64,000 bases of DNA from Clostridia bacterium (GTDB lineage: Bacteria > Bacillota > Clostridia > Christensenellales > CAG-314), in NCBI GenBank assembly GCA_036654455.1, contig JAVVRZ010000001.1:62001-126000 (forward strand). Reading direction: 5' to 3'. Below the pieces are notes generated by a model, which saw only the letters and a list, made by a program, of their open reading frames with translations, had not been told where the DNA came from and searched no databases. Positions 1 to 64,000 of the stretch are shown piece after piece; position 1 is the stretch's first letter, and every line of letters begins with the position of its first letter. A program made the translations under genes and the position numbers.

Positions 1-259
1 CTTTAATCACTTCTTGCGTTTCTGTTCCGCCACAACTAGCCATAATCTTACATCTTGTATTTACTACTTCTGTAACGACTTCAAGCTGGCGAGTTCTTTC
101 GGCTTGACTAAGAATAGTCGGTTCGCCGGTTGAACCATTTACAAGTAGACAATCAACGTTGCCGTTAATTTGATATTCTATTAAGCTAGCAAGTTGGTCG
201 GTAAGTAGTCCGTTTTGGTCATAGGGACTTACTAGGGCTGTGCAAACTCCCTTAAACAT
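1..259 (-). CDS. dapA: 4-hydroxy-tetrahydrodipicolinate synthase, N-terminal part (partial)
   Basis: DapA condenses aspartate semialdehyde with pyruvate, the first committed step of the lysine/diaminopimelate pathway in the cytoplasm. Only the first 86 codons are present, because the gene runs off the left edge of the window. The visible protein starts MFKGVCTALVSPYD and has the NGSTGEP segment, equivalent to the G-T/S-T-G-E pyruvate-binding loop of the DapA/NAL aldolase family, plus the following Q-A-E-R region. The start ATG (257-259) lies 4 bases after the asd stop, and its ribosome site (GGAGG, complement of 268-272) overlaps the asd 3' end, so asd and dapA are one operon. The catalytic lysine lies beyond the window. 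A related NAL-family aldolase is possible in principle, but the asd neighbour argues for DapA. Confidence 0.9.
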   Translation of the reverse strand, partial: MFKGVCTALVSPYDQNGLLTDQLASLIEYQINGNVDCLLVNGSTGEPTILSQAERTRQLEVVTEVVNTRCKIMASCGGTETQEVIK

Positions 260-263
260 ATTT

Positions 264-1226
264 TTAACCTCCAAAGAAATATTCGCCGATTTGATAAGCG
301 TTATAAGCAGCGCCTTTGAGTAAATTGTCTGCTACTATCCACATATTTATGGTATTGTCAAGGCTATAATCTAAACGTAATCTTCCTACGTAGGTTTGAG
401 TCTTGCCAATAGTTTCTAACGGAGTAGGGTAAGCAAATTCTTCAAAGAGAACTATTCCGCTTTGATTTGACAAACACTTTTTAATTTGTGGCAAAGTAAA
501 GCTATGTTCTAATTGAACATTTAAACTTATGCTGTGGCAGTTTGCAACCGGTACTCTTACGGCGGTGCAAGTTATCGGTAAGTTTTTAAGATTTAATATT
601 TTTCTACTTTCGTCGATAACCTTCATTTCTTCTTTTGTATAGCCGTTTGAAGTAAAGTCGCCTATTTGAGGTATACAGTTATCGTAAATTTGACAAGGCA
701 AACAAGTTGGGTTTGTTTGGTGTTCTTTAAGGGCTAAGAGTCCTTCTTTTCCGGCTCCGCTTACGGCTTGATAAGTGCTTGCAACCACTCTTTTTAAGCC
801 AAATTCTTTGTCAAGGGCTGATAAGGTTGGCATAATTTGTATGGTTGAACAGTTTGGATTTGCAATTATATAATTATGCTTATAGATTAACTCGCCGTTA
901 ACCTCAGGCACGATTAGCAAAACTGCGCTAGCTAGCCTATAATAAGAAGAATTATCAATGCAAACAGTATGTTTATTTGTAAGCAATGGGGCGTAGACGC
1001 TAGCTGTTTTTTCGTCGGCGCAAAAAAAGGCTAAGTCGAATTCTTCTTGTAGCAAGCTATCTTTGGTTAGCTCAAATACGGTTTGCTCTTTTCCTAAGAC
1101 ATTGATTTTATTTTCTTTTGTCGAAGAAGCGAATAACTTTATATTATGGCGTATCGCTTTACTATTAAATACGTCAATTAAACTTGCGCCAACTATTCCG
1201 CTTGCGCCTATCAATGCAATTTTCAT
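264..1226 (-). CDS. asd: Aspartate-semialdehyde dehydrogenase
   Basis: Asd reduces aspartyl phosphate to aspartate semialdehyde with NADPH, feeding DapA next to it and the threonine and methionine branches. The 320-residue protein has the N-terminal nucleotide loop GASGIVG (residues 7-13) and the active-site cysteine in NPNCSTIQ (Cys126), followed by the conserved Q-A-V-S-G-A-G-K-E-G segment around 155. Its length is slightly short for the family (about 330-370). The start ATG (1224-1226) follows a GTGAGGG ribosome site. dapA follows after 4 bases, so the pair probably supplies meso-diaminopimelate for the wall made by the dcw genes further right. No lysine riboswitch is visible in the 160 bases upstream, so the operon's control is unknown. 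Confidence 0.95.
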   Translation of the reverse strand: MKIALIGASGIVGASLIDVFNSKAIRHNIKLFASSTKENKINVLGKEQTVFELTKDSLLQEEFDLAFFCADEKTASVYAPLLTNKHTVCIDNSSYYRLASAVLLIVPEVNGELIYKHNYIIANPNCSTIQIMPTLSALDKEFGLKRVVASTYQAVSGAGKEGLLALKEHQTNPTCLPCQIYDNCIPQIGDFTSNGYTKEEMKVIDESRKILNLKNLPITCTAVRVPVANCHSISLNVQLEHSFTLPQIKKCLSNQSGIVLFEEFAYPTPLETIGKTQTYVGRLRLDYSLDNTINMWIVADNLLKGAAYNAYQIGEYFFGG

Positions 1227-1329
1227 ATACCCTCACAGTAATATATCTTATGTTTTTTAGCTTATTTAAGAACTATTTGACTATTCTTACTTTTATGATA
1301 AAAAGAATTTTAAAAGTATTAGTATTTAA

Positions 1330-1358
1330 TTGAAAAAAAATCAAAAATAGGGTAGAAT
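1330..1358 (+). promoter_or_regulatory. Sigma-A-type promoter for the DUF624-like gene
   Basis: TTGAAA (1330-1335) and TAGAAT (1353-1358) are separated by 17 bases and lie 30 bases before the GTG start at 1388. Confidence 0.65.
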
Positions 1359-1387
1359 ACAAGCATATACCAAAAGGGGACATAAAC

Positions 1388-2278
1388 GTGAGTAAAATAG
1401 ATTATAAACAAATAAAACTTGAAAACGAACGCAGTACGCATTTAACCAAACGCCTTAACAGATTGTCTATATGGGGTTTCTTTAAAGTACTTTATCGTAA
1501 CGAAATGATTAAACTTATGCTTAGCAACTTATTCTTTTTGTTATTTGCCATTCCTTGCGTATTTGCATTTGTCAATTACACTAACAACGTTTCACTTTTA
1601 ACGCAAACTTTGCCTTCTTCTAATGCGTTTGGCATTGGTAGCGCTGTTTGGCTTGGAGTCGGGCAGGAAACTACGTCAAGTATGCTAGTTATCGGCAGTA
1701 AATTCCATTTGTGGTTAACGTTAGCGCTTTGCGCCTTTGCCTTTGTCTTTTCGGGCGGTTTTGCAGTTGTTAGAGACGCTTTCTGGACGGGTAAGATTAC
1801 ATTTTTTAAGAGTTTTTGGCTAGGCATTAAATCAAATCTTCCCTACACAATTATTTGCACGGCTTTGCTTTCGTGCATGTATTTTGGCATATATGTTCTA
1901 CAAAACTATATTTTAACAACTCTTCCTCTTTGGGCGATGATTTGTATACTTGTAGTAGCTTACATTTTACTTGTGTTATTAATTATGTATTGCTTAATAT
2001 TATTTTCGGTTACAAACACTTATAAACAAAGCGTAGGCGCAAATCTTAAAGATGCTTGGTTGCTTCTTTGGATGAATATTTTACCTAACTTTGTGCAATT
2101 AATAATTATGGCGCTTCCGGCAGGTTTACTTGCGGGCTTTGCAACTTCGTTTATTGGTTCGCTTGCGATTATGTTCTTCTTTATGATTGGAGCGTTCTAT
2201 ATGGTATTTGTTTGGTCGACTCACATGATGCGCACATTCGCTTTGTTTCACCCCATAGACCCCAAAGCCAAAGCATAA
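1388..2278 (+). CDS. Multi-pass membrane protein, DUF624/YesL-like
   Basis: This 296-residue protein has a basic N-terminus (about 1-38, many K and R) followed by five or six hydrophobic segments at roughly 40-62, 112-133, 150-172, 180-205 and 225-275. The pattern of an early R-x-x-x-G-F-F-K-V-L-Y-R-N-E segment, then a first membrane helix and a GGF-A-V-V-R-D-A-F/W motif in mid-protein, matches what I recall of the YesL/DUF624 family, small membrane proteins often linked to sugar ABC transporters. No such transporter is adjacent here. The start is GTG at 1388 behind AAAAGGGGA (1373-1380), and a strong terminator follows. The function is unknown; the family assignment is from general resemblance only. 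Confidence 0.6.
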   Translation: MSKIDYKQIKLENERSTHLTKRLNRLSIWGFFKVLYRNEMIKLMLSNLFFLLFAIPCVFAFVNYTNNVSLLTQTLPSSNAFGIGSAVWLGVGQETTSSMLVIGSKFHLWLTLALCAFAFVFSGGFAVVRDAFWTGKITFFKSFWLGIKSNLPYTIICTALLSCMYFGIYVLQNYILTTLPLWAMICILVVAYILLVLLIMYCLILFSVTNTYKQSVGANLKDAWLLLWMNILPNFVQLIIMALPAGLLAGFATSFIGSLAIMFFFMIGAFYMVFVWSTHMMRTFALFHPIDPKAKA

Positions 2279-2290
2279 TTTTAGTAAATC

Positions 2291-2317
2291 AAAAAGGTCT
2301 TAACAAGACCTTTTTTT
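2291..2317 (+). terminator. Rho-independent terminator
   Basis: AAAAAGGTCTT pairs with AAGACCTTTTT across a three-base loop and runs into seven T. It lies 13 bases after the stop of the DUF624-like gene and only 20 bases before the next start at 2338. Confidence 0.85.
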
Positions 2318-2337
2318 GTAATAACAAAAGGTAAATA

Positions 2338-3879
2338 ATGACAAAAATTGTATTTGAAAAGAATAGTCAAATTTTAATAGATACGGCTCTAAACCTACAA
2401 GAAAAAGATTTTGTAGGCGCAATTAAACTGTTTGTAAAAGCGAATACGGCTTATTCTAAGTTATGTAGGGCTAAATTATTGTCAAACAATAATTTGTTCG
2501 AGGAAGCCAACACTCTTTTGTACGAATTATTATACTCAAAACAATACACTCAAAATTGTTATGCTCAGTTAGCGCATAATTTCGAGCGTATTGGCGATTC
2601 GCAAACGAGCGAGTACTATATGCAATTAATTGATTATGAATTAAATAAATTTGATGTTAATTGGCAAAATGTCGAAAAGCAAAGCGACCAAAGCGACGAA
2701 GAAGACGAGCAATACGACGAAGACGACGAACAATCTTCTTATGAAGACGACGACATTGACCAAACAAAAGTCGACGCTAAACGCAGAGTTTCCTTTATGA
2801 GCGACATAAAGAAGTTTGACAAATTATTGGCAAAAGAGAATTTTGTCGGCGCACAAAAGCAACTTAGGCTGTGCGAATTTAGATATCATAATTCGTTTGA
2901 AATATCTCTTATGTATGTAAGGTTATTTCACGCCTCTAAACAATACGCAAAATTAGCCGAATTGCTTGCCGAATTAAATAAAAAAATGTCTAGCGAAAGT
3001 TACTTTGAAATTACCGAATTAGGCGTGTTACTGGGTAGACTTAAATTATATCAAGCTTCTTATGATGTTTTAATTAGATTTAATGATATGCCTAACTTTA
3101 TTAAATATTCTAGGCTAGGGTTTTTACTATTTATCGCAACTTATAATCTAGGTAGAATAGAACAAGCGAAAAAGATATTAGACGATTTTTTAGCTGTTTG
3201 GCAAACTCCTTTTTACAATCAATATTCTTCGAAATTTAATAAATTAATGGTTTTTGAGCCGATAAATGACTATGAAATGTTAATTAGCAATGATATATTT
3301 GCCCAAAAAGTTAATTTTTTATTGTCTTTTGCCGATTATTTTGGAATTTGGAAAAATAAAGAATTGCTAAACGCTGTGAGATGGACTATGCAACTTGACT
3401 CAAATTATATAGAGCTTCAACTTGTCGTAGTTGCAAAATTATTAGAATCAAACGAAGCAAAAACCACTGAATATTTACAAAGTTTGTTAGTTTACGAACA
3501 CCTTGACAGCGTTGTAAAGCAAAAAATTATCGAGGGTTTGCTAATTAAAGAAAAAACCTGTTTTGATATAGTTGCGTTTGGAATATATTACACTTTTAGT
3601 TTTACCGCATCGCTACCAATAATTTTACGTGAACAAACTATCAAGGCGTTGTCGGTTATTGCCTCAAATTTCTTTATCACGACACAAATTGCAAATAATA
3701 TAGTAGACAAAGCGCAACAAATACAATCTTACGTTGCCAAAAGCAATTTTTTAGGCGGAGAGCATAACGATTTAATCGCTTGCGTTATAGCTTGTGGCGG
3801 AGTAAGCGGTAGCATTTATTCTTTATTTAATGTTACGTATACCGACGTAGCTAAGTTTACCGAGCAATTATTTGATTAA
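2338..3879 (+). CDS. TPR-like helical repeat protein with acidic linker
   Basis: This is a 513-residue soluble protein of unknown function. Residues 1-110 and 150-300 consist of paired amphipathic helices of the tetratricopeptide kind (phrases such as EEANTLLYELLYSK, QTSEYYMQLIDYE, RIEQAKKILDDFL). The two helical parts are separated by a linker at about 115-146 made almost entirely of D, E, S and Q. The rest is predicted all-alpha. No signal peptide or membrane segment is seen, so it should be cytosolic. The ATG start at 2338 follows AAAGGTAAATA, a weak ribosome site. The gene sits immediately behind a terminator with no clear promoter of its own, so expression may depend on read-through. Such proteins usually serve as scaffolds; no partner is suggested by the neighbours. 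Confidence 0.6.
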   Translation: MTKIVFEKNSQILIDTALNLQEKDFVGAIKLFVKANTAYSKLCRAKLLSNNNLFEEANTLLYELLYSKQYTQNCYAQLAHNFERIGDSQTSEYYMQLIDYELNKFDVNWQNVEKQSDQSDEEDEQYDEDDEQSSYEDDDIDQTKVDAKRRVSFMSDIKKFDKLLAKENFVGAQKQLRLCEFRYHNSFEISLMYVRLFHASKQYAKLAELLAELNKKMSSESYFEITELGVLLGRLKLYQASYDVLIRFNDMPNFIKYSRLGFLLFIATYNLGRIEQAKKILDDFLAVWQTPFYNQYSSKFNKLMVFEPINDYEMLISNDIFAQKVNFLLSFADYFGIWKNKELLNAVRWTMQLDSNYIELQLVVVAKLLESNEAKTTEYLQSLLVYEHLDSVVKQKIIEGLLIKEKTCFDIVAFGIYYTFSFTASLPIILREQTIKALSVIASNFFITTQIANNIVDKAQQIQSYVAKSNFLGGEHNDLIACVIACGGVSGSIYSLFNVTYTDVAKFTEQLFD

Positions 3880-3937
3880 TCATTGTTTATAGGTTTTATT
3901 TTGTTCTAGTTATAACTAACGTTAAGTACATTATTGT

Positions 3938-4984
3938 ATGAAAAGCGTATTTAATTGTTTGACCGCCGTATGCGTAATTGTAGGTTGCGTAATCGGCGCA
4001 GGGTTTGCTAGCGGTAAAGAAGTTTTAATTTTTTTCTATCAAGGCAACCCATTATTGGTTTTTATATCTTGCTTTATTTTATTTTTTGTAGGCACTGTGT
4101 TATTTTTAATAGCTTCAAATAGATATAAAATTTATGATACTCATATTCTTTTTTACAAGATATTTGGCAGACTAAATATAATTTTTGAATTGCTAATAAA
4201 TTTAGCTTACTTTATTGTGCTTGCGACTATGCTCGCAGGCTCTAATTTGTGTCTTTCAAAGATTTTTAATACAAGTTCGATTTTTCCTTTCTTTTCGCTT
4301 GCAACGGCAATTCTTTGCGGTTACGCTTTAAATCACGATATTTCGGGGTTAAAATTTGTAAATGTCTTAGCCGTACCGCTAATTATTGTTTTTATTATAT
4401 ATATTTGCCTGCAAAGGGGAGATGCGTCTGTCGTTTGCGAAGGGCAAAGGCTTAGCTCGTCTTTAAGTTACTCAGCCTTCAACTGTATTATGATGTGCGG
4501 TGTTTTGTTGCCCTTAGGAAAGGGTTTGAATAAAAAAGAATGTGTTATTACATCTTTAATTTCTTCTTTATTTCTTTCGGCGTTAGTTGCATTAATTTTG
4601 CAAAGAATTAATCAAGGCGTATTTTTAGACACGCCTATGCCTCTAATATCACTTGCAAAAGAACGCGGAATTATACCCTTTTATTTAGCAAGCGGAGCGT
4701 TATATTTATCTATCGTAACAACGCTTGTAAGCAACGCTTTTCCGCTTGTAAGAAGTTTAGGCAACGTAGTAAAAGATAAGACAGTTTCAACTGCTATTGT
4801 AATGTTTTGCGCTTTAATCTTTTCGCTTGTAGGCTTTGATAATATAATCGAAAAGGCTTATCCGGCAATAGCTATATTTGGTTTAATTGTAATTATATTT
4901 TTACTTGTAGGACTAATATTTGACTATATTTTAGAGAAAAAACGAAGTAAAGAAAGACAAAATCACGATGCGGTTACAAATTAA
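3938..4984 (+). CDS. YkvI-like integral membrane transporter
   Basis: A 348-residue protein with about ten hydrophobic segments. The N-terminal phrase VIVGCVIGAGFASGKEVLIFF (split by a kinked first helix at G-A-G-F-A-S-G-K-E) is the hallmark of the YkvI family, which I place in the LeuT-fold (APC-type) transporter superfamily and whose substrates are not established. The C-terminus is short and basic (LEKKRSKERQN). The start ATG at 3938 lacks a strong ribosome site (upstream bases are TACATTATTGT), so the true start is slightly uncertain, but the first membrane helix begins right after it. The gene converges on the ABC transporter operon, with two hairpins between them. Confidence 0.75.
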   Translation: MKSVFNCLTAVCVIVGCVIGAGFASGKEVLIFFYQGNPLLVFISCFILFFVGTVLFLIASNRYKIYDTHILFYKIFGRLNIIFELLINLAYFIVLATMLAGSNLCLSKIFNTSSIFPFFSLATAILCGYALNHDISGLKFVNVLAVPLIIVFIIYICLQRGDASVVCEGQRLSSSLSYSAFNCIMMCGVLLPLGKGLNKKECVITSLISSLFLSALVALILQRINQGVFLDTPMPLISLAKERGIIPFYLASGALYLSIVTTLVSNAFPLVRSLGNVVKDKTVSTAIVMFCALIFSLVGFDNIIEKAYPAIAIFGLIVIIFLLVGLIFDYILEKKRSKERQNHDAVTN

Positions 4985-5037
4985 TGTAACCGCACCTATA
5001 TAAGCGCTCGCTCGTTTTATTAAGCAAGCGGGTTTTT
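4970..5037. terminator. Two hairpins in a convergent intergenic region
   Basis: The first hairpin is perfect: TGCGGTTAC (4970-4978) pairs with GTAACCGCA around the YkvI-like stop codon. The second pairs CGCTCGCT (4996-5003) with AGCAAGCG (5023-5030) and leads into TTTTTT on the plus strand. The second has one C-A mismatch on the plus strand, which becomes a U-G wobble on the minus strand. They probably end transcription of the plus gene, and possibly that of the minus operon too. Confidence 0.55.
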
Positions 5038-5837
5038 TATTCTTTCCATTTAACAATAGCTTTTTCAAGCAAAGCTACTAGAAAATACATAATGCCTGCA
5101 AGCAAACATAAGATTATCGTACAAGCCATAACAAGGTCTAGTTTAAATACTTGACCGCCATAAACTATTAGATAGCCTAGTCCAGCCTTAGACACAAGGT
5201 ATTCTCCCATAATTGTGCCTACCCACGCCATACCAACGTTAATTTTTAAAGTAGCTACTAAGGTTGGGATATTAGTTGGAAATACTAATTTGGTAAAAAT
5301 TTGTAGTTTGCTTGCGTTCATAGTTTTAAGTAGCAATATTTTGTTTGCGTTAGTTTGGTAGAAACCGTTAAGCATAGTAATTATTGTAATTACGACCGAA
5401 ACAAGTATTGCCATTACAATAATGCTAGCCGTTCCCGTTCCAACCCAAATAATTATTATAGGCCCAAGCGCAATTTTAGGTAAACTGTTGAGAACAACTA
5501 CGTAGGGTTCAAAAACATCGTTTAAAAACTTGCTCCACCACATAATAATAGCGATAATTGCGCCTAAAACTGTTCCGCACATAAAGCCAACGATAGTTTC
5601 GTAGGTTGAAATAAGTATATGTTTGCCAAGTTGACCGGTTCTAAAAGTTTCAATTATTGTCGCCATAATCTTGCTCGGGCTACTCGTTATAAAAGAGTCG
5701 ATTATGCCATAAGTCGCAAGAACTTCCCAAAGTAGTAAAGCTAGTAAAAGAAAACCTATTTGAGATATAAGCACATAAAAGGAGTAAGTCTTAATCTTTA
5801 ACAAATATTTTTTGTGTTCGGGCGAAAAGTTTTTCAT
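5037..5837 (-). CDS. ABC transporter permease, NitT/TauT/SsuC type
   Basis: This is the membrane subunit of an importer for a small organic solute. The 266-residue protein has about six membrane helices and the BPD_transp_1 EAA-type loop around 'KTMNASKLQIFTKLVFP' followed by a family-typical 'P-T-L-V-A-T-L-K-I-N-V-G-M-A-W-V-G-T-I-M-G-E' stretch that matches the SsuC/TauC/ThiX group. I chose the ATG at 5835-5837 because it overlaps the ATPase stop as ATGA and has AGGAG eight bases upstream; a longer form starting at 5855 is possible. It is the third gene of the SBP-ATPase-permease operon. The substrate cannot be told from sequence: nitrate/sulfonate/taurine, a pyrimidine thiamine precursor and others use this architecture. 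Confidence 0.88.
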   Translation of the reverse strand: MKNFSPEHKKYLLKIKTYSFYVLISQIGFLLLALLLWEVLATYGIIDSFITSSPSKIMATIIETFRTGQLGKHILISTYETIVGFMCGTVLGAIIAIIMWWSKFLNDVFEPYVVVLNSLPKIALGPIIIIWVGTGTASIIVMAILVSVVITIITMLNGFYQTNANKILLLKTMNASKLQIFTKLVFPTNIPTLVATLKINVGMAWVGTIMGEYLVSKAGLGYLIVYGGQVFKLDLVMACTIILCLLAGIMYFLVALLEKAIVKWKE

Positions 5838-6586
5838 ACGTTTAGCTCCTGCCATATTGTTTCGAATTGTTTGCTAAAATCTTTGTGTTCTCTACGAAGT
5901 AGGGGCGTAGACACATCTTGCATTAGCGTTAGATGCTCTTGTTTAATTGTAGCGGGTCTTGCCGTAAGTACGATGATTCTATCAGCCATAGAGATTGCCT
6001 CGCTAATATCGTGAGTGACAAGCAAGGTTGTTTTACCTTCTTTTTTAATAATCGAATATACATCGTCGCAAACTTTAAGCCGAGTTTGAAAGTCAAGCGC
6101 CGAAAAAGGTTCGTCAAGGAGAAGAATTTGAGGATTTGTGGCAAGGGTGCGAATTAAAGCCACTCTTTGACGCATACCGCCTGAAAGTTGGTTGGGATAG
6201 TGATTTGAAAATTCGGTAAGACCATACTTGTCTAGCAGGCTTACTGCGTGAGCGGTATTTTCTTTTTGTAATTTTTTTTGTATTTCTAGCCCGAGAATAA
6301 CATTTTTATAAATATTTCTCCACTCAAACAAATGGTCGTGTTGTAGCATGTAGCCAACTTTTGAAGATATGTGAGCAGGTTCGCCGTTTATGAGAATTTC
6401 GCCCTCGCTCTGTGGCAAAATTCCGCAAATTAAAGATAAAATTGTAGTCTTTCCACAGCCCGATGGGCCCAGCAAGGCTACAAACTCGCCTTCTTTTATG
6501 GTAAAACTTAAATCTTTAATAGCTTGCGTTTGACTTGTTTTAGTATAAAAAGTTTTACTTACATTTTTAAATTCTAATACATTCAT
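5834..6586 (-). CDS. ABC transporter ATP-binding protein, NitT/TauT/SsuB type
   Basis: The ATPase subunit of the same importer has 250 residues. Walker A is GPSGCGKTT (about 39-47), the signature is LSGGMRQRVAL (about 133), Walker B is LLLDEPFSALD (about 155) and the switch histidine is in LLVTHDISEA (about 190). The start ATG (6584-6586) follows AGGTGAA. The stop overlaps the permease start by four bases, so the two are translationally coupled. It lies 120 bases after the binding-protein gene, with a hairpin in between. The 'QTRLKVCDDVYSI' region resembles SsuB/TauB rather than amino acid or sugar ATPases. Confidence 0.92.
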   Translation of the reverse strand: MNVLEFKNVSKTFYTKTSQTQAIKDLSFTIKEGEFVALLGPSGCGKTTILSLICGILPQSEGEILINGEPAHISSKVGYMLQHDHLFEWRNIYKNVILGLEIQKKLQKENTAHAVSLLDKYGLTEFSNHYPNQLSGGMRQRVALIRTLATNPQILLLDEPFSALDFQTRLKVCDDVYSIIKKEGKTTLLVTHDISEAISMADRIIVLTARPATIKQEHLTLMQDVSTPLLRREHKDFSKQFETIWQELNV

Positions 6587-6638
6587 TTTTTCACCTACCA
6601 GTATATTTTATTATATCTATCTAGTAGTTTTAATGTGA

Positions 6639-6664
6639 AAGCCCTCCTTAATTTTGGAGGGCTT
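6639..6664 (-). promoter_or_regulatory. Intercistronic hairpin between binding-protein and ATPase genes
   Basis: AAGCCCTCC and GGAGGGCTT form a perfect nine-base stem with an eight-base loop. On the minus (transcribed) strand it is followed by CACATTAAAAC and not by a run of T, so it looks like an mRNA-end protecting or attenuating hairpin and not a full terminator. Confidence 0.6.
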
Positions 6665-6706
6665 AAAATGAGTTTTTTTAATTAATTTTTAAGAGATTTA
6701 GCTATT

Positions 6707-7702
6707 TTATTGACTTACCTTATTTGCGATTGAATTGTCGACAAGGGTAGAAAAGTCAACTCTTCTGTCAAGCTCGCCGGCATTTTCCAAAATATTTAGC
6801 AGTCTTTCCCAACTAGCCGGTTGCATAACAGGCGAAGACATCCAAGTGTCGTACGCTTTATAGTTAGCAAGCGCCGACACAATTAGCGATTTTTCCGTTC
6901 CCGCAAAATAGGGCAATAACAAATCGGCGAGTTTATTGTTATCGGTTGCGGTAAGATATTTAGTAGCTTTATAAATACAGCTTAAAAACTTTTCTAATTT
7001 TTCGGGATTTTTTTCAATGTACGAAGACGTAGCGACGTAGCAAGTATAGGGAATTTCTCCGCTTGCAAGTCCTATTCCCGTTACTATGTGACCCTTGCCT
7101 TGTGACTCCATATTACTAGCCACCGGCTCGAATAACGGCACGTAGTCGCCCGTACCGCCTGTAAATGCAGCTCCCAATAAACCAAATTGAATTTCGTAAT
7201 TCATAGTGATATTTTTGCCATCATAGTAGCCCTTTGTGTTAAGAATATATTGAAGTATCATTGCCGGCATACCGCCACGTCTACCCATAAGAATTTGTTT
7301 GCCAGCAAGGTTTGTCCAGTCAAAGTTTGGCTCATTATTGCGACTTACTAAAAAACTTCCGTCACGCTTAGTCAACTGTCCAAATACCTTTGGATGATTT
7401 TTTCTACCCTCTAAGTAAACGTAAATTGAAGACTCCGGCCCCATTAGTCCAATATCGGCTTCGTTAGTAAGTAGCGCCGTCATAGTGTTGTCAGCGCCTG
7501 CGCCGTTAGTTAGCTCGACAGTTAGTCCGGCTTCATTGAAATATCCTAACGCAATAGCTAGATATTGTGGCGCATAAAAAATTGAGTGTGTAACCTCGTT
7601 TAATCTAATTAGACCGTCATCTTGATTGTCGCAAGCGACAAGCCCAAGCGGAACGCTAACTATAAAAACAAGTGCGATAATAAAAGTTAGTATTTTTTTC
7701 AC
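6707..7702 (-). CDS. ABC transporter substrate-binding lipoprotein, NMT1/THI5-like
   Basis: The extracellular binding subunit of the importer encoded downstream. The N-terminus is a lipoprotein signal: a basic start, a hydrophobic core and the lipobox L-V-A-C with Cys24. The mature part has the NMT1/SsuA-type fold features 'APQYLAIALGYFNEAGLTVEL', 'ADIGLMGPESSIYV' and 'LAGKQILMGRRGGMPAMILQYIL'. Family members bind nitrate, alkanesulfonates, taurine or the thiamine pyrimidine precursor. No TPP riboswitch or sulfur genes are near, so the ligand remains open. The start is GTG at 7700-7702 behind GGAGGTTAAAA. Being first in the operon with a hairpin after it fits the usual excess of binding protein over membrane subunits. 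Confidence 0.88.
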   Translation of the reverse strand: MKKILTFIIALVFIVSVPLGLVACDNQDDGLIRLNEVTHSIFYAPQYLAIALGYFNEAGLTVELTNGAGADNTMTALLTNEADIGLMGPESSIYVYLEGRKNHPKVFGQLTKRDGSFLVSRNNEPNFDWTNLAGKQILMGRRGGMPAMILQYILNTKGYYDGKNITMNYEIQFGLLGAAFTGGTGDYVPLFEPVASNMESQGKGHIVTGIGLASGEIPYTCYVATSSYIEKNPEKLEKFLSCIYKATKYLTATDNNKLADLLLPYFAGTEKSLIVSALANYKAYDTWMSSPVMQPASWERLLNILENAGELDRRVDFSTLVDNSIANKVSQ

Positions 7703-7783
7703 TTTTAACCTCCAAATTTAAGTAATATATATTATTCTTGTAAATAAATATGTGTTAAATATATATTTTTTGTTTTCTTTTAG

Positions 7784-7812
7784 TTGTCAAAATATTGTTT
7801 TAGGGCTATAAT
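7784..7812 (+). promoter_or_regulatory. Promoter of the valS leader
   Basis: TTGTCA (7784-7789), 17 bases, then TATAAT (7807-7812). Transcription would begin near 7819, just ahead of the T-box structure. The -35 overlaps TTGACA on the other strand, a possible element for the divergent ABC operon. Confidence 0.8.
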
Positions 7813-7819
7813 TTAAACA

Positions 7820-8070
7820 TAAGACGTTATTAGACAAGAGGGGTAAACTAATCTACTTAACAGAGAATAAGACAGTTGGTGTAAGTCTTAAAGCAAGGTT
7901 TTTTATTTGTAGCTTGTTGATGTCGCTTAGCGAACTAATAGTAACTAAGACGGGTTGAAGCCGTTATCCTTCTAATAAGGCAAATATATTTATTTGTAAA
8001 TTAAGGTGGTACCACGGTGTTGCTCTTACAATGTCGTCCTTATTATAGGCGGTTTTGTAGGGGTTTTTTT
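7820..8070 (+). promoter_or_regulatory. Valine-type T-box leader with terminator/antiterminator
   Basis: T-box leaders read the charging state of one tRNA and stop transcription when it is aminoacylated. The distal stem I signature is present (CAGAGAATAAGAC-AGTTGGTGTAA-GTCTT, from 7861). A stem III candidate spans 7960-7981. The T-box bulge AAGGTGGTACCACGG is at 8003-8017. The terminator pairs CTTACAA...TCGTCC (8024-8039) with GGCGG...TTGTAGG and ends in seven T (8064-8070). A GTA valine codon at 7941-7943 sits in the right arm of stem I at about the specifier position and agrees with valS downstream; the exact specifier should be confirmed by folding. Confidence 0.92.
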
Positions 8071-8193
8071 AGTTGGCTTGTAAAAATATTAAATTGTAAA
8101 GTAAAATAAGCTAAAATATAAATGTTTTATACATTAAAAATTCATACATAAAAATCATAAAAATAAGAATTGACAATTTTTAAGGAGAAATAT

Positions 8194-10803
8194 ATGGAAA
8201 AATCTTATCAACCCGAATTATTTGAAAAAGAGCTTTATAACTCGTGGCAAGTTCAAGGTTTGTTTACCCCTAAGGTAGACACGACCAAAAAACCTTTTAC
8301 AATAGTCATACCGCCACCAAATATAACCGACCAACTGCACATAGGTCACGCATATAATAATTCTTTGCAAGATTGTATTATTCGTTATAAACGCTTAAAG
8401 GGTTACAATACTTTGTGGCTTCCCGGAACGGACCACGCAAGCATAGCTACCGAAGTAAAAATAATCAACCAGCTAAGTAGCGAAGGGCTTGACAAAGATA
8501 AGATAGGCAGAGAAGAATTCTTGCGTAGAGCGTATTTGTGGAATGACAAGTACGGCAGTCGCATTATCGAACAGCTTAAAGAATTAGGTTGCAGTTGCGA
8601 TTGGTCAAGAACGGCTTTTACTATGGACGAAAAGTGTTCTAAGGCGGTAAAAGAAGTATTTGTCAAATTATACAACAAAAAACTAATTTATCAAGGCAGT
8701 AAAATAATTAATTGGTGTCCGCATTGCAAAACTGCTCTTTCGGACGCCGAAGTTGAATATGAAGAGAAAGATTCTTTTTTGTGGCATTTTAAATATTTTA
8801 GCGTAGACGGCAAAGAGAGCTTGGAATTTGTAACTACTCGTCCTGAAACTATGCTTGGCGATACCGCCCTTGCGGTAAATCCAACGGATAAAAGATACTC
8901 TAAATTTATCGGTAAGAAATTTATTGTACCCTTTGTAAATAGAGAAATTCCCGTAGTGGCAGATAACTATGTAGAAAAAGATTTTGGCACAGGCGTAGTT
9001 AAAATTACGCCTGCGCACGACCCTAACGACTTCGAAGTAGGTCTAAGACACGACTTGCCACTTATTAAAATATTAAACGATGACGGAACTATGAACCAAA
9101 ACGCTCAACAGTTTGCTAATCTAGACCGTTATGTTTGCCGTAAACAAATTGTCGACGAAATGACTAAACTAGGTCAGTGCGTAAAAATTGAGCCTTATAA
9201 ACACAATGTCGGTAGTTGTTACCGTTGTAATACTGTAATCGAGCCTATAATTAGCAAACAGTGGTTTGTGTCAATGGGGACGCTAGCAAAACCTGCAATT
9301 AAAGTTGTAAAGGAAGGCAAAGTTAAATTTATTCCAAAGAGATTTGATAAAATTTATTTTGATTGGATGGAAAATATCAAAGATTGGTGTATTTCTAGAC
9401 AATTATGGTGGGGGCACAGAATACCCGTTTGGTATTGTCAAGATTGCAAGCAAGTTATTTGCCAAACTGAAACTCCTACAAAATGTTGTAAATGCGGAGG
9501 AACTAATTTGCAACAAGATAACGACGTGCTTGATACGTGGTTTTCATCTGCGTTGTGGCCTTTTTCAACGCTAGGCTACCCCGAAAAAACAGCCGACTTA
9601 AATTATTTCTTCCCAACCGACGTATTAGTTACTATGTATGACTTAATATTTTTCTGGGTGGCAAGAATGATATTTTCGTCTATTGAGAATATGGGAGATA
9701 TTCCTTTTAACACTGTGCTTATACACGGTATGGTAAAAGACGAGTTAGGACGCAAAATGAGCAAATCTTTGGGCAATGGTGTCGACCCTGTGCCTTTTAT
9801 TCAAAAGTTTGGAGCAGACACGTTGAGATTTTCTCTAATCAATGGCGTTTCTATCGGTAACGATATGAAGTTTAACGCTAGTAAAGTCGAGAATACACGC
9901 AACTTTATGAACAAAATTTGGAACGCTAGTAGATTTGTGCTTATGAACTGCCTAGATAAAACTATTTTACCGCTAGAAAAATGCAAACTTAACCTTGCGG
10001 ATAAATGGATACTATCAAAATTAAACAATCTTATCAAAGACGTAACTAAAAATATGGATAACTATGAACTCGGCATAGCTTCGACAATGCTATATGACTT
10101 TATGTGGAGCGAATTTTGCGATTGGTATATTGAGTTTAGCAAGCCCATACTGTATGGAACAGACGATATTGCTAGACAAAGCAATCTATCTGTACTTGTA
10201 TATGTGCTTGATAAATTACTTAAAATGTTGCACCCCTTTATACCGTTTATTACCGAGAAAATTTATCAAGACTTGCCAAACGCTTCGGGTACGATTATGA
10301 ACCAAACTTATCCTATCGCAAAGCGTAATTATTACAAAAAACAAGAGAATTTAATAGAAATCGTAAAAGACGCCGTAAGTAAAATTCGTTTTGTTCGAGC
10401 CGAAAATAAAGTTGCGCCGAGCAAGCGCATAAGGCTATTTATTAGTTTGAGCCTTGACTTAAACCCGCAAGATATCACTGCGTATATTGAAAAACTTACA
10501 AATTCGACGGTAAGTTATGTCAATGACTGTCAAGAAAACGGCGCTTCTTTGGTCACCACGCTAGGCGAGATATTTATTCCGTTAGGCGATATGGTCGATG
10601 TTGAAAAAGAAATAGCAAGAATAGAACAAGAAATAGAGAAGGCAAACGCCGAACTTACATTAGCGCAAGGAAAGCTATCTAATCAACGGTTTATCGATAA
10701 AGCCCCCGTAACTCTTGTTGAAGCCGAAAAACAAAAAGTTCAACATTACACCGAGATTATTGTAAAATTAACTGAAAAAAAGAACAATTTAGTTAATAAC
10801 TAA
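8194..10803 (+). CDS. valS: Valyl-tRNA synthetase
   Basis: ValS charges tRNA-Val in the cytoplasm. The 869-residue protein is a class I synthetase: the HIGH motif is literal (residues 49-52, in PPPNITDQLHIGHAY), and KMSKS lies around 520 in GRKMSKSLGNG. The editing domain carries TTRPETMLGDTA and the anticodon domain follows. Zinc-binding cysteine pairs appear in CPHC and CQDC/CCKC. The C-terminus (about 800-869) is a coiled coil rich in K and E, as in ValS. I chose ATG 8194 because AAGGAG (8182-8187) precedes it; an upstream TTG at 8170 has no such site. The gene is controlled by the T-box leader. Confidence 0.97.
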   Translation: MEKSYQPELFEKELYNSWQVQGLFTPKVDTTKKPFTIVIPPPNITDQLHIGHAYNNSLQDCIIRYKRLKGYNTLWLPGTDHASIATEVKIINQLSSEGLDKDKIGREEFLRRAYLWNDKYGSRIIEQLKELGCSCDWSRTAFTMDEKCSKAVKEVFVKLYNKKLIYQGSKIINWCPHCKTALSDAEVEYEEKDSFLWHFKYFSVDGKESLEFVTTRPETMLGDTALAVNPTDKRYSKFIGKKFIVPFVNREIPVVADNYVEKDFGTGVVKITPAHDPNDFEVGLRHDLPLIKILNDDGTMNQNAQQFANLDRYVCRKQIVDEMTKLGQCVKIEPYKHNVGSCYRCNTVIEPIISKQWFVSMGTLAKPAIKVVKEGKVKFIPKRFDKIYFDWMENIKDWCISRQLWWGHRIPVWYCQDCKQVICQTETPTKCCKCGGTNLQQDNDVLDTWFSSALWPFSTLGYPEKTADLNYFFPTDVLVTMYDLIFFWVARMIFSSIENMGDIPFNTVLIHGMVKDELGRKMSKSLGNGVDPVPFIQKFGADTLRFSLINGVSIGNDMKFNASKVENTRNFMNKIWNASRFVLMNCLDKTILPLEKCKLNLADKWILSKLNNLIKDVTKNMDNYELGIASTMLYDFMWSEFCDWYIEFSKPILYGTDDIARQSNLSVLVYVLDKLLKMLHPFIPFITEKIYQDLPNASGTIMNQTYPIAKRNYYKKQENLIEIVKDAVSKIRFVRAENKVAPSKRIRLFISLSLDLNPQDITAYIEKLTNSTVSYVNDCQENGASLVTTLGEIFIPLGDMVDVEKEIARIEQEIEKANAELTLAQGKLSNQRFIDKAPVTLVEAEKQKVQHYTEIIVKLTEKKNNLVNN

Positions 10804-10804
10804 T

Positions 10805-10868
10805 AAAATTTCTTTAAAGAATTTTTACAAAAACAATAGGGTAGATAAATTTTATCTACCCTTATTTT
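10805..10868. terminator. Terminator region between valS and dinB
   Basis: GGGTAGATA (10839-10847) pairs with TATCTACCC (10853-10861) and is followed by TTATTTTTA on the plus strand and by TATTGTTTTTG on the minus strand, so it can serve both convergent genes. A weaker hairpin, AAATTCTTTAAAGAATTT-like, lies just before it at 10805-10826. Confidence 0.75.
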
Positions 10869-10933
10869 TAAACCCTTTTACTGTTAAATAGTTTAAGATT
10901 GTTTTATTGATTAGAAGGAAAATGTTGATATAA

Positions 10934-12169
10934 TTATCTTTTAAAAGGCAATAAATCTTCTTCGCTACAATATTTGTCGGTCATAGCTGTTTCTTCTAGT
11001 AAAATTGCTCTTGTAAGCGTGTTATAACCATATTTGGTTCTTATTTTGTCAACTGTTTCTTCAATTTTTTCGTATTTTGAAGGTAATTCGTCGTAAATAC
11101 TTAATTGCTGTTTTATTTCGTTTACGCAAATAAGCTTGCTAGTAGATATTGTTATCGTGCGCATTGCCAAATCGACGTTTGGGTTATAAATATATTTTAG
11201 TAATTTGTAAGCGGTTTCGGCAATTAACCCTGCGGTGTAAGTAGGGGAAGACAAGGTTGTTTGGTGAACTCGGTGCGATAAATCATTAAAACGAATATTT
11301 ATTTGTACAACGTTAGCTTTTAGTTTGTATCTTCTTAGCCGTGTCGCTACAAGTTCGCTTAAAGCGTATATTGTTTGTTTTGCCATAGTGAGGTTAGACA
11401 TATCTATCTTTGTAGTCGTGCCGTGACCTACGCTTTTGATAGCGCTTTCTAGTCCGTTGATACTAACCGGGTCGTCGTCTAGTCCGCAGGCATATTTTTT
11501 TATTTTTGCGCCGTTGCTATCAAGATATTCGGCAAGCAAATTGTCGTTTGACAAGGCAAGTTCGCCTACTGTAAAAATATTAAGTTTATGTAGGGTTTGA
11601 GTTGTTTTTGGCCCTACCATAAGTAGAGATTCTACCGGCAGGGGATAGACAATTTGTTTGAAATTTTCTTTGCTAATTACCGTTGTTGCGTCGGGCTTTT
11701 TGAGGTCGCTACCTAGCTTTGCAAAGACTTTGTTGAATGACACTCCAACCGAAATTGTCAACCCAAGTTGTTGCTTAATATCGGCTCTAATGGCGTTTGC
11801 AGTCGCTTCGCCATTTTTGTTTGAACAAATATTTGTCAAGTCTAACCAACATTCGTCCATACCAAACCCTTCAACTTGATTAGTATAGTTGTTGTAGATG
11901 TTACGTGCCATTTGCGAATAACCAATATATTGTTCAAAGTTTGGTGGCACTACGACTAAATCTGGGCATTTTAATTGCGATTCCCATATTGCTTCGCCGG
12001 TAACTACGCCCATATTTTTTGCTAGTGTGTTTTTTGCTAGCACAATGCCGTGTCTATCCTCAGCGTTACCGCACACAGCTACGCATTTGCCGACTAAACT
12101 AGGGTTGAGCAAACATTCAACCGAAGCGTAGAAATTATTTAAATCACAATGAAGTATAACTCTATCCAT
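10934..12169 (-). CDS. dinB: Y-family DNA polymerase (DNA polymerase IV)
   Basis: A translesion polymerase of 411 residues. The catalytic carboxylates are Asp9 (HCDLNNFYASVE) and Asp105-Glu106 (GFGMDECWLDL). Tyr14 occupies the steric gate position that is usually Phe or Tyr. The helix-hairpin-helix (LLMVGPKTTQTLHKLNIFTVGELA) and a little-finger domain with RLRRYKLKANVVQINIRF follow. The GMDECWLD form in place of SIDEAYLD is typical, as I recall, of clostridial Pol IV. It is a single gene with an SOS box inside its promoter spacer, so it should be induced by DNA damage through LexA; lexA is not in the window. No beta-clamp tail was confidently identified. Confidence 0.95.
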   Translation of the reverse strand: MDRVILHCDLNNFYASVECLLNPSLVGKCVAVCGNAEDRHGIVLAKNTLAKNMGVVTGEAIWESQLKCPDLVVVPPNFEQYIGYSQMARNIYNNYTNQVEGFGMDECWLDLTNICSNKNGEATANAIRADIKQQLGLTISVGVSFNKVFAKLGSDLKKPDATTVISKENFKQIVYPLPVESLLMVGPKTTQTLHKLNIFTVGELALSNDNLLAEYLDSNGAKIKKYACGLDDDPVSINGLESAIKSVGHGTTTKIDMSNLTMAKQTIYALSELVATRLRRYKLKANVVQINIRFNDLSHRVHQTTLSSPTYTAGLIAETAYKLLKYIYNPNVDLAMRTITISTSKLICVNEIKQQLSIYDELPSKYEKIEETVDKIRTKYGYNTLTRAILLEETAMTDKYCSEEDLLPFKR

Positions 12170-12176
12170 ATATAAT

Positions 12177-12205
12177 ATAGTAGAACTTTTGTTCTATTTT
12201 GTCAA
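12177..12205 (-). promoter_or_regulatory. LexA-type SOS promoter of dinB
   Basis: On the minus strand TTGACA (12205-12200), a 17-base spacer and TACTAT (12182-12177) precede the dinB start by 7 bases. The spacer contains GAACTTTTGTTC (12183-12194 on plus), the GAAC-N4-GTTC core of Gram-positive LexA boxes. A repressor bound there would directly block RNA polymerase. Confidence 0.82.
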
Positions 12206-12469
12206 TGTAAAATTAACATATAATTTAATATCTATAATTTAATAATATTATTTTATGTGATTGACTCAATTTTAAAATTAAAAAAGCATTTGCTTAAAGA
12301 ATTAAATAATTTAAAGTAAAATATAGATAGTAAAAACAGTAATCGAATATTAAATGATAAAAGCAATTTTGTAAAGAATAGCTATTCTTATGCTAAGCCG
12401 TTTTAAGTATTTTTTGTAAAATAGTTGTCAAGATAGCTCAAATGTGATATTATATCCTAGCTATTATAT
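12206..12469. other. AT-rich intergenic region with tRNA promoter
   Basis: No coding signal is seen. The right end holds the tRNA promoter TTGTCA (12425-12430), 17 bases, TATTAT (12448-12453). The remainder is AT-rich sequence without a recognisable structure. Confidence 0.6.
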
Positions 12470-12555
12470 GCCGAAGTGGTGAAATGGCAGACGCGACGGA
12501 CTCAAAATCCGTTCTTGGCAACAAGGTGCGGGTTCAAGTCCCGCCTTCGGCACCA
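12470..12555 (+). tRNA. tRNA-Leu(CAA), CCA encoded
   Basis: A class II tRNA. The acceptor stem GCCGAAG pairs with CTTCGGC, followed by ACCA. The anticodon stem ACGGA/TCCGT encloses CTCAAAA, giving anticodon CAA, which reads UUG leucine codons. A long variable arm CTTG-GCAA-CAAG confirms the leucine/serine class, and the T arm is GCGGG/CCCGC. Its own promoter lies 17 bases upstream of the mature 5' end. Confidence 0.97.
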
Positions 12556-12806
12556 TCAATAGTGTTACAACTGTCCATTTTTTGGGTTAAATCTTGTTCG
12601 CAAAAGATACTTGCGATACGAGATTTAATTTCAATTTGGGTATCATTACCAACATTTGTCAAAATAACCTTGTCGATATACTTTCGGCAAAGGTTTTTTT
12701 GTTTTTCAGGGGAATAATCAAAAATATTTTTTAATTCCGGCATTTCAACTCGAATACAACTACTTTCGGTCTTTTGCGAAAGTTTTTTAATTTCTTTAAT
12801 AAACAA
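12534..12806 (-). pseudogene. C-terminal fragment of a large serine recombinase at tRNA-Leu
   Basis: An open frame of 90 codons has no credible own start (TTG at 12806, no ribosome site) and ends inside the tRNA-Leu gene in antisense: its last residues, AEGGT, are encoded by the complement of the T arm and acceptor. The sequence 'YSPEKQKNLCRKYIDKVILT' followed by 'TQIEIKSRIAS' resembles the end of large serine site-specific recombinases, in which an (E-K)-(R/Q)-x4-(x-I)-D-K-V segment closes the C-terminal domain. The catalytic N-terminal part is missing. I infer the scar of an element that integrated into the tRNA 3' end. It could also be chance homology, since the match is short. Confidence 0.5.
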
Positions 12807-13119
12807 AATATTTTTTATTTTAATATTGACATTAAGTATTTAATATGATAAATTGTATTTAATAATTACTTTATGATTATATATTGTAATTGTTTAAATT
12901 TTAATTATCAAGAAGGCGCTATACGAAAAAATTAAAAATTTATTAACTATATAGGTCACAGCATTTGTAATAATTGTTCTTAGACAAATAGTTATGCCCA
13001 TATCATATAGCGATAGTATTATATTAAAAATCACTTTTAAGTGCAAATATTAATAATAACGCTACTAAAACAGTTTAGAATTAGTAGCTATAAATAAATT
13101 AAATTTGGAGGGAAAAACT
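12807..13119. other. Intergenic region before the DUF898 gene
   Basis: AT-rich and without coding signal. It contains a possible promoter (TTGACA at 12826-12831, TAAATT at 12849-12854), a short palindrome CACTTTTAAGTG (13032-13043), and an inverted repeat GCTACTAA (13061-13068) / TTAGTAGC (13081-13088) shortly before the ribosome site GGAGGG (13107-13112). It may be remaining DNA of the element that carried the recombinase. Confidence 0.45.
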
Positions 13120-13998
13120 ATGGCGGAATCAAAAAATGCTAATGGCTCTCAAAGCGAAGCTGTTTCTAAATCTAGGTTCTCGGGTGGGGCGTTAGGATTA
13201 CTTGGGGTAAATATCTTAACGTTTATTTGTAGCGCAATTACGCTAGGAATAGCTTACCCTTGGCTTGTGTGTTATAAACAGCGTTGGATAACAAAACACA
13301 CCATAATAAATAACAAACAACTTACATTTGACGGTACTGGGGCTCAACTTATTGGGTCGTGGATTAAATGGATATTTTTCATAATAATAACCCTTGGAAT
13401 ATATTTCTTTTGGTTATCGATTAAGTTAGAACAATGGATCGCTAAACATACTTACTGCAAGCAAAGCCAAAAAAATCCTAATACTTCAAAATTTGACGGC
13501 GGAGTGTTAGGTTTGTTGGGCATTAACCTAGGTACTTTTTTTGGTATGGCTTTTACGTTTGGATTAGCTTTTCCTTGGTTAATTTGTTGGCGTCAAAATT
13601 GGAAAACATCGCATACCTATGTCGAGGGTAGCAAGCTTACGTTTGATGGCAAGGGGTTGCAATTATTTGGAAATTATATAAAATGGTTTTTGTTGACATT
13701 AATCACGCTAGGCATATATGGTTTTTGGCTAGCTGTCAATGTAATTAAGTGGAATACAAAACATACTTCGGCAAATTTTGGTAATGGCAATTTCACTCAA
13801 ACTAACAGTGTTGACGAAGAACCGATGCCAGAAAGAGCAAAAAATACCCAAGAAGAAGTTACGGATATTCCAAAAAAACAAGAAACGGTTGACTTTACCA
13901 AATATTCTACAAAAAATGAGGTGAGCGTTTGCAAAAAGTGCGGTTTTCAAGCTCCTTCAACCGCTAAATTTTGTCCTAAGTGTGGCAACTCACTTTAA
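13120..13998 (+). CDS. Duplicated DUF898-like membrane protein with C-terminal zinc ribbon
   Basis: A 292-residue protein of unknown function. It contains two copies of an approximately 95-residue unit: the first starts at 'FSGGALGLLGVNILTF' (about 20) and the second at 'FDGGVLGLLGINLGTF' (about 128). Each has the order GLLG-hydrophobic, Y/F-PWL-x-C, KHT/SHT, LTFDG-G-x-Q-L, ITLGIY-FWL and KHT. The LTFDG and GIY-FW pattern is that of the DUF898 (YjgN-like) family. Each unit gives about two membrane helices. The tail (about 225-292) is polar and ends in a zinc ribbon CKKCG...CPKCG. ATG 13120 was chosen because GGAGGG lies seven bases before it; an upstream TTG overlaps that site. A terminator follows, so the gene is monocistronic. 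Confidence 0.7.
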   Translation: MAESKNANGSQSEAVSKSRFSGGALGLLGVNILTFICSAITLGIAYPWLVCYKQRWITKHTIINNKQLTFDGTGAQLIGSWIKWIFFIIITLGIYFFWLSIKLEQWIAKHTYCKQSQKNPNTSKFDGGVLGLLGINLGTFFGMAFTFGLAFPWLICWRQNWKTSHTYVEGSKLTFDGKGLQLFGNYIKWFLLTLITLGIYGFWLAVNVIKWNTKHTSANFGNGNFTQTNSVDEEPMPERAKNTQEEVTDIPKKQETVDFTKYSTKNEVSVCKKCGFQAPSTAKFCPKCGNSL

Positions 13999-14050
13999 AA
14001 ACACAAGAAATAATTTACGCTAGGTAAATTGCATCATTATTATGTTTTAA

Positions 14051-14080
14051 AATAGAACGGTATACGCCGTTCTATTTTTA
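14051..14080 (+). terminator. Rho-independent terminator after the DUF898 gene
   Basis: AATAGAACGG and CCGTTCTATT form a ten-base stem with loop TATACG, running into five T. Confidence 0.85.
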
Positions 14081-14200
14081 TATTCTTTATAAATAATTGA
14101 TTACACAATATAAATATATTTAGCGTAAATTAGGTAAAAGCAGCCATATTTATTCGCTTGGCAAAATTGTAAAGAATATCTGGGTATAATTATAAAAATG

Positions 14201-14209
14201 TGGTATAAT
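14201..14209 (+). promoter_or_regulatory. Extended -10 element before copA
   Basis: TGGTATAAT is an extended -10 (TG-N-TATAAT), 36 bases before the copA start. No good -35 lies at the right distance, and no CopY-type operator was seen, so this is a tentative promoter. Confidence 0.45.
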
Positions 14210-14244
14210 TTAACTATTAAATGTCTAACGAGGAGTAGTTTTAA

Positions 14245-16719
14245 TTGCAAAGTAAATTTTTAATACAGGGAATGAGTTGTTCTGCGTGCAGTAGCCATAT
14301 AGAAAAAGCATTGAGAAATAATCAATTTATAAATAGTTGCGTTGTAAGCCTTATGACAAACTCTATGTTAGTCGAATACGACAGCCAAAAGATAACAGTA
14401 GAAGATATTGCAGCTATTGTGGAAGAAAGCGGTTATAAGGCAATACTTGCCGACACAAATAAAGTTTCTTCTCAAACCGCCATTATTAAAAATAAAGAGA
14501 ACACCTTGCAAAGAGTAGTAGTGTCTTTTATTTTTATGATACTTATTATGTATGTTGCAATGGGCTCTATGATAAATTTGCCTTTGCCAAGTTTTTTAGT
14601 CGGGGTAAACAATGCCGTTAGCTTTGCATTTGTTCAATTTTTGTTGGCTTTACCAGTTGTCTATATCAATAGAATTTATTTTATTTCTGGATTTAAGAAA
14701 CTCTTTAAGTTGTCGCCAAATATGGATAGTTTAATTGCCGTCGGTTCGTCGGCGTCTTTAATTTATGGCATTGTAGCTATATTTATTATTAGTTTTAATT
14801 TAGGACAAGGTAATTTGCAAGTAGTAAGCCAATACGCTTCTAATTTGTATTTCGAATCGGCGGTTATGATATTGACTCTTGTCACCTTAGGCAAGTATTT
14901 TGAGGCAAAGTCAAAGAAAAAGACAACTCAATCTATAACAAAATTAATCAATCTTGTTCCAAAACAAGCTACCGTTATTAGAAACGGAGAAGAAAAGCGA
15001 ATTTCAATCGATAATTTAGTAGTCGAAGATGTTTGCATTGTTTTTTCGGGCGAGAATATCCCTTGCGACGGAGAGATAATAGAGGGTTCAAGCTATGTCG
15101 ACCAATCTATGATTACCGGCGAAAGTTTGCCGGTGCAAAAAAATATAGGCGACCAAGTCGTAGGCGGTACGGTAAATAAAAACGGATATATTAAGGTTAT
15201 AGTCACAAAAGTAGGCAAAGACACTACCTTATCTAAAATTATCGAGTTGGTGGAAAATGCTAACGCAACCAAAGCGCCAATAGCAAAACTTGCCGATAAA
15301 ATAGCCGGAATATTTGTTCCCACCGTAATTGCAATAGCCTTAGTCAGTCTAGTTGTGTGGTTAATAATAGGTCAAACATTTGAATTTGCTTTAAATATGG
15401 CAATTTCTGTGCTAGTTATATCCTGTCCTTGCGCATTAGGGCTTGCAACGCCTGTCGCTATTATGGTAGGAACGGGCAAAGGGGCAGAGAATGGCATACT
15501 TATCAAGTCGTCACAGGCATTAGAACTTGCTTGTAAAACCGATGTTGTCGTGCTTGATAAAACCGGCACAATTACATTAGGCAAACCCCAGGTTACCGAT
15601 GTTTATAGTTTAAACTGCAATCAAGAGTATTTACAAATTGCTTTTTCAATCGAAAAATTAAGTCAGCACCCAATAGCTTTTGCCATTACCGAATATGGCA
15701 AAAATTTAGGTTTAACCGCATTGCCAGTTACCGATTTTAAACTTCACGAAGGTCTAGGCGTATCGGGAACAATTAATCATAAGACATATTACATCGGCAA
15801 TTACGAGTTTGCTAAACAAACCTTTGCCGAAATTAATATTAAAGACACCGTTGACGAATATTCTTTTCAAGCTAAAACTCCGCTGATAGTTGTTACAAAG
15901 GACGCTTTTTTGGGGCTGATATGCGTTGCCGACCCTATACGAAATACAAGCAAGGTGGCAATTTCACAGTTAAAAAAACTTAAACTAGATGTTGTTATGC
16001 TTTCGGGCGATAATCAACGAGTAGCGCAAGCAATCGCAAAGCAAGTTGGCATAACAAATGTAGTTGCCGACGTATTGCCAAACGGCAAAGACGACGTTAT
16101 AATAGACTTGCAGAATAAGGGCAAACGAGTTATGTTTGTCGGCGATGGTATGAATGATGCGCCCTCTCTTGCAAGGGCTGACGTAGGGGTTGCGATAGGG
16201 GCGGGTACTGATATTGCCATAGATAGCGCCGATGTCGTGTTAATTAAGAACGACCTTCAAGATATTGTAACTTTGATTAAACTTAGCAAAAAAACTATTC
16301 TTAATGTAAAAGAGAATTTGTTTTGGGCATTTTTCTATAATTGTTTAGGTATTCCTCTTGCCTCAGGTATGTTTTACTGGCTGTTTATGCTAAAACTTAA
16401 CCCAATGATAGCGTCGCTAGCGATGAGTCTTTCTAGCATTTGCGTTGTGGCTAACGCTTTAAGATTAAAATTTTTTAAACCCGATAATAATCAAGGAGAA
16501 GATATGAATCAAATTATAGTAAGTATTAATGGAATGAGTTGTTCGCATTGTTCGGCAAAGGTCGAAGAATCTTTAAATAAAGTCGATGGCGTTACGGCTT
16601 GTGTCAATTTAAAAAAGAAAATAGCCGTTGTCACTTATGTTAAAGAAGTAGAAGATAGCGTAATTATTGACGTTATACAAAATGCCGGCTACGAAGTGAC
16701 TAAAATCGAGAGAAAGTAA
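14245..16719 (+). CDS. copA: Copper-exporting P1B ATPase fused to a C-terminal CopZ-like domain
   Basis: CopA pumps Cu(I) out across the cytoplasmic membrane. The 824-residue protein starts with one heavy-metal domain (GMSCSAC, Cys12 and Cys15), then the eight-helix P1B core: TGES around 290, the CPC metal site in VISCPCALGLATP around 394, the phosphorylation site DKTGT around 438, the SQHPIA signature around 475 and GDGMNDAP near 632. A usual CopA would end at 'NALRLKFFKP'. Here a seven-residue linker leads to a second metal-binding domain (residues 754-824, GMSCSHC with Cys766 and Cys769) equal in length to free CopZ. The start is TTG at 14245 behind GAGGAG. Specificity for copper rather than silver follows from the family; no copper regulator gene is adjacent. 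Confidence 0.93.
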   Translation: MQSKFLIQGMSCSACSSHIEKALRNNQFINSCVVSLMTNSMLVEYDSQKITVEDIAAIVEESGYKAILADTNKVSSQTAIIKNKENTLQRVVVSFIFMILIMYVAMGSMINLPLPSFLVGVNNAVSFAFVQFLLALPVVYINRIYFISGFKKLFKLSPNMDSLIAVGSSASLIYGIVAIFIISFNLGQGNLQVVSQYASNLYFESAVMILTLVTLGKYFEAKSKKKTTQSITKLINLVPKQATVIRNGEEKRISIDNLVVEDVCIVFSGENIPCDGEIIEGSSYVDQSMITGESLPVQKNIGDQVVGGTVNKNGYIKVIVTKVGKDTTLSKIIELVENANATKAPIAKLADKIAGIFVPTVIAIALVSLVVWLIIGQTFEFALNMAISVLVISCPCALGLATPVAIMVGTGKGAENGILIKSSQALELACKTDVVVLDKTGTITLGKPQVTDVYSLNCNQEYLQIAFSIEKLSQHPIAFAITEYGKNLGLTALPVTDFKLHEGLGVSGTINHKTYYIGNYEFAKQTFAEINIKDTVDEYSFQAKTPLIVVTKDAFLGLICVADPIRNTSKVAISQLKKLKLDVVMLSGDNQRVAQAIAKQVGITNVVADVLPNGKDDVIIDLQNKGKRVMFVGDGMNDAPSLARADVGVAIGAGTDIAIDSADVVLIKNDLQDIVTLIKLSKKTILNVKENLFWAFFYNCLGIPLASGMFYWLFMLKLNPMIASLAMSLSSICVVANALRLKFFKPDNNQGEDMNQIIVSINGMSCSHCSAKVEESLNKVDGVTACVNLKKKIAVVTYVKEVEDSVIIDVIQNAGYEVTKIERK
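16493..16719 (+). CDS. Possible internally started CopZ-like copper chaperone within copA
   Basis: Inside copA, AAGGAG (16493-16498) stands five bases before an in-frame ATG (16504). Translation from there would give a 71-residue protein beginning MNQIIVSINGMSCSHC, the exact size and layout of the copper chaperone CopZ (beta-alpha-beta-beta-alpha-beta, CxxC in the first loop). CopZ carries Cu(I) to the ATPase. This can be a relic of a former separate copZ whose stop-start junction was lost, or a working second start giving both fused and free chaperone. The range includes the ribosome site. Confidence 0.5.
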
Positions 16720-16759
16720 ATAATTATTCGATTAACGTGTGAAAATATAATATAAAGAC

Positions 16760-16788
16760 TTGTTTAAGCTATATTTTTTTGTTACAAT
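16760..16788 (+). promoter_or_regulatory. Candidate promoter for the diguanylate cyclase gene
   Basis: TTGTTT (16760-16765), 17 bases, TACAAT (16783-16788). It implies a 5' leader of about 180 bases. In that leader only a weak hairpin (CTCAAC 16855-16860 with GTTGAG 16878-16883) is seen. Confidence 0.5.
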
Positions 16789-16976
16789 AGATATGTTCCT
16801 AAGGCGCATAAGCTTTAAAATATAGTTAAAATATATTTAACAAAATTTTATTGGCTCAACAAACTGACAAAATACAAGTTGAGTTTTACCGTCGTTAATC
16901 ATATTAAAACTAATTTTAGCGTTTTAAACTAAATAGTAGCTTTTTGTTGACAAAATTGAGCTGGGGGTGCTTAGTG

Positions 16977-18671
16977 ATGAATTCTAAAATAGTAAGGTTT
17001 AAAAATAAATGTCGAGATAAATTAGGAAAAAATAAGCATTGGATATTGTTGCTCCTTACCTTATTGTTAACTCTACTAATAGTACTTGTTTCCATTAATG
17101 TAAGCGAAATTAGAATAAACAACGAAAGAAATGCAATTTTTGAAACTAAATGGCGACATCTTGATAGCGGAGAAACGACGCTCATTTCTTTGCCTGCCGA
17201 AATAAATGTTTCAAAAAATAGTCCTATTATTTTAACTAATACTTTGCCAAACGAAATAATCGACGGCGTGACTATTCTAGTTACTACCGTTCAGCAAGAC
17301 GTTAGATTATATGTCAACGACAAGTTAATCTACACCACCTTTATACAAGGCGAATCTAATCCAACTAGCGCTGTCCATTTAGTTAGATTGCCCATTGATT
17401 CTGCCGGCGCAGAAATAAAGGTTATATTAAGTTCGCCATATAGCCATTATTCTGGCGCAATTAGTCAAATATACATAGGTAGCAAAGCGGCGAATATGTT
17501 TTTTTTGGTCAAACATAATAGCTTTCAATTTATTATTGGATTTTTACTAAATTTTGTTGGAATATTGTTAACCGCATTGCTTGTTTTTTCTAAAACAAAT
17601 ATTCGTAAAGCTCCGGTTATCTACTTAGGCGCATTTTTTGTTGTTGCGGGTTTTTGGCTAATGACGCAGAGCAAGTTGCTTCAATTTATTTTTCCTTTTC
17701 CAACGGCGATTACGCTTGCAAGTATTTTTTCGTTAACGCTTTGGCCGGTATTTTTAGGATTTTATTTGCATTATAAAATGTATGGTAGAAAGCTAAAACT
17801 AATACAAAAATATATTAGTATCTTTTCGGGCGTATTGAGTATTATTTACGCTGTTATTATATGTTTTAGTCCATCGATTTCTATTAAAGTTTTTCCTACT
17901 TATGTAATTATCCTATCGCTTATTGCAATTACCGAAGCTTTTCTTGTAATTATAGAATGTGTTAAAACAAAAACTTTTTTTGCTGTTTTTGTCTTTGGCA
18001 TCGTAGGGCTAGCCACTTGTGTTTTAATTCAATTTGTTTTATTTTTAACTAACTTAATTAAATATGATAGTTCGCTTTTGCTTACGATAGGATTGTTTGT
18101 CTTTTGCTTAGCTATGCTATTTGATTCGATACACCGCTTTTCAAGAGTATATCAAAACTCTAATAGAGCCGACACTCTTTCCTTGCTTGCTTATACCGAC
18201 GGTTTAACGGGCGTAAAAAACCGTACGGCATTTTTAGAAAGAGTAAATGGCTTTAACATCAATACGGTTAACGCAGTATCGGTTATTATGTTTGATATTA
18301 ATAATTTGAAGGTAATAAATGATTCCTTAGGTCATTTTGCCGGCGATACTTTACTACTTCACTGCGTAGACGTGATAAAAAAGTGCTTGCAACCTAGCGA
18401 CACGCTATATCGTGTTGGAGGCGACGAGTTTGTGGCAATTATACTTCATTCGCAAGACCTTGACCTAGAAGATTATGAGTTGCATTTTGAGGAAAAATTC
18501 GAACAAGAAATAAAGAAGTCGCCCGAATATCAATTAAATATTGCCTATGGTTTTGCAACTTATTCCTCGCTTGATAGGGGACTTTGCGATACGGTGACTA
18601 GGGCTGACGAAAAAATGTATTTATGCAAGAAAAAGCAAAAAGAAATAGCCGAAAATAGTGATTTATCTTAG
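16977..18671 (+). CDS. Membrane diguanylate cyclase, 7TMR-DISM plus GGDEF
   Basis: This enzyme makes cyclic di-GMP from two GTP. The 564-residue protein has an N-terminal membrane anchor (about 20-42), an extracytoplasmic domain (about 45-175) with the beta-rich look of 7TMR-DISM ligand domains, about seven membrane helices (180-400) and a cytoplasmic GGDEF domain from TDGLTGVKNRTAFL (about 410). The active motif is intact: RVGGDEF around 481. The RxxD inhibitory site normally five residues upstream is not present (the sequence there is LQPSD). ATG 16977 was chosen, with GGGGGTG upstream and GTG just before it as an alternative. Ligand unknown. It may act against the EAL protein at 30955. Confidence 0.87.
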   Translation: MNSKIVRFKNKCRDKLGKNKHWILLLLTLLLTLLIVLVSINVSEIRINNERNAIFETKWRHLDSGETTLISLPAEINVSKNSPIILTNTLPNEIIDGVTILVTTVQQDVRLYVNDKLIYTTFIQGESNPTSAVHLVRLPIDSAGAEIKVILSSPYSHYSGAISQIYIGSKAANMFFLVKHNSFQFIIGFLLNFVGILLTALLVFSKTNIRKAPVIYLGAFFVVAGFWLMTQSKLLQFIFPFPTAITLASIFSLTLWPVFLGFYLHYKMYGRKLKLIQKYISIFSGVLSIIYAVIICFSPSISIKVFPTYVIILSLIAITEAFLVIIECVKTKTFFAVFVFGIVGLATCVLIQFVLFLTNLIKYDSSLLLTIGLFVFCLAMLFDSIHRFSRVYQNSNRADTLSLLAYTDGLTGVKNRTAFLERVNGFNINTVNAVSVIMFDINNLKVINDSLGHFAGDTLLLHCVDVIKKCLQPSDTLYRVGGDEFVAIILHSQDLDLEDYELHFEEKFEQEIKKSPEYQLNIAYGFATYSSLDRGLCDTVTRADEKMYLCKKKQKEIAENSDLS

Positions 18672-18797
18672 TTGAATATTAAAAATAATCTACATAATTA
18701 TTAATTAAATATATATTTTTATTTTGCGTTATGTTATAATGGTAGAAGAAATCAAACTAACGTTAAATTTATTAAATAGTCTACTAACAAGGAAAAT

Positions 18798-19724
18798 ATG
18801 CAAAACAACGAGTTAAACACTTCAAATGAGTTTGGACAAACTGGCGGAGAACAATTTAACAATTCTAATAGTCCTACGCTTCCAAAAGAAATAAACGAGC
18901 AATGTTTGAGTGAAAATCCTGTTACAAGGGAAGAAAATGCTTATCGCCCAAACACAAAAAAACCTAAGCGTAAACCTAAAAGTTTTATGCGTATGCTTGG
19001 GCTAGTGTCTGCGTTGGTCGTTTCCGTAGCCGTAGTAGAGGTGCTACCTAAGGTCGAACCCAAAATTTCAATTATAGAAACGGCGGTCGGCGGAGATTAT
19101 TTTGCTTACAATCTTTCCGTAGATAACCCCGACAAGGTCGATCTTACTTTACTTATCTATAACGATTATTTTAAACAAGAAAATTCCATAGTAGAAGGAG
19201 AAATTAAAGGCGTAGTCGAAGGTCTTAAAGCCGATACAAAATATAAATTTGAAGTTAAAGGTTCGGTTGGCTTTGGCGGTAAAACATTTTATAGTTCGAC
19301 CTTTAAAACTCAGCCTGACGACACTAAATTTAGCCCTACGATATCAGTTACACATTTAAGTAAGCCCAATCAAGAAGGATTGTTCTTTACAATAGCTATT
19401 GACGATTTTTTAAATTACTATACAAATTACAAAGTCTTTTTTGAGATATATGGTTATAAAGAAGAATTTAAGATTAAAGGTAATATTACCGACGAACAAC
19501 ATTTTATACCTAGACCGATGTATGCTAGTATTTTTAATAATTGCATCTTCCTAAGCACTGAAAAACCTGTTTTTGCTTATGGCGATATGCCTCAAATGAA
19601 ATATATTATGACGATTACGGTAGATTCTACTAATCCAAATGACTTAGAGTCCGGGCAGACTTTTAAAAATATTACAGTTTATCAAGCAGAAGTATCTATT
19701 GAGGGCAGTATTATGCCCCAATAA
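18798..19724 (+). CDS. Membrane-anchored extracellular protein, fibronectin-III-like region
   Basis: A 308-residue protein without recognised family. Residues 1-65 are polar and Asn-, Ser- and Pro-rich, ending in a basic KKPKRKPKSF stretch. One membrane segment follows (about 68-85). The outside part (90-308) appears all-beta; 'VVEGLKADTKYKFEVKGSV' and 'TFYSSTFKTQP' match the usual end of a fibronectin type III domain (G-L-x-x-x-T-x-Y-x-F-x-V). The topology is a type II anchor with a long cytoplasmic tail. An extended -10 TGTTATAAT (18732-18740) precedes it, and AAGGA before the ATG is the ribosome site. The next gene (MscS) begins 50 bases later, perhaps co-transcribed. Function unknown. Confidence 0.55.
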   Translation: MQNNELNTSNEFGQTGGEQFNNSNSPTLPKEINEQCLSENPVTREENAYRPNTKKPKRKPKSFMRMLGLVSALVVSVAVVEVLPKVEPKISIIETAVGGDYFAYNLSVDNPDKVDLTLLIYNDYFKQENSIVEGEIKGVVEGLKADTKYKFEVKGSVGFGGKTFYSSTFKTQPDDTKFSPTISVTHLSKPNQEGLFFTIAIDDFLNYYTNYKVFFEIYGYKEEFKIKGNITDEQHFIPRPMYASIFNNCIFLSTEKPVFAYGDMPQMKYIMTITVDSTNPNDLESGQTFKNITVYQAEVSIEGSIMPQ

Positions 19725-19774
19725 ATATTAAATATTAAATTATAAATTATAGCTTAGGCTTATAGGAGAAAATT

Positions 19775-20860
19775 ATGGAAGAAAAAAGCGTAAACGCTAA
19801 AAAAAGCGACGGTAAATTTAAAACTTACTGGAATAAAAAAACCGGAAAACAAAAAGCGTTGTTTATATTACAATGTATACTATGCGTTGGTTTACTTGCG
19901 TTTTTCGTTTTAGGCGTATTCAGCAAACAAATATTTGGCGAAGACGCCTTATTTACTAAGACAGTAGGTACCATTCTTAATTTATTTGACGGCGTAGAAA
20001 TTAAATTACCTACAATAATCAATACTGCAACTTACATAGTAGTTATTCTTGCCATATCCTATGTCATTAGATTAATTCTTAAAGGCATTATGTCAAAGAT
20101 AAACAAAGGTAAGTCGGTAGTAAACTTAATCGATAGCGCTGTGAAGTACATTTCGGCAATTATTTTAATCATCGCAGTACTTAACTTGTGGGGCGTAGAT
20201 ACGGCAACGTTACTTGCTAGCGTAGGTATACTAGGCTTAGTCATTGGTCTTGGTTGCCAAAGTTTAATCGAAGATATTGTCGCCGGATTATTTATAATTT
20301 TTGAGAAAACTTTTGAAGTTGGCGATATTGTTACAATTGATGGTTTTAGAGGAACTATTACCGAAATTGGCATTAGAAATACAAAAATTCTCGACGCAGG
20401 CGGAGATACTAAGGTAATAAGCAACTCTGACATTCGTACTGTTGTAAATATGACAAACGATTTATCAATAGCTCTATGCGACGTAGCTATTGAGTATGGC
20501 GAGTCAATCGAACGAGTGGAGAATATTATCAACGCTAATCTTACTCAAATTAAAGACCGCATACCGGCAATTTGCGACGGACCTTACTATAAGGGCGTCA
20601 ATTCGCTTGCGGATAGCGGAGTAATCATAAGATTGGTTGCAAAGTGCAAAGAAGAAGACAAATTTCAAACTATTCGTGATTTAAATAGAGAGATAAAGAT
20701 TATATTTGACAAGAACGGCGTCAATATTCCTTTTCCGCAAGTTGTTATCAATCAACCCACAGATTTTAAAGCAGTTACCAAAAAACAGCGTGCAATAGCT
20801 AACGCCTTTGTCGACAAACAAAAAGAACTGTCAAAAGACATAAACGAAGAAGAACGTTAA
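19775..20860 (+). CDS. MscS-family mechanosensitive channel
   Basis: A small-conductance mechanosensitive channel that opens under membrane tension to release solutes in hypo-osmotic shock. The 361-residue protein has a basic soluble N-terminus, three or so membrane helices (about 27-48, 76-98, 118-165), and the pore helix with alternating small residues, 'LLASVGILGLVIGLGCQSLIEDIVAGLFIIFE', typical of MscS TM3. The beta domain follows with 'VGDIVTIDGFRGTITEIGIRNTKI', then the alpha-beta cage domain. The start ATG has AGGAG nine bases upstream. It sits before the aquaporin gene, 45 bases apart, making an osmotic-response pair plausible. Confidence 0.9.
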   Translation: MEEKSVNAKKSDGKFKTYWNKKTGKQKALFILQCILCVGLLAFFVLGVFSKQIFGEDALFTKTVGTILNLFDGVEIKLPTIINTATYIVVILAISYVIRLILKGIMSKINKGKSVVNLIDSAVKYISAIILIIAVLNLWGVDTATLLASVGILGLVIGLGCQSLIEDIVAGLFIIFEKTFEVGDIVTIDGFRGTITEIGIRNTKILDAGGDTKVISNSDIRTVVNMTNDLSIALCDVAIEYGESIERVENIINANLTQIKDRIPAICDGPYYKGVNSLADSGVIIRLVAKCKEEDKFQTIRDLNREIKIIFDKNGVNIPFPQVVINQPTDFKAVTKKQRAIANAFVDKQKELSKDINEEER

Positions 20861-20905
20861 AATTAATATTGTAAATTTATCAATATATCTTATAAGGAGA
20901 ATGTT

Positions 20906-21607
20906 ATGAGTTTAACAAAAAAAGCCATTGCCGAGTGCTTAGGTACTTTTGTGCTAGTGTTTTTCGCTTGTGGCGTAGCTGTTGTAACTAAGGCTGATGT
21001 AGTCGCAACTGCGCTATCTTTCGGGCTGGTAATTGTAGCTATGGCGTATTCAATAGGCGGTATTTCGGGCTGTCACATCAATCCTGCGGTTTCGCTAGGT
21101 ATGCTTATCGCTAAAAGAATGTCGCTAAAAGAATTTTTTGTATACATAGTTTCGCAGTTTTTGGGAGCAATTTTGGGAGCTTGCGCATTATATGGTCTTT
21201 TAACGCTAGCTAACTTCAATATTGCTATTTGGGCAACTAACGGATATATTAACGGAGTTTCGTCAGCCGGTAGCATTTTTGCAAGTTTAGGCGTGGAGAT
21301 TATTCTTACATTTGTATTCGTCTATACAATACTTTGCGTTACTGCTAAAAAAGAACATAGCGCAATCGCAGGGGTGGTAATAGGATTGACTCTAACCTTA
21401 GTTCACTTAATCGGTATTAATTTAACCGGAACGTCAGTCAACCCCGCTCGTAGCTTTGGACCGGCGTTAATGGCTTTACTTTTCGGTGGCGGAACAGTCG
21501 CAATATCGCAAGTTTGGTTGTTTATTGTAGCGCCGTTAATAGGAGGAGCATTGTCGGCTATTGTATTTAAATTTTTAAACAAAGAAGAAATATCAGTCGC
21601 TAGCTAA
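20906..21607 (+). CDS. MIP-family aquaporin
   Basis: A 233-residue channel with six membrane helices and both half-helix motifs: HINPAVS (Asn59-Pro-Ala) and SVNPARS (around 179-181). The second has Arg right after the NPA, giving the selectivity-filter arginine, and the first is followed by V-S. The sequence 'GCHINPAVSLG' and 'SVNPARSFGPALM' resembles AqpZ-type water channels more than glycerol facilitators, which have NPAVT/NPARD with Asp. AAGGAG precedes the ATG by six bases. A strong terminator follows. Together with MscS it suggests water and osmotic balance. Confidence 0.9.
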   Translation: MSLTKKAIAECLGTFVLVFFACGVAVVTKADVVATALSFGLVIVAMAYSIGGISGCHINPAVSLGMLIAKRMSLKEFFVYIVSQFLGAILGACALYGLLTLANFNIAIWATNGYINGVSSAGSIFASLGVEIILTFVFVYTILCVTAKKEHSAIAGVVIGLTLTLVHLIGINLTGTSVNPARSFGPALMALLFGGGTVAISQVWLFIVAPLIGGALSAIVFKFLNKEEISVAS

Positions 21608-21636
21608 TCAATATCTTAATAATAATTTTTCAAGTT

Positions 21637-21665
21637 AAAGCCTAAGTAATTTACTTAGGCTTTTT
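21637..21665 (+). terminator. Rho-independent terminator after the aquaporin gene
   Basis: AAAGCCTAAGTAA pairs with TTACTTAGGCTTT, followed by TTTTG and TTTTT. Confidence 0.88.
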
Positions 21666-21788
21666 GTTTTTCAATTCTAAAAATAATATGAAATAACAAC
21701 TTAAAATAAGCTATTAAAATTAGCTAAGATTTAACTTATAGGCAGTACGCAAATTTGTAAATATTTGTAAAAATATGCCTAAAATTAG

Positions 21789-21817
21789 TTGACAATAATT
21801 TATCTAATTGATATTAT
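21789..21817 (+). promoter_or_regulatory. Promoter of the rex-adhE-hydrogenase operon
   Basis: TTGACA (21789-21794), 17 bases, TATTAT (21812-21817). The palindrome TTATCGATAA (21819-21828, followed by CAA) overlaps the likely start of transcription and could be an operator, but it does not match the Rex consensus well. Confidence 0.75.
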
Positions 21818-21860
21818 ATTATCGATAACAAAATATCTATTAAATATAGGAGGGACTGCG

Positions 21861-22496
21861 ATGGAAGGCATCTCACAAGAAGGGTTACAAAGATTACCAT
21901 CATATTTAAGGCTACTTAGAGAATTTAAACAGCAGGGGATAGAAAGTGTTTCTTCAACTACAATTGCCGATAAATTAGGGCTTAACTCAATCTCGGTACG
22001 CAAAGACTTAGCTAGCGTAAGCGTAGATGGCGGTAAACCTAAGACCGGGTTTTGCGTAGTTGATTTAATTGAAGAAATATCTAATTTTTTAGGATACAAC
22101 AATATAAGCGAAGCGATTCTTGTTGGAGTAGGCAAATTAGGTAGAGCTTTGCTAAGTTATAAGGGCTTTGCTAATTATGGATTAAATATTGTAGCTTCAT
22201 TTGACAGTAATGCGGATATGCTTAGCGTAGACCCAAAGGGTAAGCCAATATTTATGGTTAAACGCTTGCCCGACCTAGTTAAGCGACTTAATATAAAAAT
22301 CGGCATCATAACCGTTCCTGCCGAAGGGGCGCAAGAAGTATGCGACTTAATGATAAAATCAGGTATAAAGGCAATTTGGAATTTTGCCCCAATTCACCTT
22401 GTAACGCCAAGCAATATTGCAATAAAAAACGAAGATATGGCGGCTTCTCTTGCTGTATTATCGCAAAGGTTAGCAGAAATACTTAAAAACGACTAA
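21861..22496 (+). CDS. rex: Redox-sensing transcriptional repressor Rex
   Basis: Rex binds NADH or NAD+ and represses fermentation and respiration genes when NADH is low. The 211-residue protein has an N-terminal winged helix (SQEGLQRLPSYLRLLREF then a recognition helix LNSISVRKDLA around 41-51) and a Rossmann domain with LVGVGKLGRAL (residues 87-97). The ATG at 21861 follows AGGAGG; an upstream TTG at 21789 is the promoter -35 and not a start. adhE begins 21 bases after the stop, so Rex probably controls its own operon, including the hydrogenase genes. No perfect TTGTTAA-N4-TTAACAA site was found. Confidence 0.94.
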   Translation: MEGISQEGLQRLPSYLRLLREFKQQGIESVSSTTIADKLGLNSISVRKDLASVSVDGGKPKTGFCVVDLIEEISNFLGYNNISEAILVGVGKLGRALLSYKGFANYGLNIVASFDSNADMLSVDPKGKPIFMVKRLPDLVKRLNIKIGIITVPAEGAQEVCDLMIKSGIKAIWNFAPIHLVTPSNIAIKNEDMAASLAVLSQRLAEILKND

Positions 22497-22517
22497 AAAT
22501 ATAAAGTTGAGGTATAT

Positions 22518-25115
22518 ATGAAAGATTACATAGTAAACGACCAAGAAACGCTTTCTCGTCGCTTAGACGAATGTAGACAGGCGCAAAAGGAATACGCTAA
22601 ATTTACCCAAGAGCAAGTCGACGCTATCTTTTTTGCTAGCGCTATGGCTGCAAATAAGGCTCGAATTCCGCTTGCAAAAATGGCGGTAGAAGAAACCGGT
22701 ATGGGTATTGTAGAAGATAAAGTTATAAAAAATCACTATGCCGCCGAATATATCTATAACGCCTATAAGGATACAAAAACTTGTGGCGTAATTGAAAGAG
22801 ATTCGGCTTACGGCATAACCAAAATTGCCGAGCCATTAGGCATTATCGCAGCCGTAATTCCTACGACTAATCCAACCTCAACGGCTATATTTAAGGCTTT
22901 ACTTGCCTTAAAAACTCGCAATGGTCTTATTTTTAGTCCTCACCCTCGTGCTAAAAAATCTACGATTGCGGCGGCTAAAATTATTCTTGACGCTGCGATA
23001 AAAGCCGGCGCTCCGCAAAATATTATTTGTTGGATAGACGAACCTACGGTAGAACTTTCGGGACAAATTATGAAAGAAGCTGACATTATTCTTGCAACCG
23101 GAGGCCCGGGTATGGTAAGAGCGGCTTATAGCTCCGGTAAACCTGCAATCGGCGTAGGCGCAGGCAATACTCCGGCAATTATCGACGATTCAGCCGATAT
23201 TTTACTTTCGGTAAACTCCATAATACACTCAAAAACATTAGATAATGGTATGATATGCGCTTCCGAACAGTCAGTAATTGTGCTTGACAAAGTATATAAG
23301 CAGGTTAAGGCAGAGTTTAGCGCAAGAGGCTGTTACTTCCTAAATCCCGAAGAAACGCAAAAGGTACGCAAAACTATTATAATTAACGGTTCGTTAAACT
23401 CAAAGATAGTAGGTCAATCTGCTTATAAAATTGCCGAACTTGCCGGAGTTAGCGTAGACCCCCAAACAAAGATATTAATTGGCGAAGTCGAGAGCGTAGA
23501 ACTTAGCGAAGAATTTGCTCACGAAAAACTTAGCCCTGTTCTTGCAATGTATAAAGCTAAAGACTTTGAAGACGCCGTTTATAAAGCGGAACGTTTAATT
23601 GCCGATGGCGGATACGGACATACTTCCTCGATTTACATTGACGAAATAAATAATTGTGGTAAAATAGAAGTATGGCAGGCAAGAATGAAGACTTGCCGTT
23701 GTCTAATCAATACTCCTTCCTCGCACGGCGGTTTAGGCGACCTATACAACTTTAAACTTACACCCTCGCTAACATTAGGTTGTGGCAGTTGGGGCGGTAA
23801 CAGCGTAAGCGAAAACGTAGGCGTAAAGCACCTACTTAACATTAAAACAGTAGCGGAGAGGAGAGAAAATATGTTATGGTTTAGAACGCCTCAAAAGGTG
23901 TATTTCAAAAAAGGTTGTTTGCCAGTTGCCCTTGACGAGCTTAAAAGCGTACTAGGCAAAAAGAAAGTTTTTATTGTAACCGATAGTTTTCTTTACAATA
24001 ATGGATATACCAAGCCAATTACCGATAAATTAGACCAACTGGGAATAACTCACACGACGTTTTATAATGTTGCTCCCGACCCTACGCTTGCTTGCGCAGA
24101 AGAAGGCGCTAAGGCTATGGAACAATTTAAACCTGATTGTATTATTTCTTTGGGTGGCGGTTCGGCTATGGACGCAGGGAAAATTATGTGGGTAATGTAC
24201 GAACACCCCGAAATAAACTTTATGGATTTAGCTATGAGGTTTATGGATATTCGCAAAAGAGTTTACACTTTCCCCAAAATGGGCGAAAAAGCCTATTTTA
24301 TAGCAATTCCCACCTCGGCTGGCACAGGTAGCGAGGTAACCCCGTTTGCGGTAATTACCGACCAAACAACCAACGTTAAATACCCTCTTGCCGACTATGA
24401 ATTAATGCCAAATATGGCAATAGTCGACGCAGATATGATGATGTCAGCTCCAAAGGGCTTAACGTCTGCCTCCGGTATAGACGCCGTAACTCACGCTCTT
24501 GAAGCATACGCAAGTTTACTTGCAACTGATTACACAGACGGACTAGCCTTGCAAAGCCTTAAAATGATATTTAAATATCTTCCTCGTGCATACGACAACG
24601 GTCAAAACGACAAACTTGCGAGAGAAAAGATGGGCAACGCCGCTACAATGGCTGGTATGGCGTTTGCAAATTCCTTTTTGGGTGTTTGTCACAGTATGGC
24701 GCATAAATTAGGCGCTTTCCATCACCTTCCGCACGGCATAGCTAACGCATTAATGATTGACCAAGTTTTGCTATTTAACGCAAGCCAAGTTCCAACAAAA
24801 ATGGGCACGTTTTCGCAATACGACCATCCGCATACGTTAGAAAGATATGCTGAAATAGCCGATTTCTTAGGACTTTCAGGTAAAAATGACAATGAAAAAC
24901 TTGATAATTTAATTCTGGCTATTGACGAACTAAAAACAAAAGTTGGCATTAAAATGACAATTAAAGATTACGGCGTAGACGAAGCCGACTTCCTCGCTCG
25001 CTTAGACGAAATGACTGAACAAGCATTCGACGACCAATGCACGGGAGCAAATCCAAGGTATCCGCTAATGAAAGAAATTAAGCAAATGTATCTAAACGCT
25101 TACTACGGTAAATAG
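22518..25115 (+). CDS. adhE: Bifunctional acetaldehyde-CoA/alcohol dehydrogenase
   Basis: AdhE turns acetyl-CoA into ethanol in two NADH-using steps and regenerates NAD+ in fermentation. The 865-residue protein is the full fusion: an aldehyde dehydrogenase domain (1-440) with catalytic Cys247 in GMICASEQS and the glycine-rich GVGAGNTPAI, then an iron-dependent alcohol dehydrogenase (about 455-865) with GGGSAMDAGK and the metal-binding 'HSMAHKLGAFHHLPHG'. The family forms spirosomes. It is preceded by rex with 21 bases between, and is a classic Rex target. Its 3' end is nine bases before the kinase-like gene with AGGAGG between. Confidence 0.97.
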   Translation: MKDYIVNDQETLSRRLDECRQAQKEYAKFTQEQVDAIFFASAMAANKARIPLAKMAVEETGMGIVEDKVIKNHYAAEYIYNAYKDTKTCGVIERDSAYGITKIAEPLGIIAAVIPTTNPTSTAIFKALLALKTRNGLIFSPHPRAKKSTIAAAKIILDAAIKAGAPQNIICWIDEPTVELSGQIMKEADIILATGGPGMVRAAYSSGKPAIGVGAGNTPAIIDDSADILLSVNSIIHSKTLDNGMICASEQSVIVLDKVYKQVKAEFSARGCYFLNPEETQKVRKTIIINGSLNSKIVGQSAYKIAELAGVSVDPQTKILIGEVESVELSEEFAHEKLSPVLAMYKAKDFEDAVYKAERLIADGGYGHTSSIYIDEINNCGKIEVWQARMKTCRCLINTPSSHGGLGDLYNFKLTPSLTLGCGSWGGNSVSENVGVKHLLNIKTVAERRENMLWFRTPQKVYFKKGCLPVALDELKSVLGKKKVFIVTDSFLYNNGYTKPITDKLDQLGITHTTFYNVAPDPTLACAEEGAKAMEQFKPDCIISLGGGSAMDAGKIMWVMYEHPEINFMDLAMRFMDIRKRVYTFPKMGEKAYFIAIPTSAGTGSEVTPFAVITDQTTNVKYPLADYELMPNMAIVDADMMMSAPKGLTSASGIDAVTHALEAYASLLATDYTDGLALQSLKMIFKYLPRAYDNGQNDKLAREKMGNAATMAGMAFANSFLGVCHSMAHKLGAFHHLPHGIANALMIDQVLLFNASQVPTKMGTFSQYDHPHTLERYAEIADFLGLSGKNDNEKLDNLILAIDELKTKVGIKMTIKDYGVDEADFLARLDEMTEQAFDDQCTGANPRYPLMKEIKQMYLNAYYGK

Positions 25116-25124
25116 GAGGAAAAT

Positions 25125-25871
25125 ATGAATTTAGAAAGAATTATAGCCGTTAGAACAAGTAAAACAATCTATAAAGACGGCGGAACTGTAATTAAACTAT
25201 TTGATAAAGATTATTCTAAGGCAGACGTGCTTAACGAAGCCTTAAATCAATCAAGAGTAGAACAAACCGGACTTAATATACCGAAGGTAAGAAGCGTTAA
25301 TATGCTAGACGGCAAATGGTCAATAACAATGGATTATATAGCCGGTCAACCGCTAGATAAATTAATGTTAAAATATCCCGAAAAAACAAACGAATATCTC
25401 AACTTATTTGTTGATTTGCAAATGACTATGCACGGGTGCGTATGTCCGCTACTCAACAAATTAAAAGATAAGATGGATAGAAAAATTGACGAAACTACAC
25501 TCGACGCAACTATCCGTTACGAATTGCATACAAGACTAAACGGTATGCCAAAGCACGCTAGGTTGTGTCACGGCGATTATAATCCAAGCAATATTATCGT
25601 AGGTGACGACGGAAAACTTTATATTCTTGACTGGTCGCACGCAACGCAAGGCGACGGTAACGCAGACGTAGCTCGAACATATCTATTGTTTAGGCTACAA
25701 GGCGGAGATTTAGCCGACAAATACCTCAAAATGTTTTGTAAAAAAAGCGACACCCCCAAACAAGCTATACAACAATGGTTGCCAATAGTTGCCGCAAGCC
25801 AATCGGTTAAGGGCAAACCCGAAGAAAGAGAATTTCTCTTGAAATGGGTAGACGTAGTAGATTTTGAATAA
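25125..25871 (+). CDS. Aminoglycoside-phosphotransferase-like kinase
   Basis: A 248-residue protein with the APH/choline-kinase version of the protein kinase fold. The catalytic loop is LCHGDYNPSNIIV (about 147-159; H-G-D...N) and the metal-binding Asp lies in YILDWSHA (about 166-173). The N-lobe has a glycine-containing strand and a lysine in TVIKLFDKD. Family members phosphorylate small molecules, and some phosphorylate proteins; I cannot tell the substrate. The gene lies between adhE and the NuoE-like genes, tightly spaced on both sides, so it shares their expression. A phosphatase is encoded four genes later, which invites the idea of a kinase/phosphatase pair. Antibiotic resistance is unlikely in this context. 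Confidence 0.78.
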   Translation: MNLERIIAVRTSKTIYKDGGTVIKLFDKDYSKADVLNEALNQSRVEQTGLNIPKVRSVNMLDGKWSITMDYIAGQPLDKLMLKYPEKTNEYLNLFVDLQMTMHGCVCPLLNKLKDKMDRKIDETTLDATIRYELHTRLNGMPKHARLCHGDYNPSNIIVGDDGKLYILDWSHATQGDGNADVARTYLLFRLQGGDLADKYLKMFCKKSDTPKQAIQQWLPIVAASQSVKGKPEEREFLLKWVDVVDFE

Positions 25872-25884
25872 GGAGATTAAAAAT

Positions 25885-26133
25885 ATGATTAAATTAGCTA
25901 TTTGTATGGGTACAACTTGCCACCTTAGAGGTAGCAGAGAAATAATAGAGCAATTACAACAATTAATCAGCGACAATAATCTTAAAGATAAAGTAGATAT
26001 GTCGGGCAAATTTTGTCTAGGAAGATGTTCTACAAAAGGCGTAAGCGTTAATTTAGACGGCAAAGACTTTGATTTGACGCCAGAAGAAACTAAACAGTTT
26101 TTTGACACGGAAATATTAGGGAGGCTTAAATAA
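25885..26133 (+). CDS. NuoE-like thioredoxin-fold [2Fe-2S] protein, copy 1
   Basis: An 82-residue electron carrier that matches only the C-terminal [2Fe-2S] domain of NuoE/HydC. The cluster ligands are C-x4-C in ICMGTTCHLRG (Cys6? and Cys11 by count from the ATG) and C-x3-C in FCLGRCS. Such subunits pass electrons between NAD(P)H-oxidising flavoproteins and [FeFe]-hydrogenases. ATG 25885 follows AAGGAG (25870-25875). It overlaps the next gene by one base (TAATG). No NuoF-type flavoprotein is encoded nearby. Confidence 0.85.
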   Translation: MIKLAICMGTTCHLRGSREIIEQLQQLISDNNLKDKVDMSGKFCLGRCSTKGVSVNLDGKDFDLTPEETKQFFDTEILGRLK

Positions 26134-26399
26134 TGATGAAATTATTAGTATGCGTAGGTAGCAGTTGTCACTTAAAAGGTTCGTACGACGTTATACAGCA
26201 GATGATGAAGATAATTAAGAAATACGGCGTAGAAGACCAAGTCGATTTACAAGCAAGCTTTTGCTTAGGAAATTGCGCTAATGGCGTAATGCTTAAAGCA
26301 GATGAGATGTTGCTTCACAATGTCAATATTGACAATGCCGAAGATATCTTCTTAAAAGATGTTTATCCAATTCTTAATAAAGAAAAAGGCTCGTTATGA
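26133..26399 (+). CDS. NuoE-like thioredoxin-fold [2Fe-2S] protein, copy 2
   Basis: An 88-residue paralogue of the preceding gene with the same two cysteine pairs: VCVGSSCHLKG and FCLGNCANG. The conserved 'SSCHLKGS' and 'ASFCLGNC' positions align with 'TTCHLRGS' and 'GKFCLGRC' in copy 1. Translation is coupled by a one-base overlap at its start and a four-base overlap (ATGA) at its end with the sensory hydrogenase. Two adjacent copies suggest either two electron paths (one per hydrogenase) or a heterodimer. Confidence 0.85.
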   Translation: MMKLLVCVGSSCHLKGSYDVIQQMMKIIKKYGVEDQVDLQASFCLGNCANGVMLKADEMLLHNVNIDNAEDIFLKDVYPILNKEKGSL

Positions 26400-28105
26400 C
26401 AAACTGCTTAGACTTTAAAGACGCAAGCTGTAAAAATTGTTATAAATGCTTGCGTAATTGTCCTGTTAAGGCAATCACTATTATTAACCATCAGGCAAAA
26501 ATTATCGAAGACCGTTGTATTTTATGTGGCAAATGCACTTGTATTTGCCCGCAAAACGCAAAAATCGTGCATAGCGAAATTAAAGACGTTATGGCTTTGC
26601 TAGCCGGTAAATCAAAGGTAATTGTGACTGTTGCGCCTTCGTATGTGTCTAGCTTTGGCGTCGACAATTTTTCGGTTATGAAGATAGCCTTAGGTAAACT
26701 CGGCTTTTATGACGCCGAAGAAACAGCGGTAGGGGCAAATTTTGTTGTCAATAGGTACAAAGAATTACTTGAAACTGGCAAATATAAAAATTTTATTACC
26801 TCTGCTTGCCCTGCGGTAAACAGATTAATTCAACTGTATTACCCCAAAGCTTTGCCTTATCTTGCCGAAGTCGATTCTCCTATGATTGCTCACGCAAAGA
26901 TATTGCGTAAACAATATGGTAAAAATGTTAAGATAGTTTTTGTTGGACCTTGCATAGCCAAAAAACGTGAAGCGCAAGAGAGCGAATTGATTGATTCCGT
27001 ACTTACGTTTGAGGAACTTCAACAATTATTTGACGAAAAGAATATTGTATTTAGCGAGATAGCGCATTTAAATATTTCTAGTCAGGAACAACCTGCAAAT
27101 ATGGCTAAATTTTTCCCGATTAATAGGGGAATAATTAAGTCGTTGTCTAATTGGCCTAGCGGATACGAATACGTGGCAGTAGACGGCGTCGATAAATGTA
27201 TGGATATTCTTGAAAATATAGATAAATTGTCGGGAATGTTTCTCGAACTTAACGCTTGCGAATATGCTTGCGTAAATGGTCCGTGCAGTTTGACAAAAAA
27301 AGGTCAGGCAATCAAGGCAAATGAAGAAATAAGACGTTATGTCACCAAAGATATTTCTAAGGCATTGCCTCCTGCAAAGATAATGCCCGAAGACATTAGA
27401 ATAGATACAATTTATCCTAGACTTAAAAACAGTAGTAAGCCCATTACCGACCACGAAATTACTGAAATTTTAGCTAAAATTGGTAAAACTAAGCCCGAAG
27501 ACGAATTGAATTGTAGCGCCTGCGGATATTCTACGTGTAGACAAAAGGCTTGGGCGGTAGCTAACGGTTACGCCGAGCTGGATATGTGTTTACCGTTTAT
27601 GAGAGAGCGAGCCGAAACTATGTCTTACGAAATTATTCAAAACAGCCCTAACGGCATTGTTGTATTGGATAGCGACTTAAAAGTGTTAGATATGAATGCT
27701 AAGGCTATTGAATTGTTAGGCGTAAACACCCAAAATGTTAAAGGGCGTGATTTTGTCGAATTTGCAAATCCCACCGACTTCTTACTAGCACAAACTCAAC
27801 ATAGAAATTTATATAGAAAGAGAGTTACTCTCGACAAAACTAAAAAATATGCCGAACTTACCATAGTAACGTTAGCTAATCAAAACGCAATGTTTGCCAC
27901 AATTAAAGATATTACCGACGAAGTCAGTTATGACGAAAAACTTGCAAAAGTGCGCCTAGATACAATAGCTACAACCGACGACGTAATTAAAAATCAAATG
28001 AGAGTTGCTCAGGAAATAGCGTCTTTACTAGGTGAAACTACGGCTGAAACTAAGGTTGCATTGCTTAAACTCAAAAAAGTTCTTACCGAGGGTAAGAATG
28101 AATAA
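26396..28105 (+). CDS. Sensory-type [FeFe]-hydrogenase with PAS domain (HydS-like)
   Basis: A 569-residue protein. Residues 1-60 are a double [4Fe-4S] ferredoxin (CKNCYKC, CILCGKCTCIC). The H-cluster domain follows (about 70-330). L1 is TSACP (135-139), so the usual proton-relay cysteine is Ala137 while ligand Cys138 remains; L2 is GPCIAKKRE (Cys186); L3 is ELNACEYACVNGPC (Cys288, Cys292). Then comes an Fe-S motif CSACGYSTC (about 372-380) and a PAS domain (about 410-530). From memory, these are the traits of group C hydrogenases such as HydS, believed to sense H2 or redox state and not to catalyse quickly. ATG overlaps the previous stop by four bases. A sensory role is inferred. Confidence 0.85.
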   Translation: MTNCLDFKDASCKNCYKCLRNCPVKAITIINHQAKIIEDRCILCGKCTCICPQNAKIVHSEIKDVMALLAGKSKVIVTVAPSYVSSFGVDNFSVMKIALGKLGFYDAEETAVGANFVVNRYKELLETGKYKNFITSACPAVNRLIQLYYPKALPYLAEVDSPMIAHAKILRKQYGKNVKIVFVGPCIAKKREAQESELIDSVLTFEELQQLFDEKNIVFSEIAHLNISSQEQPANMAKFFPINRGIIKSLSNWPSGYEYVAVDGVDKCMDILENIDKLSGMFLELNACEYACVNGPCSLTKKGQAIKANEEIRRYVTKDISKALPPAKIMPEDIRIDTIYPRLKNSSKPITDHEITEILAKIGKTKPEDELNCSACGYSTCRQKAWAVANGYAELDMCLPFMRERAETMSYEIIQNSPNGIVVLDSDLKVLDMNAKAIELLGVNTQNVKGRDFVEFANPTDFLLAQTQHRNLYRKRVTLDKTKKYAELTIVTLANQNAMFATIKDITDEVSYDEKLAKVRLDTIATTDDVIKNQMRVAQEIASLLGETTAETKVALLKLKKVLTEGKNE

Positions 28106-29267
28106 TATGGAACTTTTTTTAGAAAACGGCTTTGTGTCGGTAAATAAAAATGGCGAAGAACTTTGTGGAGATAGCGTTGAAAGTCGTATTTGCGGTGATT
28201 ATACTACTCTTGTGCTTGCCGATGGGCTAGGTAGCGGAGTTAAAGCCAATATTTTATCAATTCTTACCTCAAAAATTCTTTGCACAATGGTATCTAATAA
28301 TATACCAATAGAGGAATGTATAGAAACAGCCATACAAACTTTGCCTGTTTGCAAGGTTAGAGGCATAGCTTACTCTACTTTTTCGGTTATTTATGTCAAC
28401 AAACAAGGACAAGGGTTTTTGTATGAGTTTGACAATCCGCAAGCAATATATTACCACGAAGGAAGATGTATTGACTTTGACCGTGAAGAACTTATTATTT
28501 CCGGCAAAAAAGTATATCGCACAAAATTGAGTCTAGTAGAAGACGACGTTGTTCTTGTTATGTCGGACGGCACAATTCACGCAGGTATAGGTATGATACT
28601 TAATTTTGGTTGGCAACGCAAAGAAATTATCGAGTATTTAGACCGTACAATTAAGAAAGGTATGTCGGCTAGATGTATAGCTTGTTTGCTAACAAGCGCC
28701 TGCAATGACTTATATCTAGATAAGCCCGGCGACGATACAACGGTAGCTGCCGTTCGCATAAGGAAAAAACTCGTAGTCGATATTATGGTCGGCCCGCCGG
28801 TAGATAAAACCAAAGACGACTTCTACATTGATAGGTTTTTAAGCGGGAATGGTAAAAAAGTCGTTTGCGGAGGCACAAGTTCAATTATTGTAGCTAGACA
28901 CTTAGGCAAAGAAGTGCGTACAAAATTTGATTTTCCCGATAAAGATATTCCGCCGATAGCCACTATTGAGGGCATTGACCTTGCAACCGAAGGCGTGCTT
29001 ACAATAAGGAAATTGCTCTCGCTTGCCGAAAAATATCTTTCTCCCAACGACCTTACGCCTAAATTTTTTACAAAACAAGACGGAGCTTCGTTGCTTGCCG
29101 ATATTTTATTTGAAAAAGCGACTCACATTAATTTTTATGTTGGGCAAAGTATAAATTCTGCCCACCAAGATTTGCCAATAGATATTACAATGAAGTTAAA
29201 ATTAGTAGAAGCAATCGCAAAGAGCTTGCAAAAAGCAGGCAAACAAGTCACCGTACTTTACGATTAA
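28098..29267 (+). CDS. SpoIIE-type PP2C phosphatase linked to hydrogenase
   Basis: A 389-residue serine/threonine phosphatase. The SpoIIE/PP2C domain (1-235) keeps the metal-binding aspartates in DSVESR, VLADGLGSG, VMSDGTIHAG and DDTTVAAV. The last 150 residues (VDIMVGPP... onward) form an extra domain; the central GGTSSIIVARHLG stretch looks like a nucleotide or ligand fold I do not recognise. It overlaps the sensory hydrogenase by eight bases, which means coupling. The related Hfs cluster of Thermoanaerobacterium has, as I recall, a SpoIIE-like phosphatase among its hydrogenase genes. ATG 28098 was preferred (GAGGG before it); ATG 28107 is an alternative. Its target protein is unknown; no anti-sigma antagonist is seen. 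Confidence 0.8.
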   Translation: MNNMELFLENGFVSVNKNGEELCGDSVESRICGDYTTLVLADGLGSGVKANILSILTSKILCTMVSNNIPIEECIETAIQTLPVCKVRGIAYSTFSVIYVNKQGQGFLYEFDNPQAIYYHEGRCIDFDREELIISGKKVYRTKLSLVEDDVVLVMSDGTIHAGIGMILNFGWQRKEIIEYLDRTIKKGMSARCIACLLTSACNDLYLDKPGDDTTVAAVRIRKKLVVDIMVGPPVDKTKDDFYIDRFLSGNGKKVVCGGTSSIIVARHLGKEVRTKFDFPDKDIPPIATIEGIDLATEGVLTIRKLLSLAEKYLSPNDLTPKFFTKQDGASLLADILFEKATHINFYVGQSINSAHQDLPIDITMKLKLVEAIAKSLQKAGKQVTVLYD

Positions 29268-29306
29268 ACTTTACAACAATCATAAAATATATTACAGAGG
29301 TAAAAA

Positions 29307-30737
29307 ATGAGAATTTTTGATACAAACGTTCAATTACTTAAATATAACACTTTAAAAGAAGTCATTAGACACATTGATAGAGAAGATATGGCGGATATTT
29401 ATATTGATATTCCTAAAACAATAGCTCCCGGTCCTAAGGCTATGAATAGGTGTTGTATTTACAAAGAAAGGGCAGTTTTGCAAGAAAGAATTAAACTTGC
29501 CTTAGGTGGCGACACAAGCAACCCCAATGTAATTGAAGTAATAGATATCGCTTGCGACGAGTGTCCAATAGACGGTATTATGGTCACCGATGCGTGTAGA
29601 GGCTGTATTCAACACCCTTGCAAAGAGAACTGTCCTAAAAATGCAATTACCATTATTAATAAGCACGCTGTAATCGACAAAGATAAATGTATTGAGTGTG
29701 GCAAATGCGTAAAGGTATGTCCGTATAGCGCAATAATTCAACAGCGTAGACCGTGTATTGCAAGCTGTAAAGTTAACGCAATCTCTATGAGCGAAGATAA
29801 AAAAGCTCGAATTGACAACGACAAGTGTATCTCTTGCGGAGCGTGCGTTTATCAGTGTCCTTTCGGCGCAATGAGCGACAAGTCATTAATTACTCAAACG
29901 ATAGAAATACTTAAACAATCTGCAAATAATCAAAATTACAAAGTTTACGCAGTAATTGCGCCAAGTATTGTAAGCCAATTTAAATACGCTCGCATCGAAC
30001 AAGTCGTAACCGGCATTAAGATGTTAGGATTCCACCAAGTTGTAGAGGCTGCCTTAGGCGCAGACATTGACCTGCACTTAGAAACCGAAGAACTTGTTGA
30101 AAAAGGATTGTTACTTACTTCTTGTTGTCCGTCGTTTGTAATGTATGTTGAGAAATTTTTCCCCGAACTTGCTAAATACATTTCAAACAACGCTTCGCCA
30201 ATGATACAAACTGCAAGGTTAATTAAGGCAACCGACCCAACGGCAAAAATTGTCTTTATAGGTCCGTGCAGTAGCAAAAAAATAGAATACAAATTGCCAA
30301 AGACGGGGGGAGCGATTGATTGTGTAATTTCATTTGAAGAACTGCAAGCATTTTTAGACGCTCGTGATATTGACGTAGCGCATCTAAGCGATACTGTGCT
30401 AAATAACGGTTCTTTCTATGGTAGAATTTTTGCAAAGAGCGGAGGAATTGTCGAAGGCATTACTTATCAGGCTAAAAAATTAGGTATTGACGTTTCTTCG
30501 GTTTCTATGAATGGTATTAGCGAATGTAAGACCGAACTGTTTAAGCTTAAATTAGGCAGAGCGACTGCGAAATTCTTTGAAGGTATGGCTTGCGAAGGCG
30601 GTTGTATTAATGGCGCATTGTGCCTAACTCACGGAGCTAAAAATTCGGTTGATGTTGATAAATACGGCAATGAGGCAAAAGAAAAAGATATTACTAATTC
30701 GGTTGAAATATTTAATTTAAATAAAAATCAAGATTAA
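29307..30737 (+). CDS. [FeFe]-hydrogenase, catalytic type (Hfs/group B-like)
   Basis: A 476-residue enzyme that probably evolves H2. Residues 80-190 hold several [4Fe-4S] motifs (CDEC...CRGC, CKENCP, CIECGKCVKVC, CISCGACVYQC). The H-cluster domain follows: L1 TSCCP (271-275) keeps both cysteines, L2 is IGPCSSKK (Cys321) and L3 is GMACEGGCINGALC (Cys429, Cys433). There is no plant-type [2Fe-2S] N-terminus, and the L3 end differs from the GGGQP form of classic CpI-type enzymes. It is the last gene of the operon, 40 bases after the phosphatase, and is followed by a terminator. The maturases HydE, HydF and HydG are not in the window. Confidence 0.88.
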   Translation: MRIFDTNVQLLKYNTLKEVIRHIDREDMADIYIDIPKTIAPGPKAMNRCCIYKERAVLQERIKLALGGDTSNPNVIEVIDIACDECPIDGIMVTDACRGCIQHPCKENCPKNAITIINKHAVIDKDKCIECGKCVKVCPYSAIIQQRRPCIASCKVNAISMSEDKKARIDNDKCISCGACVYQCPFGAMSDKSLITQTIEILKQSANNQNYKVYAVIAPSIVSQFKYARIEQVVTGIKMLGFHQVVEAALGADIDLHLETEELVEKGLLLTSCCPSFVMYVEKFFPELAKYISNNASPMIQTARLIKATDPTAKIVFIGPCSSKKIEYKLPKTGGAIDCVISFEELQAFLDARDIDVAHLSDTVLNNGSFYGRIFAKSGGIVEGITYQAKKLGIDVSSVSMNGISECKTELFKLKLGRATAKFFEGMACEGGCINGALCLTHGAKNSVDVDKYGNEAKEKDITNSVEIFNLNKNQD

Positions 30738-30790
30738 TAATCATAAACTATCAACCCAGTTAAAGTCATAAATTTAATAGCAAAATATAT

Positions 30791-30825
30791 ATAAAACTGT
30801 CTATTTAGGCAGTTTTATATTTTTT
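30791..30825 (+). terminator. Terminator of the rex-hydrogenase operon
   Basis: ATAAAACTG pairs with CAGTTTTAT, loop T-CTATTTAG-G, followed by ATTTTTTG. Confidence 0.82.
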
Positions 30826-30855
30826 GTATATTAAGAAATATTTTACAAATGGATA

Positions 30856-30883
30856 TTGACTTTAATGAAATTTGTGTTAAAAT
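30856..30883 (+). promoter_or_regulatory. Promoter of the EAL gene
   Basis: TTGACT (30856-30861), 16 bases, TAAAAT (30878-30883), leading to a leader of about 65 bases. Confidence 0.6.
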
Positions 30884-30954
30884 GTTATACGTAGGATACT
30901 TTCTTATTGACGTAAAGTTGTCGACATCTAGGCGCTTACAAAGGACATATACAA

Positions 30955-33900
30955 ATGAAATTAAACAAACTTTTTAGGGTTTTATCGCTTGTATTAATCG
31001 CTATTTTAGTAGCGACCTCTTTTCCTTTACAGTTCTTTTCAGTTTATGCGTTGCCAAGCGGAAAGTTTAAAGAAAGAAAACCGCTTAGAGTAGGGTTTTT
31101 TGAATTTGACGGTTATCATAATGTATCAACAGACGATAAAGGCAATATAAGTCGCAGTGGCTATGGTTACGAATATTTGCAAGAATTAGCCAAGATTACA
31201 GGCTGGAATTATGATTATATAGATACTAACTCCAAAAAAGAACCTTTGTCCTGGAAGGACGCCCAACAAATGTTGATAGATGGCGAAATTGATATTTTAA
31301 CTTCGGCTCAGTATAATGCAGAAAGGGATAAAATATTTGATTATCCCGACCAAGATATGGGGCAGAGCTACATAATTCTTACCGTTAAGAAGGGTGAAAC
31401 GCATTATACTTATAATGGATTTGAAGAATTTAACGGAATGAATATCGGTTTTCTTAACAACAATAGCCGTAACGCTCAATTTGAAAAATTTGCAGAAGAA
31501 AAAGGCTTTACCTACAATGAAAAGTTTTTTGACGAACAAAGCAAGCTTTCACAAGCATTAGAAGATGGAGAAGTCGACGCAATTCTTACTAGCAATTTGC
31601 GTAGGCTTGCCGATTATGAAAAAGTTATAGCTAAGTTTAATCATTCTCCTTTTTACGCAGTAGTTAAACAAGGTAATAACGACTTGCTTGACGACCTTAA
31701 TAGAGGGCTAGAAGAATTAGCGACAAGGTCGCCTTTTCTTAACGCTACGTTATATCAAAAGTATTATGGTAATAATTCGGGCGCAGGGATTGCCTTAACT
31801 TTTGAAGAAGAAGAATATCTTCAACAAAATCCTATTATTAAAGCCGTAGCCATAGGCAAGCAAAAGCCCCTTTCTTATTTTGAAAACGGCGAATACAAAG
31901 GCATACTTGCCGATATTTTAAAGCAAATTGCCAAAGAACTGGATATTGAATTTGCTTTTACCGAAGTTGCGACAGCAGAAGATTGCTATGCAATGCTTAA
32001 TGCCGGCGAAGCTGAATTTATTAGCAATTTTGCCTCAGATTTTTCGTGGGCAGAGCAAAATAACATAAGAATAACTTCTCCTTTGCTTGACTTAAAGTAT
32101 AGCGCAGTAACAAGCAATAAAAATCATAATGAAAAAAGAACAGTTGCAACGCCAAGGGACCAATATTTAACCTTAGTATTTTTAGATAAAATTTATCCTA
32201 TCGAGAATATTTTGCTTTATGACAATGTTCAAGATTGTATAGACGCCGTTAAACAAGGCGATGCGGATATAGTTTACCTAGATACTTTTTCGGCAAACGA
32301 GGTTTCTAAACATGCTAGCAATGGTATGACGGCATTTTTTACCAACTCAATTAACCACGGCGTATCGCTAGGCATTCGTAAAGACAATCCAATGTTGCAA
32401 ATTATATTAGATAAAGAAATTCTTTCTCTAAGCGAAATGTATATCAATCAAATTGTAACGCAACACACAATGTTTAAGATTGATAGATATGATTTTGCTG
32501 AGTTAATTTATCAAAATCCCTTTGAATTTGCAATGTTTCTTATTGTTTTATTTCTTATAGTTGTTGGAATTTTAATTTACATTATAATTATGCGTAAAAA
32601 ATTGCATAAACATATATACAACCTTGCCTATATAGACGAGCTTACTGGCCTATGGAATAGTCATAAATTTGAGGAAGAAATACCCAAATTATTGCAATAT
32701 GCCAAAGACGACTTAAATTACGCTATTGTTTCTATGGATATCAAGCGTTTTGCCTTGATAAACGAAAATTATGGAAGATATATCGGCGATAAAATTATTA
32801 AATATGTTGCAAAAGCAGTAAGCGAGCTTGAAATTAACGGTTCAAAGGTATCAAGAAATAAAGCAGACCACTTTTTTATTCTACTTAAATATAATACCAT
32901 TGACGATATTAGATTTGTGCTTGCTAATTTAAATCAATCTTTGGCAAATTATACCGACTACAATACCGACATTAGACTTAAATTTAACTATGGCGTATAT
33001 ATCTACGATGATTTAGAAATGCCAATATCTTCGGCGATTGACTTTGCCGAATTAGCAAGGCGTGAAGTTAAGAATAGTAAAGAGCCGATAGTTTTCTTTG
33101 ATAAAAATTTTGAAGAGCAACTAAAAAAAGAAAAACGCATAGAACAAGCTATGGAAAATTCGTTAGAAACTAACGAATTTGTGGTTTTCTATCAACCAAA
33201 ATTTAATATGACTACAAATAAAATAATGGGGGCGGAAGCGCTTGTTAGGTGGAATAACAAAATTTACGGATTTATGTCGCCAGCCGATTTTATTCCAACT
33301 TTTGAGAAAAACGGCTTTATTATCGAAGTAGACTTTTTCGTACTTGAAGAAGTTTGCAAAATGCTACGTAAAAGGTTAGACGAAGGCAAAGTATGCGTGC
33401 CTATATCCGTAAATCAATCACGTATACATTTTCAATCAGCAAATTATATCGAGCATATACAATCAGTTGTCGATAAGTATAGTATTCCGTCTAATTTAAT
33501 TGAGCTAGAAATTACCGAAACAGTATTAGTTACAGCCGAAAGTACCTATAATGTTTCAAAAATTTTGAAAGGGCTAGGTTTTAGGTTGTCGGTTGACGAC
33601 TTTGGTTCGGGGTATTCTTCTTTGACTATGCTCAACGCAGTCAAACTAGACGTGTTAAAAATCGATAGAGCTTTTTTAAGCGAATCACAAACTTCTGTGC
33701 GGGCAAGAATAATTATACAAAAAGTAATTGAAATGGCTGATAAACTTGATATGGAAGTTATTTGCGAAGGCGTAGAAACAATACAGCAAGTTGAGTTTTT
33801 AATTAGCGTAGGTTGCAATTATGGACAAGGTTTCTTGTTTGCCCGTCCAATGCCTCTTGAAGAATTTACCGTTCTTTTTGACCATTCCATTAAATCATAA
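30955..33900 (+). CDS. Ligand-sensing c-di-GMP phosphodiesterase: two SBP domains, degenerate GGDEF, EAL
   Basis: A 981-residue membrane protein. After a signal anchor (about 8-32), two periplasmic-binding-protein-like domains follow (about 42-270, 'KPLRVGFFEFDGYH', and about 290-510, 'IIKAVAIGKQKPLSYFENGEYKG'). A single membrane helix (about 523-547) joins them to a GGDEF-fold domain. Its signature is degenerate (NKADHF near 633 instead of GGDEF), so it should be inactive or GTP-sensing. The EAL domain (about 720-975) has E-A-L-V-R-W (about 760), the N-Q-S-R, E-I-T-E, D-D-F-G-S-G-Y-S-S and K-I-D motifs and EGVET, and is thus expected to hydrolyse c-di-GMP. An amino-acid-like ligand is likely. 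Monocistronic, with a promoter and terminator of its own. Confidence 0.88.
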   Translation: MKLNKLFRVLSLVLIAILVATSFPLQFFSVYALPSGKFKERKPLRVGFFEFDGYHNVSTDDKGNISRSGYGYEYLQELAKITGWNYDYIDTNSKKEPLSWKDAQQMLIDGEIDILTSAQYNAERDKIFDYPDQDMGQSYIILTVKKGETHYTYNGFEEFNGMNIGFLNNNSRNAQFEKFAEEKGFTYNEKFFDEQSKLSQALEDGEVDAILTSNLRRLADYEKVIAKFNHSPFYAVVKQGNNDLLDDLNRGLEELATRSPFLNATLYQKYYGNNSGAGIALTFEEEEYLQQNPIIKAVAIGKQKPLSYFENGEYKGILADILKQIAKELDIEFAFTEVATAEDCYAMLNAGEAEFISNFASDFSWAEQNNIRITSPLLDLKYSAVTSNKNHNEKRTVATPRDQYLTLVFLDKIYPIENILLYDNVQDCIDAVKQGDADIVYLDTFSANEVSKHASNGMTAFFTNSINHGVSLGIRKDNPMLQIILDKEILSLSEMYINQIVTQHTMFKIDRYDFAELIYQNPFEFAMFLIVLFLIVVGILIYIIIMRKKLHKHIYNLAYIDELTGLWNSHKFEEEIPKLLQYAKDDLNYAIVSMDIKRFALINENYGRYIGDKIIKYVAKAVSELEINGSKVSRNKADHFFILLKYNTIDDIRFVLANLNQSLANYTDYNTDIRLKFNYGVYIYDDLEMPISSAIDFAELARREVKNSKEPIVFFDKNFEEQLKKEKRIEQAMENSLETNEFVVFYQPKFNMTTNKIMGAEALVRWNNKIYGFMSPADFIPTFEKNGFIIEVDFFVLEEVCKMLRKRLDEGKVCVPISVNQSRIHFQSANYIEHIQSVVDKYSIPSNLIELEITETVLVTAESTYNVSKILKGLGFRLSVDDFGSGYSSLTMLNAVKLDVLKIDRAFLSESQTSVRARIIIQKVIEMADKLDMEVICEGVETIQQVEFLISVGCNYGQGFLFARPMPLEEFTVLFDHSIKS

Positions 33901-33921
33901 TATTAATTTCAATAGACTTTT

Positions 33922-33970
33922 TGGGACTAATTTACCAAACTTGCAATTTGGTTATTAAGTCCCATTTTTT
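33922..33970 (+). terminator. Terminator after the EAL gene
   Basis: TGGGACT pairs with AGTCCCA, with an inner ACCAAA/TTTGGT stem, followed by TTTTTT. Confidence 0.85.
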
Positions 33971-33999
33971 ATAATTATTGTAAATTATTTCATTATGAC

Positions 34000-34028
34000 T
34001 TGTTTTTTACTTAATAATAAGCTAAAAT
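34000..34028 (+). promoter_or_regulatory. Promoter for the Gfo/Idh-polA-coaE operon
   Basis: TTGTTT (34000-34005), 17 bases, TAAAAT (34023-34028), 20 bases before the ATG. Confidence 0.6.
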
Positions 34029-34048
34029 AGAGAGGTAGAGGAATAAAT

Positions 34049-35299
34049 ATGATAAAAGTAGCTATTATAGGCATAGGCAATCGTGGTAGAACTTATGGCA
34101 AATTTTTAAATAAAAACAAAGACGTTCAAATAGTTGCGCTATGTGAAAAAAATCAAGATATTTTATTGAGCTATGCAAAAAAATGGAAAGTAAATAATAT
34201 TTTTACTAGCGACGCCGAATTTTTTGCTTGCGGAAAATTTGCCGATGCGTTAGTTATCTCCACAATGGATAAAGACCATTTTGCTCACGCAATGTCGGCG
34301 CTTAACGTAGGGTATAATTTACTTTTGGAAAAGCCTGTTTCGCCGAGTATTGAGGAATGTCAGCAAATTGCCAACCTTGCAAAAGAAAAGAACCTTAAAG
34401 TTGTAGTTTGTCACGTCCTTAGATATGCGCCGTACTACCGCAAAATTAAAGAGATTATCGAAAGTGGCGCAATTGGCAAAATTACTCATATTAATCATAC
34501 CGAAAATGTAGGTTATTGGCATTTTTCACATTCCTACGTAAGGGGTAACTGGCGAAGAAGCGACCAAACTACGCCCTCAATACTTGCAAAATGTTGCCAC
34601 GACGCCGATATTATTTATTGGTTTACGGGTAAACGATGTTTAAACTTGACTAGTCAAGGCAAATTAGAATATTTTACTAAGGCAAATAAGCCTAGTCAAG
34701 CTCCGCATTACTGCCTAGATGGCTGTAAATATGCAAAATCTTGCCCTTATGAAGCTAGAAAAATTTACTACGGCATAACAAAACATACTTTTCCGTATAT
34801 GATTGTAAATGCAAAATTAGTAACTGGCAGTTCTAAACCAACGCTAAAACTATTAAAAAATTGTTTAAAAACTTCGCCCTATGGCAGGTGCGTTTTTGAT
34901 TGTGACAACAATGTTATGGAACAACAAGTTGTCAATATGCAATTAGAAGACGATATCACTTCAACGCTTGCTATGACGGCTTTTTCCAAAAAATGTTACC
35001 GCAAAATTCATATATATGGTACAAAAGGCGAAATATTTGGCAATGATATAAGCGGAAAGTTAACGCTTAATGTTTTTGCCGGCAAAACTAAGATAATTAG
35101 ACCCAGCGTTTCAACGTTGTCTATTCACGACTCTTGCGACAAAAATATAATCAATCAATTTGTTAATTTGCTTTGCGGACGTTCTTATGATAAAGGGCTG
35201 ACCTTTATAGATACATCGTTAGAGAGTCACAAAGTAACCATTCTAGCTGACGAAGCTAGAATAAGCGGTTTAAAAGTAACCGTAAATAAGGATATTTAA
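34049..35299 (+). CDS. Gfo/Idh/MocA-family oxidoreductase
   Basis: A 416-residue NAD(P)-dependent dehydrogenase, probably acting on a sugar or cyclitol. The Rossmann start is IIGIGNRGRTYG, the family's EKP motif is present (LLLEKPVSPS, around 96), and H-D in 'KCCHDADIIYWFTG' (about 187) matches the catalytic H-D pair. A Cys-rich insert CLDGCKYAKSCPYEA (about 227) is familiar in a subgroup of these enzymes. The substrate is unknown. The stop is directly adjacent to the polA ATG, with no gap, so translation is coupled, though the functions look unrelated. AGAGGTAGAGG precedes the start. Confidence 0.85.
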   Translation: MIKVAIIGIGNRGRTYGKFLNKNKDVQIVALCEKNQDILLSYAKKWKVNNIFTSDAEFFACGKFADALVISTMDKDHFAHAMSALNVGYNLLLEKPVSPSIEECQQIANLAKEKNLKVVVCHVLRYAPYYRKIKEIIESGAIGKITHINHTENVGYWHFSHSYVRGNWRRSDQTTPSILAKCCHDADIIYWFTGKRCLNLTSQGKLEYFTKANKPSQAPHYCLDGCKYAKSCPYEARKIYYGITKHTFPYMIVNAKLVTGSSKPTLKLLKNCLKTSPYGRCVFDCDNNVMEQQVVNMQLEDDITSTLAMTAFSKKCYRKIHIYGTKGEIFGNDISGKLTLNVFAGKTKIIRPSVSTLSIHDSCDKNIINQFVNLLCGRSYDKGLTFIDTSLESHKVTILADEARISGLKVTVNKDI

Positions 35300-37831
35300 A
35301 TGAAACTTGTATTAGTCGACGGCAATTCAATAATCAACCGAGCATATTTTGCTCTACCTGTCCTAAATGATAATTTAGGGCGTAATGTCAACGCAGTATA
35401 TGGCTTTATGAGCATTATTATTAAAATGCTTGCCGATTATAAGCCTACAAATTTAGTCGTAGCTTTTGACGAGCGAGGAAAAACCGCAAGACATTTAGTT
35501 TACGAGCAGTACAAGGCTAATCGTAAAGGTATGCCCGACGACCTAGCTATGCAAATGCCCATTCTTAAAGAGTTGCTTAAACTTATGGGTATTAAAACAT
35601 TATCTATGCTTGGCGTAGAGGCTGACGATATTATAGGCACGCTTGCAAAACGCTTTAAAGTAGAAACTCTATTACTTTCGGGCGACCGTGATTTATTTCA
35701 ATTAATCGACGACAATATCACTTGCCTACTTACTAAAAAAGGTATTAGCGAAGTTGAGCAAGTCAATCAAACTTTTCTGCTTGAAAATTATAAATTAACG
35801 CCCAAACAGGTTATTGAATTTAAAGCTTTAAGAGGCGACAGCGCAGACAATATACCCGGAGTTGCCGGCGTCGGCGATAAAACAGCGATGAGTCTACTAG
35901 AAAAATATTCTAGCGTAGACAATGTTTACAACGATATCGACAACATAACTGGTTCGCTTAAAACTAGACTTATTGATGGTAAAGAACTTTGTTATATCAG
36001 TAGGGGGCTTGCCACAATCGACACAAATGTCAATATAGATTGCAAGTTAGAAGATAGTCAATTTAGTTATACTTTTAGCGAAGAAGCAAAAAAAATGTTT
36101 GAGGCGTTGCAGTTTAATTCGCTTATCAAAAGAATTGACTTTGACAAAGAAACCGCTATAAGCCAAAAGCAAATTGTCGAAGTTAAAAATATTAACACGC
36201 TTGACGAACTTAAAAATGTAATCAAATATATTAACGGTCAAAAAGAGCTTTCAATTTACTTCGGGCAAAATATTTCGCTTGCGACAAATCAACAAACCGA
36301 GTATGTAATTAACATAGCCGATACGCTTCTTTGCGAAGGAATCAATTATAATTCGGCGTTAGAGGCTCTTAAAGGGCTAATAGAGGGGACAATTCCTAAG
36401 ACTGTGTTTGGAGGCAAGGCGATAAACACTACGCTTGCCGAGTACGATACAAAGCTAAATAACGTAGTCTATGACCTTGACTTAATGCAATATCTAACAG
36501 AATATCGTTCTTACAAAATTCAAGCGTTTTTTGAACATTACTCGATTACTAACTTTGCAAGCGGTCAGTTATTTATCAAAGATTTACTCTTGTCTCAACT
36601 TGCCAAAGATAATTTATTAGATTTATATAATAATGTAGAACTGCCCCTTAGCAATGTTTTATTTGATATGGAGCAACAAGGCGTAGCAATCAATCTTCAA
36701 GCGCTTGACGAGCTAGGCAAGCAATATAATCAAGAGATAGCTTCTCTAACTAAACAAGTCTACGAACTAACGGGACAAGAATTTAACATCGCTAGTCCTA
36801 AGCAACTAGGCGAGGTTCTATTTGTCAAACTTGGACTGCCTAGCGGTAAAAAAACCAAAACAAAGTCAGGCTTTTCGACCGAAAACGAAGTTCTTGAAGG
36901 GCTTCTTGACGTTCACCCCGCAATCGAGCTAATTATCAAGATAAGACAACTCAGTAAGCTTAACGGCACATATATCGAAGGGTTAAAGGCTCATATAAAT
37001 AGGGGCATTATTCGCACAACGTATAATCAAACTTTAACAACCACCGGTAGGCTTAGCAGTAGCGAACCAAACTTACAAAATTTGCCTATAAGAAATGAAC
37101 AAGGCATAGAAATACGTAAATTGTTTGTGCCAAAATACGATTGTTTAATCTCTGCTGACTATTCGCAAATTGAACTTAGGTTGCTTGCAAGTTTTTCGGG
37201 CGACCAAATAATGATTTCGGCATTTAACGATGGCGAAGACATACACAGAAAAGTTGCAAGCGAAATATTTAAAGTTGACAAAGCTCTTGTTACCGATAAA
37301 ATGCGTCGTATGGCAAAAGCGGTAAACTTTGGCATTATTTATGGTATAAGCGACTATGGTCTTGCAGAAAATACTGGCATACCATTTTATCGAGCCAAAG
37401 AATATATTAAGACATATTTTGAAACATACCCAAAAATTAAGGAATATCTAGATTCTAGCGTAGAAAAAGCCCAAAAAGAAGGCTACGTAACAACAATTCT
37501 GGGCAGGCGTCGTCAAATACCCGAGATTAATAGCGCAAATTTCCAACTCAAAAACTTTGGCAAACGCGCGGCTATGAATATGCCCTTACAAGGAAGTTCT
37601 GCCGATATAATTAAACTTGCAATGATAAAAGTTCATAGCGAGCTTACGGCTAGACGACTAAAAAGTAAATTAATATTACAAATACACGACGAATTAATTA
37701 TTGACTGCTATAACGACGAAAAAGAAATAGTTAAAGAAATTCTTGTACGGCAAATGGAAAATGCGGTAAGTTTACCCGTAAAATTAGTAACCGACGTTGC
37801 CGAAGGGAGCAATTTATATGAAGCAAAGTAG
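35300..37831 (+). CDS. polA: DNA polymerase I
   Basis: PolA removes RNA primers and fills gaps in replication and repair. The 843-residue protein has the 5' nuclease domain (1-290; 'LVDGNSIINRAYFAL', 'VEADDIIGTLA', 'SGDRDLFQLI' and the H3TH 'LRGDSADNIPGVAGVG'), a degenerate 3'-5' exonuclease-like domain (about 300-455) without the catalytic D-x-E motif, as is common in Firmicutes, and the polymerase domain. Motif A is DYSQIELR (about 620), motif B RRMAKAVNFGIIYG (about 669) and motif C QIHDE (about 794). Lack of proofreading is inferred from the missing carboxylates. It overlaps coaE by 14 bases. Confidence 0.97.
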   Translation: MKLVLVDGNSIINRAYFALPVLNDNLGRNVNAVYGFMSIIIKMLADYKPTNLVVAFDERGKTARHLVYEQYKANRKGMPDDLAMQMPILKELLKLMGIKTLSMLGVEADDIIGTLAKRFKVETLLLSGDRDLFQLIDDNITCLLTKKGISEVEQVNQTFLLENYKLTPKQVIEFKALRGDSADNIPGVAGVGDKTAMSLLEKYSSVDNVYNDIDNITGSLKTRLIDGKELCYISRGLATIDTNVNIDCKLEDSQFSYTFSEEAKKMFEALQFNSLIKRIDFDKETAISQKQIVEVKNINTLDELKNVIKYINGQKELSIYFGQNISLATNQQTEYVINIADTLLCEGINYNSALEALKGLIEGTIPKTVFGGKAINTTLAEYDTKLNNVVYDLDLMQYLTEYRSYKIQAFFEHYSITNFASGQLFIKDLLLSQLAKDNLLDLYNNVELPLSNVLFDMEQQGVAINLQALDELGKQYNQEIASLTKQVYELTGQEFNIASPKQLGEVLFVKLGLPSGKKTKTKSGFSTENEVLEGLLDVHPAIELIIKIRQLSKLNGTYIEGLKAHINRGIIRTTYNQTLTTTGRLSSSEPNLQNLPIRNEQGIEIRKLFVPKYDCLISADYSQIELRLLASFSGDQIMISAFNDGEDIHRKVASEIFKVDKALVTDKMRRMAKAVNFGIIYGISDYGLAENTGIPFYRAKEYIKTYFETYPKIKEYLDSSVEKAQKEGYVTTILGRRRQIPEINSANFQLKNFGKRAAMNMPLQGSSADIIKLAMIKVHSELTARRLKSKLILQIHDELIIDCYNDEKEIVKEILVRQMENAVSLPVKLVTDVAEGSNLYEAK

Positions 37832-38390
37832 ATTAATTGCAATTACAGGCGGTATAGGTAGCGGAAAAAGTTCAGCTTGCGTAATTGTCAAAAATTTAGG
37901 TTTTCCCGTACTCGATTGCGACAAAATTGCCAAAGAAATATCTTATTCGCCTAGCATAACCGAGCTAATTTCACTTACTTTTGGCGAAAAGTTTATTTTT
38001 AACGGAGCATTAAATCGTAAAGAACTTAGAAGCGAAGTTTTTGCCGATAAACAAAAGTATCAACAATTAAATGACATTTTTTTTGAAAAAACTATTGAAG
38101 AATTACTTAAACAGGTTGAAAAAATTCCAGAGTCTACTATTTTTGTAGAAGTTTCAGCCTATAAACCCAGTCTAGACTCAATTTTTACTCAGGTTTGGTT
38201 AGTTGACGCTCCTCTACAAGTTAGGTTAAATCGAGTTAGAATACGTGACGAAGTTGAGATGGAAAACATCTTAAACATTATGAACAATCAAATAATGCCG
38301 ATTAAACCTACAAAAATTATTAATAATGATGGAACAATAGAACAATTAGCTCAACAAGTAGAATATTTAGTTTTTCAATTAGATAATTAA
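37818..38390 (+). CDS. coaE: Dephospho-CoA kinase
   Basis: CoaE adds the final 3'-phosphate to make coenzyme A. The 190-residue protein has the P-loop GGIGSGKS (residues 11-18), the substrate segment 'FPVLDCDKIAKEI' and a lid-like RVRIRD near 140. The P-loop lysine and serine are intact. ATG 37818 follows GAAGGGA; it lies inside the polA 3' end, so the genes are coupled. The order polA-coaE is common in Firmicutes (often with mutM between them, absent here). A strong bidirectional terminator follows. Confidence 0.92.
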   Translation: MKQSRLIAITGGIGSGKSSACVIVKNLGFPVLDCDKIAKEISYSPSITELISLTFGEKFIFNGALNRKELRSEVFADKQKYQQLNDIFFEKTIEELLKQVEKIPESTIFVEVSAYKPSLDSIFTQVWLVDAPLQVRLNRVRIRDEVEMENILNIMNNQIMPIKPTKIINNDGTIEQLAQQVEYLVFQLDN

Positions 38391-38465
38391 TATTAAGTTT
38401 AACTATTAATTTAATAAATTTAACATAAAAATTTATACATATCGGGATTTTATCATTTTAACACA

Positions 38466-38512
38466 AAATAATAACGACCTAGCAAATAGTTTTTACTAGG
38501 TCGTTATTATTT
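38466..38512. terminator. Bidirectional terminator between coaE and rqcH
   Basis: A 17-base perfect stem, AAATAATAACGACCTAG with CTAGGTCGTTATTATTT, closes a 13-base loop. A/T runs on both outer ends allow it to end transcription from either side. Confidence 0.9.
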
Positions 38513-38594
38513 GGCAATTTTTATTATTAATTATAACATAAATAATTTATAGATTATTTTAGCAATAGAAAATACCGATAAATCTACTCAAAAG

Positions 38595-40298
38595 TTATTT
38601 TATAAGCAGTTCTGCGTGAGCGCAAGGACACACAACCAAAGAATTGTAGATTGAATAAATGACATAACCCGTTCTTGCGTGAGGGGGTTTTTTTAAGTTT
38701 TTGCATAGGGTGTAATCTATTACGGTTTTACCGCTATTGCGAGCGGGAGAGTAATAAGTTACTATTTCGCCGACCGTAGTCAAAACTTCTTGCGGTACTT
38801 CTCTGCCCTGCGTGGAAATTACTGCGTGCGAAGAGTGTATCTGTTGAGTATGCAACCATAAATCTAAATTTTTAGAGGTTTTAACTAATTGTTCGTTTTG
38901 ATAGTTGTTTTTACCTACACGCACTATAAAATCACCGACTTGATATTTAAGGGGTTGAGAGGTAGCCGATAAATTTTTAGTTATGGTCACGTTGCCTTTT
39001 ATTAGTTTTGCGTCTACAAGTTCTTGATAAATTTCGTTTAATTCTTGTGAGGTAGAACAATTATTGAGCATTAAAACAACGCCGTTACAGTAACTGAGAA
39101 GTTCCTTATTTTGCTCAATCAATTCGATTGAGTGCGTAATTGTGTTTTTTAATTTACGATATTTCTTGTAATACTCTTGGGCGTTTTGTTGAGGTGTTTT
39201 TGAAACGTCAAGCGGAATAGTTACTGTTTGGCAGTTCGGCTCATAATAATTTACCGTTGTAATAGAGCTGTCGTTTTTACCAATTAGATGTAGATTAGAA
39301 AGTATTAAATCGCCAAAAATTTTACTCTCTTGATTTTTTTGAGCTTCTTGCATTTCTTGCGAATAAATGCCTATTTTCTTCTCAGTGCGGTTAATTGTAT
39401 TTTTAAGCGTGGTACTAATCGCCTTAGAATGTTGTCGAAACCGCATAACGCTATCTTTTAACTCATAATATTGTTCGTGAGCAATGTTAAGCGTGTCGTA
39501 GTAGACCTTTTCGCCTCTAACACTTAGATAATCAAACGGATAAACTTCGCTTGGCGCTCCGCCTACAAATAAAATGTTAGGCGTAGGGTTGTCAATATTA
39601 TATAATAACTTGTCAATTTTTTCTAAAATTAATTTGATGTTTTGCAGAGTGTGTAAATTTACGTCTACGCCAAAAAGCAGTTCGTCGACAGTTTGAGTTG
39701 ACAAACCGAGCAAATTTTCTTTAAATAACTGGTCGATAGGTAGGGGCGAAGATTGTATTAAATTTGCAATTTTATCTTTTTGGTCAAGCGAATATAAGCA
39801 ACGTTTTTCAAAATAGGTATATTTAGCTCCGCTAAGTAATATTCTAGCGCTGTCGGGACTTAATGGAAGGCGTTTAAGAGTATCAAGAATAATATCGTCT
39901 TCTTGAACAAGAATGATGTTGCCTGTTTTGCCTGTTAGTTCGACAATTAAGCGTTTAGTATCCTCATAACCTAATTCGTTGTGAGTTCTTATAGTAAACT
40001 CAATTAAACGTTCGTATGGCATTTGCGTAACCGAACTAATCGAAGCATTTGTAAGATATTTACGCAGTAACATACAAAAAGTCGGGGCAATTTTTGGGTT
40101 TTCCTTGTTTGTATCGACTAAATGAATGTGGTTTATCGAGGGGTTGACGCTAATGAGCAATTTGTAATTTGCCTTGTTGAAGATATTTAAAATAATCTCA
40201 TCTTTTTCGGGCTGAAAAATTTTGGTAATTTTACCGCCTTGTAAAATATTATTAAGTTCTTTGGTTAGAATTGACACAGATAAAGAGTCGTAAGCCAT
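38595..40298 (-). CDS. rqcH: Ribosome-quality-control protein RqcH (NFACT family)
   Basis: RqcH binds 50S subunits carrying stalled nascent chains and adds C-terminal alanine tails that mark them for ClpXP-type proteases. The 567-residue protein has the NFACT-N domain with MLLRKYL (about 80; the D/R-type conserved motif region), helical middle domains with a coiled coil (about 270-400) and an NFACT-R domain with DLWLHTQQIHSSHAVI (about 475). Older annotations call it fibronectin-binding protein. ATG 40298 follows GAGGTG; the longer GTG start three codons upstream overlaps that site. Its location beside tig, clpP, clpX and lon is a good functional fit. Confidence 0.93.
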   Translation of the reverse strand: MAYDSLSVSILTKELNNILQGGKITKIFQPEKDEIILNIFNKANYKLLISVNPSINHIHLVDTNKENPKIAPTFCMLLRKYLTNASISSVTQMPYERLIEFTIRTHNELGYEDTKRLIVELTGKTGNIILVQEDDIILDTLKRLPLSPDSARILLSGAKYTYFEKRCLYSLDQKDKIANLIQSSPLPIDQLFKENLLGLSTQTVDELLFGVDVNLHTLQNIKLILEKIDKLLYNIDNPTPNILFVGGAPSEVYPFDYLSVRGEKVYYDTLNIAHEQYYELKDSVMRFRQHSKAISTTLKNTINRTEKKIGIYSQEMQEAQKNQESKIFGDLILSNLHLIGKNDSSITTVNYYEPNCQTVTIPLDVSKTPQQNAQEYYKKYRKLKNTITHSIELIEQNKELLSYCNGVVLMLNNCSTSQELNEIYQELVDAKLIKGNVTITKNLSATSQPLKYQVGDFIVRVGKNNYQNEQLVKTSKNLDLWLHTQQIHSSHAVISTQGREVPQEVLTTVGEIVTYYSPARNSGKTVIDYTLCKNLKKPPHARTGYVIYSIYNSLVVCPCAHAELLIK

Positions 40299-40364
40299 AA
40301 ATATCACCTCAATACTATTCTACATTATAATGGACAATTATTCAACTAAGATAACTCAAAAGAA

Positions 40365-40393
40365 TTGATTAATTTTATGTTCTATGTTAGAAT
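40365..40393 (+). promoter_or_regulatory. Promoter of tig-clpP-clpX
   Basis: TTGATT (40365-40370), 17 bases, TAGAAT (40388-40393); the leader is about 25 bases. No CtsR or CIRCE heat-shock operator is visible nearby. Confidence 0.65.
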
Positions 40394-40423
40394 TGATAGG
40401 CTAAAAAAGTTTTTGGAGGAAGT

Positions 40424-41704
40424 ATGAAATACAAAGTTAAATTAGAAAAAGGCAAAGCTACAATAAACTTTACCATCTCGGCTGAGGAATGGGAAACCGA
40501 AATTGAGTCCGCATACAATAAGACCAAGTCTAAGTATGCCAAAGAGGGATTTAGAAAAGGTCACGTTCCACGCAAAATTTTAGAGAATACCTACGGCGCA
40601 GACGTCTTTTTTGAGGACGCTTTCAATGAGAGTTTTCCTAAATATTTTTCAAAAGTTCTTGAAGAACACACCGAAATTTATCCGGTAGAAATGCCAAAAG
40701 TTGATTTTGATTCGTTAAATGGCGATGGCTTAAAGTTTACTGCCGTAGTTACGCTTAAACCCGAAATTACACTCGGCAAATATAAGGGACTAAAACTTAA
40801 AAAAGTTGACGTTATAGTCAACGCCAAAGATATCGACGAACAACTCGCAAGCGTTCAAACCAAAAATGCTCGTTTAATCGACGTAGATAGAGCCGTAGAA
40901 GACGGCGACGAAGTTACAATCGATTACAGCGGTTCGGTTGACGGAACTAAATTTGACGGCGGTACGGCTGAGAAACAAACCCTAGTTATCGGTAGCAAAT
41001 CATTTATACCCGGCTTTGAAGAGCAAGTTATAGGTATGAAAAAGGGCGAAGAAAAAGATATAACAGTAACGTTCCCCGAAGAATATCACGCTGAAAATCT
41101 CAAAGGTAAAGTTGCTATATTCGCAATTAAACTACACGATATCAAAATTAAACAAACTCAACAAATCGACGACGAATTTGCCAAAGATTACAGCGAATTT
41201 AACACGCTAGAAGAATATAAAAACGATATTAGGAAAAACTTAACAGAAGAAAGACAAAAACAAGCCACAAACGAAGAAGACAACAACTTATTTGAAACAA
41301 TCATTAAAGATATAGTTATGGATATTCCTCAGGCTATGATTGAGTCGCAAATTGACTCCTATGTTAAAGAATTTGAGTATAATTTAATGTATCAAGGGTT
41401 AAAAATCGCAGATTATTACAAATATACCAACTCAAACGAGCAACAACTTAGAGAAAATTATACCGAACGGTCAAAAAAAGCTATTGAGTCAAGACTAGTG
41501 CTAGAAGCCGTAATCAAGGCAGAAGGACTAAAAGTTGATGCAAAAGAACTCGACGCTAAGATTAAGGAACTTGCAAAGCAAGCTAACAAAACTATAAAAG
41601 ACTATAAAGCCGACATGAGCAAAGAACATATCAGCTACTTAAAAGAACAAATTTTAGCCGAAAAAGTTCTTAATTTCTTGCGTGAACAAAACACTTTTGA
41701 ATAA
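40424..41704 (+). CDS. tig: Trigger factor
   Basis: A ribosome-bound folding chaperone and peptidyl-prolyl isomerase of 426 residues. The N-terminal ribosome-binding domain has the signature F-R-K-G-H-V-P-R (44-51; usual form GFRxGxxP). The FKBP-like PPIase domain (about 150-245) starts at 'EDGDEVTIDYSGSVDG' and includes 'IPGFEEQVIGMKKGEEKDITVTFPEEYH'. The C-terminal helical arms follow. GGAGGA precedes the ATG. It heads the tig-clpP-clpX operon, the usual arrangement. Its last 20 codons are repeated immediately after the stop codon (see the repeat). Confidence 0.96.
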   Translation: MKYKVKLEKGKATINFTISAEEWETEIESAYNKTKSKYAKEGFRKGHVPRKILENTYGADVFFEDAFNESFPKYFSKVLEEHTEIYPVEMPKVDFDSLNGDGLKFTAVVTLKPEITLGKYKGLKLKKVDVIVNAKDIDEQLASVQTKNARLIDVDRAVEDGDEVTIDYSGSVDGTKFDGGTAEKQTLVIGSKSFIPGFEEQVIGMKKGEEKDITVTFPEEYHAENLKGKVAIFAIKLHDIKIKQTQQIDDEFAKDYSEFNTLEEYKNDIRKNLTEERQKQATNEEDNNLFETIIKDIVMDIPQAMIESQIDSYVKEFEYNLMYQGLKIADYYKYTNSNEQQLRENYTERSKKAIESRLVLEAVIKAEGLKVDAKELDAKIKELAKQANKTIKDYKADMSKEHISYLKEQILAEKVLNFLREQNTFE

Positions 41705-41768
41705 ATAGAACAAATTTTAGCCGAAAAAGTTTTTAATTCCTTGCGTGAACAAAATATTTTGAGTAAAT
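41644..41768 (+). repeat. Decayed tandem duplication of the tig 3' end
   Basis: The 63 bases at 41644-41706, covering the last codons and stop of tig, recur at 41707-41768 with a few substitutions and one missing base. The second copy keeps the stretch AGAACAAATTTTAGCC and TTGCGTGAACAAAA, sits between tig and clpP and is untranslated. Confidence 0.9.
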
Positions 41769-41780
41769 GGAGGATAAATA

Positions 41781-42371
41781 ATGTCATATTTAGTGCCGGT
41801 TGTAGTAGAGCAAACCGATAGAGGCGAACGCTCTTACGACCTATATTCTAGACTGTTAGAAGACCGAATAATCTTTCTTTCGGGTGAAATCAACGACGAC
41901 GTAGCTAATACTATAATCGCTCAACTTATTTTTCTCGAAGGCAAAAATCCAGACAAAGATATCAGCATTTATATCAATAGTCCGGGCGGTAGCGTAACGG
42001 CAGGGCTTGCAATTTACGACACTATGAACTATGTAAAGTGCGACGTTTCGACCATTTGCGTGGGCATTGCGGCGAGTATGGGGGCGTTTTTACTAAGTTC
42101 TGGCGCAAAAGGCAAAAGATATGCTTTACCTAACAGCGAAGTTTTGATACATCAACCCTTAGGCGGTGCGCAGGGGCAAGCAAGCGACGTTGAATTAATG
42201 GCAAATCACCTTAAACTTACTAAGCAAAAGCTTAATAATATTTTGGCTAAAAATACTAATCAGCCTATTGAAAAGATTATTAAAGACACCGACAGAGATT
42301 ATTATATGTCTGCCGAAGAAGCCAAAGAATATAATATAATAGACAAGATATTTTATACAAGGAGCAATTAA
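41781..42371 (+). CDS. clpP: ATP-dependent Clp protease proteolytic subunit
   Basis: ClpP is the serine peptidase of the ClpXP machine. The 196-residue protein has Ser99 (AASMGAFLL), His124 ([10 protein letters not shown]) and an Asp in DTDRD (about 171-173), plus '[17 protein letters not shown]'. Length is standard. Ribosome site GGAGGATAA before ATG. Its stop overlaps the clpX start by one base. Together with clpX, lon and rqcH it forms a protein quality-control neighbourhood. Confidence 0.97.
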
Positions 42372-43594
42372 TGGTAAAAGACAAGTGTTCTTTTTGTTTG
42401 AGAACCGAAGACCAAGTCAAGACGCTTATAGCAGGTCCTAACGACATATTTATTTGTGACGAATGTATTGAGGTTTGTCAAACTCTGCTTACCAAACAGA
42501 CAAAAAACGAAAAGGCAAAACCTTTTAAATTGCCTACTCCGTTACAAATTAAAGAGCAACTTGACGAATATGTTATCGGTCAAGACAACGCTAAAAAAAT
42601 ATTATCAGTTGCGGTTTACAATCATTATAAAAGAGTCAACGACGCCCTATTAGGCAGTTCTGCCGACGGCGTTGAGCTAGAAAAAAGCAATATTTTAATG
42701 CTAGGGCCAACAGGCTCGGGCAAGACTCTACTTGCTAAGACGCTCGCTAGAATATTAGACGTTCCTTTTGCGGTAGCTGACGCAACTACCTTAACCGAGG
42801 CTGGTTATGTTGGCGAAGATGTTGAAAATATTCTTTTAAAACTTATACAAAACGCTAATTTCGACATAGAAAAAGCTCAAAGAGGCATAATTTATATTGA
42901 CGAAGTTGACAAAATATCGAAAAAGAACGAAAATGTTTCTATCACACGAGATGTTTCGGGCGAAGGCGTTCAACAGGCGTTACTAAAAATAATTGAAAGT
43001 ACCGTAGCAAGCGTACCACCGCAAGGCGGAAGAAAACACCCTCAGCAAGAATTAATCACCATAGATACTAGCAATATCTTGTTTATTTGTGGCGGAGCGT
43101 TTATAGGACTATCCAAAATAGTCGAAAAAAGACTTGCTAATAAGTCGCTAGGTTTCGGTAGCGCTTCTAAGTCAAACGACAATCTTAGCGGAGTCGAACT
43201 TGTAAGGCAGAGCCAACCGCAAGACTTTATTAAGTACGGATTAATTCCCGAATTTGTAGGAAGATTGCCTATAATTGTTGGACTTACCGACCTTGACGAA
43301 CAAGCTCTTGTACAAATCTTAACCCAACCCAAAAATGCTTTAATTAAGCAATATATTAAATTATTCAATCTTGACAACATTGACCTAGTATTTGATAACG
43401 AGGCAATCGAAGCCGTAGCTAAACGTAGTATAGAACTGAAAACCGGCGCAAGAGGGCTAAGGTCGGTACTTGAAAATGCGTTGCTAGAATTTATGTACGA
43501 AGCTCCAAATGACAAGTCAATTAAGCAAATAAACATTACAAAAGATTGTATAGTAGGTCAGGGCAAACCAATAATAGTTCGCAAAAGCGCTTAA
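42371..43594 (+). CDS. clpX: ATP-dependent Clp protease ATP-binding subunit ClpX
   Basis: ClpX unfolds substrates and feeds them to ClpP. The 407-residue protein starts with the zinc-binding domain (CSFC...CDEC, residues 6-33), followed by the AAA+ module: Walker A GPTGSGKT (about 114), Walker [11 protein letters not shown] (about 175), sensor and C-domain. The pore loop is GYVGEDV, and the ClpP-contacting IGF-type loop corresponds to 'SLGFGSAS' (about 258). AGGAG precedes the ATG. A terminator follows at once. Confidence 0.97.
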
Positions 43595-43609
43595 AATACA
43601 AATTATCTT

Positions 43610-43637
43610 CGGGTTGTTAATACAACCCGTTTTTTTT
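43610..43637 (+). terminator. Terminator of the tig-clpP-clpX operon
   Basis: CGGGTTGT pairs with ACAACCCG around TAAT and is followed by eight T. Confidence 0.9.
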
Positions 43638-43640
43638 AAA

Positions 43641-43703
43641 CAAAAATATGTTTTTTAAGTCTAACATATTTTTGTTGCAATAATAATCAAATTAATTTAT
43701 AAT
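43641..43703 (+). promoter_or_regulatory. lon promoter preceded by a 12-base inverted repeat
   Basis: TTGCAA (43675-43680), 17 bases, TATAAT (43698-43703). Directly upstream, CAAAAATATGTT (43641-43652) and AACATATTTTTG (43663-43674) are a perfect inverted repeat with a ten-base gap, ending exactly at the -35. It may be an operator or a second terminator-like hairpin. Confidence 0.6.
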
Positions 43704-43735
43704 ACTAATATAGACTATTGATAAGAGGTGATAAC

Positions 43736-46027
43736 TTGAATTATACATTGCCAATGATAGCGCTACGAGGTATGGTAGTGCTTCCAAATACTGTAATATC
43801 CTTAGATTTAGGCAGGAGCAAGTCAATTCTTGCCCTTAATAAGTGCATCGACGATTCTTCTAAAATATTTCTTGTAGCTCAAAAAAGTATAGCAGTTGAA
43901 AATCCAACAAAAGACGACATTTATCAAGTAGGCATAATAGCTACTATAATACAAGTTATAGCCAAATCTAACGATAATGTAAGAATAATAATTAAAGGCG
44001 AGCAAACGGCAAAAATTGACGAATATCTAGATACAGAGAAGATTTTTTTAGTCAACGCATCTACATTTGAGTATATCGATAGCGTCAACGCCGAAGTTGA
44101 GGCTTTGCTACGTCGTACTCGTGAACAACTAGCGTTGCTTGCGGTAAATTCTAGTAAAATAAGCAAAGAAACTTTGCTAAAAATTTCTAATATAGAAGAC
44201 GCTAATGAATTTACTAATATTGTCGCTAGCGATGTTTTTTATAAAGATAGCGACAAACAAGAGATTCTTGAAATAGTTAACACAAAACAACGACTAGAAT
44301 TTTTATACAATATTCTTGTCAACGAAACCGAACTTGCTAGAATTGACAAAAAAATAGCGACAAGGGTAAAACGTCAAATTGACGAGGGACAAAAAGAATA
44401 TTATCTTAAAGAACAAATTAGAGCTATAAGTAAAGAACTCGGCGAAGACGAAGACGAAATAACCGAGCTTGATAACAAAATTAAAAAAGCAAAAATGCCT
44501 AGCGACATAGCCGATAAAGCCTATAAAGAGGTAAGAAGATTGTCTAAGATGTCGCCAAGTTCACCTGACGCAGGAGTTATTCGCACTTATGTTGAGTGGC
44601 TTACTGACTTAGAGTGGAAAGAGCAAACCAAAGACAATAAGGACCTTGATAAAGCCAGAGAAATTCTTGACGCCGACCACTATGGTCTAGAAAAAATAAA
44701 AGAAAGAATAATCGAATATCTTGCCGTTATGCAACTCACAAATGGGCTTAACGGACCTATTCTTTGCTTTGTTGGACCTCCCGGCGTTGGTAAAACTAGC
44801 GTTGTTAAGTCAATCGCAAGAGCGCTAAATCGCAAATATGTGCGTATGAGTTTAGGCGGAGTTCGTGACGAAGCCGAAATTAGAGGTCATAGACGCACTT
44901 ATATAGGCGCAATACCCGGCAAAGTAATATATATGATGAAACAAGCAAAATGCACAAACCCCGTTCTTCTTTTTGACGAAATTGACAAAATGTCAAGCGA
45001 TTTTAGGGGCGACCCTGCAAGCGCAATGCTTGAAGTTCTCGACCCGGAGCAAAATTTTAGTTTTGTCGACCATTATTTAGAAGTTCCGTACGATTTATCT
45101 AAGGTTTTGTTTGTTTGCACGGCTAACACCGTTGATAGTATTCCGCCGGCGCTACTTGACAGAATGGAAATAATTGAGTTGTCCGGATATTCCGCAGAAG
45201 AAAAACTAGAAATTGCCAGTAAATTTCTAATTCCCAAGCAAGAAAAAATGCACGGTCTAAAAGAAAATAGTCTTACTTTTACCGAAGAAGGGCTTAGACA
45301 AGTAATCGCAGGCTATACAAGAGAATCAGGCGTAAGGGCATTAGAACGAGAAATCGCAACCGTTTGCCGTAAAGTTGCGTTAAAAATTGTAAAAGGGCAA
45401 GCCCAAGAAACCATAGTCAAAAAAGAGAATATTGAAGATTATCTCGGGCTTACAAAATTTAAAAATGACTTTTTAGATATTGAAAATGAAATTGGTTCGG
45501 CAACCGGGCTAGCTTGGACGGTCGTAGGCGGTACAACTCTAACCATCGACGTCACTCTTTTTGAAGGCAAAGGAGAAATTCTTTTAACTGGTATGCTCGG
45601 CGACGTTATGAAAGAGTCGGCAAGAACGGCTATAAGTTTAGTTCGTTCTCGTGCAAAAGAATATAATATTCCTACCGAAGCGTTTGCAAAGACTGATATT
45701 CATATTCATATCCCCGAGGGCGCTATTCATAAAGACGGGCCAAGCGCAGGCATAACCTTAGCTACGGCTATTATGTCCGCATTTTCTTCTCGTCCGGTCA
45801 ATAAAAAAATAGCTATGACAGGCGAGGTCACATTAAGAGGCAAAGTTTTGCCAATAGGGGGACTTAAAGAAAAAAGTTTAGCGGGTTATAGGGCGGGCAT
45901 ACGAAAAATTATTGTTCCAAAGGACAACGAGAACGACCTAAAAGAAATACCAAAAGAAGTTCTTGACGATATTGAAATAGTCCTTGTTAGCGATATTTCC
46001 CAAGTATTTGATACGGTGTTACTATAA
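43736..46027 (+). CDS. lon: ATP-dependent protease Lon
   Basis: Lon degrades damaged and regulatory proteins in the cytoplasm. The 763-residue protein has the N-terminal substrate domain (from NYTLPMIALRGMVVLPN), the AAA+ module with Walker A GPPGVGKTS (about 345) and Walker B PVLLFDEIDKM, and the serine-lysine peptidase domain with KDGPSAGI (Ser about 672) and GLKEKSLAGYRAG (Lys about 715). The TTG at 43736 was chosen, because AGAGGTGAT lies just before it; an earlier TTG at 43718 lies upstream of that site. Its stop overlaps the ysxC start (TAATG). Confidence 0.97.
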   Translation: MNYTLPMIALRGMVVLPNTVISLDLGRSKSILALNKCIDDSSKIFLVAQKSIAVENPTKDDIYQVGIIATIIQVIAKSNDNVRIIIKGEQTAKIDEYLDTEKIFLVNASTFEYIDSVNAEVEALLRRTREQLALLAVNSSKISKETLLKISNIEDANEFTNIVASDVFYKDSDKQEILEIVNTKQRLEFLYNILVNETELARIDKKIATRVKRQIDEGQKEYYLKEQIRAISKELGEDEDEITELDNKIKKAKMPSDIADKAYKEVRRLSKMSPSSPDAGVIRTYVEWLTDLEWKEQTKDNKDLDKAREILDADHYGLEKIKERIIEYLAVMQLTNGLNGPILCFVGPPGVGKTSVVKSIARALNRKYVRMSLGGVRDEAEIRGHRRTYIGAIPGKVIYMMKQAKCTNPVLLFDEIDKMSSDFRGDPASAMLEVLDPEQNFSFVDHYLEVPYDLSKVLFVCTANTVDSIPPALLDRMEIIELSGYSAEEKLEIASKFLIPKQEKMHGLKENSLTFTEEGLRQVIAGYTRESGVRALEREIATVCRKVALKIVKGQAQETIVKKENIEDYLGLTKFKNDFLDIENEIGSATGLAWTVVGGTTLTIDVTLFEGKGEILLTGMLGDVMKESARTAISLVRSRAKEYNIPTEAFAKTDIHIHIPEGAIHKDGPSAGITLATAIMSAFSSRPVNKKIAMTGEVTLRGKVLPIGGLKEKSLAGYRAGIRKIIVPKDNENDLKEIPKEVLDDIEIVLVSDISQVFDTVLL

Positions 46028-46617
46028 TGATTATTAAAACAGCCAAATTTTTAGTTTCTTGCTCAAACTGTGAGCAATGTCCCGTATACGAATTGCCCCA
46101 AATTGCTTTTGTTGGCAAGTCCAACGTAGGTAAAAGCAGTCTAATTAACTTTATAACTAATAATGGCAAGCTTGCACGTACTTCGCAAGAACCCGGACGA
46201 ACAAAATTGATTAATTACTTTTTAATTAATGATAATTTTATTCTTGTTGACTTGCCGGGTTATGGATACTCTAAGGCAAGCAAGAGCGAAAAAGAAAGTT
46301 GGGCTGAACTAATCGACGGATATTTGAGTAATGAGAAACGCCTTTCGCATATATTTCTATTGATAGATTTAAGACGAGTTCCTAGCGAAAACGACCTTAT
46401 AATGTTTGACTATATCTTTAAGTGTAATCTTCCTTTTACGGTGATTGCAACAAAAGCCGACAAATTGTCAAAGAGCCAAGTAAGCGCAAATGTTAGAGCG
46501 ATTGCTACCGAATTGAAAATAGGAGAGGGCAACATTATAGTCACTTCGGCAACGACTAAAAGCGGACGCAACGAAATTTATAATAGAATTGACCAAATAC
46601 TAAATAATCAAGAATAA
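46027..46617 (+). CDS. ysxC: Ribosome biogenesis GTPase YsxC/EngB
   Basis: A GTPase needed for 50S assembly. The 196-residue protein has G1 GKSNVGKS (30-37), G2/G3 with T and DLPGYGYSKAS, and G4 TKAD (about 142-145). The N-terminus has C-S-N-C-E-Q-C, a cysteine cluster more pronounced than is usual. The lon-ysxC pair is the standard arrangement in Firmicutes. The ATG overlaps the lon stop by one base. Confidence 0.96.
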   Translation: MIIKTAKFLVSCSNCEQCPVYELPQIAFVGKSNVGKSSLINFITNNGKLARTSQEPGRTKLINYFLINDNFILVDLPGYGYSKASKSEKESWAELIDGYLSNEKRLSHIFLLIDLRRVPSENDLIMFDYIFKCNLPFTVIATKADKLSKSQVSANVRAIATELKIGEGNIIVTSATTKSGRNEIYNRIDQILNNQE

Positions 46618-46705
46618 TATGTCTGTAATAGTACAACAGATATACATAAAAATTTACTAAATGAGATAAATTATATCGAGAATTTAGTTAAATTGCATCA
46701 AATTT

Positions 46706-46734
46706 AAAAAGTCCACGAAAGCGGACTTTTTTTG
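46706..46734 (+). terminator. Terminator of the lon-ysxC operon
   Basis: AAAAAGTCC pairs with GGACTTTTT around ACGAAAGC and is followed by TTG. Confidence 0.85.
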
Positions 46735-46790
46735 TTGCACTTTTTAGCAAAATACCTCATACAATATATTGAGTTAGGAGGTTTAAAATT

Positions 46791-47411
46791 ATGTCCTTTT
46801 TAGACAACAATAAAGCGAGTTGCACAGAAAAAATTTGTATTGAAGTTAAAAGAGTCTTTGACGCTTGCGTAAAACAGCTTACATATTTAGATGTAGTGGT
46901 GGATATTATAACGTCGGGTACGCCGACCGAACCGCTGACTTTTGTAAGCGGTAAAAGTAGTTCGGTCAACGCCGAGATTACCGATTTAAAAGTAACTATA
47001 ATTTCGCCTTCGCCTAGATGCGGTAGGGTTCAATGCAACGTAGTTTTTCCGGTTACGCTCAACTATACCGACGCAAACAATGTCGAAGGAAGCGGTCAAG
47101 GGTTAATCGAAGTGCCAATAGATATAGTTATGAATGTTCCGGAAGCATCGATTATGCCTTATCAAATTAAAGCCATAGCCTCAGGAGTACTTACCGAAGG
47201 GGTATATGTAGGTTCTTCTACGACAATTCCTAAGACCTACACATTTAACGCAAAATTATGCGCAACTTTGATAATGAAAGTAATCACAATAGTAGACATA
47301 ATTATACCTACTTATGGCTACGCTGTGCTTCCGCCTTGCACAGACTACGCCGAAGAAGTTTGCAATGGTTTCTTTGAACTTCCGTTGTTTCCAAGTTCGC
47401 AAAATCAGTAA
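46791..47411 (+). CDS. Uncharacterised secreted-or-coat-like beta-rich protein with cysteines
   Basis: A 206-residue protein I cannot assign. It has no signal peptide or membrane helix. The N-terminal phrase 'CTEKICIEVKRVFDACVKQ' resembles, from memory, the start of uncharacterised clostridial proteins that begin with a cysteine-flanked I-x-V-x-R-V-F/Y-D-x-C segment. The rest is beta-strand-rich with 'CGRVQCNVVFPVTLNYTD' and 'PCTDYAEEVC'; about seven cysteines in total. Ribosome site AGGAGG before the ATG; a candidate promoter is TTGCAC (46735) with TACAAT (46760). Monocistronic, no informative neighbours. A spore-coat role would be a guess. Confidence 0.5.
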   Translation: MSFLDNNKASCTEKICIEVKRVFDACVKQLTYLDVVVDIITSGTPTEPLTFVSGKSSSVNAEITDLKVTIISPSPRCGRVQCNVVFPVTLNYTDANNVEGSGQGLIEVPIDIVMNVPEASIMPYQIKAIASGVLTEGVYVGSSTTIPKTYTFNAKLCATLIMKVITIVDIIIPTYGYAVLPPCTDYAEEVCNGFFELPLFPSSQNQ

Positions 47412-47673
47412 ACAAGGGTAATCGCTAAACGGTTAAAATGTCTAAGCGAGTTAACAAGATAGCCTAAATACTTATAAAAACAAACCTTTAAAGACTTCTA
47501 TCAAATTATTGATAGAAGTCAACTCGACGTAGTTTAACAAAAAAAGATGTTTAGCATTTAAAATAATTATTTTTTATGTTCTAAATTAATTTTAATTTAA
47601 ATATAATATTGTTTCTTTCACACAATTAACTACTTATTTCATACCATACAACAAAACATTTTTGGGGTAAGGT
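47412..47673. other. Intergenic region with a perfect hairpin
   Basis: GACTTCTATCAA (47493-47504) and TTGATAGAAGTC (47509-47520) form a 12-base perfect stem with a four-base loop, with no T-run after it. The rest is AT-rich. No coding signal was seen. Confidence 0.55.
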
Positions 47674-47889
47674 ATGGAATACGACAAATGCCGTAGATGC
47701 GAAATAAATTATAAGCCCAAGCAAGACGAATATTGTTCGGTATGCTTAGCCGAATTAAAAGGGGAGTTTTACGAAGAAGATAGCGATTTGCTATGTCCCT
47801 TTTGCTATAAAAATAAACTTGACTTTGATGAAATAATGTGTAAAAGATGTTGGTTAAAAAGGCATAAAGAACAAGATTACGATAAATAA
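47674..47889 (+). CDS. Small zinc-ribbon-like protein
   Basis: A 71-residue protein with four C-x2-C pairs: CRRC (6-9), CSVC, CPFC and CKRC. Two double-pair ribbons, each potentially binding one Zn, are separated by an acidic segment (EFYEEDSDLL). The C-terminus is basic. A GGGGTAAGGT sequence precedes the ATG. Function unknown; such small ribbons often bind nucleic acid or protein. It may be co-transcribed with the phosphoesterase, which begins 47 bases later. Confidence 0.6.
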   Translation: MEYDKCRRCEINYKPKQDEYCSVCLAELKGEFYEEDSDLLCPFCYKNKLDFDEIMCKRCWLKRHKEQDYDK

Positions 47890-47936
47890 CTGTACAAAAG
47901 CCTTGCAATATGGTAATATTTAAGCAAGGAGAAATT

Positions 47937-48629
47937 ATGAAAGTTTATGCAATTTCCGATCTTCATTTGTCAACAACGGTAAATAAACCAATGGATATAT
48001 TTGGACCAAGCTGGCAAGGTCATTTTGATATTATTAAGCAAAGTTGGCTACAAACCGTAACCCAAGATGACGTAGTTGTGTTATGCGGAGATTTAAGCTG
48101 GGCTATGCGTGCAAATGAAGTTATTACAGATTTGGCTTTGTTTAAAGATTTGCCCGGCAAAAAAATAATTCTTAGAGGTAATCACGACTACTGGTGGAAC
48201 ACAATTTCCCAAGTTCGTTCGCTATTGCCTTTAAATTTCTACGCTATTCAAAATGATTGCCTGCGTATAGGCAACGTTTGCTTTTTTGGAACAAGGGGTT
48301 GGGTAATGCCAGAAAATTCAAACGAACAAGATAAAAAGATTTATTCTCGTGAAATAGAGCGACTTAAATTATCTCTGCTTGCCTTAAAAAAAGTTCGTCA
48401 AGAAGGGGATAAAGTTGTTTGTCTTACTCATTTTCCACCCTTTAACGTCAATTATGAGCTAAGCGAATTTATCAAACTGCTAATTGCCGACGATGTTCAC
48501 ACCGTCGTTTATGGTCATTTACACCGTTCTTCTTGTCGAGCCGAGCTAAGAGTTAACAAGTTTGGCATTGATTTCTATTTAACATCTTGTGACTTTGCTA
48601 ACAATAAGCTCATTGAAATAAATATCTAA
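47937..48629 (+). CDS. Calcineurin-like metallophosphoesterase
   Basis: A 230-residue hydrolase with the full calcineurin-fold metal motif set: SDLHLS (D-x-H), GDLSWAM (GD), RGNHDYWW (GNH-D), LTHFPPF (H) and YGHLHR (GHxH). The family cleaves phosphodiesters or monoesters; this subfamily (YkuE/YpbG-like) has uncertain substrates. ATG 47937 follows AAGGAG by six bases; a longer frame from 47910 has no ribosome site. No signal peptide, so cytosolic. It lies upstream of mraZ but is separated by about 150 bases with a new promoter. Confidence 0.85.
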   Translation: MKVYAISDLHLSTTVNKPMDIFGPSWQGHFDIIKQSWLQTVTQDDVVVLCGDLSWAMRANEVITDLALFKDLPGKKIILRGNHDYWWNTISQVRSLLPLNFYAIQNDCLRIGNVCFFGTRGWVMPENSNEQDKKIYSREIERLKLSLLALKKVRQEGDKVVCLTHFPPFNVNYELSEFIKLLIADDVHTVVYGHLHRSSCRAELRVNKFGIDFYLTSCDFANNKLIEINI

Positions 48630-48634
48630 TTTTA

Positions 48635-48646
48635 GAACATTTGTTC
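48635..48646. promoter_or_regulatory. GAAC-N4-GTTC palindrome upstream of mraZ
   Basis: GAACATTTGTTC has the same core as the dinB SOS box at 12183. It lies 71 bases upstream of the mraZ -35, and no promoter overlaps it. It could be a LexA site, a small 3' hairpin or chance. Confidence 0.35.
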
Positions 48647-48700
48647 ACTATTTTGTCAAATTTTGTTCGTTTTTGCCTAAATCTTCAAAAATAACTTAAA

Positions 48701-48745
48701 AAGTGGTTAAAAAGGGTTGAAAGTGGTTAAAAATTATGCTATACT
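48701..48745 (+). promoter_or_regulatory. MraZ operator and mraZ (dcw) promoter
   Basis: Three ten-base direct repeats, AAGTGGTTAA (48701), AAAGGGTTGA (48711) and AAGTGGTTAA (48721), match the head-to-tail GTGG-type box array bound by the MraZ ring. The promoter TTGAAA (48717-48722), 17 bases, TATACT (48740-48745) overlaps the array, so MraZ should control its own cluster. Confidence 0.85.
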
Positions 48746-48774
48746 TTTTTCATAAATTAGAAAGGAGTAGTCTA

Positions 48775-49215
48775 ATGAATTGCTTTTACGGTAATTATGG
48801 ATATCAGCTAGATGCTAAGAATAGAATGCGTATGCCTTCTAAGTTTCGTGCTGATATGGGAAAAGAATATTTAATTACCTTAGGCGCAGGCGGTTGCTTA
48901 ATCGTGCTTCACCAACAACTATTAGAAACTCTTAACCAAAAAATGTCGCAACTTCCGCTGACCGACGTTGAGGGCTCAAAAGCAATAAGGGCTTTTACGG
49001 CTTTTGGCGAAAATGTAGAGTGCGATGAACAAGGTAGATTTATTCTTCCTCAGGAACTTAAAAAGTACGCTAAAATTGATAAAGACGTCCGCATAGTTGG
49101 CGCAGGAAATAAAGTCGAAATTTGGAGTCAAGAAGTATGGACGGCAAATAATAAAGAATTTACAATCGAGTCATACGAAAATGCTCTTGACGGACTTTCT
49201 AAATATGGAATTTAA
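48775..49215 (+). CDS. mraZ: Transcriptional regulator MraZ
   Basis: MraZ is an AbrB-like ring-forming DNA-binding protein that regulates the dcw cluster. The 146-residue protein has two repeats: the first with 'YQLDAKNRMRMPSKFR' (D-x-K-x-R-x-x-x-P) and the second with 'VECDEQGRFILPQELK'. ATG 48775 was chosen because AAAGGAG lies just before it; an upstream ATG at 48736 falls inside the -10. Its stop is two bases before the proposed rsmH ATG. The matching box array lies in its promoter. Confidence 0.95.
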   Translation: MNCFYGNYGYQLDAKNRMRMPSKFRADMGKEYLITLGAGGCLIVLHQQLLETLNQKMSQLPLTDVEGSKAIRAFTAFGENVECDEQGRFILPQELKKYAKIDKDVRIVGAGNKVEIWSQEVWTANNKEFTIESYENALDGLSKYGI

Positions 49216-49216
49216 T

Positions 49217-50149
49217 ATGGAGTTTGAACACGTAAGCGTACTGCTTGAACAGAGTATAGAGTTATTAGACATTAAACCGAACGGTATTTATGTAGATTGC
49301 ACCTTAGGTTCGGGCGGACACAGTAGGGAAATATTAAATAAACTTACAAATGGCAAATTAATAGGCTTTGACAAAGATATAGACGCAATAAAACATTGTC
49401 AAACAGTATTTAAAGATAATTCTAACGTAATAATCAATCATACCGATTTTAAAAATGTTTGCAAGACATTAGACCAACTGGGAATTGACAAAGTCGACGG
49501 GGTATTGATGGACTTAGGAATGTCAAGTTGGCAAATCGATAATTTTGAACGTGGTTTTTCTTATATGACAAATGGTCCGTTAGATATGAGAATGGATAGC
49601 CATCAAACTTTAACGGCGTTTGAAGTAGTAAACGAATATAGCGAAGAAAAATTAGCAAAGATTATCGAAGACTATGGCGAAGAACCTTTCGCAAGGCAAA
49701 TTGCAAGAAATATAGCTATTCAACGTGAAATAGGGGCTATTAATAATACATTAGACCTTGTAGATATAATTGACCACTCTTTGCCTTATAGCTATAAACG
49801 CAAAATAGGACATAGCTCTAAAAAAACTTTCCAAGCAATAAGAATTGAAGTTAACCAAGAGTTAGAACATCTTAAAGAAACAATAGCAAAGCTAATAAAA
49901 CGTCTTAATAAACAAGGACGAATAGCAATAATTTCTTTTCACTCGCTTGAAGACCGAATTGTAAAAGAAACGTTTAGAGAATATGCAACAGGGTGCGTTT
50001 GTCCAAAGAGTTTTCCAATATGTATATGCGGGCATAAAGCAGACCTAAAACTTATTACAAGAAAACCAATTATACCAAGCGAACAAGAAATGCAAATAAA
50101 TTCCCGAGCAAATAGCGCAAAATTAAGGGTAGCGGAAAAAATCATATAG
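49217..50149 (+). CDS. rsmH: 16S rRNA (cytosine-1402-N4)-methyltransferase
   Basis: RsmH methylates C1402 of 16S rRNA. The 310-residue protein has the SAM motif VDCTLGSGGHS (about 27-37), MDLGMSSWQID and 'FSYMTNGPLDMRMD', and the C-terminal 'IISFHSLEDRIVK'. The usual second-position neighbour of mraZ. I prefer ATG 49217 since MEFEHVSVLL matches the typical N-terminus; ATG 49205, 12 bases upstream and overlapping mraZ, is possible. Neither has a strong ribosome site, so coupling from mraZ is likely. Confidence 0.94.
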   Translation: MEFEHVSVLLEQSIELLDIKPNGIYVDCTLGSGGHSREILNKLTNGKLIGFDKDIDAIKHCQTVFKDNSNVIINHTDFKNVCKTLDQLGIDKVDGVLMDLGMSSWQIDNFERGFSYMTNGPLDMRMDSHQTLTAFEVVNEYSEEKLAKIIEDYGEEPFARQIARNIAIQREIGAINNTLDLVDIIDHSLPYSYKRKIGHSSKKTFQAIRIEVNQELEHLKETIAKLIKRLNKQGRIAIISFHSLEDRIVKETFREYATGCVCPKSFPICICGHKADLKLITRKPIIPSEQEMQINSRANSAKLRVAEKII

Positions 50150-50160
50150 GAGGGGCAAAA

Positions 50161-50856
50161 ATGTTAACGACAAGTAGAAACGCAGTTACGCTAGACGATT
50201 ACAATGTAGCAATTTCACCTAGAAGAACTCAAACTCAAACCGAAGTTGAATTGCCCGCAGGCACAAACAGTTATTACCAAAATCAGCCAATTAGCGACAA
50301 TAGCGAATATAACCTTGAAGAGATTACTCGTAAAATTTTAGGGGATAGTCCGGTTTTGCCACCCGAATATGACGAAGTAGCTAAGCAACAGCCCGGAGCT
50401 GCTCCAACCGTTAAGACATTAGGTAGCGTAGACGAAAGTTTAATTGATAAGTCAATGTTCTATACGCAAAATAGTCAAGTAGCTATTAAAACACGCTCTC
50501 TTACAAATGTTCAATTAAAAATTGCCATATCTTCTTTTGCGGTTATTGTTCTTGCTCTTGCTATCGTAATAGCTTTAATTGCAGTTGGCGTAGGCAATAG
50601 TTTCGGCAGGGTAGTAACGCTTTCTGGTCAAACGACAAATACAAATACCACTGTTTCGACTTTACTTGAAGAATTATCAGTCGTAAACGAAGCCGAAATA
50701 CTTCAAAGAGCGGCATTACTAGGTTATACCGAACCCAATTCGAACAATACCAAAGATTTTAGCATACCAAAACTAAGACCATCAATACAATATAATGTGC
50801 AGAGCAACTGGTTTGATGTGTTGTGCGATAATTTATCAAGATTTTTTGGAGGCTAA
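50161..50856 (+). CDS. Divisome protein in the ftsL position, divergent
   Basis: A 231-residue single-pass protein. The cytoplasmic N-terminal region is long (about 115 residues, polar and Q/P/N-rich), then a membrane helix (about 118-141) and a short outside part (about 142-231). FtsL usually has a short tail and a leucine-zipper coiled coil. Here 'LSVVNEAEILQRAALLGYTEPN' resembles the FtsL end (A-x-x-LGY/M-x-x-P). Position between rsmH and the class B PBP, AGGAGG before the ATG, and topology support an FtsL role; sequence alone does not prove it. Confidence 0.6.
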   Translation: MLTTSRNAVTLDDYNVAISPRRTQTQTEVELPAGTNSYYQNQPISDNSEYNLEEITRKILGDSPVLPPEYDEVAKQQPGAAPTVKTLGSVDESLIDKSMFYTQNSQVAIKTRSLTNVQLKIAISSFAVIVLALAIVIALIAVGVGNSFGRVVTLSGQTTNTNTTVSTLLEELSVVNEAEILQRAALLGYTEPNSNNTKDFSIPKLRPSIQYNVQSNWFDVLCDNLSRFFGG

Positions 50857-50859
50857 TCA

Positions 50860-52593
50860 TTGCAAACTGAATATTTAACGGTTAAGAAAAGATTGTTAGT
50901 ATTATTATTACTGACAATCTTTATTTTTTTAGTCATATTTTCCAGATTATTTTATATACAAATAATTTGGGGTAAAACTTTGCAGGCTAAGGCTCTTGAC
51001 CAGTGGACAAGAGATTTGCCAATAACGGCTCGTAGGGGAGATATTGTCGATACCAACGGGGTAACCTTAGTTACAAGCCAAACTTGCTATGGCGTATATA
51101 TAAGGGCAAAAAATATACTAGAACCTGAAAAAGTCGCATCGGTTTTAAGCCAAAAGCTAGACGTATCTTATGAAGGCGTGCTTAAAAAAGCTAAGAATAA
51201 AGGCGTGTCCGAAATTACAATAAAAAGACAAGTTGAGGCTCAAACAATAGCCGAGCTACGAGAATTTAACTTAGAGGGCGTTTATTTTGCCGAAGAAAGC
51301 AGTAGATACTATGTTTACGGCGATTTTCTTACCCAAGTGTTAGGTTTTGTATCGGTAGATAGCGTAGGTCAAACAGGCATCGAGGCGCAGTATGATAAAT
51401 ATTTGCGTGGCATTGACGGACAGTTGCTTACGCAAGCCGATTTAGTAGGCAAAGAACTTCCCGAAAGAGAGATGTATTATGTTCCGTCGGTAGACGGTCT
51501 TCAAGTTACTCTTACCATAGATTATTCAATACAATTTGCAGTTGAAAATACTCTTAATGCGATTATGTACAATCATTCGCCCAAAAGTGTTAAGTGCATT
51601 GTAATGGACGTGACTAACGGACAAATTTTAGCTTTATCAAGCAAACCCAGCTTTAATTTAAATGCAATTCCTCGTGATAATATAACTCAGCTTATGGAGT
51701 ATTCTCGCAATGGCTTGATTACCGATATATTTGAACCCGGTTCGACATTTAAGGTATTGACGGCGTCGGCAACCCTAGAAGAATCTTCTAGGGGTAACGC
51801 CAGCGCTTTTAACGCCGATTACATATTTAAAAATAATTCTAACGTAAGACATATTGGAGGAGGAAAAATAAGTTGTTGGACAAAACACACCAATGGAAAA
51901 CATTGTAACCAACATCTTTCCCAAGCCTTAAACAACAGTTGTAACCCGATATTTACCGATATCGCTCTAAGCTTAGGCAAAGAAACAATGTACAATTACT
52001 TGCAGGCATTTGGATACGGAAGCAAAACAGGCGTTGATTTTATAGGCGAGCAAAGCGGTATGCTTGTGCCTTATTCAAGTTGCACTGAGGGCGATTTGGC
52101 TCGTATAGGTTTTGGTCAATCGGTTGCGGTTACCGCTCTACAACTATGTAACGCTACCGCCGCAGCAATTAACGGCGGATATTTATTCAAACCTTATTTT
52201 GTCAAAAAAATAAGCGATAAAGATGGTAAAATTGTAAAAGAATTTTACCCTACGGTAATTAATAAAGTTATATCAAGCCAAACTAGTCAGCAACTTGCCG
52301 TAATGCTTGAAAATGTAGTTACGTTAGGTAGCGGTAAACAAGCCTATATTAAAGGGTATGAAGTGGGGGGAAAAACCGGTACTGCGCAAAAATATGAAAA
52401 CGGAGTAATTGCAAGGGGCAAGAATATATCTTCTTTTGTAGGGTTTTTTCCCGCAAGCAGTCCAAAATATTTATGCTTTGTAATGGTAGACGAACCGATA
52501 GGCGTTAGTTATGGCTCGGTTGTAGCAGCTCCTTATGCAAGGCTAATCTTTGAACAAATAATCAGTCTTTACAATATTCCGCCAAAACCATAA
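50860..52593 (+). CDS. ftsI: Class B penicillin-binding protein, FtsI/PBP2B type
   Basis: A division-specific transpeptidase that crosslinks septal peptidoglycan. The 577-residue protein has an N-terminal membrane anchor (about 12-30), the dimerisation domain starting at 'ARRGDIVDTNG' and the transpeptidase domain with STFK (about 294-297, catalytic Ser), SCN (about 359-361) and KTGT (about 505-508). PASTA domains, found in SpoVD and PBP2x, are absent. The TTG start at 50860 follows GGAGG by eight bases and lies four bases after the ftsL-like stop. Confidence 0.93.
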   Translation: MQTEYLTVKKRLLVLLLLTIFIFLVIFSRLFYIQIIWGKTLQAKALDQWTRDLPITARRGDIVDTNGVTLVTSQTCYGVYIRAKNILEPEKVASVLSQKLDVSYEGVLKKAKNKGVSEITIKRQVEAQTIAELREFNLEGVYFAEESSRYYVYGDFLTQVLGFVSVDSVGQTGIEAQYDKYLRGIDGQLLTQADLVGKELPEREMYYVPSVDGLQVTLTIDYSIQFAVENTLNAIMYNHSPKSVKCIVMDVTNGQILALSSKPSFNLNAIPRDNITQLMEYSRNGLITDIFEPGSTFKVLTASATLEESSRGNASAFNADYIFKNNSNVRHIGGGKISCWTKHTNGKHCNQHLSQALNNSCNPIFTDIALSLGKETMYNYLQAFGYGSKTGVDFIGEQSGMLVPYSSCTEGDLARIGFGQSVAVTALQLCNATAAAINGGYLFKPYFVKKISDKDGKIVKEFYPTVINKVISSQTSQQLAVMLENVVTLGSGKQAYIKGYEVGGKTGTAQKYENGVIARGKNISSFVGFFPASSPKYLCFVMVDEPIGVSYGSVVAAPYARLIFEQIISLYNIPPKP

Positions 52594-52657
52594 TATTTGC
52601 AATATTAAAATAATAAGATAAGCTATACAAAGTCTTGCGTAATTTATGGAGGGTAAA

Positions 52658-54085
52658 ATGCACCTATCTCAATTATTAAGCGGTATAGCTTGCGAAGTTT
52701 ATGGAAATAGCGATTTAGACATAAAACATCTTACTCATAGCACGCAAGATGTCTTACCTGGCAGTTTATTTATTTGCATTGAGGGTCAAAACGTAGACGG
52801 GCACAGTCTTATTAGCAAAGCTCAACTTGACGGAGCTATCGCAGTCGTGGTAACTCACAAGGTTGAAACTTTACTAACTCAAATTATTGTTCAAGACACT
52901 CGTGAATCTATGTCGTTACTCGCAAAAAACTTTTATAATTACGCCTGCGAAAAAATAAAAATTATTTGTGTCGTAGGCACTAATGGAAAAACTTCTACAA
53001 CTTATTTAGCTAATTCTATTTTTCAAACGGCAGGATATAAAACTGCAATTATCGGCTCTAACGGAATATTTATTGACGGCGTTCATTATGACAACCCTTT
53101 AACAACTCCCGATTCTATAATGTTACATTTTTATCTCGATAAAATGGTCAAGGAAGATGTTAAATTTGTATTTATGGAAGCTACCGCTCACGCTATCGCT
53201 TTAAAAAAGCTTGCGGGTATTCGAGCCGAAGCTACTATTTTTACCAATTTTTCGCAGGATCACTTAGATTTTTTTGGTTCAATGAAAGAATACGGCGAGG
53301 CAAAGAAAAGTTTCTTTTGTCCATTATACACAAAAATTGCCATAGTCAACGCAGACGACAACTTAGGGCAAGAAATAATTAAGGAGGCTAGAACTCCCAC
53401 CCTAACTTACGGATATACAAATCCTAGCGATATATTCGCTATGGATTATACCGAAGACCAAGATGGGCTTAGCTATATTCTTAACCTTTACGACCAGGTC
53501 AAAACTGTTAAATACCATCTGCACGGATTGTTTAATGTTTACAACACGCTTTGCGCTAGCGCACTTGCAAGAATATTTGGCATAAAGTTAGAGCAAATTG
53601 CGCAAGGTATTAATAAGGTAAAACAAATTGACGGAAGAAACCAAACGTTTTTTGATGGAAAAGGAAGTAGAATTGTCGTTGATTTTGCGCATACTCCCGA
53701 CGGCATAAATAATATTTTAACTTATTTAAAAAGTAGCTCGCAAGGTAAATTAATCGTTGTCTTTGGTTGCGGAGGAAATAGAGATAGATTTAAGCGTCCG
53801 CTAATGGCGAAATGCGTAAGCAAATTTGCTGACTACATCTTTGTAACTAATGACAATCCTCGTAACGAAGCGCCTCAAACCATTCTCCAAGACATTGAAT
53901 GCGGGCTGTCTACTACTAACTATACCTTACAGTTAACTCGCTCACAAGCCATTACAGAGGCGGTAGCGATGGCGTGCAGTGGCGATACGGTAGCAGTGTT
54001 AGGAAAAGGCGCAGAAAAATATCAAGAAATTAAAGGAGTTAAAATACCGTACAGCGATATTGACGTGGTACAAGGGTTATTGTGA
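52658..54085 (+). CDS. murE: UDP-MurNAc-L-Ala-D-Glu:meso-diaminopimelate ligase
   Basis: MurE adds the third residue of the peptidoglycan stem peptide. The 475-residue protein has the Mur-ligase P-loop GTNGKTSTT (about 107-115), the 'SQDHLDFFGSM' segment and the DNPRNE motif (about 398), where DNPR marks meso-diaminopimelate specificity. This agrees with dapA and asd at the left of the window. ATG 52658 follows GGAGGG; the ATG at 52646 lies before that site. mraY begins four bases after the stop; murF, which usually stands between, is missing. Confidence 0.94.
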   Translation: MHLSQLLSGIACEVYGNSDLDIKHLTHSTQDVLPGSLFICIEGQNVDGHSLISKAQLDGAIAVVVTHKVETLLTQIIVQDTRESMSLLAKNFYNYACEKIKIICVVGTNGKTSTTYLANSIFQTAGYKTAIIGSNGIFIDGVHYDNPLTTPDSIMLHFYLDKMVKEDVKFVFMEATAHAIALKKLAGIRAEATIFTNFSQDHLDFFGSMKEYGEAKKSFFCPLYTKIAIVNADDNLGQEIIKEARTPTLTYGYTNPSDIFAMDYTEDQDGLSYILNLYDQVKTVKYHLHGLFNVYNTLCASALARIFGIKLEQIAQGINKVKQIDGRNQTFFDGKGSRIVVDFAHTPDGINNILTYLKSSSQGKLIVVFGCGGNRDRFKRPLMAKCVSKFADYIFVTNDNPRNEAPQTILQDIECGLSTTNYTLQLTRSQAITEAVAMACSGDTVAVLGKGAEKYQEIKGVKIPYSDIDVVQGLL

Positions 54086-54088
54086 TAG

Positions 54089-55090
54089 ATGCAAAAATTA
54101 CTATTATTACTTTTAATATCCATCGCTTTTTCGCTAATTGCCTTAGCGGTAGGTTTGCCTATACTTAAAAAATTTAAGGCTAAGCAAGAAATTCTTAGCT
54201 ATGTAATAGAACATAAGAGTAAGAGCGGTACTCCTACTATGGGTGGCGTTTGCATAATGATAGTTTTTGCTATTTGTTCCTTTATATTTTTTGAAGGAAG
54301 CAATGATTTAGGAAAATTAGCCGTTTTGTTTACGCTTGCTTACGCCGTAATAGGACTGCTTGACGACTATATTAAAATAAAATATAGACAAAATGAGGGA
54401 CTTAAACCTTATCAAAAAATTATCGTTCAACTTGCTCTTGCGGTTATAATAGCCTTATTTATCTATAACAATGTTTATGTCGGCGGAAAATTACTTGTTC
54501 CGTTTACCAAACTTTCAATCGATATTAACTTTTTTATAATACCGCTTGCAATTTTTATTTTTTTGAGCGTTACAAACGGGGCTAACTTGACCGACGGACT
54601 TGACGGACTATTAACTAAGGTTACAATGGCGTATTTGTTTATAATAGCTATTTTTATCTATTTACGTTATGACGAAGCAACAAAATTAGGCGAAACTTTA
54701 CTTATGCAAGAATATGGCAATCTTCTTGTGGTATGCGTAGCCTTGCTAGGCGTCTTGCTAGCATTTTTAGTATTTAATTGTTTTCCCGCAAAAATATTTA
54801 TGGGCGATACCGGCTCGCTTGCCTTAGGCGCTTGCGTCGCTTGTTTGTCTATGTTTACAAGAATGAGTTTATTTATACCAATTTTAGGTATTATTTACGT
54901 TATTTCTTGTTTGTCGGTAATAATACAAGTTGGGTATTTTAAATTTAGTCACGGCAAACGAGTTTTTCTAATGGCGCCTTACCACCACCATTTGCAGAAA
55001 AAAGGTCTTAGCGAAAGTAGAATAGGCGACATCTACGCTTTAATTACTTTGTCTTGCGGAATATTATTATTGTTAGGAGGGAGCGTTTGA
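54089..55090 (+). CDS. mraY: Phospho-N-acetylmuramoyl-pentapeptide transferase
   Basis: MraY makes lipid I from UDP-MurNAc-pentapeptide and undecaprenyl phosphate on the inner face of the membrane. The 333-residue protein has about ten membrane helices, DDYIKIK (catalytic aspartates region), NGANLTDGLDGL, FMGDTGSLALG and PYHHHLQ near the end, all signature loops. The GTPTMGG motif near residue 50 (SGTPTMGGVCI) is also present. It begins three bases after murE and overlaps murD by four bases. Confidence 0.96.
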   Translation: MQKLLLLLLISIAFSLIALAVGLPILKKFKAKQEILSYVIEHKSKSGTPTMGGVCIMIVFAICSFIFFEGSNDLGKLAVLFTLAYAVIGLLDDYIKIKYRQNEGLKPYQKIIVQLALAVIIALFIYNNVYVGGKLLVPFTKLSIDINFFIIPLAIFIFLSVTNGANLTDGLDGLLTKVTMAYLFIIAIFIYLRYDEATKLGETLLMQEYGNLLVVCVALLGVLLAFLVFNCFPAKIFMGDTGSLALGACVACLSMFTRMSLFIPILGIIYVISCLSVIIQVGYFKFSHGKRVFLMAPYHHHLQKKGLSESRIGDIYALITLSCGILLLLGGSV

Positions 55091-56373
55091 AAAGCTATTT
55101 AATCTATGGCTATGGAAAAAGCGGTAAGTCCTTATACGAATATCTTAAAAAAAGTAACATTGTACATATTTATGACGACAACTTGGAATTATCAATTAGC
55201 TTTCAAGAAGCCATTAAACTTATACCTACGCTAGACTATTTGATACTTAGTCCGGGCGTAGCTAGAACAAATAAATTATGTTTGTTATGTAGCGTATTTG
55301 GCGTAACTATTCTAGGCGAAACCGAATTTGCAATTGAAAATATCAAGGCTCAAATAGTTGCGGTAACTGGTACGAATGGCAAAACAACAACTTGCGAAAT
55401 GATTAATCATATATTAAACATTGGCAAAAAAAGTAGTTTTCTCGCCGGTAATATCGGTACTCCTCTAACCCAAATGTGCGATAAATTGACTGGTCAAGAC
55501 ATCGCAGTAGTCGAAATGTCAAGTTTTCAGTTAGAAGAATTTAATACTTTTTCGCCTTACATAAGCATTGTTATAAATGTCGATATAGACCATCTTGACC
55601 GTCATTTAACAAAAGAAAATTATCAAAATTGTAAAGCTAATATCTTTATCAATCAGCAAAGAGGATATTCTCTATTTAATTATGACGATTTAACCGCTTA
55701 CGAATTGAGTAAAAAGGCGAGAACAAAAGTAGGATATGTAAGTCTAACTAAAAAAGTCAATGGCTGTTATTTTGATGGTAAAGATATAATTGTAGACTTT
55801 TTTGATATAAAGATGTCTATAAATTCGCCAAATATAAAATACTATGTTAGACATAATATATCAAACTTGATGTTTGCCGTACTTGTAGGAGCTTTATACG
55901 ACCTAACCAAGCAAGAAATTGAGTTAGCTATTAATACTTTTGCCGTGTCGGCTCACCGAATGGAATTTGTTAAAACTTTAAATAACATAGCTTTCTATAA
56001 CGATTCCAAAGGCACTAATATTCATTCTACGCTTTCTGCTATTTCAAGTTTGGGGGAATGTTGTTTAATTTTAGGCGGTAGCGACAAAGGATACGACTTC
56101 GACGAATTAATTAGAAATTTATCAAGTTGTAAGTTTATAGCTTGCTTAGGGCAAACCAAAAATAAAATACTTTCGTCGTGCCAAAAATACAATTTTACTA
56201 GCGTTGAAGGTTGTGACAGTCTTGAAGAATGTTGTTTGGCTTGTTACAACTACGCTCGCTTAAATCATATTCCTACCATTTTACTTTCTCCCGCTTGCGC
56301 AAGCTTTGATATGTTTAAAAACTATCAAGAAAGAGGCGAGCGCTTTAAGGAAATTGTAAATTCGCTAAGCTAA
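55087..56373 (+). CDS. murD: UDP-N-acetylmuramoylalanine--D-glutamate ligase
   Basis: MurD adds D-glutamate to UDP-MurNAc-L-Ala. The 428-residue protein starts with a Rossmann-like IYGYGKSGKSL, has the P-loop AVTGTNGKTTT (about 93-103), NVDIDHLDRH, YNDSKGTN and the C-terminal LSPACASFDMFKNYQERGERF. TTG 55087 was chosen: its TTGA overlaps the mraY stop and GGAGGG lies four bases before it. ftsW follows after 105 bases. Confidence 0.94.
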   Translation: MKSYLIYGYGKSGKSLYEYLKKSNIVHIYDDNLELSISFQEAIKLIPTLDYLILSPGVARTNKLCLLCSVFGVTILGETEFAIENIKAQIVAVTGTNGKTTTCEMINHILNIGKKSSFLAGNIGTPLTQMCDKLTGQDIAVVEMSSFQLEEFNTFSPYISIVINVDIDHLDRHLTKENYQNCKANIFINQQRGYSLFNYDDLTAYELSKKARTKVGYVSLTKKVNGCYFDGKDIIVDFFDIKMSINSPNIKYYVRHNISNLMFAVLVGALYDLTKQEIELAINTFAVSAHRMEFVKTLNNIAFYNDSKGTNIHSTLSAISSLGECCLILGGSDKGYDFDELIRNLSSCKFIACLGQTKNKILSSCQKYNFTSVEGCDSLEECCLACYNYARLNHIPTILLSPACASFDMFKNYQERGERFKEIVNSLS

Positions 56374-56478
56374 AAAGCAAATTTATAAGCCGAAGGGCTT
56401 GCATTATACCGCATAACTTAAATAACAAAACCAAAATTAAAGAGCTAAAATATTTATACCGATACAAGAGGTGATAAT

Positions 56479-57618
56479 TTGAGAACGCTTGGCAAAAAAG
56501 CCGAACTATTAAAATTTGATTACATAATTTTGCTTTCTACGATATTTCTTGTAGGGCTAGGCTTGCTTTTTATCTTCTCAGCTTCTTCCTATACGGCTCA
56601 AAAAGACTTTGGAAATAAATACTATTTCTTGATTAAACAGGCTATTGGCGCATTAGTCGGTTGTGTTTGCCTAGTTTCAATTTATTTTGTCAATCTTGAA
56701 AAAATAAAACGTCTTTCAATTCCCTTTGCCTTACTAGCTATGATATTGTTAGGTTTAGTATTTGTCCCAAAAATCGGCATAGAAAATTATGGCGCAAAGC
56801 GTTGGATAGGCTTTGGCAGTTTTTCTTTTCAACCTAGCGAACTAGCTAAGTTTGCCTTCGTATTCTTTTCTTGCGTATATATATCAAATAAGAAAGTCAA
56901 TATGGCAAAGTTAACTCACAATTTGCCAATTATTATATGCGGAGTTGTATATTGCTTGCTAATTATTATCGAACCAAATATGTCAATTACGGTTTGTATG
57001 GGGTTGATAATGGTGTGTATGTTGTTTGTCGGCGGTATGAAATTAAAGTGGTTTTTTATCTGTATGATTCCACTTTTGCTAGTTGTGCCGATACTAATTG
57101 TAATAGAACCATATCGGTTGCTTAGACTACTTGCCTTTGTTAATCCTTTTGCTTCGCCTAAGGACGAAGGATATCAATTAATTCAATCGCTATATGCGCT
57201 AGGAAGCGGAGGTTTTTTTGGCGTGGGACTATTTAACAGTCGTCAAAAATACGAATTTTTACCTTTTGCCGAGAGCGACTTTATTTTTTCTATTATTGGA
57301 GAAGAAACCGGGCTATTTGGTTGCATTATTCTTTTCGGCTTATATTTTATTCTTATTTTTAGGGGAATTAAATTAGCCGTTTCTTGTAAAGATAGATACC
57401 ATACATTATTTGCCAGTGGAATAATCTCGGTAATAGCCATTCAATGTTTAATAAATTTTGCCGTTGTGACCGGTAGCATACCGCCTACGGGGTTACCCTT
57501 GCCATTTGTTAGTTATGGCGGAACGTCCTTAGTTGTCTTTATGAGTTCGGTAGGAATATTACTAAATATCTCTAACAAATGCTTTCTTAACAAAAATGTC
57601 TTTCTTACCATATTATAA
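56479..57618 (+). CDS. ftsW: Lipid II polymerase FtsW (SEDS family)
   Basis: FtsW polymerises lipid II at the septum with its partner class B PBP (the ftsI product upstream). The 379-residue protein has about ten membrane helices, with 'RWIGFGSFSFQPSELAKF' (R-W-x-x-x-G...Q-P-S-E-x-x-K), the large extracellular loop and 'TGSIPPTGLPLPFVSYGG' (T-G-x-x-P-P-T-G-x-x-L-P-F-x-S-Y-G-G). TTG start at 56479 behind AGAGGTGAT. The neighbouring murG, usual here, is absent. A terminator-like hairpin follows. Confidence 0.94.
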   Translation: MRTLGKKAELLKFDYIILLSTIFLVGLGLLFIFSASSYTAQKDFGNKYYFLIKQAIGALVGCVCLVSIYFVNLEKIKRLSIPFALLAMILLGLVFVPKIGIENYGAKRWIGFGSFSFQPSELAKFAFVFFSCVYISNKKVNMAKLTHNLPIIICGVVYCLLIIIEPNMSITVCMGLIMVCMLFVGGMKLKWFFICMIPLLLVVPILIVIEPYRLLRLLAFVNPFASPKDEGYQLIQSLYALGSGGFFGVGLFNSRQKYEFLPFAESDFIFSIIGEETGLFGCIILFGLYFILIFRGIKLAVSCKDRYHTLFASGIISVIAIQCLINFAVVTGSIPPTGLPLPFVSYGGTSLVVFMSSVGILLNISNKCFLNKNVFLTIL

Positions 57619-57638
57619 AACTGAGGATAAAAATACTT

Positions 57639-57667
57639 GTTGACGGTTTTCGTCAACTCTATTTTTT
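57639..57667 (+). terminator. Hairpin with T-run between ftsW and murA
   Basis: GTTGACG pairs with CGTCAAC around GTTTT and is followed by TCTATTTTTT. It would end or attenuate the upper dcw transcript before murA. Confidence 0.75.
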
Positions 57668-57688
57668 AAAACAAAAGGGAGTTTAACT

Positions 57689-58936
57689 ATGAAATTTGTT
57701 ATACAAGGCGGAAATGTTTTACAGGGAGAAATTAATGTAAACAAAGCCAAAAATAGCGTGCTTGCATTGCTTGCCGCAAGCATATTGACAGAGGAACAAG
57801 TCGTTCTTAAACAATGTCCAAAAATTTTGGACGTACATAGTATGATAAATCTTCTTACAAGCCTAAACGTCAGTTGCGTTTGGCAAGGCGACGACATTGT
57901 CATAGACAGTTCTAACATAAATAATTATGAAATAGCTTCAAGCTACGCCAAAGAAATTCGCAGTTCAATTTTTCTTATGGGTTCAATTTTAGGTAGAATT
58001 AAAAAAGTTAAGGCGGTGTTTCCGGGTGGTTGCGACATAGGGCTTAGACCTATTGACCTACACCTTAAAGGTTTGCGAGCCTTAAATATTCAAATTGAAG
58101 AATATGGCGGATATTTGTATTGCGACGGAGAAAACGCTGTCGGGGGAAATATTCATTTAGATTTTCCTAGCGTAGGAGCAACTGAAAATATTATTATGGC
58201 GGCGGTATTGAGCAAAGGCGAAACGGTAATTAGCAACGTTGCAAAAGAACCCGAGATTGTTTCTTTACAAGAATTTCTTCAATCAATGGGCGCAAAAATA
58301 AGCGGAGCAGGCACAAGCGTAATACGTATTAGCGGAGTAGACAAATTGCACGGCGTAGAATATACGCCCATTAGCGACCGAATTGTAGCTAGCACCTATT
58401 TACTCGCCGGAGCTATCACAGGCGGAGATATAACCGTTAAACAGTGCAATCCGCAAGATATGTTGGCGTTAATTAGTAAAATTGACAAAACTTGTGGCGT
58501 TGTTAGCTTAGGCAAAGATTGGGTTAGGCTAGTTTCCTACGACCGACCAAATAGTATAAAACTTGTTGAAACACAACCTTTTCCGGGCTTTCCAACCGAT
58601 TTACAAGCTCAAATTCTTGCAGTTCAAACTATTTCTAAGGGCGCAAGTATGGTGGTTGAAAATATGTTTGAAACACGCTACAAGCACGTCACCGAATTGA
58701 CTAAAATGGGAGCTGATATTGTAGTGAGAGATAGAACTGCGCTTATTAGAGGAGTTGACAGACTTAGCGGAGCAGACGTGTACGCCCAAGATTTACGTGG
58801 CGGAGCGGCGCTTGTGCTTGCCGGGCTTAGAGCCGAAGGGCAAACCACAGTCAATGATATTAAGCATATTGATCGAGGGTATTATCTATTTGAAGAAGCT
58901 CTTAAAAGTTTTGGCGCAGACATAATTAGAGTGTAA
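57689..58936 (+). CDS. murA: UDP-N-acetylglucosamine 1-carboxyvinyltransferase
   Basis: MurA transfers enolpyruvate from PEP to UDP-GlcNAc, the first committed step of peptidoglycan synthesis and the fosfomycin target. The 415-residue protein has the N-terminal K-N pair (NVNKAKNSVLALLA) and the active-site Cys115 in FPGGCDIGLRPID. The usual form is P-G-G-C-A-I-G, so D follows the cysteine here; Cys itself is kept, predicting fosfomycin sensitivity. 'DLRGGAALVLAGLRAEG' and 'HIDRGY' close the protein. AAAAGGGAG precedes the ATG. It lies between two terminators, so it may form a separately adjusted unit. Confidence 0.95.
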   Translation: MKFVIQGGNVLQGEINVNKAKNSVLALLAASILTEEQVVLKQCPKILDVHSMINLLTSLNVSCVWQGDDIVIDSSNINNYEIASSYAKEIRSSIFLMGSILGRIKKVKAVFPGGCDIGLRPIDLHLKGLRALNIQIEEYGGYLYCDGENAVGGNIHLDFPSVGATENIIMAAVLSKGETVISNVAKEPEIVSLQEFLQSMGAKISGAGTSVIRISGVDKLHGVEYTPISDRIVASTYLLAGAITGGDITVKQCNPQDMLALISKIDKTCGVVSLGKDWVRLVSYDRPNSIKLVETQPFPGFPTDLQAQILAVQTISKGASMVVENMFETRYKHVTELTKMGADIVVRDRTALIRGVDRLSGADVYAQDLRGGAALVLAGLRAEGQTTVNDIKHIDRGYYLFEEALKSFGADIIRV

Positions 58937-58992
58937 AACCTTAACTAATTTTGTTTTAATCGTCTTTTTGCCGTTAAAATAATTATTATCTT

Positions 58993-59020
58993 AAAATCGC
59001 CATAAATAAGGCGATTTTTT
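58993..59020 (+). terminator. Rho-independent terminator after murA
   Basis: AAAATCGCC pairs with GGCGATTTT and leads into TTTTTT. Confidence 0.87.
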
Positions 59021-59032
59021 AATTTGTTTGTA

Positions 59033-59061
59033 TTGACTTATTGATATATTTTATATATAAT
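59033..59061 (+). promoter_or_regulatory. Promoter of ftsQ-ftsA-ftsZ-asnS
   Basis: TTGACT (59033-59038), 17 bases, TATAAT (59056-59061), 30 bases before the ftsQ ATG. Confidence 0.8.
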
Positions 59062-59091
59062 TATCACCAATAGACATCGCTAGGTAGGGTT

Positions 59092-59865
59092 ATGAGAAAA
59101 AGAATGTTAGTTATATTTTCTATATTGCTTGTGATTGTAATTATCGTAGTGCTTAGCAGTACGGTGTTTACAGTGCAGTCGTCAAATATATGTTTTTATA
59201 ATGAAGACGGTTCGCTTTCAACCACTCCGCAAGAACTCGTTTCAAGCGATTTATCTAGTAGCATTAGAGGAAAAAGTATTTTCTTTTTTAGCGAAAGCAA
59301 AGCCATAGAAGCTATTCAAAGCGACCCAGAGCTAAATCAATATTTTGTTGTCGACGTGGTTAGACATTTTCCAAATAGCGTCACCATTCATTTAGCCAAA
59401 CGCAATCCTATCTTTGTGCTTAGAAAAGAAGGTAAAAATTATTTACTCGACACCTTTGGCGTTGTAATTGCATTGATAGACGATGCAAGCGGATATGTCG
59501 ACATAACCGACGACTTTTCGGCTTATGCGATAAATCTTATCGTTGGTCAAAGCGTAACTTGGGCAAACGTAGAAACCGGCAATCAATACAAATATATTAG
59601 TTGCGTTGCGTCGACGGTATGGAGATTTTACTACAATTTTTCCTCGATCAATACTATTATTAAAGGATTTAAATTTGATAAAGATAGATTGACTATTTTT
59701 ACTAGAACGGGCGCAGAAATAGTAATTTTAACCCCGGGCGAACAGCTCGAAACAAAATGTATACTAGCGTTTAGCGTGTACGCAAGTGAAAAAGAAGATA
59801 ACACAACCGAAAAAACCATAATTATGGTAGACCAAAAAAATAGAGTATCAACAGCAAATAAATAG
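59092..59865 (+). CDS. ftsQ: Cell division protein FtsQ/DivIB
   Basis: A bitopic division protein that links the early and late divisome. The 257-residue protein has a short basic tail, one membrane helix (about 5-27), a POTRA domain (about 30-105; 'IRGKSIFFFSESKAIEAIQSDPELNQYFVVDVVRHFPNSV' in shape, 'HLAKRNPIFVL') and the FtsQ beta domain. The outside portion is short compared with DivIB of Bacillus. The order before ftsA and ftsZ supports the call. AGGTAGGG precedes the ATG. Confidence 0.88.
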   Translation: MRKRMLVIFSILLVIVIIVVLSSTVFTVQSSNICFYNEDGSLSTTPQELVSSDLSSSIRGKSIFFFSESKAIEAIQSDPELNQYFVVDVVRHFPNSVTIHLAKRNPIFVLRKEGKNYLLDTFGVVIALIDDASGYVDITDDFSAYAINLIVGQSVTWANVETGNQYKYISCVASTVWRFYYNFSSINTIIKGFKFDKDRLTIFTRTGAEIVILTPGEQLETKCILAFSVYASEKEDNTTEKTIIMVDQKNRVSTANK

Positions 59866-59875
59866 GAAACAACTT

Positions 59876-61021
59876 ATGAAAAATGATTATATTGCAATTT
59901 TAGACTATGGTTCAAGCAAAATTACTTGCTTTGTAGGCTCGCCTTCCCAAGAAGGATTTGTTATAAATACAATAGGGCAAAGCAAATATAGCGGTTACTC
60001 TAACGGCGAATGGTACGAACCTGAGAAACTTGCTCAGGCGACTTCTTTTGCCATCAAACAAGCCGAACAAAACTTAGGCGAACGCATTAAAAATGTGTTT
60101 GTCGGCGTTGCCGGAGAATTTGTATCTGTAATTGCAGGCGAGGCTAGTCTAGCTTTTCACACCAACAAAAAAGTTACCAAAGACGATATATCCGAGATTT
60201 TTAGCCGAGCTAATATCTACCGAGAGGCAAAAGGGTATACCGCAATTAGTCGGTCGTCCATATACTTTCTAATTAACGATACTTTGCGTACGGTAGACCC
60301 TATTGGCAAAGTCGCAAATAAATTGACCGGACTAGTATCTTTCATATTTGCTAGCGATGTTTTTTGCGATAAAGTATCTAAGGCTCTATCAAGCTTAGGC
60401 GTAAATGTAACCGAATTTATTTCAAGTAATCTTGCGGAAGCGTTATACCTTGTCGAGCCTGCTATAAGAGACGACTTTGCCGTTTTAATAGACATAGGAT
60501 ATATCAGCAGTAGCGTAATGCTAATTGGCGGTGACGGATTGGTATTTATGAAGTCATTTTCACTTGGTAGCGGACATATTATAGGCGATTTATTACAAGT
60601 TCTCAATATTGCTTTTCCTGTTGCCGAACAACTATATTCTGGCATAAATCTTAATCTCGAATTTACTAAAACCGATATGTACAAGCTTAAAAGCGGAGTT
60701 GAGGTTGAAGCTAATAAGGCAAGCGATATTGTACGAGCAAGAATAGAAGATATTAGCGATTACATAGTTAAATGTTTTGTAGAATGCGAATTTGAAATTC
60801 CAGCTACTACGCCGGTTTATTTAACAGGAGGCGGACTTACCTATGTTAAAGGCGCTCACGAATACTTAGGCAAACAATTAAACAAAAATATTAAAATAAT
60901 TACTTCTGCCAATTCTTTGACAAATAGGCACGAATTTACTTCGTCTTATGGTTTACTTGATTTGGCAATTAAACAGCAAAAACCTAAAAAGAAAGGTTTG
61001 TTTGCTAAGTTATTCTCATAG
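59876..61021 (+). CDS. ftsA: Cell division protein FtsA
   Basis: FtsA is an actin-like protein that tethers FtsZ to the membrane. The 381-residue protein has the phosphate-1 loop LDYGSSKITCFVG (9-21), the 1C SHS2 domain (about 85-165), the phosphate-2 region 'VLIDIGYISSSVMLIGGDGL' and the adenosine loop 'YLTGGGLTYVKG'. The C-terminal KKKGLFAKLFS is the amphipathic membrane-targeting helix. It begins ten bases after ftsQ and lies 12 bases before ftsZ. Confidence 0.94.
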   Translation: MKNDYIAILDYGSSKITCFVGSPSQEGFVINTIGQSKYSGYSNGEWYEPEKLAQATSFAIKQAEQNLGERIKNVFVGVAGEFVSVIAGEASLAFHTNKKVTKDDISEIFSRANIYREAKGYTAISRSSIYFLINDTLRTVDPIGKVANKLTGLVSFIFASDVFCDKVSKALSSLGVNVTEFISSNLAEALYLVEPAIRDDFAVLIDIGYISSSVMLIGGDGLVFMKSFSLGSGHIIGDLLQVLNIAFPVAEQLYSGINLNLEFTKTDMYKLKSGVEVEANKASDIVRARIEDISDYIVKCFVECEFEIPATTPVYLTGGGLTYVKGAHEYLGKQLNKNIKIITSANSLTNRHEFTSSYGLLDLAIKQQKPKKKGLFAKLFS

Positions 61022-61033
61022 GAGGGGAAGAAT

Positions 61034-62266
61034 ATGTTTGAGGACAACAATATAAGTTATGAAAAGCGTGAAGGCGGTACATACGTTGCAAGCATTAAGG
61101 TGTTTGGCATAGGCGGTGGCGGTAATAATGCGGTAAATCGTATGATACAAGCTAACATTAAAAGCGCAGAATTTTACGCTATTAATACTGATAAACAAGC
61201 GTTATATATGTCTTTGGTCAAAGAACCCGACCATAGAATTCAAATAGGCAGTACTTTAACTCGTGGTTTAGGCGCAGGCGCAGACCCCGAAATAGGTAGA
61301 GCCGCCGCAGAAGAAAACAAAGAAGCGATAGCCGAACTACTTAAAAATACCGACTTATTATTTATTACAGCCGGTATGGGCGGTGGCACAGGCACAGGCG
61401 CAGCCCCCGTAATTGCCGCAATCGCTAAGGAACTAGGTATTTTAACAATTGCCGTTGTAACTAAACCCTTTGCTTTTGAAGGTAACACAAGAATGAAAAA
61501 TGCCGAACTTGGCATAGCTAATCTTCGCAAATGCGTGGATACTATTGTTATAATTCCTAACGACAAACTAATTACAAGTTTTTCTAGGGATATTACAGTA
61601 GTTGAGGCATTCAAAAGGGCAGACGATGTGTTAAGACAAGGCATAAGCGGTATTTCGGACCTTATAGTTTACCCCGCTATGATTAATCTTGACTTTGCCG
61701 ACGTTAAGACGGTAATGCACAATCGTGGTATGGCGCACATGGGGTTAGGCATAGGAAAAGGTCCTAATAAGACGGTAGACGCAATTAAGCAAGCTGTTTT
61801 TAGCCCTCTACTTGAAACAACTATCGAAGGTAGCACGGGTTTAATTATAAATATCACAGGCGGAGAAGACTTAAAAATTTATGAAGTTTACGAGGGAGTT
61901 AAACTCGTTCGTGATGTCGTAGATCCAACGGCTTCCTTAATATTCGGCGCAGATATTAGAGAAAATATGACAGGCGAAGTTCAAGTTACGATTATTGCAA
62001 CTGGGTTTGACGCTAAAAATACTCTTAAATCTAAGCCCAACGCCTTCTTTAATGAAAAAGTTGTTACAAACGCAGATAATGCCTCGCCCTCGACAAAAGA
62101 TTTATACGGGACAAAGCTTACAAGCGTATACAACACAACCGAGGGCGATAAAGAACAACCGTTAACTCCCAAAGCCAAAGCTGTGGCAACTACCGTTCCC
62201 GAAGGAATTATTAGGGTTGAAGACGATAGTAGCATACCGGCATTTTTAAGAAAATTAAAGAGGTAA
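61034..62266 (+). CDS. ftsZ: Cell division GTPase FtsZ
   Basis: FtsZ is the tubulin homologue that builds the division ring. The 410-residue protein has the G-box '[13 protein letters not shown]', the tubulin signature [11 protein letters not shown] (about 115-125), 'NADxxxL-type T7 loop as [11 protein letters not shown]', and the conserved C-terminal peptide '[11 protein letters not shown]', which binds FtsA. The linker is about 70 residues. AGGAGGGG lies ten bases before ATG, giving strong translation. asnS starts six bases after the stop. Confidence 0.97.
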
Positions 62267-62271
62267 CAACT

Positions 62272-63663
62272 ATGAGAACATTTATTTCACAAATATATCA
62301 AGACTTTTCTAAATTTGACAATAAGCAGGTAACCGTTTGCGGTTGGGCTAGAACAATTCGTGACCTTAAAGCGTTTGGTTTTATTGAGCTTAACGACGGT
62401 ACTTGTTTAAAAAGCGTACAAATAGTATTTGAAAAAGATATCTTAACAAACTTTGACGAGATTACTAGCCAAAACGTTGGTTGTGCGCTAGCCATTGACG
62501 GCATTGTTGTATTAACTCCCGATAAGCCTCAACCTTTTGAAATAAAGGCTAATGAGATTAGCGTAGAAGGCAAATCTTGCCCAGAATATCCTATGCAAAA
62601 AAAGAGACACAGCATTGAATTTTTGCGTGAAGTTGCGCATTTAAGACCACGCACAAACTTATTTAACGCCATTATGAGAGTTCGCTCTAAGGCAGCGTTT
62701 GCCATTCACTCTTTCTTTGACAGCAGACAATTTGTATATGTTCATACGCCCATTGTAACGTGTAGCGATTGCGAAGGCGCAGGCGAGATGTTCCAAATTA
62801 CTACGCTAGATATAGACAATCCGCCAAAACTTGCAAACGGCAAAACCGATTACACCCAAGACTTCTTTGGCAAAAAGGCAAGCTTGACCGTATCGGGACA
62901 ACTTAACGTAGAAACTTACGCTATGGCGTTTTCTAATGTTTACACTTTTGGACCAACGTTTAGAGCCGAACACAGTAATACTCAACGTCACTCCGCCGAA
63001 TTTTGGCAGATTGAACCCGAGATTGCTTTTGCCGACCTTAACGACGATATGCAACTTGCCGAAGATATGATTAAATATGTTATTAAGTATGTTCTTACAA
63101 ATTGCAAACAAGAGATGGACTTTTTCAACAGCTTTGTAGATAATACCTTACTAGCAAGACTAACTACGCTTGCTGACAGCGCATTTAAGCGTATGACTTA
63201 CGACCAAGCGATAGAGATGTTACAACCTCATAACAGCGAATTTGATATGCCTATTAAGTGGGGCGTAGATATCGGCACAGAGCACGAAAGATACTTGACC
63301 GAGAAGATTATTAAAGGGCCAGTGTTTGTTACAAACTATCCTAAGGAAATTAAATCTTTCTATATGCGTCAAAACGACGACGGCAAGACCGTTGCGGCTA
63401 TGGATATGTTAGTTCCCGGCGTAGGCGAGATGATAGGCGGTAGTCAACGAGAAGAACGCTTAGACAAGCTTCTTGAAAGAATGAAAGAACTTAATCTTAA
63501 AGAAGAAGACTATTGGTGGTATCTTGATTTAAGGAAATACGGCGGAAACAAACACGCAGGCTTTGGACTAGGTTTTGAAAGGCTTGTAATGTATCTAACG
63601 GCAACAAGCAATATTAGAGATGTTTTGCCTTTCCCACGCACAGTTAACAACGCTGAATTTTAA
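62272..63663 (+). CDS. asnS: Asparaginyl-tRNA synthetase
   Basis: AsnS charges tRNA-Asn. The 463-residue protein has the anticodon OB-fold (1-110; '[22 protein letters not shown]') and class IIb catalytic domain: motif 2 '[25 protein letters not shown]' (in two parts) and motif 3 '[14 protein letters not shown]'. The S-N-T and H-x-x-E pattern favours Asn over Asp. No T-box is present upstream; the gene is attached to the ftsZ transcript. Confidence 0.95.
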
Positions 63664-63673
63664 TAAAAATGTA

Positions 63674-63709
63674 AATATACTTGTTTTAGTCAACAAAGTA
63701 TATTATAAT
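63674..63709 (+). promoter_or_regulatory. acpP promoter within an inverted repeat
   Basis: TTGTTT (63681-63686), 17 bases, TATAAT (63704-63709). The inverted repeat AATATACTT (63674-63682) / AAGTATATT (63696-63704) spans the spacer, with extra TTGTT/AACAA pairing inside. It may also act as an asnS 3' hairpin, though no T-run follows. Confidence 0.5.
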
Positions 63710-63738
63710 AAATACAAACATCAACGGAGGAATTAGAT

Positions 63739-63969
63739 ATGGTTTTTGAAAAAATTAAAAATTTGCTTGCTCAACAATTAAACATACCCGCCGAGAAGAT
63801 TACTATGGAAAGCGATATTATTGCCGACTTAGGCGCAGATTCGCTTGACGTAGTCGAACTGCTTATGGCGCTTGAAGAAACATACAATATAGTAGTTCCG
63901 GACGAACTAGCTAATCAACTAAAAACAATTAGTTCGATTGTAGACTTTATCGAAAAGAATAAGAAATAA
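63739..63969 (+). CDS. acpP: Acyl carrier protein
   Basis: The 76-residue acidic four-helix carrier of fatty acid synthesis. The phosphopantetheine attachment site is Ser35 in LGADSLDVVEL. The remaining part 'ALEETYNIVVPDELANQLKTISSIVDFIEKN' is standard. GGAGGA lies eight bases before ATG. It stands alone at the right edge; the other fatty acid genes, if nearby, are beyond the window. Confidence 0.95.
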   Translation: MVFEKIKNLLAQQLNIPAEKITMESDIIADLGADSLDVVELLMALEETYNIVVPDELANQLKTISSIVDFIEKNKK

Positions 63970-64000
63970 ATCTTATTTATTTTTAAAACATAATTGTATT

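Follow-up and report, generated by a model that had tools for sequence, protein, structure and literature searches.

In Ruminococcus albus, genes in the order rex-aad-kinase-2Fe2S-2Fe2S-hydS-phosphatase-hydA2 reportedly form a transcriptional unit, as attributed to Zheng et al. 2014. HydA2-type enzymes use ferredoxin, and the HydA2 transcript of R. albus is 90-fold lower in the presence of a H2 consumer, with ethanol falling too (PMC10838669). In Clostridium thermocellum, the genes Cthe_0422-0432 are down-regulated together after furfural (PMC3848806). Adaptive evolution of the same species yielded mutations in both the non-coding and the coding region of Cthe_0422, and expression of the operon was maintained in hydrolysate (PMC3804516). 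As for regulators, DAP-seq in C. thermocellum has established that the protein Rex_2471 binds TTGTTAANNNNTTAACAA, this canonical Rex being the only one for which it reported a motif.

The window analysed here, a stretch of 64,000 nucleotides from a Clostridia bacterium, contains eight co-directional genes on its + strand (21861-30737), coding for Rex, AdhE, an APH-like kinase, two [2Fe-2S] proteins, HydS, a SpoIIE phosphatase and a group B [FeFe]-hydrogenase. A first-pass annotation had described eight genes with short gaps or overlaps running from one good promoter to one terminator, and this description holds: the gaps measure 9-39 nt, the overlaps do not exceed 8 nt, and terminators are found on both sides. 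The intergenic distances are 21 nt between rex and adhE, 9 nt between adhE and the kinase gene, and 13 nt between the latter and the first [2Fe-2S] gene; overlaps of 1, 4 and 8 nt then come in succession, and 39 nt precede the last gene. The upstream bound is a terminator belonging to the aquaporin (MIP) gene ahead of the operon (21637-21663, + strand, a 12-pair stem with a T run), and the operon ends at a terminator of its own (30789-30820, + strand, a 14-pair stem with a T run). Its predicted promoter, TTGACA-N17-TATTAT with an extended -10 (TG before the -10; 21789-21817, + strand), matches at 11 of 12 positions and is the joint best in the 12 kb scanned. The earlier start at 21789 belongs to the -35 box, and the rex ATG is at 21861. 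An Rfam search detected no RNA element. We also observed that genes related to cyclic-di-GMP lie nearby, as a GGDEF protein (16944-18671) and an SBP-GGDEF-EAL protein (30955-33900) flank the operon region.

Promoter-like sites do exist inside the operon, but their number (34, versus 36.4 +/- 5.6 expected from shuffles) is at chance level, so that they are no evidence for or against internal starts. Together with the splitting of the block in two relatives, L050 and L041, the latter having a hydS block and an adhE-APH block with a site each, they could be taken to indicate a loose neighbourhood giving rise to several transcripts. We consider this highly improbable, given that the gaps only range from -8 to 39 nt, that no terminator-like site is found on the + strand between the operon genes, and that the counterpart region of C. 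thermocellum is co-regulated.

The first gene (21861-22496, + strand) codes for a Rex protein of 211 aa, whose score with the curated model NF003994 (272.9 bits) is well above the cut-off of 130 and which the tree described below places in a clade that we call Rex-2. It is followed by adhE (22518-25115, + strand), for a bifunctional acetaldehyde-CoA/alcohol dehydrogenase (NF010378, 1386.5 bits for a cut-off of 951), and by the APH-like kinase gene (25125-25871, + strand), whose product scores above the Pfam cut-off (PF01636, 54 bits) and retains the HGDxNPSN and DW motifs. Two thioredoxin-like [2Fe-2S] proteins, both with PF01257, are encoded at 25885-26133, from the ATG at 25885, and at 26133-26399 (+ strand). 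The SpoIIE-type (PP2C) phosphatase (28098-29267, + strand; PF07228, 42.9 bits, above the Pfam cut-off) has retained its metal-binding Asp motifs, D42G43, D157G158 and D212D213.

Two [FeFe]-hydrogenases had been announced in the operon, and two are indeed present; one, however, is of the sensory type. Group C, or PAS-type, sensory [FeFe]-hydrogenases have been defined previously (PMC8163306), and HydS (26396-28105, + strand; Fe_hyd_lg_C, FeS and PAS domains) has the features of this group, namely two N-terminal [4Fe-4S] motifs, an H domain in which all four H-cluster Cys ligands are present (C138, C186, C288 and C292), a C-terminal Cx2Cx4Cx16C motif (C373-C376-C381-C398) and a PAS domain (PF00989, 37 bits). 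Its proton-transfer Cys is replaced by Ala (TSACP), and the first Met by Gly (GPC). The other hydrogenase, encoded by the last gene (29307-30737, + strand), is a monomeric group B enzyme of the HydA2/HfsD-like type (TIGR04105, 523.6 bits for a cut-off of 450) with an intact L1/L2/L3 set and the TSCCP, GPC and MACxxGC Cys ligands.

The joining of rex, adhE and a kinase gene to hydrogenase genes was initially regarded as a notable new arrangement. It was correctly seen but over-rated, as the operon is a further case of the published R. albus/C. thermocellum type. On plasmid pRUMAL01 of R. albus 7 (NC_014824), eight genes are found in identical order and strand, for Rex, AdhE, a phosphotransferase, two 2Fe-2S proteins, a hydrogenase, a SpoIIE phosphatase and a 4Fe-4S hydrogenase. 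Identities with the proteins of the operon are of 40-73%, those of the 2Fe-2S genes being of 38-45%, and the last hydrogenase is 54% identical to the protein at the position of R. albus HydA2. The same head, rex-adhE-APH-2Fe2S-hydS-spoIIE, is present in genome G405, which we take to be that of C. thermocellum ATCC 27405, and further Clostridia have it too. The gene-neighbourhood comparison proposed at the outset thus revealed a conserved order, in full in R. albus and for the head, with rex, adhE and APH genes upstream of hydS, in 10 of the 75 assessable Clostridia loci. Of 391 genomes sampled from the class, 105 have a HydS relative at 1e-85 or better, and a class-level search, an order-level search and plasmid records were pooled to give 93 HydS loci. 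The SpoIIE gene follows hydS in 71 of 72 assessable loci, and the group B hydrogenase gene does so in 38 of 72. A contig scan with a single HydS query returned no useful relatives. The operon is patchy in its own family, since only two of the 36 other genomes have a full-length HydS relative.

The phylogenetic tree of Rex proteins comprises two clades separated with a support of 100/100. The canonical clade, of the QIRQDLNCFGGFGQQGYGY type, includes Rex_2471 of C. thermocellum, whereas the Rex-2 clade, of the VRKDLAxVSxxGKPKTGY type, holds the operon Rex together with Rex_1799/Cthe_0422 (Clo1313_1799). In Rex-2 proteins the helix/wing region is altered, with VRKDLASVSVDGGKPKTGF versus IRQDLNCFGGFGQQGYGY in the canonical ones. 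The best match to the canonical operator TTGTTAANNNNTTAACAA at the operon promoter is 10/14, which is background, as the window contains 147 sites with at least 10 matches. The promoter thus lacks the site that would mark the operon as part of the canonical clostridial Rex regulon.

What is new about the operon is a predicted operator ahead of it, which would be read by this second kind of Rex. At 21806-21841 (+ strand), the promoter region carries AATTGATA-TTATAT-TATCGATA-ACAAAA-TATCTATT, with a period of 14. Two overlapping 18-mers, TTGATATTATATTATCGA (21808-21825) and TCGATAACAAAATATCTA (21822-21839), are embedded in this sequence, which overlaps the -10. The tandem TATCGATA motif creates TCGATA-N6-TATCGA, an inverted repeat of 18 bp that shares its geometry with the canonical site. 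Tandem TATCGATA units, with a period of 14 or 15, are common to the relatives that have rex in the operon. Upstream of rex, inverted TCGATA half-sites are separated by a gap of 6 in 17 genes and of 7 in five, any other gap occurring at most twice, and 6 is also the spacing of the canonical TTGTTA-N6-TAACAA. The site precedes 21 of 37 Rex-2 genes, whereas all 26 canonical rex genes lack it (Fisher 9e-7); for the Rex-2 loci outside motif discovery the count is 12 of 25, against the same 0 of 26 (3e-5), both values being inflated by ties among related genomes. After shuffling, 0.26% of the upstream regions had a comparably strong site. No TCGATA site was found within 450 bp of the other 16 Rex-2 genes. 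In a literature search with TATCGATA and Rex, the matches listed were all unrelated papers; we found no earlier report of a TCGATA operator, although Ravcheev 2012 or RegPrecise may hold one.

As the motif precedes hydS operons, another regulator, for instance at the end of a HydS-SpoIIE chain, might bind TCGATA while Rex-2 acts at ordinary Rex sites. Several observations make this quite unlikely. With a strict score, hydS operons without Rex-2 lack the motif, except where Rex-2 sits elsewhere in the genome, and conversely rex-2 genes outside hydS operons carry it (loci L184 and L186), so that by its distribution the motif follows rex, not hydS. In addition, the motif has the same 18-bp geometry as the canonical Rex operator, and Rex-2 is altered in its helix/wing, as described above. 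We thus favour Rex-2 as the reader of this site.

The position of the predicted operator is also informative. In 11 of 21 Rex-2 promoters it begins 4-5 bp past the -10 hexamer or precisely one 14-bp unit further upstream, and the promoter of our operon belongs to the latter group. Steric repression would require a fixed register of this kind relative to the -10. R. albus-like loci have a gap of 7 bp between the half-sites, and their site does not lie at the -10, suggesting that the repression mechanism may differ there. Genome G038, whose rex-2 gene is elsewhere, has just two exact matches in all, one at the adhE-APH promoter and one at that of the 2Fe-2S-hydS block. In this split operon (L041), the operators are at 4668 and -584 relative to hydS, an arrangement that would be consistent with control in trans. 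A one-mismatch site of the same genome (L245, G038:C3:152886-152903) is located 61 bp before the NAD-linked gene for GAPDH, which suggests a small Rex-2 regulon that reaches past the operon. The sole exact match of genome G043 stands ahead of the operon rex, and in C. thermocellum all matches with no more than one mismatch over 16 positions are located before rex. In the host genome (1.37 Mb, in 36 contigs and 95% complete), six one-mismatch sites occur, of which two overlap each other at the operon promoter, three are within reading frames, and one, C5:7523, is in a short opposite-strand frame between genes. Allowing up to two mismatches, the 12-base pattern is not over-represented in the host genome (62 versus 99 in the control), and thus no wider regulon is visible. 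We propose that a second, widespread clade of Clostridia Rex proteins, of the Cthe_0422/Clo1313_1799 type, probably reads its own operator, TCGATA-N6-TATCGA, often repeated in tandem every 14 bp, at the -10 or immediately downstream of it, and thereby keeps a local ethanol/hydrogen operon apart from the global Rex regulon.

The possible phosphorylation control noted earlier could mean that the kinase and the phosphatase are antagonists, which phosphorylate and dephosphorylate one common target (AdhE, HydS or Rex) and divert electrons between ethanol and H2. The conservation of the catalytic motifs in both proteins is in line with this view, and so is the high ethanol production of Thermoanaerobacterium after loss of the HydS homologue HfsB. 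However, the kinase gene is present in only 17 of 75 HydS loci, compared with 71 of 72 for SpoIIE, and is thus not an obligate partner of the phosphatase. In hydS loci it directly follows all 22 AdhE copies more than 70% identical to that of the operon but none of the seven distant ones (45-48%), which indicates that it tracks the AdhE subtype rather than the phosphatase and weakens the idea of a pair. By sequence, the solved structures closest to it are, weakly, those of small-molecule kinases. Altogether, an antagonistic pair appears unlikely.

The operon is rather likely to be an ethanol and H2 outlet of the R. albus/C. thermocellum type, with Rex-2 autorepression at the tandem TCGATA-N6-TATCGA, relief by NADH at high H2, and a HydS-SpoIIE branch. 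Rex releases DNA when NADH rises, and AdhE uses NADH. The operon would provide electron outlets for H2 build-up, with AdhE converting acetyl-CoA and NADH to ethanol and the group B hydrogenase producing H2, presumably from reduced ferredoxin. Rex-2 bound to the tandem sites over the -10 and just downstream would block transcription. Accumulation of H2 would slow HydABC, the bifurcating enzyme whose genes lie elsewhere in the genome, causing NADH to rise and Rex-2 to leave the DNA, and the genes for ethanol and H2 production as well as rex itself would then be expressed. HydS may sense H2, as its family suggests, and use its PAS domain to pass a signal on to the SpoIIE phosphatase, and the APH-like kinase, which travels with the AdhE subtype, may act in that branch. 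The decrease of R. albus HydA2 with a H2 consumer and the Cthe_0422 mutations of C. thermocellum agree with such NADH gating. As to the coordinated switching between ethanol and H2 suggested by the first-pass annotation, coordinated control is well supported, in part through the published data on R. albus HydA2 and Cthe_0422-0432.

Two further [FeFe] genes are found on contig C3 of the host genome (G000:C3:43500-57500, L130), one in the HydABC-type set and the other, adjoining it, for a PAS-less, group D-like hydrogenase of 419 aa with HATPase, PHP-like and DRTGG-like genes. ATPase genes flanking a PAS-less hydrogenase represent the arrangement reported for group D (PMC8163306). This locus would give the small genome a second, separate module for H2 sensing.

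HydS has previously been guessed to be the transcriptional regulator of the operon, and the operator and the second Rex clade now offer a testable switch. The operon influences the ethanol and H2 yields of cellulose or rumen fermenters. Rex-2 and its predicted operator could also explain why the furfural- and hydrolysate-responsive region of C. thermocellum does not behave like the canonical Rex regulon, and through which site the upstream mutation carried by the hydrolysate-tolerant strain may have its effect.

Among known systems, the hfsABCD set of Thermoanaerobacterium shares with the operon a HydS-like protein (HfsB), a phosphatase (HfsC) and a HydA2-like enzyme (HfsD) (PMC11837493). These three parts match the description, with no counterpart of HfsA identified; hfsABCD consists of four genes without rex, adhE or kinase, which are extra in the operon. 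The R. albus unit is plasmid-borne, its proteins are 38-73% identical to those of the operon, and its operator has a half-site spacing of 7 and is farther from the promoter. Cthe_0422-0432 of C. thermocellum shares the head of the operon and has a four-unit operator after the -10, but a single 2Fe-2S gene precedes hydS, and NuoE, NuoF and Fe-hydrogenase genes follow instead of that for the group B enzyme; this bacterium also has a second, canonical Rex (Clo1313_2471). Finally, Rex-2 and the canonical clostridial Rex with its operator TTGTTAANNNNTTAACAA have their family and the 18-bp inverted-repeat geometry in common, but they form separate clades and differ in the half-site, TTGTTA for the canonical proteins and TCGATA for Rex-2.
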